Source: a virus. From it: a DNA stretch of 42,068 bases. Under the pieces are notes generated by a model. It did no database searches and was not told where the DNA came from. It saw only the letters and a list, made by a program, of their open reading frames with translations. The stretch covers positions 1-42,068 of IMG/VR virus record IMGVR_UViG_3300031227_006312. One strand, given 5' to 3'. Position numbers and translations under genes: made by a program. This document shows positions 1 through 42,068 of the stretch, piece after piece (the first letter of the stretch is position 1; every line of letters begins with the position of its first letter).

Positions 1-221
1 GGCAGAAACTCAACACTGCACTTGACAATACAGATACAGCGCTGGCATTAACTGAGCAAGCCGCAACTACGTGGCCGACATTAACTGCAAAACAGAAACA
101 GACGTGGTTACTTGATCATTTCGATGAGGTGCTGAATGGATTGGCATTGGTGCTACGAGTCACGCATGGTATTCTAAGATTCATCCGCTGGTTGATCAAA
201 CAGTTGAATTTGGAGAGGTAA
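1..221 (+). CDS. 3' end of an unknown phage gene
   Basis: The third reading frame is open from the window edge to TAA at 219-221 and gives about 72 C-terminal residues. The visible part is rich in Thr, Ala, Leu and Gln. It ends in a hydrophobic and basic helix (residues like LVLRVTHGILRFIRWLIK) that could lie along a membrane or pack in a coiled coil. The other two frames on this strand close within the first 60 bases. The start lies outside the window and I recognise no family. Confidence 0.55.
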   Translation, partial: QKLNTALDNTDTALALTEQAATTWPTLTAKQKQTWLLDHFDEVLNGLALVLRVTHGILRFIRWLIKQLNLER

Positions 222-277
222 TGCAAGTTGTCCAACACAACATCAATTGGCTAGAGGTTTGGTATGGTATATGTTGA
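221..277 (+). CDS. possible 18-residue leader peptide before the UvsW-like gene
   Basis: An ATG at 221 overlaps the TAA of the upstream gene and follows GGAGAGG at 212-218 closely. The frame reads MQVVQHNINWLEVWYGIC and stops with TGA at 275-277, overlapping the ATG at 271 of the helicase gene. It could couple translation of the helicase to the upstream gene. There is no homology argument and the spacing to the Shine-Dalgarno site is very short, so it may be chance. Confidence 0.2.
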   Translation: MQVVQHNINWLEVWYGIC

Positions 278-1647
278 TAACATTCGATGTGGGATTGGTA
301 CATACCAAAGTTGCTATCACAAATGCATCTGCCAAGGAAATACTTGATGCAATTGCAATCATCAACATTGCTACTATGGCTAGACCGTCTGGTTATATGT
401 ATATGCCCAAATTCAAGAGTGGCAGATGGGATGGCTATATAAGACTGTTCAAACATAACAAATTCCCCACAGGTTTGTTGCATATTGTTATAGACCATCT
501 ACGAAAGAATGAATACGACCATGTTTGTGTGAATAACACTTGGGTTGGTTCTGATGTGCCTTTTGTTGACAGCGCTGATATTGATAATGTTACACTCAAT
601 GGGATAATTCTTAGAGACTACCAGGTGAATGCAGCAAAATCGTTGTTGTGTGCACGAAATGCCATAGCCAAGATGGCCACAAATTCTGGTAAGACAGAAG
701 TGTTTATCAGCATTGCATCAATCATATCTGGTTCTGTGTTGATATTGACTACGAAAAAAGACATAATGTATCAAACAGTAGACAGGATAGAGTGTCGCAC
801 AGGTGAGTCTGCTGGAGTAGTGGGTGATGGTAAGTGGGATCCAAAACGCATAACTGTTGGTATGATACAGACATTGCATAACAGGGATTTGTCCCAGTTT
901 GATGATCTGGCTTGTGTGGTGTTTGATGAGTGTCATCATGTATCTGCGACGTCGTGTCTGGACGTAATGTTGCGACTTCCTGCGTACTATCGATTTGGCT
1001 TCAGTGGGACTCCATTGCGATATGATGCATTATCTGATTTGCGATTGATTGGAGCTACTGGGCCAGTTGTTGTTGACATATCCAATGAGGAGTTGATAGA
1101 TGCTGGTGTGTCTGCCAAACCGATTGTTGTGATGTATCCAGTGATGAGCCCAGATGAGTATGATGTATCATGGATGGATGCATATGATTTGTGTATAGTG
1201 CATAATGATAATCGGAATACAATCATCTCATCTGTTGTGACAGGTAGCAGACATAAGTCTACACTCATATTGGTTGAGCGCATTGAGCATGGAACTATCT
1301 TGAGTGGTATGATTGATGGTGCCGTATTTGTGCATGGAAGCAATGTTGTGGAAGAGCGTATTGCTGCACTTGATTTGTTAAGAGATGGCAGTGGTAATGT
1401 GGTTATTGCTACTGCCATTTTTGGTGAGGGAGTTGATGTACCAGCTGTGGATTTGCTTGTGCTTGCTGGTGGTGGCGCACATCATGTCAACATATTGCAA
1501 AAGATTGGTCGTGGTATACGTATGAAAGACAGTGGTGTGTTGCACGTTGTTGATTTTGTTGACGATACCAATAAGCATTTGTTGAGGCATTCATACAAGA
1601 GAGCCAAATTGTATGAAGATGAAGGGTTTGATGTAGAGGTTATGTAG
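271..1647 (+). CDS. UvsW-like superfamily 2 DNA helicase
   Basis: ATP-dependent helicase or translocase expected to act on branched DNA (fork regression, R-loop and Holliday-junction processing) in phage recombination and replication. Counting from ATG 271: an N-terminal domain with FKSGRWDGYIRLF resembles the T4 UvsW start region (FRYGNWDGRIRLL). Motif I is ATNSGKT near 136, motif II DECH near 219, motif III SGT near 245, motif VI QKIGRGIR near 411. The 458 aa length fits the family. An in-frame TTG at 247 has no Shine-Dalgarno site; ATG 271 fits the UvsW N-terminus but its GAGG (253-256) is far, so the start is not certain. It carries one AATGATAAT motif at 1204 as HNDNR. The gene opens a helicase-primase block. 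Confidence 0.85.
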   Translation: MLITFDVGLVHTKVAITNASAKEILDAIAIINIATMARPSGYMYMPKFKSGRWDGYIRLFKHNKFPTGLLHIVIDHLRKNEYDHVCVNNTWVGSDVPFVDSADIDNVTLNGIILRDYQVNAAKSLLCARNAIAKMATNSGKTEVFISIASIISGSVLILTTKKDIMYQTVDRIECRTGESAGVVGDGKWDPKRITVGMIQTLHNRDLSQFDDLACVVFDECHHVSATSCLDVMLRLPAYYRFGFSGTPLRYDALSDLRLIGATGPVVVDISNEELIDAGVSAKPIVVMYPVMSPDEYDVSWMDAYDLCIVHNDNRNTIISSVVTGSRHKSTLILVERIEHGTILSGMIDGAVFVHGSNVVEERIAALDLLRDGSGNVVIATAIFGEGVDVPAVDLLVLAGGGAHHVNILQKIGRGIRMKDSGVLHVVDFVDDTNKHLLRHSYKRAKLYEDEGFDVEVM

Positions 1648-1655
1648 AGGTTATG
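1634..1655 (+). repeat. 11-bp tandem duplication at a gene junction
   Basis: TAGAGGTTATG occurs twice without a gap, at 1634-1644 and 1645-1655. The second copy supplies the TAG stop of the helicase gene (1645-1647) and the AGAGG that serves as Shine-Dalgarno site for the ATG at 1657. The duplication therefore appears to have made, or reshaped, the junction between the two genes. Confidence 0.8.
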
Positions 1656-1656
1656 G

Positions 1657-2154
1657 ATGCACCCTCTTAGAATAGCATATGTAACGATGTTGCACGATGA
1701 GTATGGAGTGCTTTTGAGAGGTGACAAAAATCCTATACGAACAGGGGCAATAGCAGACAAAGTCAACGCATTGGGATTGTCGTATGATATGTATATGGAG
1801 TTGGCATTTGGCATATTGAAAGACAGTATTGATAGTCGTGGAGACGATGCGTATCCGTATTGGAATATGGTTACGTCTGACTTTGTGCTGGGTTCTGTTA
1901 GAAAGTTGATTGACATAACAGAAGAGGATCAAACATCAGATGTTGATTCCACATTCTATGCAGAATTGCATTTTGCGTTGAATTATGCACGGTGGTTTCA
2001 AGGCTTGGTTGACGTCAAGCCAAGAAGGATAGTTATTCCAGATGGCAAGGTCAAGGATGCTGTAATGGAGTACATATGCACTATGTACAATGTGTCCTAC
2101 ATAACATCTGATTACAACAAATTGGCAATGCAATTGGAGGGCAGACTTGGATAA
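1657..2154 (+). CDS. unknown protein between two helicase genes
   Basis: 165 residues, no family recognised. It starts at ATG 1657 after AGAGG at 1646-1650, and its end overlaps the TTG start of the DnaB-like helicase by 8 bases, so the two are probably translated together. The protein looks soluble and mostly helical, with acidic patches (ITEEDQTSDVDS) and no Cys motif, signal peptide or membrane segment. Its place directly before a DnaB-like helicase would suit a helicase loader or accessory factor, but nothing in the sequence proves that. Confidence 0.7.
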   Translation: MHPLRIAYVTMLHDEYGVLLRGDKNPIRTGAIADKVNALGLSYDMYMELAFGILKDSIDSRGDDAYPYWNMVTSDFVLGSVRKLIDITEEDQTSDVDSTFYAELHFALNYARWFQGLVDVKPRRIVIPDGKVKDAVMEYICTMYNVSYITSDYNKLAMQLEGRLG

Positions 2155-3385
2155 TTCCGTTGTCTCATCATCGAAGTCATTTAGATACAAAGTGTTGGCA
2201 TTGTTACTGTATTCTGATTGGATTGACATATATGGTATAATCATACAACCAGAGCATTTTCCTGTTGTTGATGAGCAAGACATTGTTCGATGGTTGAACG
2301 ACTACGTTGTTGAGTATGGAATTACACCAGACGATGATGACATAGAGCATGGTCTGAATGATAATCCCATATTAGAAGATATACAAGAAGTGTTACCTGC
2401 TGATATCAGATATGTTGCTGATACAGCACTTGACTTTGCGAAGACACAATCTATGAAGATTGCTATAATGCAGTCTGTGGATGACATCAAGTCTGGTGAC
2501 TTGTCCAACATACGTGATAAGGTGGAAGAAGCATTGCGTGTTGGCATAGACACTAGTGATCTTGGATTAGACATAGTGGATGATGCCGATCAATGGATGT
2601 ATGATGAGGTGTATGGCAAAAGATATCCTACTGGGTGGCCGAAGATAGATAGCATACTTGGTGGTGGATTGGTAGGTGGTGAGTATGGTTTGATTATGGC
2701 GCCACCAGGTAGTGGTAAGACAACTGCATTGATAAACATTGGTAACACTATGGCTGGCATATTGTGTGCTGCTAATGTGTTGCACGTTACATTGGAGATG
2801 CCGCAACAGAAGATATTGAAGCGATATGCTAGACGTATAACACATATGTCTAGCATAGAAAGTAGTGCAGCTGATTCTGCCAAGATGCGTCGGATGTTGC
2901 GTAAGACGTTGAAGGCACATTTACGTGTTGCTAATCCTCCCAAAAAGGTGGATGCAATACGCAAGTTGATTGATAATCTTGCAGATACAGGATTTGAGAC
3001 TGGTGCGTTGATTGTAGACTATGCTGATTTGATCATACCTGCGCGCAGGCGCAGGGAGTTGAGATTTGAGTTGGCTGATATATCCAGGGCACTGCGTGCA
3101 ATAGCAGAGGAATATGATATTCCAGTGTGGTCTGCCACACAAGCAGGTAGACAAGCATTCAACAAAGAAGTCATTACAATGGCAGATGTGTCTGAAGCCA
3201 TTGAGAAAGTTGCAATTGCTGATATAGTGATTGCGTTGTGTCAAACCAAAGATGAAGTGCGGATAGGCCAGGGTAGACTATTCGGAGCCAAAGTGCGTGA
3301 TGCAGAAAGTGGGTTCATAGTACCTGTCAAGATAAATTGGGAGATGCAAAGCATTGTGCAACGTGGTAAGTTCAGTGTCAAATGA
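2147..3385 (+). CDS. DnaB/gp41-like replicative helicase
   Basis: RecA-fold hexameric helicase expected to unwind DNA at the phage fork together with the primase that follows. It has an N-terminal helical part of about 150 residues, then GWPKIDSILGGGLVGGEYGLI leading to Walker A APPGSGKTT (about 185-193), the sensor-like TLEMPQ (215-220), Walker B GALIVDYADL (286-295) and the SATQ motif (329-332). Length 412 aa is normal for phage DnaB/gp41 proteins. The start is TTG 2147, set by GGAGG at 2136-2140 with a 6-base gap; no ATG fits. The 3' end overlaps the primase by ATGA. One AATGATAAT copy at 2357 encodes LNDNP in the N-terminal part. Confidence 0.9.
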   Translation: MDNSVVSSSKSFRYKVLALLLYSDWIDIYGIIIQPEHFPVVDEQDIVRWLNDYVVEYGITPDDDDIEHGLNDNPILEDIQEVLPADIRYVADTALDFAKTQSMKIAIMQSVDDIKSGDLSNIRDKVEEALRVGIDTSDLGLDIVDDADQWMYDEVYGKRYPTGWPKIDSILGGGLVGGEYGLIMAPPGSGKTTALINIGNTMAGILCAANVLHVTLEMPQQKILKRYARRITHMSSIESSAADSAKMRRMLRKTLKAHLRVANPPKKVDAIRKLIDNLADTGFETGALIVDYADLIIPARRRRELRFELADISRALRAIAEEYDIPVWSATQAGRQAFNKEVITMADVSEAIEKVAIADIVIALCQTKDEVRIGQGRLFGAKVRDAESGFIVPVKINWEMQSIVQRGKFSVK

Positions 3386-4296
3386 TAGATAGATGGTTGT
3401 TCTCACATGTAAGGAATTACAAGCGCACGTCTAGCGGGAATGACATACGCATAGATTGTCCGTTTTGTCGTGAACGTGTTGGCAAAGACGATGATCAATT
3501 GCATATGTATGTGAATGTCCCCAAACCAATAGTACATTGCTTCAGGTGTGGTTGGAGTGGAACTCATGCACAGTTGGTCATGGGTATTGAAGATTGTACA
3601 TATAGTGAGGCCATAATTGCAATAGGAAATACGTCAGATGTCGGTGTGTATGATAATATTGCAAAGCCAATAGTTGAGGATATATCTGACAAGCCATGCA
3701 AACCTGATGGATTTGTACCATTGTCTGATGTATTAGGTAGACCTGAGTGTTGTTTTGAGGGATTGGCAGTCCTCAAATATGCGCGCAAAAGGGGAGTGCA
3801 TAGATCTCTGTATGATTTGTTTGGGTATGTGCCTGGCACAAATCGTATTTGGATATTGGTTGACACCCATTGGTGGCAAGGACGCTTGATATGTGCAGGC
3901 AGTCCGAAATACATATCTCCATCATGGTCTATTGGTGCATCATTGTGGAATTCTTCGGCATTATTCACATGTGAAGAAATAGTTGTTTGTGAGGGCATAT
4001 TCAGCGCGATAGCTGCAGGGGATAATGCCGTTGCACTATGTGGTAAGAGCATGAATGATGAGCAACTAGCACGCATTGTGCGCGCGAGTCGTCGCGGTGT
4101 TTCTGTTATCAAAGTGTTGTTAGATGCCGGAGCAGAGAAAGAAGCACAGGATATTGCAACCACACTTACAGCGAATACTGACAGTATAGTGCATATTGCG
4201 TATATGGTAGAAGGTGATCCTGCAGATGGGGTGTTTGGTGATGTTGTAGAATGGAATTGGGAGGCAAGCATTCTTTCCAACCTTAAGATTATCTGA
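3382..4296 (+). CDS. DNA primase with CHC2-type zinc finger and Toprim domain
   Basis: Synthesises RNA primers for lagging-strand replication. The N-terminal zinc site is CX2C-X23-CX2C (Cys 26, 29, 53, 56; CPFC and CFRC), followed by GW as in phage DnaG-type primases. The Toprim core shows IVVCEG (Glu near 204) and VLLDAGAEKEA (Asp near 248). The usual second Asp of the Toprim DxD is Gly here (DAG), a variation seen in short phage primases. 304 aa is short compared with bacterial DnaG, and no helicase-binding C-terminal domain is obvious. The ATG overlaps the helicase stop (ATGA), so the pair is coupled. Confidence 0.88.
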   Translation: MIDRWLFSHVRNYKRTSSGNDIRIDCPFCRERVGKDDDQLHMYVNVPKPIVHCFRCGWSGTHAQLVMGIEDCTYSEAIIAIGNTSDVGVYDNIAKPIVEDISDKPCKPDGFVPLSDVLGRPECCFEGLAVLKYARKRGVHRSLYDLFGYVPGTNRIWILVDTHWWQGRLICAGSPKYISPSWSIGASLWNSSALFTCEEIVVCEGIFSAIAAGDNAVALCGKSMNDEQLARIVRASRRGVSVIKVLLDAGAEKEAQDIATTLTANTDSIVHIAYMVEGDPADGVFGDVVEWNWEASILSNLKII

Positions 4297-4337
4297 AAGT
4301 GCTTTACTTCTGGACCATTATATAGTATGATAGTTGT

Positions 4338-4760
4338 ATGATGATGTCTGATAGAGATGTGAGCAGGATTGCACTCCACTTTACCAACAGCAAAACTCGT
4401 TGGGGTGGTGTAGCTCCGTTCAAGTCTACGGGTTTTGTGGAGTCTATAACAAGAGACGGAGCCAGACAGTTCTTGAATGTTGGCATTGGTGGTGATTACA
4501 TCAGACTGAAGTGTCTCTTCCAGCATCATGGATTTAGGTGTAACAAACTTAGAGTGAATGGTAATGAAAGTATTCCCGCTGTGTTGATCTTTGACATAGG
4601 TGGTCTCAGTGGACAACAAGGGTATGATCATCCACTCGCTTGGCAGGTGAATGAGGTCATATCTGTTGACAGGTTGTTAGGGCACTTCGAATTCACTGTT
4701 GATACCACTGATGAAGAGTTTGAGTGTATGGTGTTAGAGATAATCAAGGAGGGTGCATAG
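4338..4760 (+). CDS. unknown 140-residue protein
   Basis: Starts at one of three consecutive ATGs (4338, 4341, 4344); no clear Shine-Dalgarno site lies upstream. The 41-base gap before it contains TATATAGTATG at 4320-4330, which could be a weak -10-like element related to the TATAGTA part of the phage promoters, but it lacks TGCGGTTTT. The protein has no Cys cluster or membrane segment and I recognise no domain. The next gene starts 62 bases on, and that gap holds nothing I can name. Confidence 0.65.
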   Translation: MMMSDRDVSRIALHFTNSKTRWGGVAPFKSTGFVESITRDGARQFLNVGIGGDYIRLKCLFQHHGFRCNKLRVNGNESIPAVLIFDIGGLSGQQGYDHPLAWQVNEVISVDRLLGHFEFTVDTTDEEFECMVLEIIKEGA

Positions 4761-4822
4761 GATTATAGTGCTGGTATGGTCGGCAGATTGGTGTATCCAT
4801 ACAGTTACCAGGAGAGTGTGTG

Positions 4823-5935
4823 ATGTATGCGTTCAGGGTGAAGGAAGGTTGTGAGCTCGAGTCTGTTGTAGACAGACTACTCGAGTTGGAGGGCAAGATT
4901 ACCAGGAGACGTCTTATCGATGGCGAAGGTTTTGATGGGCAGACAGTTGTCACTGCATTCAAGCTCGGGACATATGCAGACAACTTCGTGGTTGGCAGAC
5001 ACGGTGCGTCATACACTGATGTTGTGCCACAAACTATTGTCAATCGAACCGACACAGTCAAGTCTGAGGTCGCTGCCATACAGTCCATTGGTGGACTTCC
5101 TGATACAGTGGCAAAGACACAGTTGAGATGGCCAGATGTACCAGTAATCCCCAGTCCGATGGAGAACTTCATTACTCCGAGTTGGTATGAGAGAATGGAA
5201 ATGATGGTATCCGTCGGTCGTCACATATCGATAGCTGGGCCACCTGGTGTTGGTAAATCCACAGCTGTTGAGCAACTTGCTACAGATTATGCAAAACCTT
5301 TGATCAACATATCAGCTGACGCAGGTTTGCGTCGACGTGATCTTACTGGTAATGTTGAGCTTGTGAATTCGCATACTCAATTTATGGTTGCCCAGTATGT
5401 GGCTGCTGCTGTGAATGGTTGGTGGGCAAAGATTGACGAAGTCAATGCTGCAGAGCCTGATGCTTTGTTGTTCTTGAATTCACAGTTGGCTCCTCCGCAC
5501 GCGGTAAACTTCTATGGCACGGCGATGCCAGTTCATCCGGACTTCCGTCTGTTTGTGACGTATAATCCGGGATTGATTGGCACAAAACCACTGCCCCCAG
5601 CGTTCAAGGATCGTTTCTTCCCCATCAAGTTGGCATTTCCTGTTGAATCTCAATTGAGAAAGATTTTGATTGCCAATGGTATGCCGGACGAGTATGTTGA
5701 TTGGACAAATGCTATTGTGAGATTCGGTATGTTGGCTTGGGATCAACACGAGAAAGGACGTTGTAGATACCAAATCACTCCCAGACGTTTGATGGATACA
5801 GTGGAGTTGGTATTGCAGGGTGTAGGTGTTTGGAATGCATTAGATGCTGCCGTTATAGCTGCCGTTGATAATGTTGCAGAGATCAGAGTCTTGAAGGCTG
5901 TATTGAGGGATCTCAAAAACGAGGTGGTGTACTAA
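4823..5935 (+). CDS. MoxR/CobS-type AAA+ ATPase
   Basis: AAA+ ATPase of the MoxR class, which usually remodels or chelates with a VWA-domain partner. Residues 1-120 are a family-specific N-terminal part. Walker A is AGPPGVGKS (about 138-146), Walker B AKIDEVN (about 202-208), sensor-1 Asn in VTYNPG (near 248) and the arginine finger region FKDRFF (near 264). The start is ATG 4823 after GGAG at 4811-4814; GTG 4820 is also possible. The next gene, overlapping by one base, has a VWA MIDAS motif, the classic partner. Phage CobS/CobT-like pairs are often labelled cobalt chelatase, but nothing here supports cobalamin synthesis. Confidence 0.85.
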   Translation: MYAFRVKEGCELESVVDRLLELEGKITRRRLIDGEGFDGQTVVTAFKLGTYADNFVVGRHGASYTDVVPQTIVNRTDTVKSEVAAIQSIGGLPDTVAKTQLRWPDVPVIPSPMENFITPSWYERMEMMVSVGRHISIAGPPGVGKSTAVEQLATDYAKPLINISADAGLRRRDLTGNVELVNSHTQFMVAQYVAAAVNGWWAKIDEVNAAEPDALLFLNSQLAPPHAVNFYGTAMPVHPDFRLFVTYNPGLIGTKPLPPAFKDRFFPIKLAFPVESQLRKILIANGMPDEYVDWTNAIVRFGMLAWDQHEKGRCRYQITPRRLMDTVELVLQGVGVWNALDAAVIAAVDNVAEIRVLKAVLRDLKNEVVY

Positions 5936-6981
5936 TGGCATACTATGGTGACGTTAAGCATAAGAAGTCCAGAAAACGTTCTTGGACCAAAGCAGATAAT
6001 GCGGCATATGATGCGGATATGCGCAGGCAACGTAAGAGACAAGCTGCTGCATTGGCTGATCGCAACTCTATGTTGAATAGGATGACGAAGGAAGAGAGGG
6101 ATGCATTTCTTGCTGATAAGATAGCTGAAAAGTTGAGAAAGCAAAAGGAGGCTGAGAAAAGGGATAAAGAGTATCGTGCCCGTTTGATAGAAGGCAAGGA
6201 AAGTTTGGTAGACGAGTCCAGATTGATATCTGGTTTCTTGCACACTGAGATAGCAAGTGCTATCAAGCACAGAGACAAGCACGATTTGTATGATGGAGAT
6301 TGGTTAGATGATCCAGTTTCTGCGATAACCACAGGACGTGGTTTTTCGGAGGAGATTTTGGAGTCAGTGGGTATCAAGATGCAAGTCAATGTTTGTCTGG
6401 ATTGTTCGAATAGTATGCTGAATAATGGGTTGGCAGAAGTTGCTACAGCTTGTATGCGAACTATATACTTGGCATTGGTGAAGGCAAGTGATGGATTGCC
6501 TCCGGGAAGTTTGGTGGTGAATTCGTGGTTGTGGGCACTGGGCGATAATGGCAAGGTAGTGGAACATTTGGAAAGAATGCACTACGCAAAGTTCACCGAT
6601 GATAATCCTCTTGGTCCAATGGCTGCGCTACCTGTTGGTAAGTATGGAAGCAGTTTTTGGAGTGGTGAGGACACGTGGCTCTATCCTCTTTTGGAGAAGA
6701 TATGTACGTGGGAGGAAAACTATGGTGATGCTAGGGCATATCGTCTTGATTTGATAATCACAGATGGAGTGCTTGAGCACAAGACAGATCCCGGAAAATG
6801 TGATAAGATACAAGATACCAGAGATGGTGTCTTGCAGACTATTGTATTGAACTTTTTGCCACCAGAAAATTGGGCTGATACTAGGGTGCCAATACGTTGT
6901 ATACAATACTCGGTGGATGTTGACAATATCTTTGCTGTGCTACGCAGTGTACTAGGAGATTGGCTAGTGGAGATGATGTAA
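5935..6981 (+). CDS. VWA-domain protein, partner of the MoxR-type ATPase
   Basis: The N-terminal 100 residues are strongly charged (many Lys, Arg and Glu; likely coiled coil). Then comes a VWA-like domain with the metal-site motif DCSNS (about 156-160), a DxSxS MIDAS, after MQVNVCL. Such proteins bind Mg and act as the substrate-binding half of MoxR-VWA or CobS-CobT systems. The start ATG 5935 overlaps the TAA of the ATPase gene, which argues for a stoichiometric pair. 348 aa. The target is unknown; its place between primase and sigma-like factor suggests an early or middle role acting on a host or phage complex. Confidence 0.8.
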   Translation: MAYYGDVKHKKSRKRSWTKADNAAYDADMRRQRKRQAAALADRNSMLNRMTKEERDAFLADKIAEKLRKQKEAEKRDKEYRARLIEGKESLVDESRLISGFLHTEIASAIKHRDKHDLYDGDWLDDPVSAITTGRGFSEEILESVGIKMQVNVCLDCSNSMLNNGLAEVATACMRTIYLALVKASDGLPPGSLVVNSWLWALGDNGKVVEHLERMHYAKFTDDNPLGPMAALPVGKYGSSFWSGEDTWLYPLLEKICTWEENYGDARAYRLDLIITDGVLEHKTDPGKCDKIQDTRDGVLQTIVLNFLPPENWADTRVPIRCIQYSVDVDNIFAVLRSVLGDWLVEMM

Positions 6982-7590
6982 ATGGATAAGGATGAAGCAG
7001 TAATCAAGTGGTACCAGGAGATGTACAGGTTGATGTGGTCTATGGCATGGCAATACACCAACCCACGTAGGATAGCTATGTCTCCAGATGATATCTTTGC
7101 AGAGTTGTCGCTGGAGTTAGTGAATGTGGTGTACAAATACTTCATTGACAAAGATGGTGTTGAGATGAAGAGGATTTTGATTACATCATTGCGCAATCGT
7201 TGTTTGGATCTTGTTAAGTATGAGTATTACACACATCGCAAAGAATCTGCTGATATGTTGAGTTTGGATGCTGATGTTCGTGATGGTGATGCAATGTCTG
7301 AATGGTTGGTAGAGGCAGCTACTCAGTTCAACTATTTCGATCTGTCTGGGTTGTTAGACGCGTTGTCTGATGATGGAAAGGCACTGATTCATGAAGTGCT
7401 GGAGCCGAGTCCCAGATTGAATTTGCAAATAGATATGTCAATCACTCGTAAAAGACATGTATCACCAAAAGGATGTTGGAAAGTGCAGTTGACGCCACTA
7501 ATGTTGCGTCGGACATTGGGGTGGGATAAGTGCAGATTTGAAACAACATGGGTAGAAGTACAGACTGTTTTGTATGCGGTTTGTATATAG
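6982..7590 (+). CDS. sigma-70-family-like transcription factor
   Basis: The N-terminal half looks like sigma region 2: YRLMWSMAWQYT, then SPDDIFAELSLELVNVVYKYF (compare the DDxxQExF helix), then ILITSLRNRCLDLVKYEYYTHR, matching the helix and recognition segment of region 2.2-2.4. Region 4 is less clear; LSDDGKALIHEVLEPS followed by an insert and LTPLMLRRTLGWDKCRFETTWVEVQTVL could be a divergent helix-turn-helix. 202 aa fits an ECF-sized factor. It starts one base after the VWA stop. The first TGCGGTTT-type promoter element lies inside its last codons, which makes it the natural candidate to recognise that element. Confidence 0.65.
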   Translation: MDKDEAVIKWYQEMYRLMWSMAWQYTNPRRIAMSPDDIFAELSLELVNVVYKYFIDKDGVEMKRILITSLRNRCLDLVKYEYYTHRKESADMLSLDADVRDGDAMSEWLVEAATQFNYFDLSGLLDALSDDGKALIHEVLEPSPRLNLQIDMSITRKRHVSPKGCWKVQLTPLMLRRTLGWDKCRFETTWVEVQTVLYAVCI

Positions 7591-7593
7591 TAG
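7575..7593 (+). promoter_or_regulatory. phage promoter element, copy 1 (variant)
   Basis: TGCGGTTTGTATATAGTAG. It differs from the other six copies by one missing T and an extra TA, and overlaps the last 16 bases of the sigma-like gene. The next gene's ATG (7613) is 38 bases from its first base, as at the other copies, and AAGGAG lies at 7598-7603. Confidence 0.7.
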
Positions 7594-7612
7594 CAGTAAG
7601 GAGTATTATACG

Positions 7613-8668
7613 ATGGCAAGCAAGAAGGTTCAAAGTGGTGATAGGAGGGAAGAGTATGTTGAGGAAATTGTAGAAGTTCCAGATTGTTTTGGATTTTGGG
7701 ATTCTGAAGATCCCAGTTGCAGAAGGTGTAAGCAAAAGTTCTTGTGTGCTGATGCTATGGTCAACAGAAGGCCACCGTGTTTTGGTGTAGTGTATGGCAT
7801 ATCACCTATTTGTGACGCGTGTTTGGATGCATCTGAGTGTGCTGAAGAAACTTCAGCGAAAGGATCAGATAACATGGCCAGTAGGAAGGTTAAGATTCGG
7901 CGACATACTGTTGCAAAGCCAGTTGAGCCGGAGCCTGAGGAAGTAGAGGATGAGATCGAAGAGGAAGAGGAGGATGACAGCTATGTGACTTGGGTGGTAG
8001 CTGACCTCCGTAATGAGTTGGAATCTCGAGGGTTGGATACCAGTGGTCGCAAGGCGACGATGGTGAAGCGTCTGTTGGCTGATGATGAGGCTGAGGACGA
8101 GGATGAGCCTGAAGATGAGGAAGAGGAAGAAGAGCCTGTTGTTGAGCCGAAGGTTGTGAAGAAGGTTCGCAAGGTTTCCAAGGCCAAGGCGAAGCCTGAA
8201 CCTGAGCCTGAACCAGTTGAGATGGTGCTTGATGAGGATGACGATGTCTCGATAGGTTCTATTGGTGAGTTGTTGGAGTCCCTGGGTGATGGACAGGCAC
8301 TTGTTGCAACTCGTCTGGATGTTGGGAAGTATCAGTTTGCTGTTGTTGATGTTGCTGCTGGGTCTGTCTTGCAGTCGAAGGCTACAGGAGGTGGACTCAA
8401 GGGTCGTGCCTTTGAGAAAGAGGCATTTACCGAAGAGTTTGTTACGTTCCTGTACGAAGACTCAGGGAGTGGCACTCCATGGAAGGAGATGACTCCTGAA
8501 GAGCGCTATGCGATGGCAGAGGAAATTGGAGCTGAGTGGATTGAGCATGATAATGCTCGTACTGACCAGATGCGCATGGGGTTGGCTGTGAGGAAGGAGC
8601 TGGGTATCGGGAAGTGGAAGCCAGAATATGAGTCACGTGCTAGCAGGCGTGCTCTGCGTGGTGAGTGA
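7613..8668 (+). CDS. acidic SAP-domain DNA-binding protein with Cys-rich N-terminus
   Basis: Probably a nucleic-acid-associated protein. The N-terminal 75 residues hold seven Cys in a zinc-ribbon-like pattern (CRRCKQKFLC, then PPC and CDAC with a last Cys). Next come Glu/Pro/Asp-rich linkers, then a SAP motif VVADLRNELESRGLDTSGRKATMVKRLL (about 126-153), then a second acidic stretch and a basic Lys/Ala segment. The C-terminal 140 residues are an unknown domain. ATG 7613 is chosen for AAGGAG at 7598-7603; an in-frame ATG at 7574 lies within the promoter element. Expressed from promoter copy 1. Its role (transcription, replication or packaging) is not shown. Confidence 0.75.
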   Translation: MASKKVQSGDRREEYVEEIVEVPDCFGFWDSEDPSCRRCKQKFLCADAMVNRRPPCFGVVYGISPICDACLDASECAEETSAKGSDNMASRKVKIRRHTVAKPVEPEPEEVEDEIEEEEEDDSYVTWVVADLRNELESRGLDTSGRKATMVKRLLADDEAEDEDEPEDEEEEEEPVVEPKVVKKVRKVSKAKAKPEPEPEPVEMVLDEDDDVSIGSIGELLESLGDGQALVATRLDVGKYQFAVVDVAAGSVLQSKATGGGLKGRAFEKEAFTEEFVTFLYEDSGSGTPWKEMTPEERYAMAEEIGAEWIEHDNARTDQMRMGLAVRKELGIGKWKPEYESRASRRALRGE

Positions 8669-8706
8669 CAGTTAGATTGTAATGATTGGATGCTGCGGCG
8701 ATGCCT

Positions 8707-8737
8707 TGTGGGTGGTATGTTGTCTGTGCCACCCACA
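8707..8737 (+). promoter_or_regulatory. 9-bp hairpin between operons
   Basis: TGTGGGTGG (8707-8715) and CCACCCACA (8729-8737) form a perfect stem with a 13-base loop, in the 92-base gap before the radical SAM gene. No T-run follows, so it is not a classic intrinsic terminator. It ends 8 bases before the AGAGG of the next gene and could control mRNA stability or translation. Confidence 0.6.
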
Positions 8738-8760
8738 TCACACAAAGAGGACATACCATT

Positions 8761-9714
8761 ATGGTGCAAAGACCGTGGTCAGTGCAGATAGAGTTGGTAG
8801 AAGGTTGTAACAGGTTGTGTGACTTTTGTGGTATCAATGGCATTAGATCAAAACCAGGTCAAGATATCAAAGTAATGTCATATGATATTGCAGCCATAAT
8901 AGCAAAGCAATGTGTTGATTTGAATCCAACTGCCAGATATGAGTTTGCAATGCATGGCGAGCCTATGCTACACCCATTTGTGTGTAATATCATCCACATG
9001 TTTCGTGGTGTGCTTCCGAATGCACAGTTTCAGATGACTACGAATGGCAGAATGATGTTACATGATGTCTCAGCTTCTGTACTTGCATTGCTTGATGCCG
9101 GATTGGATTTCATAGTGGTAGATACATATGAACCAGAGAGATTGAGATTGCAAAATGCTTTGACAATGTTGGATGGCACTGTAGATGTGTATGATTTCTA
9201 TGATGATTGTATACCAATGAAGTTGTCTCCGTGGTATAATTACCACAGGAAATTGAACAATTCTGTGATCATTATGGATGATCTGGGTGAGCGATCTGGA
9301 GAAGTCAAGTCAAGAGTTATCTTCAATCACGCAGGAAACGCATTCAAGGATGATAATGCTCCATATGACAAGGTTTGTACCATACCATTCAGGGAGTTGT
9401 CTGTGTGCTATGATGGTGACGTATGTATCTGTTGTATGGATTGGGGACACGAATACGTGTGTGGCAATGCGTCGAGAACATCATTGATTGACATTTGGTA
9501 TGGTGAGGAATTTGAGGCAGCTAGAAAGATCTTGTACCAACGCAAGCGCACGTTTTCCCCATGTGCTAGATGTGATCATCCGTCTGGTAGCAGGGCAGGT
9601 TTGTTACCACATTATGATCCACCAACAGAGGAAGACATTGGCATTGTGTCAGACATAGTAGAGTATAGTATTCCCAGGAATGGTTTCGAGCGTATATTGC
9701 CGGAGTCAATATGA
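8761..9714 (+). CDS. radical SAM/SPASM protein 1
   Basis: 4Fe-4S enzyme that cleaves S-adenosylmethionine to make a radical. The cluster motif CNRLCDFC (CX3CX2C) lies at about residues 16-23. The C-terminal part has further Cys (CTIPF, VCICCMDW, CARCD) typical of a SPASM-type auxiliary cluster, often found in peptide- or protein-modifying enzymes. The start is ATG 8761 with AGAGG at 8746-8750; an upstream in-frame ATG at 8686 would run through the hairpin. 317 aa. It overlaps the first GT-B gene by ATGA, so a joint role in making or attaching a modified sugar or peptide is possible; the substrate is unknown. Confidence 0.85.
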   Translation: MVQRPWSVQIELVEGCNRLCDFCGINGIRSKPGQDIKVMSYDIAAIIAKQCVDLNPTARYEFAMHGEPMLHPFVCNIIHMFRGVLPNAQFQMTTNGRMMLHDVSASVLALLDAGLDFIVVDTYEPERLRLQNALTMLDGTVDVYDFYDDCIPMKLSPWYNYHRKLNNSVIIMDDLGERSGEVKSRVIFNHAGNAFKDDNAPYDKVCTIPFRELSVCYDGDVCICCMDWGHEYVCGNASRTSLIDIWYGEEFEAARKILYQRKRTFSPCARCDHPSGSRAGLLPHYDPPTEEDIGIVSDIVEYSIPRNGFERILPESI

Positions 9715-10808
9715 ACATAAATCTGTTGTTCTTATGTGATCTTAAGCATGGTGGACCTGTCAATACACTAGCAAGGTTGCGTTATGCATTCAGTGCAATG
9801 GGATATGGTGTAACAATATACAAATTGCGAAAGCGCACTGAGTCTAGAATGCGTCCATTGCGTGGTATGTCATACATAAATCTGTGCATGAATGACATGA
9901 TAGAAGTTACACGCAATGATCTTACATTGATAGTGACTGCGCACTTGAAAGATGAACAATATATCGATGCGTCTTATGAGTTGATGGTGAATCATGGTGC
10001 AGGTTTGTTTGTTGGTGGGGATGGTGAGCTTGCTCGTGGTGATGATTGTGAAGACTTTGCACGATATTTGGCAGCAATGGGTGTCAAAGTTATCGTCCCA
10101 CGTGAGTCCATCCGTGATTGGTGTAGTGAAGTGTATGGATTGGATTCGGTGATTGCGCGTCTTCCTGTGCCAGCGTCTATGATACCATTCGATGGCATTG
10201 GTAACAGAGAACACCATGCTGTGTCGTTTACGACATTGCATCGTGACAAGCATACTGATTGGTCATTCATTGCTAATGATAATCTTCCAGAGGACAAGCG
10301 CATTGAGATTTGGGGAAATTTTGTAGGCAATCCATATTGGTTTTGGAATGGTCTTCCAGATGGCATAAAAGAGAAGTGGGATTTGGGTATGAAGTTGTGT
10401 TTGCACTACCATGGCCCACTGTCTGCAGAAGATACTAATCAAGCTGTGGTGTTGGCATCCAAGTCAACATATTGTATGGATTTGATGGACAGGAAGATGG
10501 CATTGTCTGATATGTATGACGGTGGTGATTTGGAAACTGTTGGTATGGAGGCATTGTGTGGTGGGTCTATATTGGTGATGCACAGGAATTGGGTGTCTTG
10601 TAGGAGTGACTCCCGTTTGATAGAGAATCACAATTGTGTGGCAGTTGAAGACCCACAAGAGTTGGAAGATTTGTTGCTTTATGAGGATCCGAACAATTTG
10701 GTGCACACCATTTACAATGGCAGAAAGTTGTTGAGGGAGCACGTGCCAAGAGTAGTTGTGCCACTGTATGTAGACTATTTGGAGGAGAGATGTCAAAGAA
10801 TCGTATAG
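9711..10808 (+). CDS. GT-B-fold glycosyltransferase-like protein, paralog A
   Basis: The N-terminus HGGPVNTLARLRYAFSAMGY matches the glycine-rich start of GT4-type enzymes that find an acceptor. The C-terminal half has TVGMEALCGGSILVMH, the E-x7-E-like nucleotide-sugar site. The following gene is a clear paralog: same KR/RT-RTE segment, same NLxxxDxI, same VPxYVxxxE end. 365 aa. The ATG overlaps the radical SAM stop. Likely transfers a sugar to a phage or host target such as modified DNA, a virion protein or a surface glycan. One AATGATAAT copy at 10275 encodes ANDNLP. Confidence 0.7.
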   Translation: MNINLLFLCDLKHGGPVNTLARLRYAFSAMGYGVTIYKLRKRTESRMRPLRGMSYINLCMNDMIEVTRNDLTLIVTAHLKDEQYIDASYELMVNHGAGLFVGGDGELARGDDCEDFARYLAAMGVKVIVPRESIRDWCSEVYGLDSVIARLPVPASMIPFDGIGNREHHAVSFTTLHRDKHTDWSFIANDNLPEDKRIEIWGNFVGNPYWFWNGLPDGIKEKWDLGMKLCLHYHGPLSAEDTNQAVVLASKSTYCMDLMDRKMALSDMYDGGDLETVGMEALCGGSILVMHRNWVSCRSDSRLIENHNCVAVEDPQELEDLLLYEDPNNLVHTIYNGRKLLREHVPRVVVPLYVDYLEERCQRIV

Positions 10809-11818
10809 CACTGTTCTATATGTCTGGGCATAAGTATGGTGGATTCCCTACATTTACCAGCCACTTGTGTAGAGCATACAGGATGTATGGATTCGATGCT
10901 GACATATACAAAGTCAGAACCAGGACAGAAAAGAAGGGACGTGACTTCTTGGATGGTCTCAAATACAACAATCTGTCTCTGGATGATGCGATAGATATGG
11001 CAAGAAATGTGCCTACACTCATCACTTGCACTGACTACAAGAAAAACAACAGTGACATAGTGCCAATGTTGGAAAATGGGGCAGAGGTTGTGATACATGA
11101 TTGGACTGAGATGAACAACGGATTTGCAGATGTATTATGTGAAATGGAAATCCATCCAATTGTTATCAGAACTCCGAATGTGAAGATGCTTGCCAATTAT
11201 GGTTTGGACGCAGTGTATATCCCACACCCATATGTCTCAATCAATCCAAAGAAACGTCATAGGCATACAAGAGCCATAGCACTTGCCAGGTTGGATTGGG
11301 ATAAGCAGACTCATATGATTGTTGAAGCGAATGAGAGGTTAAGTCCTCGTAACAAAATCTATATGTGGGGATCTAATCACAATCGTATGTATCTGTACAA
11401 TGCAATCCTTGGTAAGTTTGATGGATGGGAAGGCAAACAATACACTGGTCCATACTACATGGGCCCATTCCCTGGTATTCCTGGGTTTGCTGTGTTTTTG
11501 GCAAGTAACAGCGATTTCGTTGTAGATATGAGTGTCATCAAAGGTGATGGTGGTGGCACTCAATACACATTCCTAGAGGCGATTGATGCTGGTGCTGTGC
11601 TTGTACTCCACAGCAATTGGATGCTTCCTGGCGGTGAATTTGAGGATGAGCGCAATTGTTTGACTGTGGATACGGTGGACGGTCTGGTGGATTTGATTGA
11701 TAATACTATACGCAATGATTGCTTGGACATCGTGGAGAGCGCTGCAGATATCTTGCAGGCCCATTCTACGAAGGTCATAGTGCCTCAATATGTAGAATTC
11801 ATGGAACATGGAGCATAG
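10790..11818 (+). CDS. GT-B-fold glycosyltransferase-like protein, paralog B
   Basis: Tandem paralog of the preceding gene, overlapping it by 19 bases. GHKYGGFPTFTSHLCRAY is the N-terminal donor/acceptor loop, ALARLDWDKQ opens the second Rossmann domain, and YTFLEAIDAGAVLVLH is the E-x7-E-like site near the C-terminus. 342 aa. GGAG at 10784-10787 sits just before ATG 10790. The pair may act in sequence on one acceptor or as a heterodimer. The substrate cannot be read from the sequence. Confidence 0.7.
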   Translation: MSKNRIALFYMSGHKYGGFPTFTSHLCRAYRMYGFDADIYKVRTRTEKKGRDFLDGLKYNNLSLDDAIDMARNVPTLITCTDYKKNNSDIVPMLENGAEVVIHDWTEMNNGFADVLCEMEIHPIVIRTPNVKMLANYGLDAVYIPHPYVSINPKKRHRHTRAIALARLDWDKQTHMIVEANERLSPRNKIYMWGSNHNRMYLYNAILGKFDGWEGKQYTGPYYMGPFPGIPGFAVFLASNSDFVVDMSVIKGDGGGTQYTFLEAIDAGAVLVLHSNWMLPGGEFEDERNCLTVDTVDGLVDLIDNTIRNDCLDIVESAADILQAHSTKVIVPQYVEFMEHGA

Positions 11819-11820
11819 TC

Positions 11821-12621
11821 ATGCTTACACTACCTGTAGGATATCGTACCGGATCTGGCAATGTAATGAAAATGACAGTCCACGGATTCTTGGTGCATCG
11901 TGATGATATGCCAATTATGGAAGAAGATTTGGTAGAGGGTATGTGTAATTGGGGAACGGGATGCAAAGGACACAATGGTGGGTGTCCTCCATATGCCCCA
12001 TACTTTGACAAGATGAGGGTGAAGTCTGACAAGTTGTATGTGATTGTGGTCGAGTTCGATATGGCAGGTGCGATAACACACTCTGGTTGGTGGAAGGGAG
12101 TGTCTGCACCAGGTTTGTATATCCTTGTCTATGCAGACAGATTGACCATGTGTTACACCCAACGATTGTTGAAAGAATTTGAGAAGTCAAGATTCTACAC
12201 ACTCGGTCTCAGCAATTGTCCTGGATGCAGATTAAAAGATTGTACGGTGCTTGAGGGTGGCAGATGCAATAGACCAGAGAAAAGGCGATATTCTATGGAG
12301 GCAGTTGGTGTAGCATGCCATGAGTTGCAGTTGATGTTGTTCTACAATGCAATGCCGTGGTGGTATAAAACACCAGAACATATGCCGTGCCGTATGTATC
12401 GATATGCTGGTGTATTTGCATCGTCTAGTGGGTTGAGTGAAGACTCATTAGATAATATGTTGAAGACGTTCGCAATGTCAGATAAGTCTTATGTTGAGTT
12501 GGCAGATGAATTGCCTTCCTATCCTATGGAGACATTCTCAATACCTGACAATTGTGTAGATGGAGGTATGCCATATGGTGTGTATCACATACCTGTTGAC
12601 AAGATGCAGAAAAAGGGATAA
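11821..12621 (+). CDS. DUF2284-like metal-binding protein
   Basis: Cys motifs CNWGTGCKGHNGGCPPYAP and NCPGCRLKDCTVLEGGRC, followed by RPEKRRYSMEAVGVACHEL, match the DUF2284 family of predicted metal- or cluster-binding proteins (C-x-x-C ... CR.PEKRRPSMEA-G). The start is ATG 11821 with GGAG at 11810-11813. 266 aa. The family has no settled biochemical role; a place next to radical SAM genes suggests a redox, metal or cluster-supply function. It is the last gene before the promoter-tRNA unit. Confidence 0.75.
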   Translation: MLTLPVGYRTGSGNVMKMTVHGFLVHRDDMPIMEEDLVEGMCNWGTGCKGHNGGCPPYAPYFDKMRVKSDKLYVIVVEFDMAGAITHSGWWKGVSAPGLYILVYADRLTMCYTQRLLKEFEKSRFYTLGLSNCPGCRLKDCTVLEGGRCNRPEKRRYSMEAVGVACHELQLMLFYNAMPWWYKTPEHMPCRMYRYAGVFASSSGLSEDSLDNMLKTFAMSDKSYVELADELPSYPMETFSIPDNCVDGGMPYGVYHIPVDKMQKKG

Positions 12622-12625
12622 CCAT

Positions 12626-12643
12626 TGCGGTTTTGTATAGTAC
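12626..12643 (+). promoter_or_regulatory. phage promoter element, copy 2, abutting the tRNA
   Basis: TGCGGTTTTGTATAGTAC ends exactly one base before the first base of tRNA-His (12644). If TATAGT were a normal -10, transcription would start inside the acceptor stem. Either the start is closer than usual, possibly giving a tRNA with no 5' leader, or the element is used differently. Confidence 0.75.
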
Positions 12644-12715
12644 GGGATTGTAGTTCAACGGTGAGAACATGTGGTTGTGGCCCACATAATTGCGGTTCAA
12701 GTCCGCACAGTCCCT
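12644..12715 (+). tRNA. tRNA-His (anticodon GTG)
   Basis: Full cloverleaf by eye. Acceptor GGGATTG (12644-12650) pairs with CAGTCCC (12708-12714) with one G-T. D-stem GTTC/GAAC, anticodon stem TGTGG/CCACA with loop TTGTGGC, so the anticodon GTG is at 12677-12679. T-stem TGCGG/CCGCA has loop TTCAAGT. The variable loop is 4 bases and CCA is not encoded. Base -1 is C and base 73 is T, whereas most bacterial tRNA-His have G-1 paired with C73, so the usual identity element is missing. Confidence 0.92.
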
Positions 12716-12742
12716 TAAGTCGATGTGAGGCAAAAGGATATC

Positions 12743-12753
12743 TTTGTATAGTA
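12743..12753 (+). promoter_or_regulatory. partial promoter-like element at the polymerase start
   Basis: TTTGTATAGTA repeats the right half of the phage promoter without TGCGG. It overlaps the TTG (12744) and reaches the first base of the ATG (12753) of the polymerase gene. It may be a remnant or chance. Confidence 0.25.
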
Positions 12754-15332
12754 TGGCTGAGCTAATTTGTGATCCAAAATGCACCCTCTACAAGACATGC
12801 ACTACAGTGTGTATGCATGCAGAGTGTACGTCAGATAAATCCAGACTAATGATAATCGGAGAAGCTCCAGGTGCAACAGAAGATGCAGAAGGTACACCAT
12901 TTGTTGGTAGATCTGGTAAGTTGCTCCGTGAGATAGTCAGTGAGTCTGGAGTTAAGCACTTTGGAGTGGTGTATACAAATGCTGTCAGATGCAGACCTCC
13001 AGATAACAAAACTCCAACTACAAGACAAATAGCATATTGTAAACCATATTTGTTGTCAGACATTGACATGTACAAGCCAGATGTGGTGATGTTGTTAGGT
13101 AACACTCCACTTAAGAGTATGTTAGGTGAGAGTGGCATCACAAATTGGCGTGGTGTGAAAATAGAGAAGGACGGCATAACATACGTTCCAACATACCATC
13201 CGGCATATGTTCTGAGGAATCAGTCCATAATAGGTGATATGTTGGACGATTTTGATTTAGTGTATAACATATTGGATGGCAAGGACACAAGTGGCAGTGC
13301 GTCTGATGGTTATGAGATTGTAGATGTATGTGATGTTGATACAGCATTGACGATGCTAGAGACTATCAAGGCAGCTCCAATGTGTTCTTGGGACACAGAG
13401 TTGACAGGACTCAATCCTTTCTCAGGGGATGTAATGATAATGATGTCATTCGCTGTACAGAATCCTGAGAAGATAGCGTGGGCTGTCAGGATGGATGATG
13501 ACATCCTAGATATATGTGATACCATACTTGCATCACCTGATGTCAAGAAAGTTGGGCACAATGTCAAGTTTGACATGAATGCAGCATACAAGTGCCTGGG
13601 TAATGTCGTTGAAGGTGTTGCAGGTGATAGCATGCTTGCTTCATATGTGCTGGATCCAGTACCTGGTAGACATGGCTTGAAAGTATTGGCTGGCAGACAC
13701 TTGGGTATGTATGATTATGACATTGGCATATCCGAATATACAAACGAACATCCTGAGGCAAATCCATCCAATGGCGGTGATTTTGGTTTGGTGCCAGCAG
13801 ATATTCTGGTCGAATATTCTGCACTAGACGCTATTGCGACCATTGAGCTAGAACGAATGTTGGTTGACAGAATGGAGGATAAGCAACGCATATTGTACGA
13901 GCAACTGCTCATAGTTGCCAGCAACACGTTGTCACGTATGGAATCAAATGGTGCTATGATAGACAAGCACATCGTAGACAGGTATGTGCGTGTATACAGT
14001 ACTGTCAGAGCAGAGCAGATGAGACTCATACTAGCTGATCCATGTGTGCGCAAGTATGTGACGGACAGAGGTTCCAAAGAATTCTATATGTCATCTGTGC
14101 GCAAGTCATTGCGTAGCAAAGGACTGCCATCAGATATTGATAATGTCAACAAGATAGCACGCAGAAAAGCCAAGAACTACAAATCATTCAATCCTGGCAG
14201 CAGTCAACAAATGTCTGCTGTGTTGTACGACAAGCGATACTATGGATTGAAGTGTGTGGGTTTCACTGAGAAAGGGAATAAGTCAGTGAAATGGGAGTAT
14301 ATCAAAGGATATGTAGACAGTTGTGTGTTGTTGCCAACATACAGATACTACACGTTATTGAGCAGCATGTTGAGTACATACTTGCGTCCTGCACGTGACA
14401 ACTGGGTAGATGATGATGGAAGAGTGAGATCCAATTATCGTGTAGTTGGATCTAGGACTGGAAGATTAAGCAGTTCAGATCCTAATCTGCAAAACATACC
14501 AACTCCTGAGAAAGAACCAGGTACGTTGTTAGAGACACTCCCAATCAAGAATATCTTTACCCACACATGGGATGGTGGGTGTATACTTGCTGTAGACTAC
14601 TCTGGCATGGAATTACGTGTCATGGCAAGTGTATCTGAGTGCGCTGGTATGATAGATGCATTGAATGATGGAGAGGACTTGCACTCATATGTTACTGAGT
14701 TGTTGCATAATGTAAAGCGAAGTGACTACACCAGTGAAGAATGGAAATCTATCAGATATCGTGGCAAGTGGGTGAATTGGACGTTGTTGTTTGGTGGCAG
14801 CTATTGGACATTGATGAGCACATACAACATAGAAGAGCAGGAAGCCAAGAGATTAGTAGCCACATACTACTCCCAGTTCCCGGAGATTCTAGAGTACAAA
14901 GAATACACCATTGCATATACCAGAGAACACGGATATGTTGAATCACCATTCGGTCGCAGACGCTACATGCCATACATAAATGATAGCAAACCAGCTAGGA
15001 GACATGCTGCTGAGCGTGCTGCTATCAATATGCCTATCCAATCTGCTGCATCTGATTTGTTGTTGTGTGCTTTGATAATGGTACAAGAAAAGATAGATGA
15101 GCTTGGATTGAAGTCATTGATAGTAAACACGGTGCATGACTCATTGGTGTTTGACGTGTATCCAGGAGAGTTAGAGATATTGGTTGGCATATGCAAAGAT
15201 ATGATGGAAGGTTTGGTTGTTGCAGCTCAATCCAGATTCCCAGATTTGGATTTCAGTTGGATACAAGTACCATTGGTTGTGGATATGGAAGTCGGAAGCC
15301 ATTACGGATCGACGAGTGTATACAAGGAGTGA
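12744..15332 (+). CDS. fusion of uracil-DNA glycosylase, 3'-5' exonuclease and family A DNA polymerase
   Basis: Replicative polymerase of the phage. Residues 1-175: family 4/5 UDG with GEAPGATEDAEGTPFVGRSG, Cys for an Fe-S cluster (9-28, 83, 99) and YHPAY (151-155). Residues 210-375: proofreading exonuclease with DTE (217-219), Asp 277 and YSALD (358-362). Residues 385-862: PolA with motif A DYSGMELR (618-625), O-helix R671/K675/W679/F683 and motif C VHDS (797-800). The E. coli Phe762 position is Trp and the Glu of HDE is Ser. There is no 5' nuclease domain; that is a separate gene at 22293. AAGGA at 12734-12738 fits TTG 12744; ATG 12753 is the alternative. UDG-PolA fusions are known in SPO1-type phages. 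Confidence 0.92.
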   Translation: MYSMAELICDPKCTLYKTCTTVCMHAECTSDKSRLMIIGEAPGATEDAEGTPFVGRSGKLLREIVSESGVKHFGVVYTNAVRCRPPDNKTPTTRQIAYCKPYLLSDIDMYKPDVVMLLGNTPLKSMLGESGITNWRGVKIEKDGITYVPTYHPAYVLRNQSIIGDMLDDFDLVYNILDGKDTSGSASDGYEIVDVCDVDTALTMLETIKAAPMCSWDTELTGLNPFSGDVMIMMSFAVQNPEKIAWAVRMDDDILDICDTILASPDVKKVGHNVKFDMNAAYKCLGNVVEGVAGDSMLASYVLDPVPGRHGLKVLAGRHLGMYDYDIGISEYTNEHPEANPSNGGDFGLVPADILVEYSALDAIATIELERMLVDRMEDKQRILYEQLLIVASNTLSRMESNGAMIDKHIVDRYVRVYSTVRAEQMRLILADPCVRKYVTDRGSKEFYMSSVRKSLRSKGLPSDIDNVNKIARRKAKNYKSFNPGSSQQMSAVLYDKRYYGLKCVGFTEKGNKSVKWEYIKGYVDSCVLLPTYRYYTLLSSMLSTYLRPARDNWVDDDGRVRSNYRVVGSRTGRLSSSDPNLQNIPTPEKEPGTLLETLPIKNIFTHTWDGGCILAVDYSGMELRVMASVSECAGMIDALNDGEDLHSYVTELLHNVKRSDYTSEEWKSIRYRGKWVNWTLLFGGSYWTLMSTYNIEEQEAKRLVATYYSQFPEILEYKEYTIAYTREHGYVESPFGRRRYMPYINDSKPARRHAAERAAINMPIQSAASDLLLCALIMVQEKIDELGLKSLIVNTVHDSLVFDVYPGELEILVGICKDMMEGLVVAAQSRFPDLDFSWIQVPLVVDMEVGSHYGSTSVYKE

Positions 15333-15338
15333 ATGATA

Positions 15339-15866
15339 ATGACACAACAACTTGGTAAGTATGAGTTTGATGTTGGCAGTGATGTATCAGAGTTGGATTT
15401 GGATGCACTGATCCCTATTTCTGATGATTTGAACAAAGAGTTCTCAAATCAAGCAGCCACATATGCGTATGTTGCAATGCTGGGTGCAAGGTCAGAAGCT
15501 GTGTGGCGTGATTCCAAGAATGAGTTAGAGAAGGCATCTGCCGTGGCATACAAGAGATCCCGAGAAAGATTGGAGGCAAACAATACCAAAGTCACGGAAA
15601 GTATGGTTAATTCAGACAAGTTGTTGCGACCAGAGTATATGGAGGCGGTTGAGTATGAGATAGGTTGTCATGAGCAATATTTGGTGTTTCGTGTGCTTAC
15701 CAGGTCTTTCGAGCAAAGAGCTCAAATGTTGATCAGTTTGGGAGCTCATTTGCGATCAGAGGCAGAACAGACTGGGATGTTGATAGCTGATGTGAAGAGG
15801 AAGTTGCGAGATATACCCAAGAATGGTGTCGCACGTAATGGCAATGTTGATAGTAATGCTGGTTGA
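15339..15866 (+). CDS. coiled-coil protein, possible recombination accessory factor
   Basis: 175 residues, largely helical and charged, with ERLEANNTKVTESMVNSDK and a later FEQRAQMLISLGAHLRSE segment. Proteins of this style are often found beside phage single-strand-binding or recombinase genes, but I cannot name a family. AAGGAG at 15324-15329 is 9 bases from ATG 15339 and only 3 from ATG 15333, so 15339 is preferred. The junction holds an AATGATAAT motif (15332-15340) that contains the start. The gene directly precedes the single-strand-binding protein, fitting a mediator role by position only. Confidence 0.6.
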   Translation: MTQQLGKYEFDVGSDVSELDLDALIPISDDLNKEFSNQAATYAYVAMLGARSEAVWRDSKNELEKASAVAYKRSRERLEANNTKVTESMVNSDKLLRPEYMEAVEYEIGCHEQYLVFRVLTRSFEQRAQMLISLGAHLRSEAEQTGMLIADVKRKLRDIPKNGVARNGNVDSNAG

Positions 15867-15868
15867 TG

Positions 15869-15890
15869 TGCGGTTTTGTATTGTATACTA
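15869..15890 (+). promoter_or_regulatory. phage promoter element, copy 3
   Basis: TGCGGTTTTGTATTGTATACTA, starting just after the preceding stop (15864-15866). AAAGGAG at 15892-15898 and ATG 15908 follow, 39 bases from the element's first base. Confidence 0.75.
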
Positions 15891-15907
15891 GAAAGGAGTG
15901 TGGCGTA

Positions 15908-16690
15908 ATGGTTGACAAAAGGGACAAGTACAAGGCATTGCTTGAGAAGTTGGATACTATGAAGTTGGATCGAGGAGGATACTTCCGTCCCCAGGCAGGT
16001 CGGAACACTATCAGGGTGTTGCCCGGTGTGGGTGGGATGGATTTTTTCTTCGTCGAAGTGGGGCAACATCATTTGGATGATAAGACAATGTTTTGCCCTG
16101 CTGTGTGTTCTGGTGGTGAGCTCGAGTGTCCTATTTGTGAAGTACAGAATGAGCTCTGGACTGCTGGTGAGAAAGAGGCTGCAGACAGATTCCGTGTTTC
16201 TCGCAAGTTCTGGATGAATATCATAGATCGCAGTAATGAAGCGCAAGGACCTGTGATATTCACATCTGGTATCACGATATTTAGAGCAATAGCGGCATCG
16301 ATATCAGATCCAGACTATGGTGATATCACATTGGTGGATGAAGGATTTGACATCAGGATTGATCGGGAAGGTGAAGGACTTCTGACCAAGTATCAATCTC
16401 GTCCGGTGAGGAATCCAAGTGTGTTGGGTGAAGAGGACGAGATTGAGGAGTGGTTGGATAATGCCACTGACTTGACTGAATTTGTCAAAGGGAAGTTGCT
16501 TGACTTTGATAGTTTGGCTGAGCAATCTGGTGTGGATATCTACTTCTCTGAGGATGAGGAAGAGGAGGAGGATGAGGAAGAGGAGGAGGAGGAAACACCT
16601 GAAGATGCCAGTGCTGCCATCCGTGGGCGAATGAATCGTCGCTCCAAGTCCAAGACTTCACGTTCCAAGCGTCAAGTTCGCAAGAAGTAA
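15908..16690 (+). CDS. gp32-like single-strand DNA-binding protein
   Basis: Coats single-stranded DNA in replication and recombination. YFRPQAGRNTIRVLPG opens an OB-fold-like region typical of phage gp32-type proteins. The zinc-type segment is MFCPAVCSGGELECPIC, followed by helical and RVSRKFWMNIID parts. Near the C-terminus is a run of about 20 Glu/Asp, as in acidic SSB tails that bind partners. Unusually, a basic tail rich in Arg, Ser and Lys (GRMNRRSKSKTSRSKRQVRKK in outline) follows it. Start ATG 15908 is set by AAAGGAG at 15892-15898. 260 aa. Driven by promoter copy 3, consistent with high expression. Confidence 0.85.
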   Translation: MVDKRDKYKALLEKLDTMKLDRGGYFRPQAGRNTIRVLPGVGGMDFFFVEVGQHHLDDKTMFCPAVCSGGELECPICEVQNELWTAGEKEAADRFRVSRKFWMNIIDRSNEAQGPVIFTSGITIFRAIAASISDPDYGDITLVDEGFDIRIDREGEGLLTKYQSRPVRNPSVLGEEDEIEEWLDNATDLTEFVKGKLLDFDSLAEQSGVDIYFSEDEEEEEDEEEEEEETPEDASAAIRGRMNRRSKSKTSRSKRQVRKK

Positions 16691-16706
16691 CGACAGTTGT
16701 TGAGTG

Positions 16707-16740
16707 CCAGTGATGGTAATGATAATCTTGCCATCACTGG
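16707..16740 (+). promoter_or_regulatory. 10-bp perfect hairpin with the AATGATAAT motif in its loop
   Basis: CCAGTGATGG (16707-16716) pairs with CCATCACTGG (16731-16740). The 14-base loop is TAATGATAATCTTG. It lies just after the SSB gene; no T-run follows, so terminator function is doubtful. A G-T pair can extend the stem by one. Loop display of the repeated motif may be meaningful. Confidence 0.75.
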
Positions 16741-16757
16741 TGTTCATTGAGGATAAT

Positions 16758-17141
16758 ATGAGTGGTGATCAAGTATTGCATGTAGTATTGTCGCATATGT
16801 CTGTGCTTATGCACGCAGTTGAATCTAGACCTGCTGTGTTGTTGAGTAATGAGTGGCATATGAGAGTAAGAAAGTGCGCTGATGATGGTATACGGTCATG
16901 TGATGCATTGTTGGTGGCATTGCGTGAAAGAGACATACCTGCCAATATGCCCAACAAGACTGTCAGAAGAGCACTTCGTGCCATGAAACGCATGTTTAGA
17001 TCAATTGCAAGATGGTCCAATAATCCATCTAATATGCGCTTGTTGAGACGCATGGTGTTGCGCATGGATGCGTCCAGAGTCGAGATGCATGGGTTGTCAG
17101 CTGTTTTGCATGACATATTGACAACTGGAGACGGCAGATGA
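16758..17141 (+). CDS. unknown basic helical protein
   Basis: 127 residues with many Arg and Met (MKRMFRSIARWSNNPSNMRLLRRM), predicted helical, no recognised domain. TGAGG at 16748-16752 supports ATG 16758; in-frame ATGs at 16704 and 16719 would lie in the hairpin. The stop overlaps the next ATG (ATGATAG), so it is coupled to the following glycosyltransferase gene. The positive charge and place after the SSB gene would allow nucleic-acid binding, but that is only a guess. Confidence 0.6.
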   Translation: MSGDQVLHVVLSHMSVLMHAVESRPAVLLSNEWHMRVRKCADDGIRSCDALLVALRERDIPANMPNKTVRRALRAMKRMFRSIARWSNNPSNMRLLRRMVLRMDASRVEMHGLSAVLHDILTTGDGR

Positions 17142-17824
17142 TAGCAGTGTATACAGCCAACATAGGTGACAAAACATTGTACGACCATATACAGAACTAT
17201 CCTGTGTATAACACTGACAGCGATGAAGTCGAATACCACTACTATTACAGACCAGCATTGGACAGAGGCGAGCTCGACGAGGAGTGGATACAGCATGAGG
17301 TCGAGTTCAAGCCTGACGATGGTACTGGTGTTACACAACTGACAGGAAGATGGTATAAGTTGCATCCTTTTGACTTATTCGACGCTGAGTATGTCATTTG
17401 GGTGGATGCAAATGTCAAACTGTTGACTGATCCGGTGGATATTGTTGATAAGTATCTGCTTGCCACGAACGCAGACATAGCCACTATCAGTCATCCTGAT
17501 CGTGACTCTGTGTACAAAGAAGCGAAACAGTGCATAGCATGGAATAAGGGAGACCCCGACAAGATAAGGCTGCAAGTGGTGCGTATGCATCTCACTGACT
17601 ATCCTATGTCAGAGCATTGGCTGGCATGCAGTTTCATATTGGTGTGTCGCAATGTAAAGCGCATCAGACAGATGTATAGTTTGTGGTGGGACGATATAAC
17701 AGAGTACAGCATACGAGACCAGATTAGCTTCCCATATGTGTGTTGGAAGTTGGGCATTGAGCCACATTGGATTCCTGGAAATCATTATGAGGGACCTGAC
17801 TACAAACGCACTGCATTGCATTAG
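17138..17824 (+). CDS. DUF616/TOD1-MUCI70-like glycosyltransferase
   Basis: The start MIAVYTANIGDKTLYD and the core KLHPFDLFDAEYVIWVDANVKLL match the DUF616 family, related to GT8-type glycosyltransferases, where WVDAN is the DxD-like nucleotide-sugar and metal site. Further conserved parts are EAKQCIAWNKGD and RDQISFPYVCWKLGIEP near the C-terminus (ending in HWIPGNHYEGPDY). 228 aa, close to the length of bacterial and phage members. The ATG overlaps the upstream stop. It starts a run of three glycosyltransferase-like genes. Confidence 0.78.
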   Translation: MIAVYTANIGDKTLYDHIQNYPVYNTDSDEVEYHYYYRPALDRGELDEEWIQHEVEFKPDDGTGVTQLTGRWYKLHPFDLFDAEYVIWVDANVKLLTDPVDIVDKYLLATNADIATISHPDRDSVYKEAKQCIAWNKGDPDKIRLQVVRMHLTDYPMSEHWLACSFILVCRNVKRIRQMYSLWWDDITEYSIRDQISFPYVCWKLGIEPHWIPGNHYEGPDYKRTALH

Positions 17825-17833
17825 GATGGTACT

Positions 17834-18505
17834 ATGCTAGACGAAGTAACAGTCGTAATTGTGACCCACAATACACTGCATTTGGTTAGCAAAACAGTCA
17901 ACAGCTTTAGATCATTCTATCCTGGTGTGTCTATGTTGTTGATAGACAATGCATCCAAGGATGGGTCAACCAAATACATTAGAAGTGTTGCCAGTCGTAA
18001 TGATAATGTTGACATGATCAAGATGTATGTTAACATAGGCCATGGCCCAGCTATGCATATTGGATTTGAGACTGCAAACACACGATATGTGTTTACATTA
18101 GATTCTGACACTGAGACGATTAAGGACAGATTCATCGAGAAGATGTTGTACGAATTTGCCACGAATCCGAGGCTGTATGCCATTGGATGGCTCAGGATGG
18201 TGAATGGTAATGGTGTATCAGCTGGTACTCCGAAAGACCCTGAGAATTACACCAGATACATTCATCCATATGCAGCTATGTGGGATAGGAAGAAATACTT
18301 CAGTTTGCCATCGTTTGAACACACTGGTGCGCCATGCAATAGGAATATGGCACACGTTAAAGACACAGAGTGGGTGGTGCAAAACTTCCCAATCAAAGAC
18401 TACGTGAAGCATTTGATAGCAGGTACGAGAAGGATGTGGGGTGGCAGTTGGGAAGCGAAAGGTGCACCGTCCAAGTGGAGTGCTGATAGGCACTATCCAA
18501 TTTGA
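17834..18505 (+). CDS. family 2 glycosyltransferase
   Basis: GT-A fold. VTVVIVTHNTLHLV is the first strand and nucleotide loop, MLLIDNASKDGST the second, NIGHGPAMHIGFETA the third and FTLDSDTE the DxD metal site (about residues 93-100). 223 aa, a minimal catalytic domain with no membrane segment. The C-terminal region is rich in Trp and Arg. It lies 9 bases after the previous stop and overlaps the untranslated leader of the next gene. Asn-Asp-Asn at 17999 comes from the AATGATAAT motif. Confidence 0.82.
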   Translation: MLDEVTVVIVTHNTLHLVSKTVNSFRSFYPGVSMLLIDNASKDGSTKYIRSVASRNDNVDMIKMYVNIGHGPAMHIGFETANTRYVFTLDSDTETIKDRFIEKMLYEFATNPRLYAIGWLRMVNGNGVSAGTPKDPENYTRYIHPYAAMWDRKKYFSLPSFEHTGAPCNRNMAHVKDTEWVVQNFPIKDYVKHLIAGTRRMWGGSWEAKGAPSKWSADRHYPI

Positions 18506-18519
18506 TAGGAGATGTAGAA

Positions 18520-19284
18520 ATGGCTGCAAAAGAGTATCCGGTGGTGGCAATACTTATCCCAACATACAAAAGACCAGTCGTAGTGTGTGATGCGATAGGT
18601 GCGCTGTTGCAAAATCTCAAATACAGTGGTAAGTTCATATTCTTGCTTGGAGTGGATGGTGGGTGGGAAGACACCAAAGATTGCATCATTGACAGGATCA
18701 AGAACAAGTGGACTGGTGTAGATTTGCCAGATGATGCGAAAGAAGGTGATCACGTCATTAGGTTGTTGTTTGGCCCACGTATATTTGGCAAAGGTCCACA
18801 AGGGCTGGGTGCTAATCTCAATATGTTGATCAAGTATGCAACTACAGTGTGTGATTGTGATTTGATGTTGCAGATGGACGATGATCACATTTTGAACAAG
18901 CCATTGTATTTAGATAAGCACGTCAAACATTTGTGTGATAATGATAATGCTGGATGGATCAGACTTATGGGGATTGGAGCTCACACATATCGTGCTGTGC
19001 TCAGAGGCATATATTGGTATGTAGAGTGGGCTGTAGCTGGTCCATATGGTTTATACATACCATCTAACAGGCCACATCTCAAACATCGCAGATTTCATGA
19101 CTACTATGGAATGTATCCAGTGAATGTTTCATTGGGAAGTACAGAAGAAAACTTTTGCCACAAGTGCATGGACAAGGCCAAGGCTAATGAGGATGAACCA
19201 GGCCCATTTGTGTTGATACCACTAGAACATCGTCATGAGCATGGGTGGGATCACGTTGGTAAGTCGTGGCAAGGAAGAGAGTAG
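18520..19284 (+). CDS. family 2-like glycosyltransferase
   Basis: YPVVAILIPTYKRPVVVCDAI is a GT-A nucleotide-binding strand. FLLGVDGGWEDTKD and LMLQMDDDHI (DDD metal site, near residue 120) follow. The C-terminal half carries Cys and His (NFCHKCMD, EHRHEHGWDH) that could bind metal. 254 aa. AGGAG at 18507-18511 fits ATG 18520 better than the in-frame TTG 18502, which lies in the previous gene's last codons. One AATGATAAT copy at 18940 encodes DNDNAG right beside the metal-site region. Confidence 0.75.
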   Translation: MAAKEYPVVAILIPTYKRPVVVCDAIGALLQNLKYSGKFIFLLGVDGGWEDTKDCIIDRIKNKWTGVDLPDDAKEGDHVIRLLFGPRIFGKGPQGLGANLNMLIKYATTVCDCDLMLQMDDDHILNKPLYLDKHVKHLCDNDNAGWIRLMGIGAHTYRAVLRGIYWYVEWAVAGPYGLYIPSNRPHLKHRRFHDYYGMYPVNVSLGSTEENFCHKCMDKAKANEDEPGPFVLIPLEHRHEHGWDHVGKSWQGRE

Positions 19285-19630
19285 CATTGATGAAGGAGAT
19301 GTACCTGTGTGGGAATACACACCAGAAGAATCAGTAAGAATAAGCAGAATAAACTTTGGGCATCACGTAAACAAAGATGGCTATCTTATACCATACGAAC
19401 AGCCGTCTGGCGAAGTGATCGCTAAAGCCAAGTTGGTGCTAACAGAACTATTCGCGTTCTTGGATAGGTTGGACATTGAAATCGTTGCAGACTCAGAGCA
19501 GAATGTTGTAGCAATACACATTGAATCTGTAGGGAGTGGCAGTGCATGGACTGCAGACTACAGCGATAGGCATAATGCTGTAATTGCTTTCAATGGCTAT
19601 CGTGCTGGAACGCTGAAACTGATGGAGTGA
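19235..19630 (+). CDS. unknown protein overlapping the glycosyltransferase end
   Basis: 131 residues if started at ATG 19235, which overlaps the previous gene by 50 bases; ATG 19241 and TTG 19256 are alternatives and none has a strong Shine-Dalgarno site. The body reads like a small alpha/beta protein (EIVADSEQNVVAIHIESVGSGSAWTADY) with no motif I recognise. It is the last gene before promoter copy 4, so it closes the glycosyltransferase run. Confidence 0.55.
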   Translation: MSMGGITLVSRGKEESSIDEGDVPVWEYTPEESVRISRINFGHHVNKDGYLIPYEQPSGEVIAKAKLVLTELFAFLDRLDIEIVADSEQNVVAIHIESVGSGSAWTADYSDRHNAVIAFNGYRAGTLKLME

Positions 19631-19654
19631 GAAAGAGTAGCAGTAGACTAACAT

Positions 19655-19676
19655 TGCGGTTTTGTATTATACACTA
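19655..19676 (+). promoter_or_regulatory. phage promoter element, copy 4
   Basis: TGCGGTTTTGTATTATACACTA in a 60-base intergenic gap. GAGGAG follows at 19679-19684, and ATG 19691 is 36 bases from the element's first base. Confidence 0.75.
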
Positions 19677-19690
19677 TAGAGGAGTACATA

Positions 19691-20782
19691 ATGTATGCGT
19701 TGGAAGAGTTGAGTATTGAAGTTACAAATGAGTGCAATTTGAGTTGTATCCATTGCTCCAGTGGCAGCACACCAAAGAGACTCAAGAATGAGTTATCAGG
19801 TGAAGAGCTGATCAGATTGATTCATGAGGCCAGAGAATTGGGTGCCACTGTGCTGAGCTTGTCAGGTGGCAATCCGTTGTTGTTGTCAGTTGCAAGTGTG
19901 CCTAGTTTGGCTATATTTGCATTGCAACAAGGATATGAGAAGGTTTTGGTATACACTACAGGGCACAATCAACATGGAAATACTATTGATTTGTGGCCTT
20001 TTGTGCATTCAATGTGTAATGTAGGATTGGACTATGATGGCACTGTAGTATGGATAGTATCTATGCATTCCCATCAACCACAAGTCAATGATATGATAAT
20101 GAACAAGAAAGGTGCATTGGATGATATTGTTGCCAGTGTTAAGTGGTTGGTTGCCAATGATCAAGCAGTAGAAGTGCATATGGTGCCTATGAAGCCAAAC
20201 TTTCGACACATCCCACAAGTACGTGACCTGTGCGCTGATATTGGTGTCAGAAGGTTAAGTTTGTTAAGATTTGTGCCACAAACCAGAGGATATGTTAATC
20301 GTGATATACTTGGCATGACAGTAGAAGAATTCGTTGAGATGCAACGGATGTTTATGGATCTGATGAATGATAATGATCATCCTGTGGATGTGCGTCTGGG
20401 TTGTCCCATAGATTTCCGTCATACAGTGGATGACAACATAGTTGATAAGATCAAACCGTGTCATGCTGGAAGTGATTTGATATTGGTTCGTCCAGATGGT
20501 GCTGTGCATCCGTGTGCTGCTTGGAAGAGTCTCCCAACTGATAGTGATGTAAGGAAACATTCACTAAAAGATATTTGGGATTATGGTGAGACATTTGTAG
20601 CCATTAGAGCATACTTGGACAGTGGATATAAGAGTGTGCCTGGGTGTTCTGGATGTATTGCGGTTGATTCTTGCAAGACTGGTTGTCCTGCACAGCGTCT
20701 GCATGCATATGGCAAGAGTCTGAACGATTTGTATTCTATGTGGTCTGATCCATTGTGCCCTGTCGGATTGAAGGATGGATGA
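19691..20782 (+). CDS. radical SAM/SPASM protein 2
   Basis: The cluster motif CNLSCIHC (CX3CX2C, about residues 15-22) follows LSIEVTNE, and LSLSGGNPLL is the SAM-binding GGE/GGN-like segment. The C-terminal SPASM part has CHAGSDLILVRPDGAVHPC, CSGC, C and GCPAQR, as in PqqE- and sactionine-type peptide maturases. 363 aa. It has its own promoter (copy 4) and Shine-Dalgarno site, so it may be highly expressed. It is more canonical than the radical SAM protein at 8761, so the two are unlikely to be recent copies. No small substrate peptide gene is obvious next to it. The end overlaps the next gene by ATGA. Confidence 0.88.
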   Translation: MYALEELSIEVTNECNLSCIHCSSGSTPKRLKNELSGEELIRLIHEARELGATVLSLSGGNPLLLSVASVPSLAIFALQQGYEKVLVYTTGHNQHGNTIDLWPFVHSMCNVGLDYDGTVVWIVSMHSHQPQVNDMIMNKKGALDDIVASVKWLVANDQAVEVHMVPMKPNFRHIPQVRDLCADIGVRRLSLLRFVPQTRGYVNRDILGMTVEEFVEMQRMFMDLMNDNDHPVDVRLGCPIDFRHTVDDNIVDKIKPCHAGSDLILVRPDGAVHPCAAWKSLPTDSDVRKHSLKDIWDYGETFVAIRAYLDSGYKSVPGCSGCIAVDSCKTGCPAQRLHAYGKSLNDLYSMWSDPLCPVGLKDG

Positions 20783-21105
20783 TGGCTAGAAAGTTTGCTA
20801 TGCCACCAAATGATAACAGATTGTTTACCAAGTCTGGCAAGTCAATAGTCACAAAATCGTTGTCATTGCAAGATCGCGTAGATGTTGACTTGGATAGTTT
20901 GCATCCAAGGGTGCTTGTGTCTGTTGGTGTTACTGTGAGTGAGAATTGGAACAGTATGAAAATGTCACGTGGCATAGAAGTAGATGTGCCAAATGACACT
21001 GACATAGACACATTTGTTGGTGTGGTGCAAGATTGGTTGCTAGATATCATAGGAGATAGCTTTGAAAGCATTGGAGTTCCTGAAGAGCGCCAGCAAGGCA
21101 AGTAA
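20779..21105 (+). CDS. small unknown protein upstream of recA
   Basis: About 108 residues. Two ATGs (20779, 20782) follow AAGGATGG; the first overlaps the radical SAM stop. A basic N-terminus is followed by a beta-rich part (RVLVSVGVTVSENWNSMKMSRGIEVDVP) and an acidic helix DTFVGVVQDWLLDIIGD. Its 3' end overlaps recA by 44 bases, and AGGAG at 21051-21055 inside it is the recA Shine-Dalgarno site. No family recognised. Confidence 0.6.
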   Translation: MMARKFAMPPNDNRLFTKSGKSIVTKSLSLQDRVDVDLDSLHPRVLVSVGVTVSENWNSMKMSRGIEVDVPNDTDIDTFVGVVQDWLLDIIGDSFESIGVPEERQQGK

Positions 21106-22051
21106 CAGACTCACTCTTTTGTCGGATGAAAATGCGCTCAGCAAGGTCAAGTATTGGATACCAACTGGTTGTCCTCCACTGGATCACATAATGGGTGGAG
21201 GTGTACCAGTCGGCAGAACAATGGAAGTCTACGGTGACACATCCACTGGCAAAACAGCCATTGGGGCATCCATATTGGCTGGTACACAGGATATGGGTGG
21301 TGTAGCTGTGCTCTTGGATACTGAAACTGCTGTCGATGAAGACTTCATGTCTATCCTGGGCGTAGATGTGGATGAACTCATTTACAGCAATCCAAACACA
21401 GTAGAGGATGTGTGGGATGACATACTAGCAGTTATAGATGCTAGAAATCAAGTTGCTCCAGAATCATTGCTAACCATTGTATGGGATTCTGTAGCAGCCA
21501 CATCCTCAGAAGAAGAATTGAAGAAGTTGCGAAAAGAGGGTTTGGGAGGCAGTACAGTTGCTACACATGCTAGACAAATCTCTAAGATGTTCAGAGCAGC
21601 AAAGGGATTGATGGCCAGTGAAGCAGTGGCATTTGTGGCAATAAACCAAACCAGATCCAAGATAGGCGTGATGTTTGGAAGCAATGTCACTACCTTCGGT
21701 GGCAAGGCGATTGGCTTCTATTCATCTGTAAGGTTGGAACTCACCAGTGTGTCTCCGTGTAGGGACAATAATGATAATGTCATTGGAGTAAACACACGAG
21801 TTAAGGTAGCAAAGAGTCGTGTATCCAAACCATTTGGCAAGTGTCGCATACCAATACGATTTGATGTTGGTATTGATGAGGCAGAGTCCGTGTACATGTG
21901 GATCAAAGATAGAAAGTTGGCCAAGGTGAAAGGATCGTGGACGAAGTTGATGGTGGGTGGCAAGGAATTGTCGTTTCAGCACAGTGGATGGGATGATATG
22001 TATTGGGATAACAGAGATGCTATCCTAGAATTGTTGTTTGGAGGTGAATGA
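21062..22051 (+). CDS. RecA-like recombinase
   Basis: Strand-exchange ATPase for phage recombination. Walker A is GDTSTGKT (about 58-65), the PTGCPPLDHIMGGGVPVG lead-in is typical, VAVLLDTETAVD carries the catalytic Glu region, and Walker B is LLTIVWDSVAA (Asp near 142). NQTRSKIGVMFGSNVTTFGGKAI corresponds to the loop-2 DNA-binding region. 329 aa, near normal length. TTG 21062 is the start, 6 bases after AGGAG; no in-frame ATG is near. The gene ends GAATGATAATG, where TGA-TAA is a double stop and the same bases hold the next start. An Asn-Asn-Asp-Asn loop at 21767-21778 carries the motif. Confidence 0.9.
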   Translation: MKALEFLKSASKASNRLTLLSDENALSKVKYWIPTGCPPLDHIMGGGVPVGRTMEVYGDTSTGKTAIGASILAGTQDMGGVAVLLDTETAVDEDFMSILGVDVDELIYSNPNTVEDVWDDILAVIDARNQVAPESLLTIVWDSVAATSSEEELKKLRKEGLGGSTVATHARQISKMFRAAKGLMASEAVAFVAINQTRSKIGVMFGSNVTTFGGKAIGFYSSVRLELTSVSPCRDNNDNVIGVNTRVKVAKSRVSKPFGKCRIPIRFDVGIDEAESVYMWIKDRKLAKVKGSWTKLMVGGKELSFQHSGWDDMYWDNRDAILELLFGGE

Positions 22052-22053
22052 TA

Positions 22054-22296
22054 ATGTCTGACACTGAGATGAGAGAGAAATTGGCAGCACACGCGCACAA
22101 GATGTGGTCTGGTTGGATGATTTACATGTTCTCCAAGTGTGTGCATGACAATGGGGATGGTTCAGTTACGATGCCAGCTTGGGCTGTAAGCAGGTGGGAG
22201 CGACAAATGCGTACACCATATGCTAATCTGCCAAAAGATGAGAAGAATAGTGATCGCATAGAAGCCGATAAGATTTTGGCGATATTGGGTGAATGA
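22054..22296 (+). CDS. small RyR-domain-like phage protein
   Basis: About 80 residues: HAHKMWSGWMIYMF at the start and PYANLPKDEKNSDRIEADKIL at the end, matching the W-x-x-W ... P-Y-x-x-L-P-x-x-E-K-x-x-D-R pattern of RyR-like domains seen in many phages. GGAGG at 22040-22044 is 9 bases from ATG 22054 and 3 from ATG 22048, so 22054 is preferred. Function is unknown; it sits between recA and an exonuclease and overlaps the latter by ATGA. Confidence 0.75.
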   Translation: MSDTEMREKLAAHAHKMWSGWMIYMFSKCVHDNGDGSVTMPAWAVSRWERQMRTPYANLPKDEKNSDRIEADKILAILGE

Positions 22297-23228
22297 TGCA
22301 TTTGCTAATAGATGCTAATAACATAGCACACCGTGCCAGACACGTGTATGAGTTGTCATATCAAGGGAAAGATACCAGTGTGTTGTATGGTGTATGCCGA
22401 ATGATAATCTCGTTGTTAGAGAAGCACAAGCCGACCAGTGCAATCATGTGTTGGGATGGAGGCGCACCCGACTACAGATCTAAATTGGTTCCATCATACA
22501 AAGCTGGTAGACACAAAGATGATCCTACATATGTTGGTTTTATTGCTCAACTCATTGAGTTGCAACGTGTGTTGGCTATGACTGGTATGTTGCAAGTGCG
22601 AAGACGTGGTATAGAAGCCGATGACTTGATGTATCACGCGTCCAGGATGATAGATGATGATTGTTTGATAGTCACAAATGATGCTGATTTGTTGCAGGCT
22701 GTGAATGATAATGTTCACGTATTAAGTGGCGACAAAGAGATCGATCCGTACAGGTTTGAGGAAAAGTATGGATTTACAGTAGACAAGTTTGTGATGGCCA
22801 AAGTATTGCAAGGGGATGGCAGTGATAACATTCCTGGAGTACATGGTATTGGACCAATGACAGCTGCCAAATTGGTGGCAGGCAAAACCGTGTACGATAA
22901 TGCAACCCCAGCTATACTCAAGAAATTGAAGAAGTTCATATCATCTGGTGCATACAATCGTGCATACACTGTAGTTGATCTCAGTCTAGACCTTTGTGGT
23001 GCCAGAATGGCATTATTGGATGCCGAGTGGTATAGATATACACGCAAATTTGATCAATGGTGCATATCAAATGGTTTTGTATCACTGCTTGAAGGTAGAG
23101 GATTATCTGCTACATTTGGCAAACTGAAGAAGCCAGCTATAAAGTATGATGATACAGCCGTACCACGAATTTGGCAGCATAGGAGATATCCAGATGTCAG
23201 GAAGGAAGTCTCGCAGCAAGGGCAGTAA
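22293..23228 (+). CDS. 5'-3' exonuclease / flap endonuclease
   Basis: FEN-family nuclease that removes RNA primers and flaps; it supplies the activity missing from the phage polymerase. LLIDANNIAHRA gives the first Asp, YKAGR the arch region, RGIEADDLMYHA and DCLIVTNDADLLQ the acidic metal sites, and GDGSDNIPGVHGIGPMTAAKLV the helix-hairpin-helix. 311 aa is normal. The ATG overlaps the previous stop (22293 or 22296). It has two AATGATAAT copies, one read as Met-Ile-Ile (22400) and one as Asn-Asp-Asn (22704). Confidence 0.9.
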   Translation: MMHLLIDANNIAHRARHVYELSYQGKDTSVLYGVCRMIISLLEKHKPTSAIMCWDGGAPDYRSKLVPSYKAGRHKDDPTYVGFIAQLIELQRVLAMTGMLQVRRRGIEADDLMYHASRMIDDDCLIVTNDADLLQAVNDNVHVLSGDKEIDPYRFEEKYGFTVDKFVMAKVLQGDGSDNIPGVHGIGPMTAAKLVAGKTVYDNATPAILKKLKKFISSGAYNRAYTVVDLSLDLCGARMALLDAEWYRYTRKFDQWCISNGFVSLLEGRGLSATFGKLKKPAIKYDDTAVPRIWQHRRYPDVRKEVSQQGQ

Positions 23229-23697
23229 GTTTGAAAATGTCATAGCAAAGGCATTGACAAAGCAATTGATGGTGAAGTTTAGGCGCACACCTATGTCTGG
23301 TGGTTGGGCTCATGGATTCAAAGAAGTCGCTGGTGACATAGTGTGTGTTGAGCCTGACAAATACAAGCAATTATATGGCCACAACTTCAACAGCACATAC
23401 TGTATTGAATGTAAGAATGTTGAAGGATGGAGACTAGAAACACTGTTTTCTGGCAATGATACATGGATTAGAAGTTGGTGGGCACAAGCAGTGCGCCAAT
23501 GCACCTCAGATGACATGCATCCTGTGTTGGTATTTTCCAAGAATAGAACACCTGTATTCACTGCAGTAAGATGTGAATTCCTTTTGATCCCGTCAAATTG
23601 TGTTGAATACATTAGCGTCAATGTGTGTGGTGAATGGTTGACAATTATAAGTTTTCCAGACTTCTTAGAGATATTATCAGACAATGATGCTGTTTGA
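23194..23697 (+). CDS. PD-(D/E)XK-type nuclease (resolvase-like)
   Basis: KGSKFENVIAKAL is the first helix with its Glu, FRRTPMSGGWAHGFKEVAGDIVC gives the metal Asp (GDI) and IECKN the ExK; this order matches small phage and archaeal Hjc-like endonucleases. 167 aa. AGGAG at 23181-23185 sets ATG 23194; an upstream in-frame ATG at 23146 lies in the previous gene. Probably acts on branched or cut DNA in recombination or packaging. Confidence 0.78.
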   Translation: MSGRKSRSKGSKFENVIAKALTKQLMVKFRRTPMSGGWAHGFKEVAGDIVCVEPDKYKQLYGHNFNSTYCIECKNVEGWRLETLFSGNDTWIRSWWAQAVRQCTSDDMHPVLVFSKNRTPVFTAVRCEFLLIPSNCVEYISVNVCGEWLTIISFPDFLEILSDNDAV

Positions 23698-23699
23698 TT

Positions 23700-23717
23700 T
23701 GCGGTTTTGTATAGTAG
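23700..23717 (+). promoter_or_regulatory. phage promoter element, copy 5
   Basis: TGCGGTTTTGTATAGTAG, right after the nuclease stop. A TACAAT follows at 23721-23726. GGGAGG at 23738-23743 and ATG 23748 are downstream; the distance of 48 bases to the ATG is the longest of the set. Confidence 0.75.
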
Positions 23718-23747
23718 TGGTACAATAACAATATCTTGGGAGGTTGT

Positions 23748-23945
23748 ATGGCAAAGAAGAAGGTTAAGATAACAACTGCAGATGACGCCATCGATAATGG
23801 CGTTGGTAAAATCACTCAGATTGTAATTGATTCTGAAGAATCTGATGATTGGATTCGTTCTCTGGAAGGATACAGGGAGTCTGAGGCAGCCATTCATGAT
23901 GAACTCTCAAGGAAGTATGGTACCGGACAAAGCTCTAGCGAGTAA
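23748..23945 (+). CDS. small unknown protein
   Basis: 65 residues with a basic start (MAKKKVK), then acidic and Ser-rich (IDSEESDDWIRSLEGYRESE). Start ATG 23748 after GGGAGG; a TTG at 23736 is inside the Shine-Dalgarno region. The stop TAA is followed by TGA-TAA within an AATGATAAT motif, giving three stops in a row. It overlaps the next gene by 29 bases. Possibly a small terminase partner by position; no motif supports it. Confidence 0.6.
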   Translation: MAKKKVKITTADDAIDNGVGKITQIVIDSEESDDWIRSLEGYRESEAAIHDELSRKYGTGQSSSE

Positions 23946-24729
23946 TGATAATCTCCCTGTAGTCATACCTGATACATCACCTGAGACTGAGATTGTTCGT
24001 GATGGTGATGTGTTGTGGGTATGCTACGATGGCACACGCATATGTGAGTTAGGCAGAAAGAAAGCACTGCCGGATGCATATGTGCATCACGAGGCGGGAT
24101 ACTCCGTTGGTAGATGCAAGTTGATAAAGGCCAATGGTGACAGATGCAAGAATCCAGTACGACCTGGGTGGAAGGTGTGTCGCTCGCATGGAGCAGGTTA
24201 TCGTGATAAGCCAGGTGGGTTGAATAACAAGCAAATTGTCAATGGCAAGTACGCTAATCATTTGCCAGCGAAGTTGCTGACTGCATATGAAGAATTCGTA
24301 GAAGACCCTGACATAGTGTCAATGCGAAACGAGATGGCACTGTTGGATGCCAGAATCATAGAGTTGGTAGATACCATAGGCACATCTACATCAGAGGACG
24401 CGTGGTTTTCTGTAAGACGTGCGTGTGGTGTGCTTGGCAAGAAGGATATCTATGAAGAAGATGTAGAAGAAGCAGTAGGGTTGCTTGGCAATGCGCTTGT
24501 CTATAATGATAATGATGACAAGGTTTGGAAAGATCTCATGAATGTCATCGATAACAGACGGAAATTGGCTGAAACAGAGCGCAGACGAATAGTCGATGCC
24601 CAGCATACTATGACATACGAACAAGCGAACATGATAATCTCATACATGATGACCTCCATACGTACTCATGTTGAGGATCCAGAAATATTGCGTGCAATCA
24701 GTGAAGACATGCGCAGATTGGATATGTAA
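23917..24729 (+). CDS. zinc-motif protein, possible small terminase subunit
   Basis: CKLIKANGDRCKNPVRPGWKVCRSHGAG (about residues 68-95) has the C...G..CK....G...C..HG pattern common in phage proteins encoded near the large terminase. It is followed by GGLNNKQIVNGKYANHL, a variant of the G-x-N-x-x-x-H-G-x-Y stretch, and long helices (QEAN/ETERRRIVD). 270 aa. AAGGA at 23908-23912 sets ATG 23917. The large terminase is 5 kb downstream, so the small-terminase assignment is only plausible. Confidence 0.5.
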   Translation: MVPDKALASNDNLPVVIPDTSPETEIVRDGDVLWVCYDGTRICELGRKKALPDAYVHHEAGYSVGRCKLIKANGDRCKNPVRPGWKVCRSHGAGYRDKPGGLNNKQIVNGKYANHLPAKLLTAYEEFVEDPDIVSMRNEMALLDARIIELVDTIGTSTSEDAWFSVRRACGVLGKKDIYEEDVEEAVGLLGNALVYNDNDDKVWKDLMNVIDNRRKLAETERRRIVDAQHTMTYEQANMIISYMMTSIRTHVEDPEILRAISEDMRRLDM

Positions 24730-25346
24730 TGATAGCATGGAAAGGTTTTTCTGAGAGTTCTGATTTGAAGAGGTCGTTGTCTATAGCATCCAAAAGTCTT
24801 GGTGTTCCTGTCAGTATGTTGGAGTACGAGAAGGGTGGTGGATGCTTGAAGGTGCGTGTCAAACCAATCCTTGGTGAGCATGACTTCATCTCATTTGATT
24901 GTTGGATGCAGCGGATGTACTTCCCTCCAAATACACGTGACAAGTATTGGGATACATATTATGACGAAGGATATGATGCATATTTGAGAGTGGCATATCC
25001 TGATATTTGGGCGCCTGCAGATATGACATTCAAAGAAGCCAAGGCATGGGCGGTTGTCGACTATGAGTGGCATAGGATAGAAGATGCAATGGGTTCCAAA
25101 GCATCCCCAGAGTCCTTGGAGCACTTCCTTGAGGGCAATCGTATAGTAACCCCAGTTAGACCCTATCAGAATAAAGAACGGTTGCAACGGCTGAAAATTG
25201 CTCTTGGCAGTTCAGGTGTGTTGGTGTGGGTTGAAGTTGGTGGACGTTTGTGTATCTTCGTGAATGATAATGATGACATAGTACCTGTTTTGATGTCACA
25301 CAGTGCTTGTGAGATATTGGATGACACATTTGGAGGGTTTGGATAG
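24729..25346 (+). CDS. unknown 205-residue protein
   Basis: The ATG overlaps the previous TAA. Aromatic-rich middle (FDCWMQRMYFPPNTRDKYWDTYYDEGYDAYLRV) with no Cys motif or membrane segment. The C-terminal 60 residues look beta-rich (VLVWVEVGGRLCIFVNDNDDIVPVLM) and include an AATGATAAT-coded NDND at 25263. No family recognised. It lies directly upstream of the sugar-metabolism-like genes. Confidence 0.65.
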   Translation: MIAWKGFSESSDLKRSLSIASKSLGVPVSMLEYEKGGGCLKVRVKPILGEHDFISFDCWMQRMYFPPNTRDKYWDTYYDEGYDAYLRVAYPDIWAPADMTFKEAKAWAVVDYEWHRIEDAMGSKASPESLEHFLEGNRIVTPVRPYQNKERLQRLKIALGSSGVLVWVEVGGRLCIFVNDNDDIVPVLMSHSACEILDDTFGGFG

Positions 25347-25353
25347 AGGGAAT

Positions 25354-26490
25354 ATGCATAGACAGCTTGAGCCATTTTGCATATATCGCAATGTTGAGAC
25401 AGGTGTGACATCATCCGACTTACGGACAGTGTTGCCAAAGCAACTTACTGTCTTGTCTAAATATCGGCGACTGATTTGGCAAAATGGTGGTAACACACTA
25501 TTCCGTGGGATTGTAATGTTGCCATTGCGTGAATCATTGGATAGTGAAGGATTGGCACTGTTTGACATACCAATCGGCACCAGGGAAATGAGCTATGGTG
25601 AGTATTTGCAGGCAATGGTTGAAGAGCTCAGAATCACTGTGTGGAATACGTGGGATCCTGAGAAATTCCACGTAGTCTGGCACTCTGGTGGATATGATAG
25701 TCGGATTATGAGTGCGGCGATTTGTGATCTGTTTGGTCCAAATATTGATAATGTGTTGTTCATTTGCTTTGGCAGTGAATGCAATGTATCTAAACAAATA
25801 CTAGAAGCCGAAGGTTGGCCACGTGACAGATTTGTTGCGCTAGATGTTGATTGGATAATTGACCACAATACAGATATGCATGATATGGGACGTTGGATCA
25901 ATGGTGTGACACTACAGTCACTTGCCTTCAACCATCTGACAATTGAGTATTTGCAATCACTTGATCTCATTCCGAATAATGATAATGTGATTCAAATCTA
26001 CAATGGACGTAGTGAGGCATTGAAGGGTGCTACAATGCCAGATGGAAGCAAAAGGAATTTGGAGTTCTTTTGTAGACAAGGATATTCCACATGTTTGGCA
26101 ATTGCACAATACAAATCATCTGATGTTGTATTTCCTTTCATGTCATATGATGTAATCAGGTTGGCGTTGGAGTCGAGTGTGAGAGTCAATTGGTGTGGTC
26201 CGGAAGACATAGCACGAGCAAATTGGCGACGTGACATTAGTGTGTTGCTTGATGAGAGATTAGCAGGCATCCCATACGCGACACTGAAAATTCCATCAGC
26301 CAGTCAACAACAGGTAGAGCGCATGCGAAGTAACTATTCACAAGCGTGGTATGGTCAACACATTTGGCCTGATGCATTACGCAATGTTCATAGTTGCCAT
26401 ATGGATATGCATCTATGGTGGGGAGCATTCAGTGCAGCAGCATTGTGTGGGGCACTGATAGAAGAAGGGCACGAATTGCAAAAAGGATAG
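25354..26490 (+). CDS. asparagine-synthase-like PP-loop ATPase
   Basis: Adenylating enzyme of the N-type ATP pyrophosphatase class. FHVVWHSGGYDSRIMSAAI contains the PP-loop SGGYDS (about residues 111-116); FVALDVDWII and the later PFMSYDVIRLALE resemble the asparagine synthetase C-terminal domain. There is no glutaminase domain and no N-terminal Cys, so it would need free ammonia or another donor. 378 aa. GAGGG at 25345-25349 sets ATG 25354. Followed by an aminotransferase and a glycosyltransferase, it probably amidates or adenylates an intermediate of a sugar- or nucleotide-modification path. Confidence 0.75.
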   Translation: MHRQLEPFCIYRNVETGVTSSDLRTVLPKQLTVLSKYRRLIWQNGGNTLFRGIVMLPLRESLDSEGLALFDIPIGTREMSYGEYLQAMVEELRITVWNTWDPEKFHVVWHSGGYDSRIMSAAICDLFGPNIDNVLFICFGSECNVSKQILEAEGWPRDRFVALDVDWIIDHNTDMHDMGRWINGVTLQSLAFNHLTIEYLQSLDLIPNNDNVIQIYNGRSEALKGATMPDGSKRNLEFFCRQGYSTCLAIAQYKSSDVVFPFMSYDVIRLALESSVRVNWCGPEDIARANWRRDISVLLDERLAGIPYATLKIPSASQQQVERMRSNYSQAWYGQHIWPDALRNVHSCHMDMHLWWGAFSAAALCGALIEEGHELQKG

Positions 26491-26493
26491 GCC

Positions 26494-27639
26494 ATGAATG
26501 ACAAGGAACCTGATATCCAGGTATTCAGCAATACATTAGGGTACGAGGAATTGCAAGCAGTTGAAAAGGCATTCTCTTCGAGATGGCTTGGCAAAGGCAA
26601 AGAGTCTGATGCATTTGAAGCTGAATTTGCAAAACACCTTGGTGTGAGTGATAATGTCCTACTCACTAATTGTGGCACCAGTGCACTCTACATCATGCTT
26701 CGAGCACTTGGTATTGGTGAAGGTGATGAAGTGATAATCCCAACTATCCACTTTGTGGCATGTGCCAGTGCTGTGATAGATGTAGGTGCCATACCAGTGT
26801 TTGCGGACGTTGATGAGCACACATTGAATTTGTTGCCGTCAGAAGTGGAGAGACTAAGTTCGGGACGCACAGCTGCCGTGCTTCTGAATCACTATGGTGG
26901 GCATCCAGCTAGATTGGGTGATATCAAGTCTGCTACCAGATATGCTGATACATTGATACTTGAGGATGCAGCAAACGCTGTAGCATCAACATATTATGGC
27001 GCTTCATGTGGCACATGGGGTGATGCTGGTGTTTGGTCGTTCGATTCGATGAAAGAATTGGTGATGATTGATGGCGGTGCACTGTGGTTATTCAATTCTG
27101 ATGCTGTTGAGAGAGCTAAATCTCTCCGCTATTTCGGGATGAAGTCGAAACAGCGGAGTGGCATTGAGGCACTGGCATCAGGCAGCAAGAGATGGTGGGA
27201 ATTTGATCTAGACACGACGTCCGGTAGATTCATCAATAATGACGTACACGCTGCAATTGGACGAATCCAACTTGAGAGATTGCCAGGATTCATAAACACC
27301 AGACGTCAAGTGTGGGACATATACCAAACTGAGTTGGCAAATGTTGGTGATTTGGTATTGCCGCCTGAACCACTGTCAAATTGTACCAGCAGCTATTATA
27401 TGTATTGGGTACAAACTGATGAGCGAACCGAGTTGGCAATGTACCTCAGTAAGTGTGGCATTTACACGACGTTTCGATATTTCCCATTGCATCACGTTAC
27501 ATACTACAAATCTCATGCCGTCTTGCCAAATGCAGATCGAGTTGCAAAGAGGACGTTGTGTTTGCCAATTCATCAAAACATGTGTGTCAATAAGGTAGAT
27601 CGCGTGATTGATGCAGTAAGGAGATTTTACGGACAATGA
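26494..27639 (+). CDS. DegT/DnrJ/EryC1-type sugar aminotransferase
   Basis: PLP enzyme that typically aminates a keto-nucleotide sugar. LGKGKESDAFEAEFAKHLGV, LLTNCGTSALYIMLRALGIGEGDEVIIPT, FADVDEHTLN and ILEDAANAVAS (Asp that binds PLP nitrogen) are all in family order. The Schiff-base Lys is in SFDSMKELVMIDGGAL, a divergent form of SFHxxKxxxxGEGG. 381 aa is typical. AAGGA at 26483-26487 sets ATG 26494, and the end overlaps the next gene by ATGA. Confidence 0.9.
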   Translation: MNDKEPDIQVFSNTLGYEELQAVEKAFSSRWLGKGKESDAFEAEFAKHLGVSDNVLLTNCGTSALYIMLRALGIGEGDEVIIPTIHFVACASAVIDVGAIPVFADVDEHTLNLLPSEVERLSSGRTAAVLLNHYGGHPARLGDIKSATRYADTLILEDAANAVASTYYGASCGTWGDAGVWSFDSMKELVMIDGGALWLFNSDAVERAKSLRYFGMKSKQRSGIEALASGSKRWWEFDLDTTSGRFINNDVHAAIGRIQLERLPGFINTRRQVWDIYQTELANVGDLVLPPEPLSNCTSSYYMYWVQTDERTELAMYLSKCGIYTTFRYFPLHHVTYYKSHAVLPNADRVAKRTLCLPIHQNMCVNKVDRVIDAVRRFYGQ

Positions 27640-28232
27640 AACGAGCGATTATCATTACACCAACTTTGGATATTGTAAGTGCGGCAGCCACCTGTGCAAA
27701 GGCACAACAATCTGCTGGCTTTCCTTGTGGCATAATCCTTGTCGCTGAGGAAGTCAAGCGAGGGGGAGTGATTCCGACGAATGCTGGAATGGTGGCGGCA
27801 TTAGCACAAAATCCAGACTACATCGTACATCTGAACGATGACGCACACATTACACAGGAAGGTTGGCTTGCCAGAATGGTGGAGGTGCTAGAAATGGATC
27901 CACTCTATGGACTGGCGGCTGCGACTGGGCCGTGTAGGTCATTGCCACAGTCACAAGGGTGGGAGGGAATGGAGAAAGGCATCACGGTTGTGGACCATCC
28001 GTTGGCGAATTTCTGTCAGGTTGTCAAGACCGAGGTGTGTAGGCAGGTGGGGTTGTTCGATACCAACCTGATTCACTATTGCGATGAGACTGACTTTTCG
28101 AGACGAGCACGGGTGTTGGGTTGGAAAGAAATCTGGGTACAGGATGTGTATGCGCACCACGATTGCCCCCCGAAGATTGGGAAATGGTGGTCGCACGATA
28201 TGGCATACTATGAGAAGAAATGGAAGAAATGA
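27636..28232 (+). CDS. short family 2 glycosyltransferase
   Basis: RAIIITPTLD is the first strand, NAGMVAALAQNPDYIVHLNDDAHI the DxD-bearing region (NDD), and FCQVVKTEVCRQVGLFDTNLIHYCDETDFSRRARVLGWK the acceptor part with the E-D motif, all typical of GT2. 198 aa, a minimal domain. Base use is visibly more GC-rich than in its neighbours, which may mean later acquisition. AAGGAG at 27618-27623. The end forms AAATGATAATG with the next start. Confidence 0.85.
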   Translation: MKRAIIITPTLDIVSAAATCAKAQQSAGFPCGIILVAEEVKRGGVIPTNAGMVAALAQNPDYIVHLNDDAHITQEGWLARMVEVLEMDPLYGLAAATGPCRSLPQSQGWEGMEKGITVVDHPLANFCQVVKTEVCRQVGLFDTNLIHYCDETDFSRRARVLGWKEIWVQDVYAHHDCPPKIGKWWSHDMAYYEKKWKK

Positions 28233-28234
28233 TA

Positions 28235-28921
28235 ATGTCTAGTCGGTGCATTATGGTATTGAGCACATTGCGATCTGGTTCATCGTGTGTGTCTGGGGTA
28301 TTACACAGGCTCGGTGTTGATATGGGAGCTGGACATTTTCAGCCAGCTGATAAGAACAACCAGACTGGGTACCATGAAGACCTGCGCTGGTCAGCTATTA
28401 CGAAGCGCATTACAGGTGGGCGATATTATCATGACGCATTCCAGCCAGATGAGATACCGATAGAAGCATCCAGTCAGTATTGGGGGTTGACACAGCAAAT
28501 GCTAACTCGGGAGATATGGGGAATCAAGAGTCCCCGAATGGCGTTGGTCGCTCATTGGATTTGGCCATACTTGGACGACTGCCGGATTGTGGTCATGCAT
28601 CGACAGCGTGAGCAGTCCATAGCCAGCCTGATGAGGCACAGCAAGATTGGCTATTCGCCACAATATCGACTGACAAAGGACAAGGCAGCCAAGATTATTG
28701 ATCTACACCTCGAGGCTGTTCAACGGAGACTGAAAGAGTTCAATGGTACGACACTGTGTGTACCATACAGCGAACTTTTGATTCACCCACAGTTGGAGTT
28801 AGGGAGATTGGTAGACTTCTGTTTTGTTGGTAAAGAACACCTGACACCAGGTGCAGAGAAGATACAGGCGGTGGCAAAGTGGATTGATCCGGCATTGGAT
28901 CACCATGATGGAGGTAGTTGA
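28235..28921 (+). CDS. sulfotransferase-like P-loop protein
   Basis: CIMVLSTLRSGSSCVSGVLHRLGVDMG matches the PAPS-binding loop of sulfotransferases (RSGSS). DCRIVVMHRQREQSIASLM is the 3'-phosphate site (Arg/Ser), and KEFNGTTLCVPYSELLIHPQLELGRL the C-terminal helix pair. 228 aa. Three in-frame ATGs (28220, 28229, 28235); GGAAG at 28222-28226 is best placed for 28235. It ends the presumed sugar-decoration run; possible activity is sulfation of a phage glycan. PAPS supply would have to come from the host. Confidence 0.75.
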   Translation: MSSRCIMVLSTLRSGSSCVSGVLHRLGVDMGAGHFQPADKNNQTGYHEDLRWSAITKRITGGRYYHDAFQPDEIPIEASSQYWGLTQQMLTREIWGIKSPRMALVAHWIWPYLDDCRIVVMHRQREQSIASLMRHSKIGYSPQYRLTKDKAAKIIDLHLEAVQRRLKEFNGTTLCVPYSELLIHPQLELGRLVDFCFVGKEHLTPGAEKIQAVAKWIDPALDHHDGGS

Positions 28922-28922
28922 A

Positions 28923-29372
28923 ATGAAATTCAAAGGCATAGGTAGATTAAAAGCCAAGAGGAAGGGTGGCACAGGTTCTGGCAACTTCGGTCACCGAGGA
29001 CGTCCTGGTTTGGTTGGGGGATCTGGTGAGGGTGGTCCTGGTGAGGTTGGTGGATCTGACCCCGAGAGCAGTGCTGTTTGGAATCAACCACCAAAGGGAT
29101 GGAAAAAGGTGGAGGAACCGATAAAAGGAAAGAAGGTGGCCACTGGGTGGCACAGGCAACACGACAATAAAGGACGTCAAGCGCATGTTGCTGCTGCAGT
29201 GAGCACGCGTGATAGAGGTGCATATATTTTGAAGATTGATAAGTTGAGACGTGGTTGGCAAGATAAGTGGACATGGATCCAAGTCGGTTTTAGACAATAT
29301 GACTCACTTGATGATGCTATTGCTGAAGGTGATAAATATGTACGCAGTGGCAGGTCTTCGATCAAGTTCTAG
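28923..29372 (+). CDS. tag-bearing small protein, tag copy 1
   Basis: 149 residues: a basic start (MKFKGIGRLKAKRKGG), the Gly-rich tag (residues 14-38), a linker, then about 100 residues of unknown domain with GWHRQHDNKGRQAHVAAAVSTRDRGAYILKIDKL. That cargo is small and beta-rich, with no ADP-ribosyltransferase motif I can see. ATG 28923 follows GGAGG at 28911-28915. It lies just before the large terminase, so the tag family straddles the packaging gene. Confidence 0.75.
   Translation: MKFKGIGRLKAKRKGGTGSGNFGHRGRPGLVGGSGEGGPGEVGGSDPESSAVWNQPPKGWKKVEEPIKGKKVATGWHRQHDNKGRQAHVAAAVSTRDRGAYILKIDKLRRGWQDKWTWIQVGFRQYDSLDDAIAEGDKYVRSGRSSIKF
28962..29036 (+). repeat. peptide tag copy 1
   Basis: KGGTGSGNFGHRGRPG then LVGGSGEGG, residues 14-38 of the 28923 gene. 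It opens the set of five: four occur within about 45 residues of the N-terminus or of an internal module start, each after a Lys/Arg-rich stretch. Confidence 0.9.
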
Positions 29373-29395
29373 ATCTCGATAGGATTTAGGTAAAG

Positions 29396-29407
29396 GTACA
29401 ATTGTAC
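29396..29407. promoter_or_regulatory. 12-bp perfect palindrome upstream of the terminase
   Basis: GTACAATTGTAC reads the same on both strands. It lies 16 bases before ATG 29423 in a 50-base gap and could be a repressor operator or part of a promoter, though palindromes of this size also occur by chance. Confidence 0.45.
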
Positions 29408-29422
29408 TAGCAGAGAATGATA

Positions 29423-31000
29423 ATGACACTCAATAGAAGTATTGCAAGTCCAACTGATGCGTTGTTAGAAGGTGCCAAACCGATTGGTTCTGTAGCATCA
29501 CGCATACTCGATGATTGGGCCGATAGATTAGTTGACAAAGAATTGGCAGTTATGACAACGCAGGAATACAATGATCCATCCGATTGGATATCTACAAATT
29601 TCTATGTAGATAGACCACGCAATATGCAAACGGCTGCGATGCTCAAACCTGGGCCAATCAGACTGGCTGAGTATCAAAAGCGAATCGTGGATGAAGCATT
29701 AAGCAGAGATTCTGATGGCAAGCTCAACTACACTACCATACTTTGGAGTGAGCCAAAAAAGTCTGGTAAGACAGCACTTGCTGCTGCTGTTGGTATGTAT
29801 ATGGCAATGACCAACAAGGCAGGGAATATCTATTGTCTAGCAAACGATGGTAAGCAGTCACAGGATAGAATATTCAATGCAATGTCTAGATGCATATCAT
29901 TGCATAACAAACTAGGTGGCATGTTTTTGGGGCAAAAGGCCACATACTCCCCTCCTCTAATCAAATTTCCTAATGGTACCAGAATTGAGGCACTGCCGTG
30001 TGATGCTGCTGGTGAGGCTGGTGCTGAGCCATTATTGACAATCTGGTCGGAGATGTGGGGATATGCGCAGAAGCACAAAGAGCGTATTTGGACTGAAATG
30101 ACAATCCCACCTACATTGTATGGCTATGCTATGCGATGGGTTGAGTCATATGCTGGATACAGAGACGAATCAAACACGTTGTGGACTCTGTACAATCAAG
30201 GTGTCAATAATGGGACAAGGCATCCGAAATTCCCTAATCTTCCTGTCTACTACAATAAAGACACCAAACAATTGTCATATTGGAGCGAAGAGCCAAGGAT
30301 GCCGTGGCAAGAGGAGTCATACTATCGTGCAGAGAGGGGATTGCTAACACCTAATGAGTTCGCACGCATCCATCGCAATCAATGGGTTACCAGTACATCA
30401 TCTTTGTTTGATGACATATTGTATTGGGATCGTTGTGTTGATAAGTCGGTGGCGTTCTTGCCTCCAAAAGGAAGTATGATCCCTTTGATAATCGCTCTCG
30501 ATGCTGCATACACAGGCGACTGTTTCGCTATGTATGTTGTATCACGGCATCCAGATGATACATGGGATGAGGTCCATCCTCGTGTGGTTAAGCGATTCAG
30601 CAAAGCATGGAAGCCAGCAAAAGGGCAAAAGCTAGACTTCAGCAAAACGGTTGAACCAATGGTCAGGATGTTTGCCGAAGATTACAACGTATTCAGGGTG
30701 GTGTACGATCCATACCAATTACATAAGATGTGTACTGATCTCAGAAACGATGGAATTCCCACAGAAGAATTCCCTCAGATGGGATTAAGGGCACGAGCCG
30801 ATAAGCAGTTGTATGATATGGTGATACATAGGCAATTCTCCCACGATGGTGATGAAGATGATAGAGACCACGCTATGCATGCAGCCAGGAAAGATGATGG
30901 CAAGCATATGCGAATCATCAAGAAAGTGACAGACAAGCCAATTGACTTGATTGTGGCAGCCAGCATGGCAGTATACAAATGCCTACGGTTGAACATGTGA
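29423..31000 (+). CDS. terminase large subunit
   Basis: Packaging motor ATPase and nuclease. The Walker A-like SEPKKSGKT (about 109-117) is followed by ALAAAVGMYMA. Walker B is LLTIWSEMWGY (about 204-214), with Ser where Asp usually precedes the catalytic Glu. The RNase H-like nuclease has PLIIALDAAYTGDC (Asp near 360), VVYDPYQL (Asp near 429) and a late DDRDHAMHAAR (Asp near 482). About 525 aa is normal. Starts at ATG 29423 or 29417, in an AATGATAAT motif. There is no portal gene after it: the next gene is a tagged ART protein. Confidence 0.88.
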   Translation: MTLNRSIASPTDALLEGAKPIGSVASRILDDWADRLVDKELAVMTTQEYNDPSDWISTNFYVDRPRNMQTAAMLKPGPIRLAEYQKRIVDEALSRDSDGKLNYTTILWSEPKKSGKTALAAAVGMYMAMTNKAGNIYCLANDGKQSQDRIFNAMSRCISLHNKLGGMFLGQKATYSPPLIKFPNGTRIEALPCDAAGEAGAEPLLTIWSEMWGYAQKHKERIWTEMTIPPTLYGYAMRWVESYAGYRDESNTLWTLYNQGVNNGTRHPKFPNLPVYYNKDTKQLSYWSEEPRMPWQEESYYRAERGLLTPNEFARIHRNQWVTSTSSLFDDILYWDRCVDKSVAFLPPKGSMIPLIIALDAAYTGDCFAMYVVSRHPDDTWDEVHPRVVKRFSKAWKPAKGQKLDFSKTVEPMVRMFAEDYNVFRVVYDPYQLHKMCTDLRNDGIPTEEFPQMGLRARADKQLYDMVIHRQFSHDGDEDDRDHAMHAARKDDGKHMRIIKKVTDKPIDLIVAASMAVYKCLRLNM

Positions 31001-31009
31001 GGTGATGTA

Positions 31010-32362
31010 ATGAAAATCAGTGCCAAAGTCAAAAATATCAAAATCAAAGTCGGCGGCAAAATTGAATTGGCAGCCAAAGGTGGTGAAGGATCTGGTAACA
31101 TAGGCCATCGTGGACGTCCTGGTAAAGTTGGTGGTTCTGGTGAAGGTGGTCCCACCACACCCAGCACTGCAAAGCAACCTGCCACAAAGAAACCTGCCAC
31201 AAAGAAAGGTGGGTTGAATGTTGGAGACACTTTCGTTCTGGATGGGCGAACAGGTACGATCACTCGTGAAAATGATATTGGCAGTATTTTCGTGAAATAT
31301 GATGATGGTGATGTTAATTGGATCCCGAGAAAAAAAATAGCACGCAAAATAGCAGAACAGTCAGATGCCAAAACAACCGCACCACAGAAGTCTGATATAG
31401 ACAACAGATTTGCTGATGTCGTGCGTAATGGACGACCTGTCAGACTGTATCACTCGACACCAAAGGAATTTCTTGCATCAATCAAAGAACAGGGAATCTT
31501 AGCCAACGATGCCATAAATAGCAAAGATGTTGACGAAGGTGTGTATTTTACATCAACTAAAGAGTCTGGATTTACATATGCTGGAGGATTTGAACATTCA
31601 GCTGTTATAGAATTCAGTATACCAAAATCTGAGTATGATAAGGTGGTATATGATGACTATGACAGCAAGGTGTATGGTGCACAACACTCATACATTATAA
31701 GCAGAAACATACCACCTGAGTGGATAACTGGTGTATATATATCTAGTGATTGGGGTGATGATATTGGGCCATTCATCAAATCGAAAGAAGGAACCAGAAC
31801 TGGATATATGGTGGTTGTGTTTGAAGATAAATCCAAACCAACTATTCAACCAGTGCGTGTGGACCAGGCAAAGAAGATAGACGAAAGGTGGTCAGCCGTA
31901 AGTTCTGGCAGTGGTGGTATGCTTATATATCATGGCACATCAGCAAAGATTGCTGACATCATCAGTAAAGAAGGTTTGAGAGCATTCGATGGTGAAGACA
32001 GACCTCCATCTGTGTATTTTGCCATTGATTATGGGACAGCACAAGAATACGGAGAAGGAAGTCCCAGTGATTTTGAGACATATGCAATTGTGGAATTTGT
32101 GATACCACAATCTTCCCATGCTGATGTAAAGTTCGACAAGGTTGATTGCAATATGTTCGGCCAGGAAAATGATTATCGCATAGAAGGGGATATCCCGCGC
32201 GATTGGATAAGGCGAATTGAAGTCTATGACATGGATGGGGATGTGTTGCGCAGGGCAAAAGAATTCACTGGTGGCACCTGCTATGCTGTTGTGTTCATAG
32301 ATAGTCCCAAAGAGACAAATAATGATAATGAAAATCAGAGTCAAGAAGAAAGGCAGTGCTAA
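31010..32362 (+). CDS. tag plus two tandem PARP/KptA-like ADP-ribosyltransferase domains
   Basis: Order: Lys-rich start, tag copy 2 (23-47), a PATKK-repeat linker, a small SH3-like segment (VGDTFVLDGRTGTITREN...VKYDDGDVNWIP), then two similar domains. Domain 1 has RLYHSTPKEFLASIKEQGI (His near 148) and GVYFTSTKESG (Tyr near 179). Domain 2 has LIYHGTSAKIADIISKEGL (His near 308) and SVYFAIDYGTAQEY (Tyr near 336). This is the H-Y type of ART/phosphotransferase fold; the third catalytic residue is uncertain. Start ATG 31010 with GAGGTGA upstream. The end, NNDNENQ, overlaps the next start via AATGATAATG. Targets are unknown. Confidence 0.68.
   Translation: MKISAKVKNIKIKVGGKIELAAKGGEGSGNIGHRGRPGKVGGSGEGGPTTPSTAKQPATKKPATKKGGLNVGDTFVLDGRTGTITRENDIGSIFVKYDDGDVNWIPRKKIARKIAEQSDAKTTAPQKSDIDNRFADVVRNGRPVRLYHSTPKEFLASIKEQGILANDAINSKDVDEGVYFTSTKESGFTYAGGFEHSAVIEFSIPKSEYDKVVYDDYDSKVYGAQHSYIISRNIPPEWITGVYISSDWGDDIGPFIKSKEGTRTGYMVVVFEDKSKPTIQPVRVDQAKKIDERWSAVSSGSGGMLIYHGTSAKIADIISKEGLRAFDGEDRPPSVYFAIDYGTAQEYGEGSPSDFETYAIVEFVIPQSSHADVKFDKVDCNMFGQENDYRIEGDIPRDWIRRIEVYDMDGDVLRRAKEFTGGTCYAVVFIDSPKETNNDNENQSQEERQC
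31076..31150 (+). repeat. peptide tag copy 2
   Basis: KGGEGSGNIGHRGRPG then KVGGSGEGG, residues 23-47 of the 31010 gene. It differs from copy 1 at Ile for Phe and Lys for Leu, so these positions vary while GSGN, GH, GRPG and VGGSG are kept. Confidence 0.9.
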
Positions 32363-33272
32363 ATCTGGGAATTATGGTCATGCAGGAAGACCTGGTTTGG
32401 TAGGTGGTTCTGGTAAAGGTGGTGCAACAACCACAATAAGTCCAGAAGCAGATTATCTGGTGCGAGTCATTGCTGAGGATACAGTTGCATGGCAAGAATT
32501 GACAGAGCCAGGAAGTTTCTTCGACCAGATGGTTGAGGGCACTGTTGGTGAGTATGATATGTCATCAGGGGAGTATATAGCAGCAGTGGATGCTAATTTA
32601 GATGGCATTCTAGCAGATTGCCACGTATGTATCAGAGTGCCACACAGAATACTCAGCAAGATATTGGATGAAGGCAGGATAAAATCACAATTTGAGACCG
32701 GGACTTCCGAAGGCATATATAATCCTGATTTGAGGATACGCCATGAAGAAAAATCGATGGGTGTCCCTGTTGACATAGAACCTGCTGCCAGACCGATATA
32801 TGGGTATTTGACAAACACATCCGACGGACAAATGTCATTGGATAATGGTTCATTGGAACAGTATGGTGATGTTGCCATAGTTTTGAAGGATGGTATAAGA
32901 GAACGTACTACGTGGTTGGAAAGTGATAGTTTGGATATGAATTTGATTATAACACGAAGTGTGCCATCCCCTGTCAACAATCCTTCAACATATTCCTTGC
33001 GAGGTGTAACAATCATGCAAGATGTGTTGTACGATACAGATCCTGGGGGCAAGTTGGGTGCTACTACGACACCAGATTTTGGACATACATCAGAAGAAAG
33101 AGGAGCGGTTGTCGGATATCGTGATTACAGCTATTGGGAGGCACAAATACATGGTGGTGTCAATGTGTCTGATATTGATAAAGTGGTGTTTTGGGAGCAG
33201 CCATCTGCCAGATCTGCAGACAAGTTGAGTGACGCAAACATTCCATATGAAGTAGTTAGGAAATCAGAATGA
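32328..33272 (+). CDS. tag plus DUF3626-like putative ADP-ribosyltransferase
   Basis: Tag copy 3 sits at residues 8-32 right after MKIRVKK. The body has VCIRVPHRILSKILDEGRIKSQFE, ARPIYGYLTNTSDG (RP-YG), YGDVAIVLKDGIRERTTWLESDSL and AQIHGGVNVSDIDKVVFWE. This order resembles DUF3626-type proteins, predicted to be ART toxins (R, then YG and S-D, then a late E-like site with QxxE/HGG). 314 aa. ATG 32328 matches the MKI starts of the other tagged genes; ATG 32322 is in frame. Start overlaps the previous gene by 35 bases. Confidence 0.6.
   Translation: MKIRVKKKGSAKSGNYGHAGRPGLVGGSGKGGATTTISPEADYLVRVIAEDTVAWQELTEPGSFFDQMVEGTVGEYDMSSGEYIAAVDANLDGILADCHVCIRVPHRILSKILDEGRIKSQFETGTSEGIYNPDLRIRHEEKSMGVPVDIEPAARPIYGYLTNTSDGQMSLDNGSLEQYGDVAIVLKDGIRERTTWLESDSLDMNLIITRSVPSPVNNPSTYSLRGVTIMQDVLYDTDPGGKLGATTTPDFGHTSEERGAVVGYRDYSYWEAQIHGGVNVSDIDKVVFWEQPSARSADKLSDANIPYEVVRKSE
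32349..32423 (+). repeat. peptide tag copy 3
   Basis: KGSAKSGNYGHAGRPG then LVGGSGKGG. Tyr replaces Phe, and AKSGN replaces the G-S-G-N of copies 1, 2 and 5, as in copy 4; copies 3 and 4 look like the closest pair in DNA. Confidence 0.9.
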
Positions 33273-35668
33273 ATTCTAAACAGAAAGTGATAGCAACAAG
33301 AGGAGATTACCTGTTAGTTGCAGTTAATGATAATGATGGACAGGTGATCAAAGACGATGGCTCGTTTGAAGGTCCAGTGCATCTCATTGACTCAATACTA
33401 GCACGTGGGTACTGGGATATGTTAGACGAACCTGGGCAGTTGAGTGCATATGTCAAATCCTTGAATGATAATCCTACTATCATATTCAAGAAGAAAGGTA
33501 GTGCTAAATCTGGCAACTACGGACATCGTGGAAGGCCTGGTTTGGTAGGTGGTTCTGGTAAAGGTGAGTTGGGTGGTTTGGCTGGTGAAGGTTATGAGTT
33601 CACTTCTGGTACTGAGAACAAACCAAAAGATGCCAGATACAGGCGCATAACTGCATTGCTCAACAAGACAGTTATGAAGCGTCTAAAAGTATATAATCTT
33701 GATACAGGTGAGTATGACATAGTTGACAAAGTTGCCAAAGACAAGATCAGTTGGAAGAGTGTGGGATACGACTACAATATGCGTGGTTATATCAAAGACG
33801 GTATTGTAAGGGATTTGTGTAAAAGGATGGGTCTGGATCCTGATGACAAAGATCAGTATGAGACAGTAAATGCATTGATAAAACAATGGCAACAGACTGC
33901 CAATGATACAAATATGCGATCACTTGCCATACAACAAGCTGCTACAAAAGAATTTGGTATCCCATTGAGTGCTTGGCAACAAGAGAAAATAGATTACATA
34001 GCAGAACATTACTCCATTGGTCTGGCGAGCAAGCCATTACCAGGCTGTGATGAGACACATACACGCAACTTCCTGCGTGCTATGTATGACAATACTCAAA
34101 CCCAATTACGTGATGCTGGCATTGGTCCAGATGACGTGGTGATGCTTTTCAGAGGGACGTCCATGTCAGCGCTGAGAGATGAGGCAGGGGCAGGTTTGAT
34201 ACCAGATAGCAGTGGCTATTTCTATGGTACATCCAGTATTGGCTACAAGTCCGTAGGGCAGTCATACGACTACTCTGGAAGTGCTATGGAAAGTTGGTCT
34301 GCAGGATCTTCTGGAGCAAAGCAATTTGCACATGCACTTGATGCAGTAACATTGAGAATGTATGTACCAGCAAGGGATATCATTGGCACTTCTCGCACAG
34401 GTTTTGGTTGTATCAATGAGGGAGAGGTTGTAATTGCTGGCTCAGCTGAAGGTCACAGAGTAACAGTGTACTCATACAAAACTGATATTATGGCACATAA
34501 GTCCTTGAATGATAATCTTACCATCAAAGTCAGAGTCAAGGGCGGTGCTGGCTCTGGTAATTTTGGTCATGCTGGACGTCCTGGCTTGGTTGGTGGTTCT
34601 GGTAAAGGTGGTGGGTTGTTAGTGGATCACCAATTCTCATTTTGGAGCGACCTTATCATCTTCGGTGTCGGTGAGTCAGACATATCAGGGGCAGATATTG
34701 AGATGCCCATCAATAATTTGCTATACAAACCAATCGAAGCAGCAGGTATTGGATGGCGGTCTGTTGAGTTGGATCCTGGTGTGGTAGTCTCAAGTGGTGC
34801 TGCAGGGGAGATCAAAGACAACATCGTCAGAAAGTTGTGTGTTGACATGGGGTTGGATCCTGAAGATGCATCTCAGTATGACAAAGTCAACCAAATGATA
34901 AAACAGTGGTCTTACACAGCCAATGATGGTGACTATTCAGCATTGTGTTTGCAAGAGTCTGCTGCCAAGGTTTTGGGAATTGAGTTGAGTGATTGGCAAC
35001 AACAAAATCTAGATAGGATTAGAGAACACAATCAGTCAACCGTCGCTGGAACATCCTTTTTGCAAGTCATCGATGATCGTGCCGAAATACGGGAAAGTTT
35101 TATCAAGGCCATGTATGAAAATACTCAGGCTCAATTACGTGAAGTTGGCATTGGACCTGATGATTACATAGAATTGTATCGTGGCACTACTATAGATGCA
35201 CTACGCACTGCTGATGGAAAAGATGTATTTGAGGCAGCAGGTGTAGAAACTCCGACAAGCAAATATGGTGATGATTGGAGTAAAGCACAAGTCGGATCTG
35301 CAAGCGACTCTGTTGGACGTGATTATGAGTATCATGGCAATGCTATAGAAAGTTGGAGTGCATCACGAGACACTGCTTTGGAGTTTATGGAAGGAGACTA
35401 TGATGATGTGGTGTTGATGATGTATGTACCAGCCAAGAATATTGTGTCAACAGCACGTACTGGTTTGGGGTGTCTCAATGAAGCAGAGGTAGTGATAGTT
35501 GGTAACACACCTGGCATACAGCATGCATATGTTACCGATTGGGGTGGTGAGTACGAAGAGCACTCAAACTACGAACACGAGTACAATCCACTTGATACTA
35601 GTGACTACGATGAACACGATCCAGAAGAATCTGATGAATACCCACACGATCCTTCGATGCTCTACTGA
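33269..35668 (+). CDS. two tag-ART modules fused in one protein
   Basis: 799 aa. Residues 1-74 are a short domain; tag copy 4 is at 76-99; ART module 1 covers about 110-410; SLNDNLTIKVRVK then tag copy 5 (424-448) starts module 2 (450-760); an acidic Tyr/Asp/Glu-rich tail ends it. Both modules carry the R-S-E catalytic pattern: Arg 295 in LFRGTS, SWS 342-344, EGE 384-386; and Arg 638 in LYRGTT, SWS 695-697, EAE 738-740. E-x-E of this type marks Arg-specific mono-ADP-ribosyltransferases. Agreement over both modules shows a tandem duplication. AGGA at 33258-33261 sets ATG 33269. T4 Alt and ModA/B are family comparisons. Confidence 0.82.
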   Translation: MNSKQKVIATRGDYLLVAVNDNDGQVIKDDGSFEGPVHLIDSILARGYWDMLDEPGQLSAYVKSLNDNPTIIFKKKGSAKSGNYGHRGRPGLVGGSGKGELGGLAGEGYEFTSGTENKPKDARYRRITALLNKTVMKRLKVYNLDTGEYDIVDKVAKDKISWKSVGYDYNMRGYIKDGIVRDLCKRMGLDPDDKDQYETVNALIKQWQQTANDTNMRSLAIQQAATKEFGIPLSAWQQEKIDYIAEHYSIGLASKPLPGCDETHTRNFLRAMYDNTQTQLRDAGIGPDDVVMLFRGTSMSALRDEAGAGLIPDSSGYFYGTSSIGYKSVGQSYDYSGSAMESWSAGSSGAKQFAHALDAVTLRMYVPARDIIGTSRTGFGCINEGEVVIAGSAEGHRVTVYSYKTDIMAHKSLNDNLTIKVRVKGGAGSGNFGHAGRPGLVGGSGKGGGLLVDHQFSFWSDLIIFGVGESDISGADIEMPINNLLYKPIEAAGIGWRSVELDPGVVVSSGAAGEIKDNIVRKLCVDMGLDPEDASQYDKVNQMIKQWSYTANDGDYSALCLQESAAKVLGIELSDWQQQNLDRIREHNQSTVAGTSFLQVIDDRAEIRESFIKAMYENTQAQLREVGIGPDDYIELYRGTTIDALRTADGKDVFEAAGVETPTSKYGDDWSKAQVGSASDSVGRDYEYHGNAIESWSASRDTALEFMEGDYDDVVLMMYVPAKNIVSTARTGLGCLNEAEVVIVGNTPGIQHAYVTDWGGEYEEHSNYEHEYNPLDTSDYDEHDPEESDEYPHDPSMLY
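33494..33565 (+). repeat. peptide tag copy 4
   Basis: KGSAKSGNYGHRGRPG then LVGGSGKG, at residues 76-99 of the 33269 gene. The preceding SLNDNPTIIFKK carries the AATGATAAT motif, so here the tag lies at an internal module start. Confidence 0.9.
34538..34612 (+). repeat. peptide tag copy 5
   Basis: KGGAGSGNFGHAGRPG then LVGGSGKGG, between ART modules 1 and 2 of the 33269 gene (residues 424-448). It follows SLNDNLTIKVRV, which again carries AATGATAAT and looks like a converted gene start (compare MKIRVK in the 32328 gene). Confidence 0.9.
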
Positions 35669-35694
35669 ATGATAATCTGAAAGGAGATGCTACC

Positions 35695-38325
35695 ATGTCT
35701 GAAGAACAGAATCTGTTATCGAATGATGCGTTTCAAGTTGTAAAGAGTTCACATTCTGCCACTGTGTTTCCGCTGAATGGTAATCCGTACATGGGTGTAT
35801 TTGACAACATCTTGAACTTCTATGCGTGGCATGCGTGGCACAGGCACGGTTGGAATGCTGATGTGTTTGCATATGATCCTGGGAACAAGCAAGGATACAC
35901 TCAACCAGAGGTCAAGATCATGAAGATACATGAGTATCCTGAGCGTGTGATTCCTGGGTATGAGACTTCGATGTCCATATTCAAATACTCTGGTGTGTTT
36001 GATAGCGGATTCTACCAGACGGTGGGTGGTTTGTTGAAGGGTGACAAAGTCACTGCTTTCGCAGAAGCACATGCTTGGTCTAATGATAAAGATGGCCCTG
36101 AGCCACATGATGGGTTGTATTCAGAAGGCCCTGGCTATGCAGCTGGTTATCTGTTAGACAATGAAAGTCCTCCATATGGGACGTTGGATGATTGGAGAAA
36201 CATTACGTTCAAGGTTGGCATTGATCCTTTCGGTGGTGCGGATCCATTAGCCAGCGCAGTGGTGTGGGGGCAAGGAGCTCACATATACAACAAGTTTGAA
36301 GCTGTGCCAACAGTAGAGACGACATGTAAATCGGACGATGGGATTGTCACTTTGTTCCTTCGCACTATTGCACTGTGGCGGTTCACCCACAATGATACAT
36401 ATTGGCAGAATGCCACATTGTTGCGAAGTGATGGTGTGCCACTGCCGTTTGCTCCGTATGATAGGGAAGTATGGATGGTACAGCAAAATGAAAATGTTGA
36501 GACTGCCAACAAGATATTCGCATTGGGATATCCTGAGAGAAGGACAATCGCATACAGCGCTCATGATATCGCAAACTACAGATCTGATCTAACACTCAGC
36601 ACGAATTTGGTGCTTTGGAACGTGCCATATAATGATAAAGACATGTGGAAGGAGTGGTTCAAAGAAGTTGCACCGATAGCCACTGTTGAGTACAGATACA
36701 CAGAAGAGCAAGATGAGTTAGCCAAATGGCGTGAGTACCTGTTGTGGCAGCAAAATCCTGAGTGGAGGGACATCCAAAGAGCAGGGATAGGGTGCGCCGG
36801 GAGTACCATTGGGAATGATGGGTGCTGGGATTGTCTTGTTGCTAGCACTATGCGCATATTCGAAGAGGATGAAAATGCCACTCCTGTGTCTGTAAACGAT
36901 CTTGTTGGTCCTGAAGGATTCACGTACGATTGCCAAATGAAGCACAGTGCGCTGCCAGCCTTGGGTATGGAAGTTATAGGCACCATGGTGGATAGGGCAA
37001 CTGTCATACGACATTTGGCTTCAGGTGGTTTGGTGTTTGCTGATGTATACGGTGGGGAGCCAAAACACTTTGTCCTTCTGGTTGAGTATGATGATGACAA
37101 GGATGACTTCATCATCCTGGATCCATGGCGTAATGTAGTGGATTGGCTCAGTAACCAATACCCCGACGGATGGGACAGCTGTCGTATGATAAGGAAGTAC
37201 GATACGAGTCCTCCTGTGCCCGAGCCTGGCAGATCTAATCGTTGGGGGACTCATATTCAATCACTCGTACAGGGTGTGTTTGAGTACATGCATGATGGCA
37301 AAGCCACGTACCATAAGTTGGTCGGTGGTTTTGAGATGTGTTGGGACATTTGGGCGCAAGATCCAGGAGCGGAGGTAGTATGCAGGCATTGGGTACGTGG
37401 CTACGATGATGTATTCAATGCGCCGACACCGGAAGCAGGAGCCCAGGTTTGGTGGGATAAGTTCAGTGATACCATCATAAGGATTGCTGAAAGGCTGAAG
37501 GTAGAGATGCCAGGCAAGCGAATTTGGGTTGAGTCAATGAATGAGGTGTATGCGTCATTCGATCCAAAGGTGGATCGTTGGATTGCTATTGATACAGCAT
37601 TTTGTGAGCTGATTCACTCATTGGATCTACCAATTTCCGTTGTAGTGTATAATGCTGCTGTAGGCAACATACATGAGTCAGAATTCAAGAAATTGATTGC
37701 TATGGCTAGGTTATGCGTAAAATATGGCTTTGCTTTTGGATACCATGCGTATTGGTTTGCCAACTCAAGAGAATCTGGTCTAGTGAACCACTGGGAATGG
37801 CTTGCAGGACGTTGGCAAGCTATGGATAAGGTTTTCAGGGACAACGGTGTATACGGGTTAAGGTGGTTGCTCGGAGAAGCTGGTGCGGTTGGTGGTGAGT
37901 TCATACCAGACAATGCTACGTTTATGGATGCGCGGTTGAAGGCACATCGTGCTGGAGCTGATGTGCTCTCATTAGGAATACCAGTCCTACACAACAGAGA
38001 TGTCAAACCAGACAAGATTTTCATTCCTAGATACGATGAGAAGAATACGTATGAGTCATTGGTATTGCCTAGAGACAGACATGGTGTAGCGGATATGCCA
38101 TCTGGTGGTTATGTCCTGCTACCGAACGATGGATGGAGATCAGACAAGTGTTATGGAGGTGATTGGAGTCGCTTCCTTCCTGATATCATAGAAATGAACA
38201 AAAGAGTGAGATCATATGATCCCGATAGTGGATGCGTCGCGTTCACTACTGGTGGGTGGGGTTGGAGTAGTTTTGAGATGGGGTGCTCTGAGTGGGTTGA
38301 CATGGCAGTAGAGTTAAACGAATAA
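35695..38325 (+). CDS. large cell-wall-degrading-like protein: C39-like peptidase plus glycosidase-like domain
   Basis: 876 aa. Residues 1-340: unknown, aromatic-rich. Residues 360-500: C39-family-like cysteine peptidase with NDGCWDCLVAS (Cys 377), KHFVLLVEYDDD (His 458) and IILDPW (Asp 476). Residues 515-876: TIM-barrel-like glycoside hydrolase with WVESMNEVYA (Glu 617, acid/base candidate) and RWLLGEAGAVGG (Glu 728, nucleophile candidate). AAAGGAG at 35680-35686 sets ATG 35695. No signal peptide or membrane segment is seen, so it is either a virion-borne enzyme or an endolysin released by a holin not found here. The final repeats of Trp and Gly could bind wall sugars. Confidence 0.65.
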   Translation: MSEEQNLLSNDAFQVVKSSHSATVFPLNGNPYMGVFDNILNFYAWHAWHRHGWNADVFAYDPGNKQGYTQPEVKIMKIHEYPERVIPGYETSMSIFKYSGVFDSGFYQTVGGLLKGDKVTAFAEAHAWSNDKDGPEPHDGLYSEGPGYAAGYLLDNESPPYGTLDDWRNITFKVGIDPFGGADPLASAVVWGQGAHIYNKFEAVPTVETTCKSDDGIVTLFLRTIALWRFTHNDTYWQNATLLRSDGVPLPFAPYDREVWMVQQNENVETANKIFALGYPERRTIAYSAHDIANYRSDLTLSTNLVLWNVPYNDKDMWKEWFKEVAPIATVEYRYTEEQDELAKWREYLLWQQNPEWRDIQRAGIGCAGSTIGNDGCWDCLVASTMRIFEEDENATPVSVNDLVGPEGFTYDCQMKHSALPALGMEVIGTMVDRATVIRHLASGGLVFADVYGGEPKHFVLLVEYDDDKDDFIILDPWRNVVDWLSNQYPDGWDSCRMIRKYDTSPPVPEPGRSNRWGTHIQSLVQGVFEYMHDGKATYHKLVGGFEMCWDIWAQDPGAEVVCRHWVRGYDDVFNAPTPEAGAQVWWDKFSDTIIRIAERLKVEMPGKRIWVESMNEVYASFDPKVDRWIAIDTAFCELIHSLDLPISVVVYNAAVGNIHESEFKKLIAMARLCVKYGFAFGYHAYWFANSRESGLVNHWEWLAGRWQAMDKVFRDNGVYGLRWLLGEAGAVGGEFIPDNATFMDARLKAHRAGADVLSLGIPVLHNRDVKPDKIFIPRYDEKNTYESLVLPRDRHGVADMPSGGYVLLPNDGWRSDKCYGGDWSRFLPDIIEMNKRVRSYDPDSGCVAFTTGGWGWSSFEMGCSEWVDMAVELNE

Positions 38326-38346
38326 CCATATGATGGGAGTATCCCT

Positions 38347-38580
38347 ATGACGATGAAAACATTCCATTTTCTACGATTCAGAGACACTGCTGGTGATAAT
38401 GGTAATGCCAAGTATACAGAGGATAAAGAAGTGGTAGCTGAGGGAGTAGAATTCTCAAGTGGTGTGTGTGTCATGCATTGGTTGACAGATATCGCGTCTA
38501 TCGCTGTGTACGACTCTGTTGATGATTTGATACAAATCCACGGACACGGTGGCACAGGTGTTGTGGTGTTTGATGAATGA
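38347..38580 (+). CDS. small conserved-type phage protein
   Basis: 77 residues. VVAEGVEFSSGVCVMHWLTDIASIAVYDSVDDLIQIHGHGGTGVVVF is a compact beta-rich pattern that I have seen in many small phage proteins of unknown role, ending in an IHGHGG motif. GGGAG before ATG 38347. It follows the lysin by 21 bases and closes just before promoter copy 6. Confidence 0.7.
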   Translation: MTMKTFHFLRFRDTAGDNGNAKYTEDKEVVAEGVEFSSGVCVMHWLTDIASIAVYDSVDDLIQIHGHGGTGVVVFDE

Positions 38581-38590
38581 CTATTTCGTA

Positions 38591-38608
38591 TGCGGTTTTG
38601 TATAGTAG
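38591..38608 (+). promoter_or_regulatory. phage promoter element, copy 6
   Basis: TGCGGTTTTGTATAGTAG in a 52-base gap, with ATTTCGTA just before it, a context shared with copy 7. AAAGGA at 38621-38626 and ATG 38633 follow, 42 bases from the element's first base. Confidence 0.75.
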
Positions 38609-38632
38609 TGTATATTGCTAAAAGGATGTAAG

Positions 38633-38866
38633 ATGAGTCTGCGTGATATCACTCCTAATGACGAAGAGTTGGATAATTTCTTGTTATCTCTCCATGGTAC
38701 ACAAATGTACAACACCCAAGATATGGCATTCACTGCCAAAGCATACATTGCGATCGTAGTCATTGCCATTCTCAGAGATATCCGGTCTGTGTTGCAAGTA
38801 TGGCATAGGGAGTGGCAAGCGAATGCTACTCGCATTAGATTAGATGCCAAAAGGGATAGGCGATGA
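38633..38866 (+). CDS. small protein with a hydrophobic helix
   Basis: 77 residues. AYIAIVVIAILRDIRSVLQVW is a hydrophobic then basic helix that may lie in a membrane; the end is Arg-rich (RIRLDAKRDRR). AAAGGA and ATG 38633, with an upstream in-frame TTG 38615 not needed. Possibly a small holin-like or membrane-linked protein; a single helix of this kind is not enough to say. It overlaps the next gene by ATGA. Confidence 0.55.
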   Translation: MSLRDITPNDEELDNFLLSLHGTQMYNTQDMAFTAKAYIAIVVIAILRDIRSVLQVWHREWQANATRIRLDAKRDRR

Positions 38867-39756
38867 GTCGGATAAAAGGAAAGGGGATCAGAATGTCACA
38901 TGAATGCGTGGCAGAGGGTCTGCCTATCACATCTATAGAACGGGATCCTGACGTCATTGACACCAAAGTCGCAACCGAGATTATGGGGTGGTACTGCGTT
39001 GTCGGGTGGGTTTGGGTTGATGAAGATGGCAAGGCAACAGGATACAAGGCCATAAAAGCAGCCGACACCATTGCCATGGGTGTGTCAAGTTCTCCCCCCA
39101 AATGGCGTCCTACAAGAGACTCCGGCCATTCCTTTGAAATGATAAACAAGATGCGTGAGTATGGCTTCTGGTGCGCTTTGCGCAGTTGGTGTGTGAGTGA
39201 TGACTGGATGATGTCATTCTATAACATCAATGACGCCATCACAGCTTCTGTCATTACAGACGAGACAAAGGAGCTTGCTGCTTCCCGTGCCGCGTTATTG
39301 GCTTTTGCGAAATACAAGGAGTATGGGAAGGCCCAGCTTGTCAACAAAGAGAGCGACACTACCATCACTCAAACAGTACGCGGTGCTGTGCTATGCGGGA
39401 TTGATGCTGATGTGGCTCGTGATATTATGGGATGGACTTCGTTCAAGGGTTTGTGGGTGGTGAAAAGAGATGGGTTCACAGTATCAACAGGGTATGGCAA
39501 GGAAAACAACAGCGCTGGCTTCAAGATATGGCAACCAACCAGAGACGTGGGGTGCTATGCCGCAATGATGGCAAAGATGAGTGAGCTTGGTTACATATGT
39601 AGTTTGTATGGCGCAAAAGATCCTATGGCACAGTGGTCTGCTGGCTTTGCCGTACACGATGAACATGACAAAATGGTAATCTTGTCTCACATTGTTGATG
39701 ATACACAGGAACTAGCATGTGCGCGGGCAGCTTTACTGGTTGTCAAAGGATTGTAA
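38863..39756 (+). CDS. tandem Phage_ABA_S-like (alpha-beta-alpha sandwich) protein
   Basis: 297 aa, with two related halves. Half 1: VATEIMGWYCVVGW, KWRPTRDSGHSFEMINKMREYGF, ASRAALLAFAKY. Half 2: VARDIMGWTSFKGLW, IWQPTRDVGCYAAMMAKMSELGY, CARAALLVVKGL. This is the IMGW ... W.PTRD ... ARAAL pattern of the phage ABA-sandwich family, normally a single domain of about 110 aa. The duplication is inside one gene. Function is unknown. AAGGGA before ATG 38863. Confidence 0.78.
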   Translation: MSRIKGKGIRMSHECVAEGLPITSIERDPDVIDTKVATEIMGWYCVVGWVWVDEDGKATGYKAIKAADTIAMGVSSSPPKWRPTRDSGHSFEMINKMREYGFWCALRSWCVSDDWMMSFYNINDAITASVITDETKELAASRAALLAFAKYKEYGKAQLVNKESDTTITQTVRGAVLCGIDADVARDIMGWTSFKGLWVVKRDGFTVSTGYGKENNSAGFKIWQPTRDVGCYAAMMAKMSELGYICSLYGAKDPMAQWSAGFAVHDEHDKMVILSHIVDDTQELACARAALLVVKGL

Positions 39757-39757
39757 G

Positions 39758-41038
39758 ATGAGTGAGCGTAGTAGTGCAATGAAAAAAGCATTTGACCAGT
39801 TGTATGGTGGCTTTGTTGGGGATAGGGTAGATCCTGCGGAAGAAGATAATGATAATCCCGGCGAAGGGGATGAAGCATTCAACCAGTTGTACGGGTGTAA
39901 TGATAATCCTGGCTTGGCAGTTTCCGACGCCATCGACGACGACGAAGAGGTATTTGTCAGGATAGAGATAGCCAGGTTGTCGTGTGATATGCAAAAGCAG
40001 ATGAACGAGCACGCCCACTCTCATGGTGAAGGATGGTGTGATATGCCTCTCTCTGACTTGTTGGTACATTTGCTAAAGGATCTAGGAGAGTTAGCATTTC
40101 ACGTAAGGACTGCCAACTACCCACATGGTACATTGAGTCACGCAGATGAACCTGACTACGCACTGCCACTTGATGACATAGAAGAGAAGACAGCAGACAT
40201 TGCTAATGAGTGTTGGATGATCCGTGAACGTTGTAGGAAGATGGTAGAGCATAATGCTACAATGGAGAAGATTTACGCACACGCGAGGGAAGTCAGCGAA
40301 GCATTGAGAGCTAACGCAATAAGAGCTGGTCTTTACCCAAAAACAAGCACGAAAATAGAAGAAGAGGAAACAGAAGCCATATTAGCGCACGCGAAGGAAG
40401 TCAGCGAAGCATTGAGAGTCAATAGAACAGGGATAAGGAGTGCAACACTGCCAGATGCTGAACCCGAGAGCGGGACATACTTGCCCTTCATAACAGATAC
40501 CGGAACGGATGCTTCAGATAGACTCAAAACAGCAGGCTACAAATGCGAAAGATGTGGGCATATAGGCACAACCAGTGTGTGTGAGATGTGTAGTAGAGAG
40601 GATGTCCTAGCAAGGCGACTCGAACAATACACTGAATCTCACAATGTCCCATACCATACTGTCACTGCAAAAGGGATAGAAGAACATGAGATCATTTTGA
40701 ATGATAAAATGCCAGAAACCATGATAGTAGCAGCCACTGAAGAAGGCATTGCAATGATAGATAATCTGGCTATTGACCTATCTGATGCTGATGTTGATGA
40801 ACTACGCAGTATTGTGTCGTTGAATGATAATCCTGTGTTTCCTGGACTGAATGAAGTTCCAGTGTCTGATATGGAGTATTGCCTCTCTGAATGGGGAAAG
40901 GATTTACGAGAGTGTGTAGATAAGGCACTAACAGCAGATAGCTCTGCGTATGTAGAAATACGCAACGGCGAGATTAGTGCGATGGTGAATGATAATCCGT
41001 TAGATAGTCAGGAGACAGATGATGATGCCAGCGATTGA
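39758..41038 (+). CDS. MazG-like domain protein with zinc ribbon and internal repeats
   Basis: 426 aa. Residues 8-53 contain two short repeats (KKAFDQLYGG and DEAFNQLYGC), each bordered by NDNPG. Residues 65-185: helices KQMNEHAHSHGEGWCDMPLSDLLVHLLKDLGELA and EEKTADIANECWMI look like a MazG/dNTP-pyrophosphohydrolase-like pair. Residues 185-250 repeat YAHAREVSEALRAN and LAHAKEVSEALRVN. Residues 267-285: zinc ribbon CERCGHIGTTSVCEMC. The rest is acidic. Four exact AATGATAAT copies lie here, all Asn-Asp-Asn. AAAGGA at 39745-39750 sets ATG 39758. Whether the MazG fold is active is unclear. Confidence 0.6.
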   Translation: MSERSSAMKKAFDQLYGGFVGDRVDPAEEDNDNPGEGDEAFNQLYGCNDNPGLAVSDAIDDDEEVFVRIEIARLSCDMQKQMNEHAHSHGEGWCDMPLSDLLVHLLKDLGELAFHVRTANYPHGTLSHADEPDYALPLDDIEEKTADIANECWMIRERCRKMVEHNATMEKIYAHAREVSEALRANAIRAGLYPKTSTKIEEEETEAILAHAKEVSEALRVNRTGIRSATLPDAEPESGTYLPFITDTGTDASDRLKTAGYKCERCGHIGTTSVCEMCSREDVLARRLEQYTESHNVPYHTVTAKGIEEHEIILNDKMPETMIVAATEEGIAMIDNLAIDLSDADVDELRSIVSLNDNPVFPGLNEVPVSDMEYCLSEWGKDLRECVDKALTADSSAYVEIRNGEISAMVNDNPLDSQETDDDASD

Positions 41039-41375
41039 ACTGATGTTATGGGCAATAATGGTAATTTGTGGCTGGCTCCTGATATCTGTAGACATTGCAC
41101 GGATAATCGCTCACAAACACCCTGCTGTCCCAGGGAAGAATTATCCTTCTTATGATGACTTCTATGCGCCCCCAAACCCAAAGCACTGGCGTGTTAGGGA
41201 GAATGGCATAGGGATAGAGTGGAGTAAAGCTGTCAAACGCGCATATCCTACAGACAGACGCGTTGATGACTATTATCATTATTGCCCTTATTGCGGCAGG
41301 TCATCTCCGGCAAACCATCTGACTTGTATAGGATGTGGTGCTAGTCAGGAGCCAGATGATGAACGAAAAGATTGA
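41022..41375 (+). CDS. membrane-anchored zinc-ribbon protein
   Basis: About 117 residues. A single N-terminal membrane helix (IELMLWAIMVICGWLLISV) is followed by a basic and Pro-rich linker and a C-terminal zinc ribbon CPYCGRSSPANHLTCIGC. GGAG at 41011-41014 fits ATG 41022; 41019 and 41025 are in frame. It overlaps the end of the previous gene by 17 bases. The cytoplasmic or external side is not clear; likely an inner-membrane protein, with host-takeover or lysis control only a guess. Confidence 0.72.
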   Translation: MMPAIELMLWAIMVICGWLLISVDIARIIAHKHPAVPGKNYPSYDDFYAPPNPKHWRVRENGIGIEWSKAVKRAYPTDRRVDDYYHYCPYCGRSSPANHLTCIGCGASQEPDDERKD

Positions 41376-41442
41376 ATGTCTTCTTTGGGGATTAGTGGTG
41401 ATCTACTGGATCCTTAGCGATTTCGTTTGCGGTTTTGTATAG
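41359..41442 (+). CDS. 27-residue membrane peptide
   Basis: ATG 41359 (or 41356) follows GGAG at 41348-41351 and overlaps the previous gene, copying the arrangement of that gene's own start. The peptide begins MNEKIECLLWGLVV and is one hydrophobic helix; it ends CGFV-TAG inside promoter copy 7, so the promoter element also supplies its stop. A small membrane peptide is plausible; no family can be named. Confidence 0.45.
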   Translation: MNEKIECLLWGLVVIYWILSDFVCGFV

Positions 41443-41446
41443 TGTA
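41428..41446 (+). promoter_or_regulatory. phage promoter element, copy 7
   Basis: TGCGGTTTTGTATAGTGTA. It has no long gene downstream: it faces the structured non-coding region, so it probably drives a non-coding RNA. Preceded by ATTTCGTT, like copy 6. Confidence 0.75.
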
Positions 41447-41571
41447 TCACCTGACTGTAAATAGTCAGTGTTTCACCTAATCGTATGTTGTGTAGTATCA
41501 GGCAATCATAGGAGGGAGATAGAGCCAATGTTCTAGCAAATGCGTCACCAGTAGAGTATATGTACAGGAAC

Positions 41572-41626
41572 TCTTGAACCTCATTGCTAATCGACTATAT
41601 GTAGTCAGAAGTAGTGGGGTTCAAGA
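41572..41626 (+). ncRNA. long stable hairpin in the non-coding region
   Basis: TCTTGAACC (41572-41580) pairs with GGTTCAAGA (41618-41626), continued by TCATTGCT (41581-41588) with AGTAGTGG (41610-41617) using some G-T pairs: 17 pairs in a row. Inside, GACTA/TAGTC (41593-41606) closes a TATG loop. Both-strand symmetry beyond chance; no T-run follows. Confidence 0.7.
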
Positions 41627-41638
41627 ACACAAGAGCAA

Positions 41639-41666
41639 GGAATAAAGGTAGCAAACTACCTTATCC
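41639..41666 (+). ncRNA. second hairpin of the non-coding region
   Basis: AAGGTAG (41645-41651) and CTACCTT (41656-41662) form 7 pairs over a CAAA loop; bulged A's allow GG/CC to lengthen the stem. It lies 13 bases after the long hairpin. Confidence 0.6.
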
Positions 41667-41820
41667 ATGTAGTGCGCTTCCTGCAGCCCCAGTATAATGG
41701 TAATGCAGTGTATGTATGCGTGTATGTGTCATATGTTGGTGGTAAGTGGTGTTGTCAAAGCGCAATGATAGGTAGGAAAGGCTGGGTGTTGCGTTAGAAA
41801 AGCAATCTCCTGCGTAAGAC

Positions 41821-41919
41821 TGGCATAAAGGGGAAAGTGGAGGAGAGTGTGAATGATAATATAGATTGGCATAAAGGGGAAAGTGGAGGAGAGTGTGAAT
41901 GATAATATAGATTGGCATA
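41821..41919 (+). repeat. 46-bp perfect tandem repeat with minigenes
   Basis: Two identical 46-base units (41821-41866 and 41867-41912) plus the first 7 bases of a third. Each has GGAGG (41839-41843, 41885-41889) 9 bases before ATG-ATA-ATA-TAG (41853-41864, 41899-41910) and one AATGATAAT motif. Each unit could be translated as Met-Ile-Ile, like the lambda bar minigenes. An iteron-type role is an alternative. Confidence 0.85.
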
Positions 41920-41939
41920 GTCCTACCATAGAGTGTGTG

Positions 41940-42053
41940 TATGAAACATACGAGTATCCCAGTGAAACATACGATCAGCATAATCCTATGTAAGAGTGCT
42001 TCGTTCTAATGTAGGAATACCACAGTGAAACATTAGATAATGATAATCTTATG
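41940..42053 (+). repeat. degenerate TGAAACAT repeats at the right end
   Basis: TGAAACATACGA occurs at 41942-41953 and again at 41963-41974. A longer unit, CAGTGAAACAT ... ATAATC.TATG, recurs at 41960-41990 and 42023-42053, the second copy containing AATGATAAT. No gene is seen up to the window end (42068). It could be a replication, packaging or regulatory site; nothing in the sequence decides. Confidence 0.6.
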
Positions 42054-42068
42054 CTAGATAGCCACGTT

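Follow-up and report, generated by a model that had tools for sequence, protein, structure and literature searches.

A probable structured untranslated RNA downstream of a promoter-like box in an uncultured phage genome

Results and discussion

The window (the whole stretch of DNA analysed here, 42,068 nucleotides) is a single 42-kb record of an uncultured phage. Near its end, a promoter-like box is followed by a gene-free stretch that, judged from sequence, is well supported as a structured untranslated RNA made from a phage-lineage promoter, because the box is conserved, the stretch has no coding signal, and it contains the most extreme strand-specific fold in the window. We tentatively read this stretch as a structured 5' leader whose transcript would run past the window end, and give that reading a probability of slightly under one half. 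The features on which the analysis rests are as follows.

6982-7590, + strand: sigma-factor-like protein that may read the box (PHROG 351 'RNA polymerase sigma factor', E 3.6e-4, residues 12-57)
12626-12641, + strand: box copy, 2 nt upstream of the tRNA-His gene at 12644-12715
41428-41443, + strand: promoter-like box TGCGGTTTTGTATAGT, a repeat copy in the window whose core also occurs in the related sequences G007 and L012
41444-41820, + strand: gene-free, transcribed-looking stretch, with no ORF carrying a coding signal before about 41830; it may extend past 42068
41451-41468, + strand: 5' hairpin of 7 pairs with loop UAAA, 7 nt past the box (-8.2 kcal/mol, z -3.6)
41545-41670, + strand: structured core, with the strongest folding in the window (-45.6 kcal/mol, z -7.1)
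41572-41626, + strand: long hairpin of 17 contiguous pairs (3 G-U), capped by a further apical stem of 5-7 pairs
41645-41662, + strand: short hairpin of 7 pairs with loop CAAA (z -4.0)
41673-41764, + strand: distant 7-pair stem, not above chance (z +0.4)
41817-41908, + strand: tandem duplication of 46 bp (98%)
41883-41993, + strand: doubtful small ORF of 36 aa with a GTG start

The window and its relatives

Nearly all genes of the window lie on the + strand, and they include helicases, a DNA polymerase, a recombinase, a terminase and one tRNA-His. Searches with the DNA polymerase and the terminase returned relatives at 27-62% identity, the closest IMG/VR records having 53-62% residue identity to one or the other protein. 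The most useful relative was G007, a genome of 77,500 bases (77.5 kb) with roughly 35-60% protein identity to the window and much of its gene order. The first 123 bases of G007 are identical to its last 123, indicating a complete genome that is circular or terminally redundant. The proteins neighbouring the RNA region (439, 118 and 876 aa) had no relatives in IMG/VR, so that no syntenic copy of the region could be retrieved.

Two other kinds of repeat were seen in these genomes. The sequence AATGATAAT occurs 32 times on the + strand of the window and twice on the - strand, where order-4 Markov simulations give 0-7 copies. Twenty of the 32 + strand copies are in frame within genes and encode Asn-Asp-Asn; this tripeptide was observed 21 times against 1.6 expected, with 20 of the 21 using the exact AATGATAAT DNA. 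G007 has 14 copies on the + strand and 1 on the - strand, G001 has fewer, and more distant relatives have none. Between 28923 and 34612, a GSGNFGHRGRPGLVGGSG-type peptide is repeated in several neighbouring proteins, some of them ADP-ribosyltransferase-like by eye, and the same type of peptide is scattered through G007 and G001.

The promoter-like box

The initial annotation placed a promoter copy ahead of the region, and the box at 41428 is indeed an exact match to the repeat at 12626, 23700 and 38591. Together with near-copies at 15869 and 19655, these make six near-identical copies in the window, every one on the + strand and intergenic; a degenerate site at 253, if counted, would make 41428 'copy 7'. 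Four copies precede protein genes, one precedes the gene-free stretch after 41443, and one precedes tRNA-His, which shows that the box can stand before a stable RNA gene. In G007 there are nine sites with the box core CGGTTTWGTATA, in the form CGGTTTAGTATA (one is AGGTTTAGTATA), located on both strands and always oriented toward the following gene, tRNA or hairpin. L012 has a single core site, upstream of the orthologue of the window gene at 15863. Co-directional boxes before genes or RNA genes, six in the window, nine in G007 and one in L012, are the pattern of a phage-lineage promoter, and that the box is kept at roughly 35-60% protein identity speaks for its being functional.

We also searched IMG/VR for exact matches. 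TGCGGTTTTGTATAGT was found in 7 unrelated contigs, and GCGGTTTAGTATACTA matched G007 only, with two matches. GCGGTTTAGTATAGT was found in G007 and in other contigs, about half of which have 23-bp tandem arrays; these other contigs have no proteins in common with the window. Within such 23-bp-spaced arrays, GCGGTTTAGTATAGT was seen in the unrelated phage contigs L079, L082, L084, L086, L087, L092, L096 and L100, and in L079 and L087 the array lies upstream of a gene that by eye resembles a DnaG-type primase.

The best candidate for a reader of the box is the sigma-like protein at 6982-7590, which has an orthologue in G007. Its profile found no solved relative, and its structure model (pLDDT 45) was too poor for use. 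PHROG and Pfam searches of large G007 proteins revealed no phage RNA polymerase. A search for a T7-type polymerase had no positive control and shows little. Promoters directed by phage sigma factors exist, of the T4 gp55 or SPO1 gp28 type. The window resembles these systems in having a short conserved box that contains a TATAnT element and precedes many genes, along with a sigma-like gene. It differs in that in several cases the next element begins only 0-2 nt past the box: the window's tRNA-His is one case, ribosome-binding sequences at L075 3784(-) and L029 20142(-) are others, and at L073 7429 it is a start codon. The RNA must therefore start within the box or upstream of it, a poor fit to the usual -10 element.

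Coding signal and the end of the window

In agreement with the initial annotation, we found no convincing gene past 41443, and no frame within 41393-41690 has a coding signal. The only candidate for a co-directional gene downstream, before the window ends at 42068, is the doubtful ORF at 41883. We consider it very improbable that the stretch is the remnant of a small protein gene, whose traces would be the ORFs, short or frameshifted, that follow about 41670 (41672-41797, 41837-41902 and 41883-41993). Some codon scores past 41690 are positive, an NDN motif occurs in frame as in other genes of this phage, and the 41883 frame contains similar 20-residue repeats; however, all three + frames rise together after 41690, reflecting a G-rich strand, every frame is broken by stops, and the core at 41545-41670 is without coding signal. 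Between 41817 and 42056, just before the contig end, the 46-bp tandem duplication is succeeded by a 63-nt tandem repeat that has diverged, and these repeats may be the reason that the assembly stopped there.

Folding of the gene-free stretch

The core at 41545-41670 ranks first of 3,996 segments (126 nt, both strands), with a regression z of -5.2 and a shuffle z of -6.9; the best value elsewhere in the window is -3.3. Its folding exceeds that of dinucleotide shuffles and is strand-specific, as expected of a structured RNA, with z -7.1 on the + strand and z -2.3 on the - strand. The hairpins at 41572-41626 and 41645-41662 both contribute to this fold. The longer one had been described earlier as a 17-pair hairpin, and we recovered it with all 17 pairs contiguous; the surrounding 41560-41640 has a folding energy of -29.8 kcal/mol (z -5.7). 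Stems of 17 pairs are not rare in themselves, as 12 occurred in 24 shuffled genomes and 3 occur in the real one. What makes this hairpin stand out is its position after the box, its strand bias and its clustering with other structure, rather than its length.

Four paired elements had been proposed for the region, among them the 17-pair hairpin and a distant 7-pair stem. Three hairpins, at 41451-41468, 41572-41626 and 41645-41662, fold better than shuffled sequence. The distant stem enclosing 41673-41764 can be drawn but was not confirmed, since 125 of 200 shuffles fold as well. For this stem and the pieces tested from there to the window end, z ranged from +0.4 to -1.2, at most slightly better than shuffled sequence. 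The structured core ends near 41672; the gene-free stretch continues to the window end. At the other side, the first 100 nt past the 41428 box are mildly structured (z -1.7), and the core begins approximately 100 nt downstream of the box. The tip of the long hairpin, GACUAUAUGUAGUCAG, resembles the 5' hairpin at 13 of 16 bases, and the tips of the two have GACUnUAnnUAGUCAG in common, which is perhaps a repeated binding site.

The same symmetry could belong to the DNA. The stretch might have no RNA function and be spacer DNA with dyad symmetry; in that case the palindromes at 41453 and 41593 would serve a regulator as DNA sites, and the region would be decaying or repeat-rich junction DNA. The two related palindromes GACTnTAnnTAGTC occur at full match only in this region, the downstream part consists of tandem repeats, and long hairpins are also present in G007 gaps that lack genes and are remote from boxes. 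We nevertheless judge this explanation unlikely, because the long stem needs its three G-U pairs, which hold only on the + strand and would be unpaired in DNA or on the - strand (z -2.3 there versus -7.1).

Known RNA families and homologue searches

The region had been said to match neither a tRNA nor a tmRNA, and this was borne out: ARAGORN and Rfam (RF00005 and RF00023) gave no match in 41376-42068, the only match in the window being the tRNA-His at 12644-12715. Rfam as a whole gave the region no match at the gathering threshold and, with E up to 10, three chance matches only, none of them to GOLLD or ROOL. Identity as a tRNA, tmRNA, GOLLD or ROOL is thus ruled out by Rfam and ARAGORN, and an integron attC site by eye, as there are no R boxes. 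GOLLD and ROOL are large ornate phage RNAs (PMC12286853). Like them, the present region is phage-encoded, gene-free, structured and of obscure function, in a phage that also has a tRNA. It differs in its lack of an Rfam match even at E = 10, in a structured core of only approximately 230 nt, in its distance of 29 kb from the window's tRNA, and in its simple hairpins, whereas complex pseudoknotted folds are described for ROOL (PMC12286853).

Sequence homologues of the RNA region were not found beyond the window by megablast and blastn against phages, blastn against plasmids, or blastn against 23 related records. The initial annotation had looked to a covariance search across related phages; our covariance model of 41545-41670, run against 741 kb of relatives, matched only the window itself. 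It seems distinctly unlikely that the region represents a class of phage non-coding RNAs not described before, with a phage-specific promoter and 5' and long hairpins carrying the same tip GACUnUAnnUAGUCAG, that would act in trans via a phage or host protein.

Leader or stand-alone RNA

In G007, very stable hairpins begin 2-7 nt past the box at three of the nine boxes, each in a leader 49-155 nt long before a gene. The 100 nt past these three boxes have z -6.1, -3.8 and -3.3, values below -3 being found at 2.2% of random places. These leaders (L029 6305, L074 15551 and L075 11682) share with the window the same box and stable + strand hairpins downstream. They end at a gene, whereas in the window the core lies approximately 100 nt past the box and no gene follows within 625 nt, and they have no sequence similarity to the window's RNA region.

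One of the three G007 leaders, at L074:15572-15640 directly past its box, is a tRNA-like RNA with a 14-pair acceptor-like stem, a small hairpin and a T-arm with loop TTCGAAT, but without an anticodon arm (z -5.6); it has a weak mascRNA-like Rfam match (E 0.44). Further structures were observed in the relatives. Two very long hairpins lie in gene-free gaps of G007 (L029:12391-12516 and L075:3907-4032): one has approximately 30 contiguous pairs, is G-U rich and is specific to the + strand, while the other is long, G+C-rich and located between divergent boxes. In the relative G008, a gene-poor structured stretch downstream of the terminase (L030:12540-12985, z -3.0) contains an embedded weak tRNA (Rfam 31.5 bits).

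The initial annotation took the region for a phage-encoded small RNA. A stand-alone non-coding RNA of about 230-400 nt, with its own promoter and acting by base pairing or protein binding, would account for about 390 nt without coding signal, for a strand-specific fold ranked first in the window, and for two hairpin tips sharing GACUnUAnnUAGUCAG, as a repeated protein site might; the same box also lies 2 nt before tRNA-His and so serves RNA genes. The small-RNA reading is partly supported: the conserved box, the lack of coding signal and the fold stand, but they do not establish a discrete non-coding gene. An intrinsic terminator, which a stand-alone small RNA should have within a few hundred nt, is absent from the + strand of 41376-42068, although the 3' end of such an RNA may also be made by processing or by a Rho-type ending. 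Phages, plasmids and IMG/VR relatives yielded no homologue, and the analogous G007 structures lie in gene leaders. We therefore rate a stand-alone RNA as somewhat unlikely, but as the main rival to the leader.

The structured 5' leader is preferred because the G007 hairpins past the box sit in gene leaders and because of the missing + strand terminator. It is also supported by the box, which keeps its position and orientation both in a distant relative and upstream of a tRNA, by the extreme + strand-specific fold, and by the sigma-like gene in both the window and G007, with no phage RNA polymerase among the large G007 proteins searched. Counting against it are the length, at least approximately 390 nt and probably more than 600, versus 20-50 nt past the other window boxes; a downstream gene not seen within the window; the z of only -1.7 for the first 100 nt; and the lack of a homologue, hence of covariation.

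Under the leader reading, the sigma-like factor would direct host polymerase to the box at 41428-41443, where transcription would start. The first 230 nt or so of the RNA would be untranslated and folded into the 5' hairpin, the long hairpin and the short hairpin, and the transcript would continue beyond 42068, perhaps reaching the next block of genes. Its hairpins might protect the 5' part against ribonucleases, provide a site for binding or processing ahead of the first gene, or do both.

Phage genomes from metagenomes contain many gene-free stretches that annotation passes over. In this one, a lineage-specific promoter and the window's strongest fold come together in such a stretch. If it is transcribed, it would provide a marker RNA for the phage lineage. 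It would also allow a test of whether RNAs made from this promoter regularly begin with protective hairpins, which three G007 leaders suggest.
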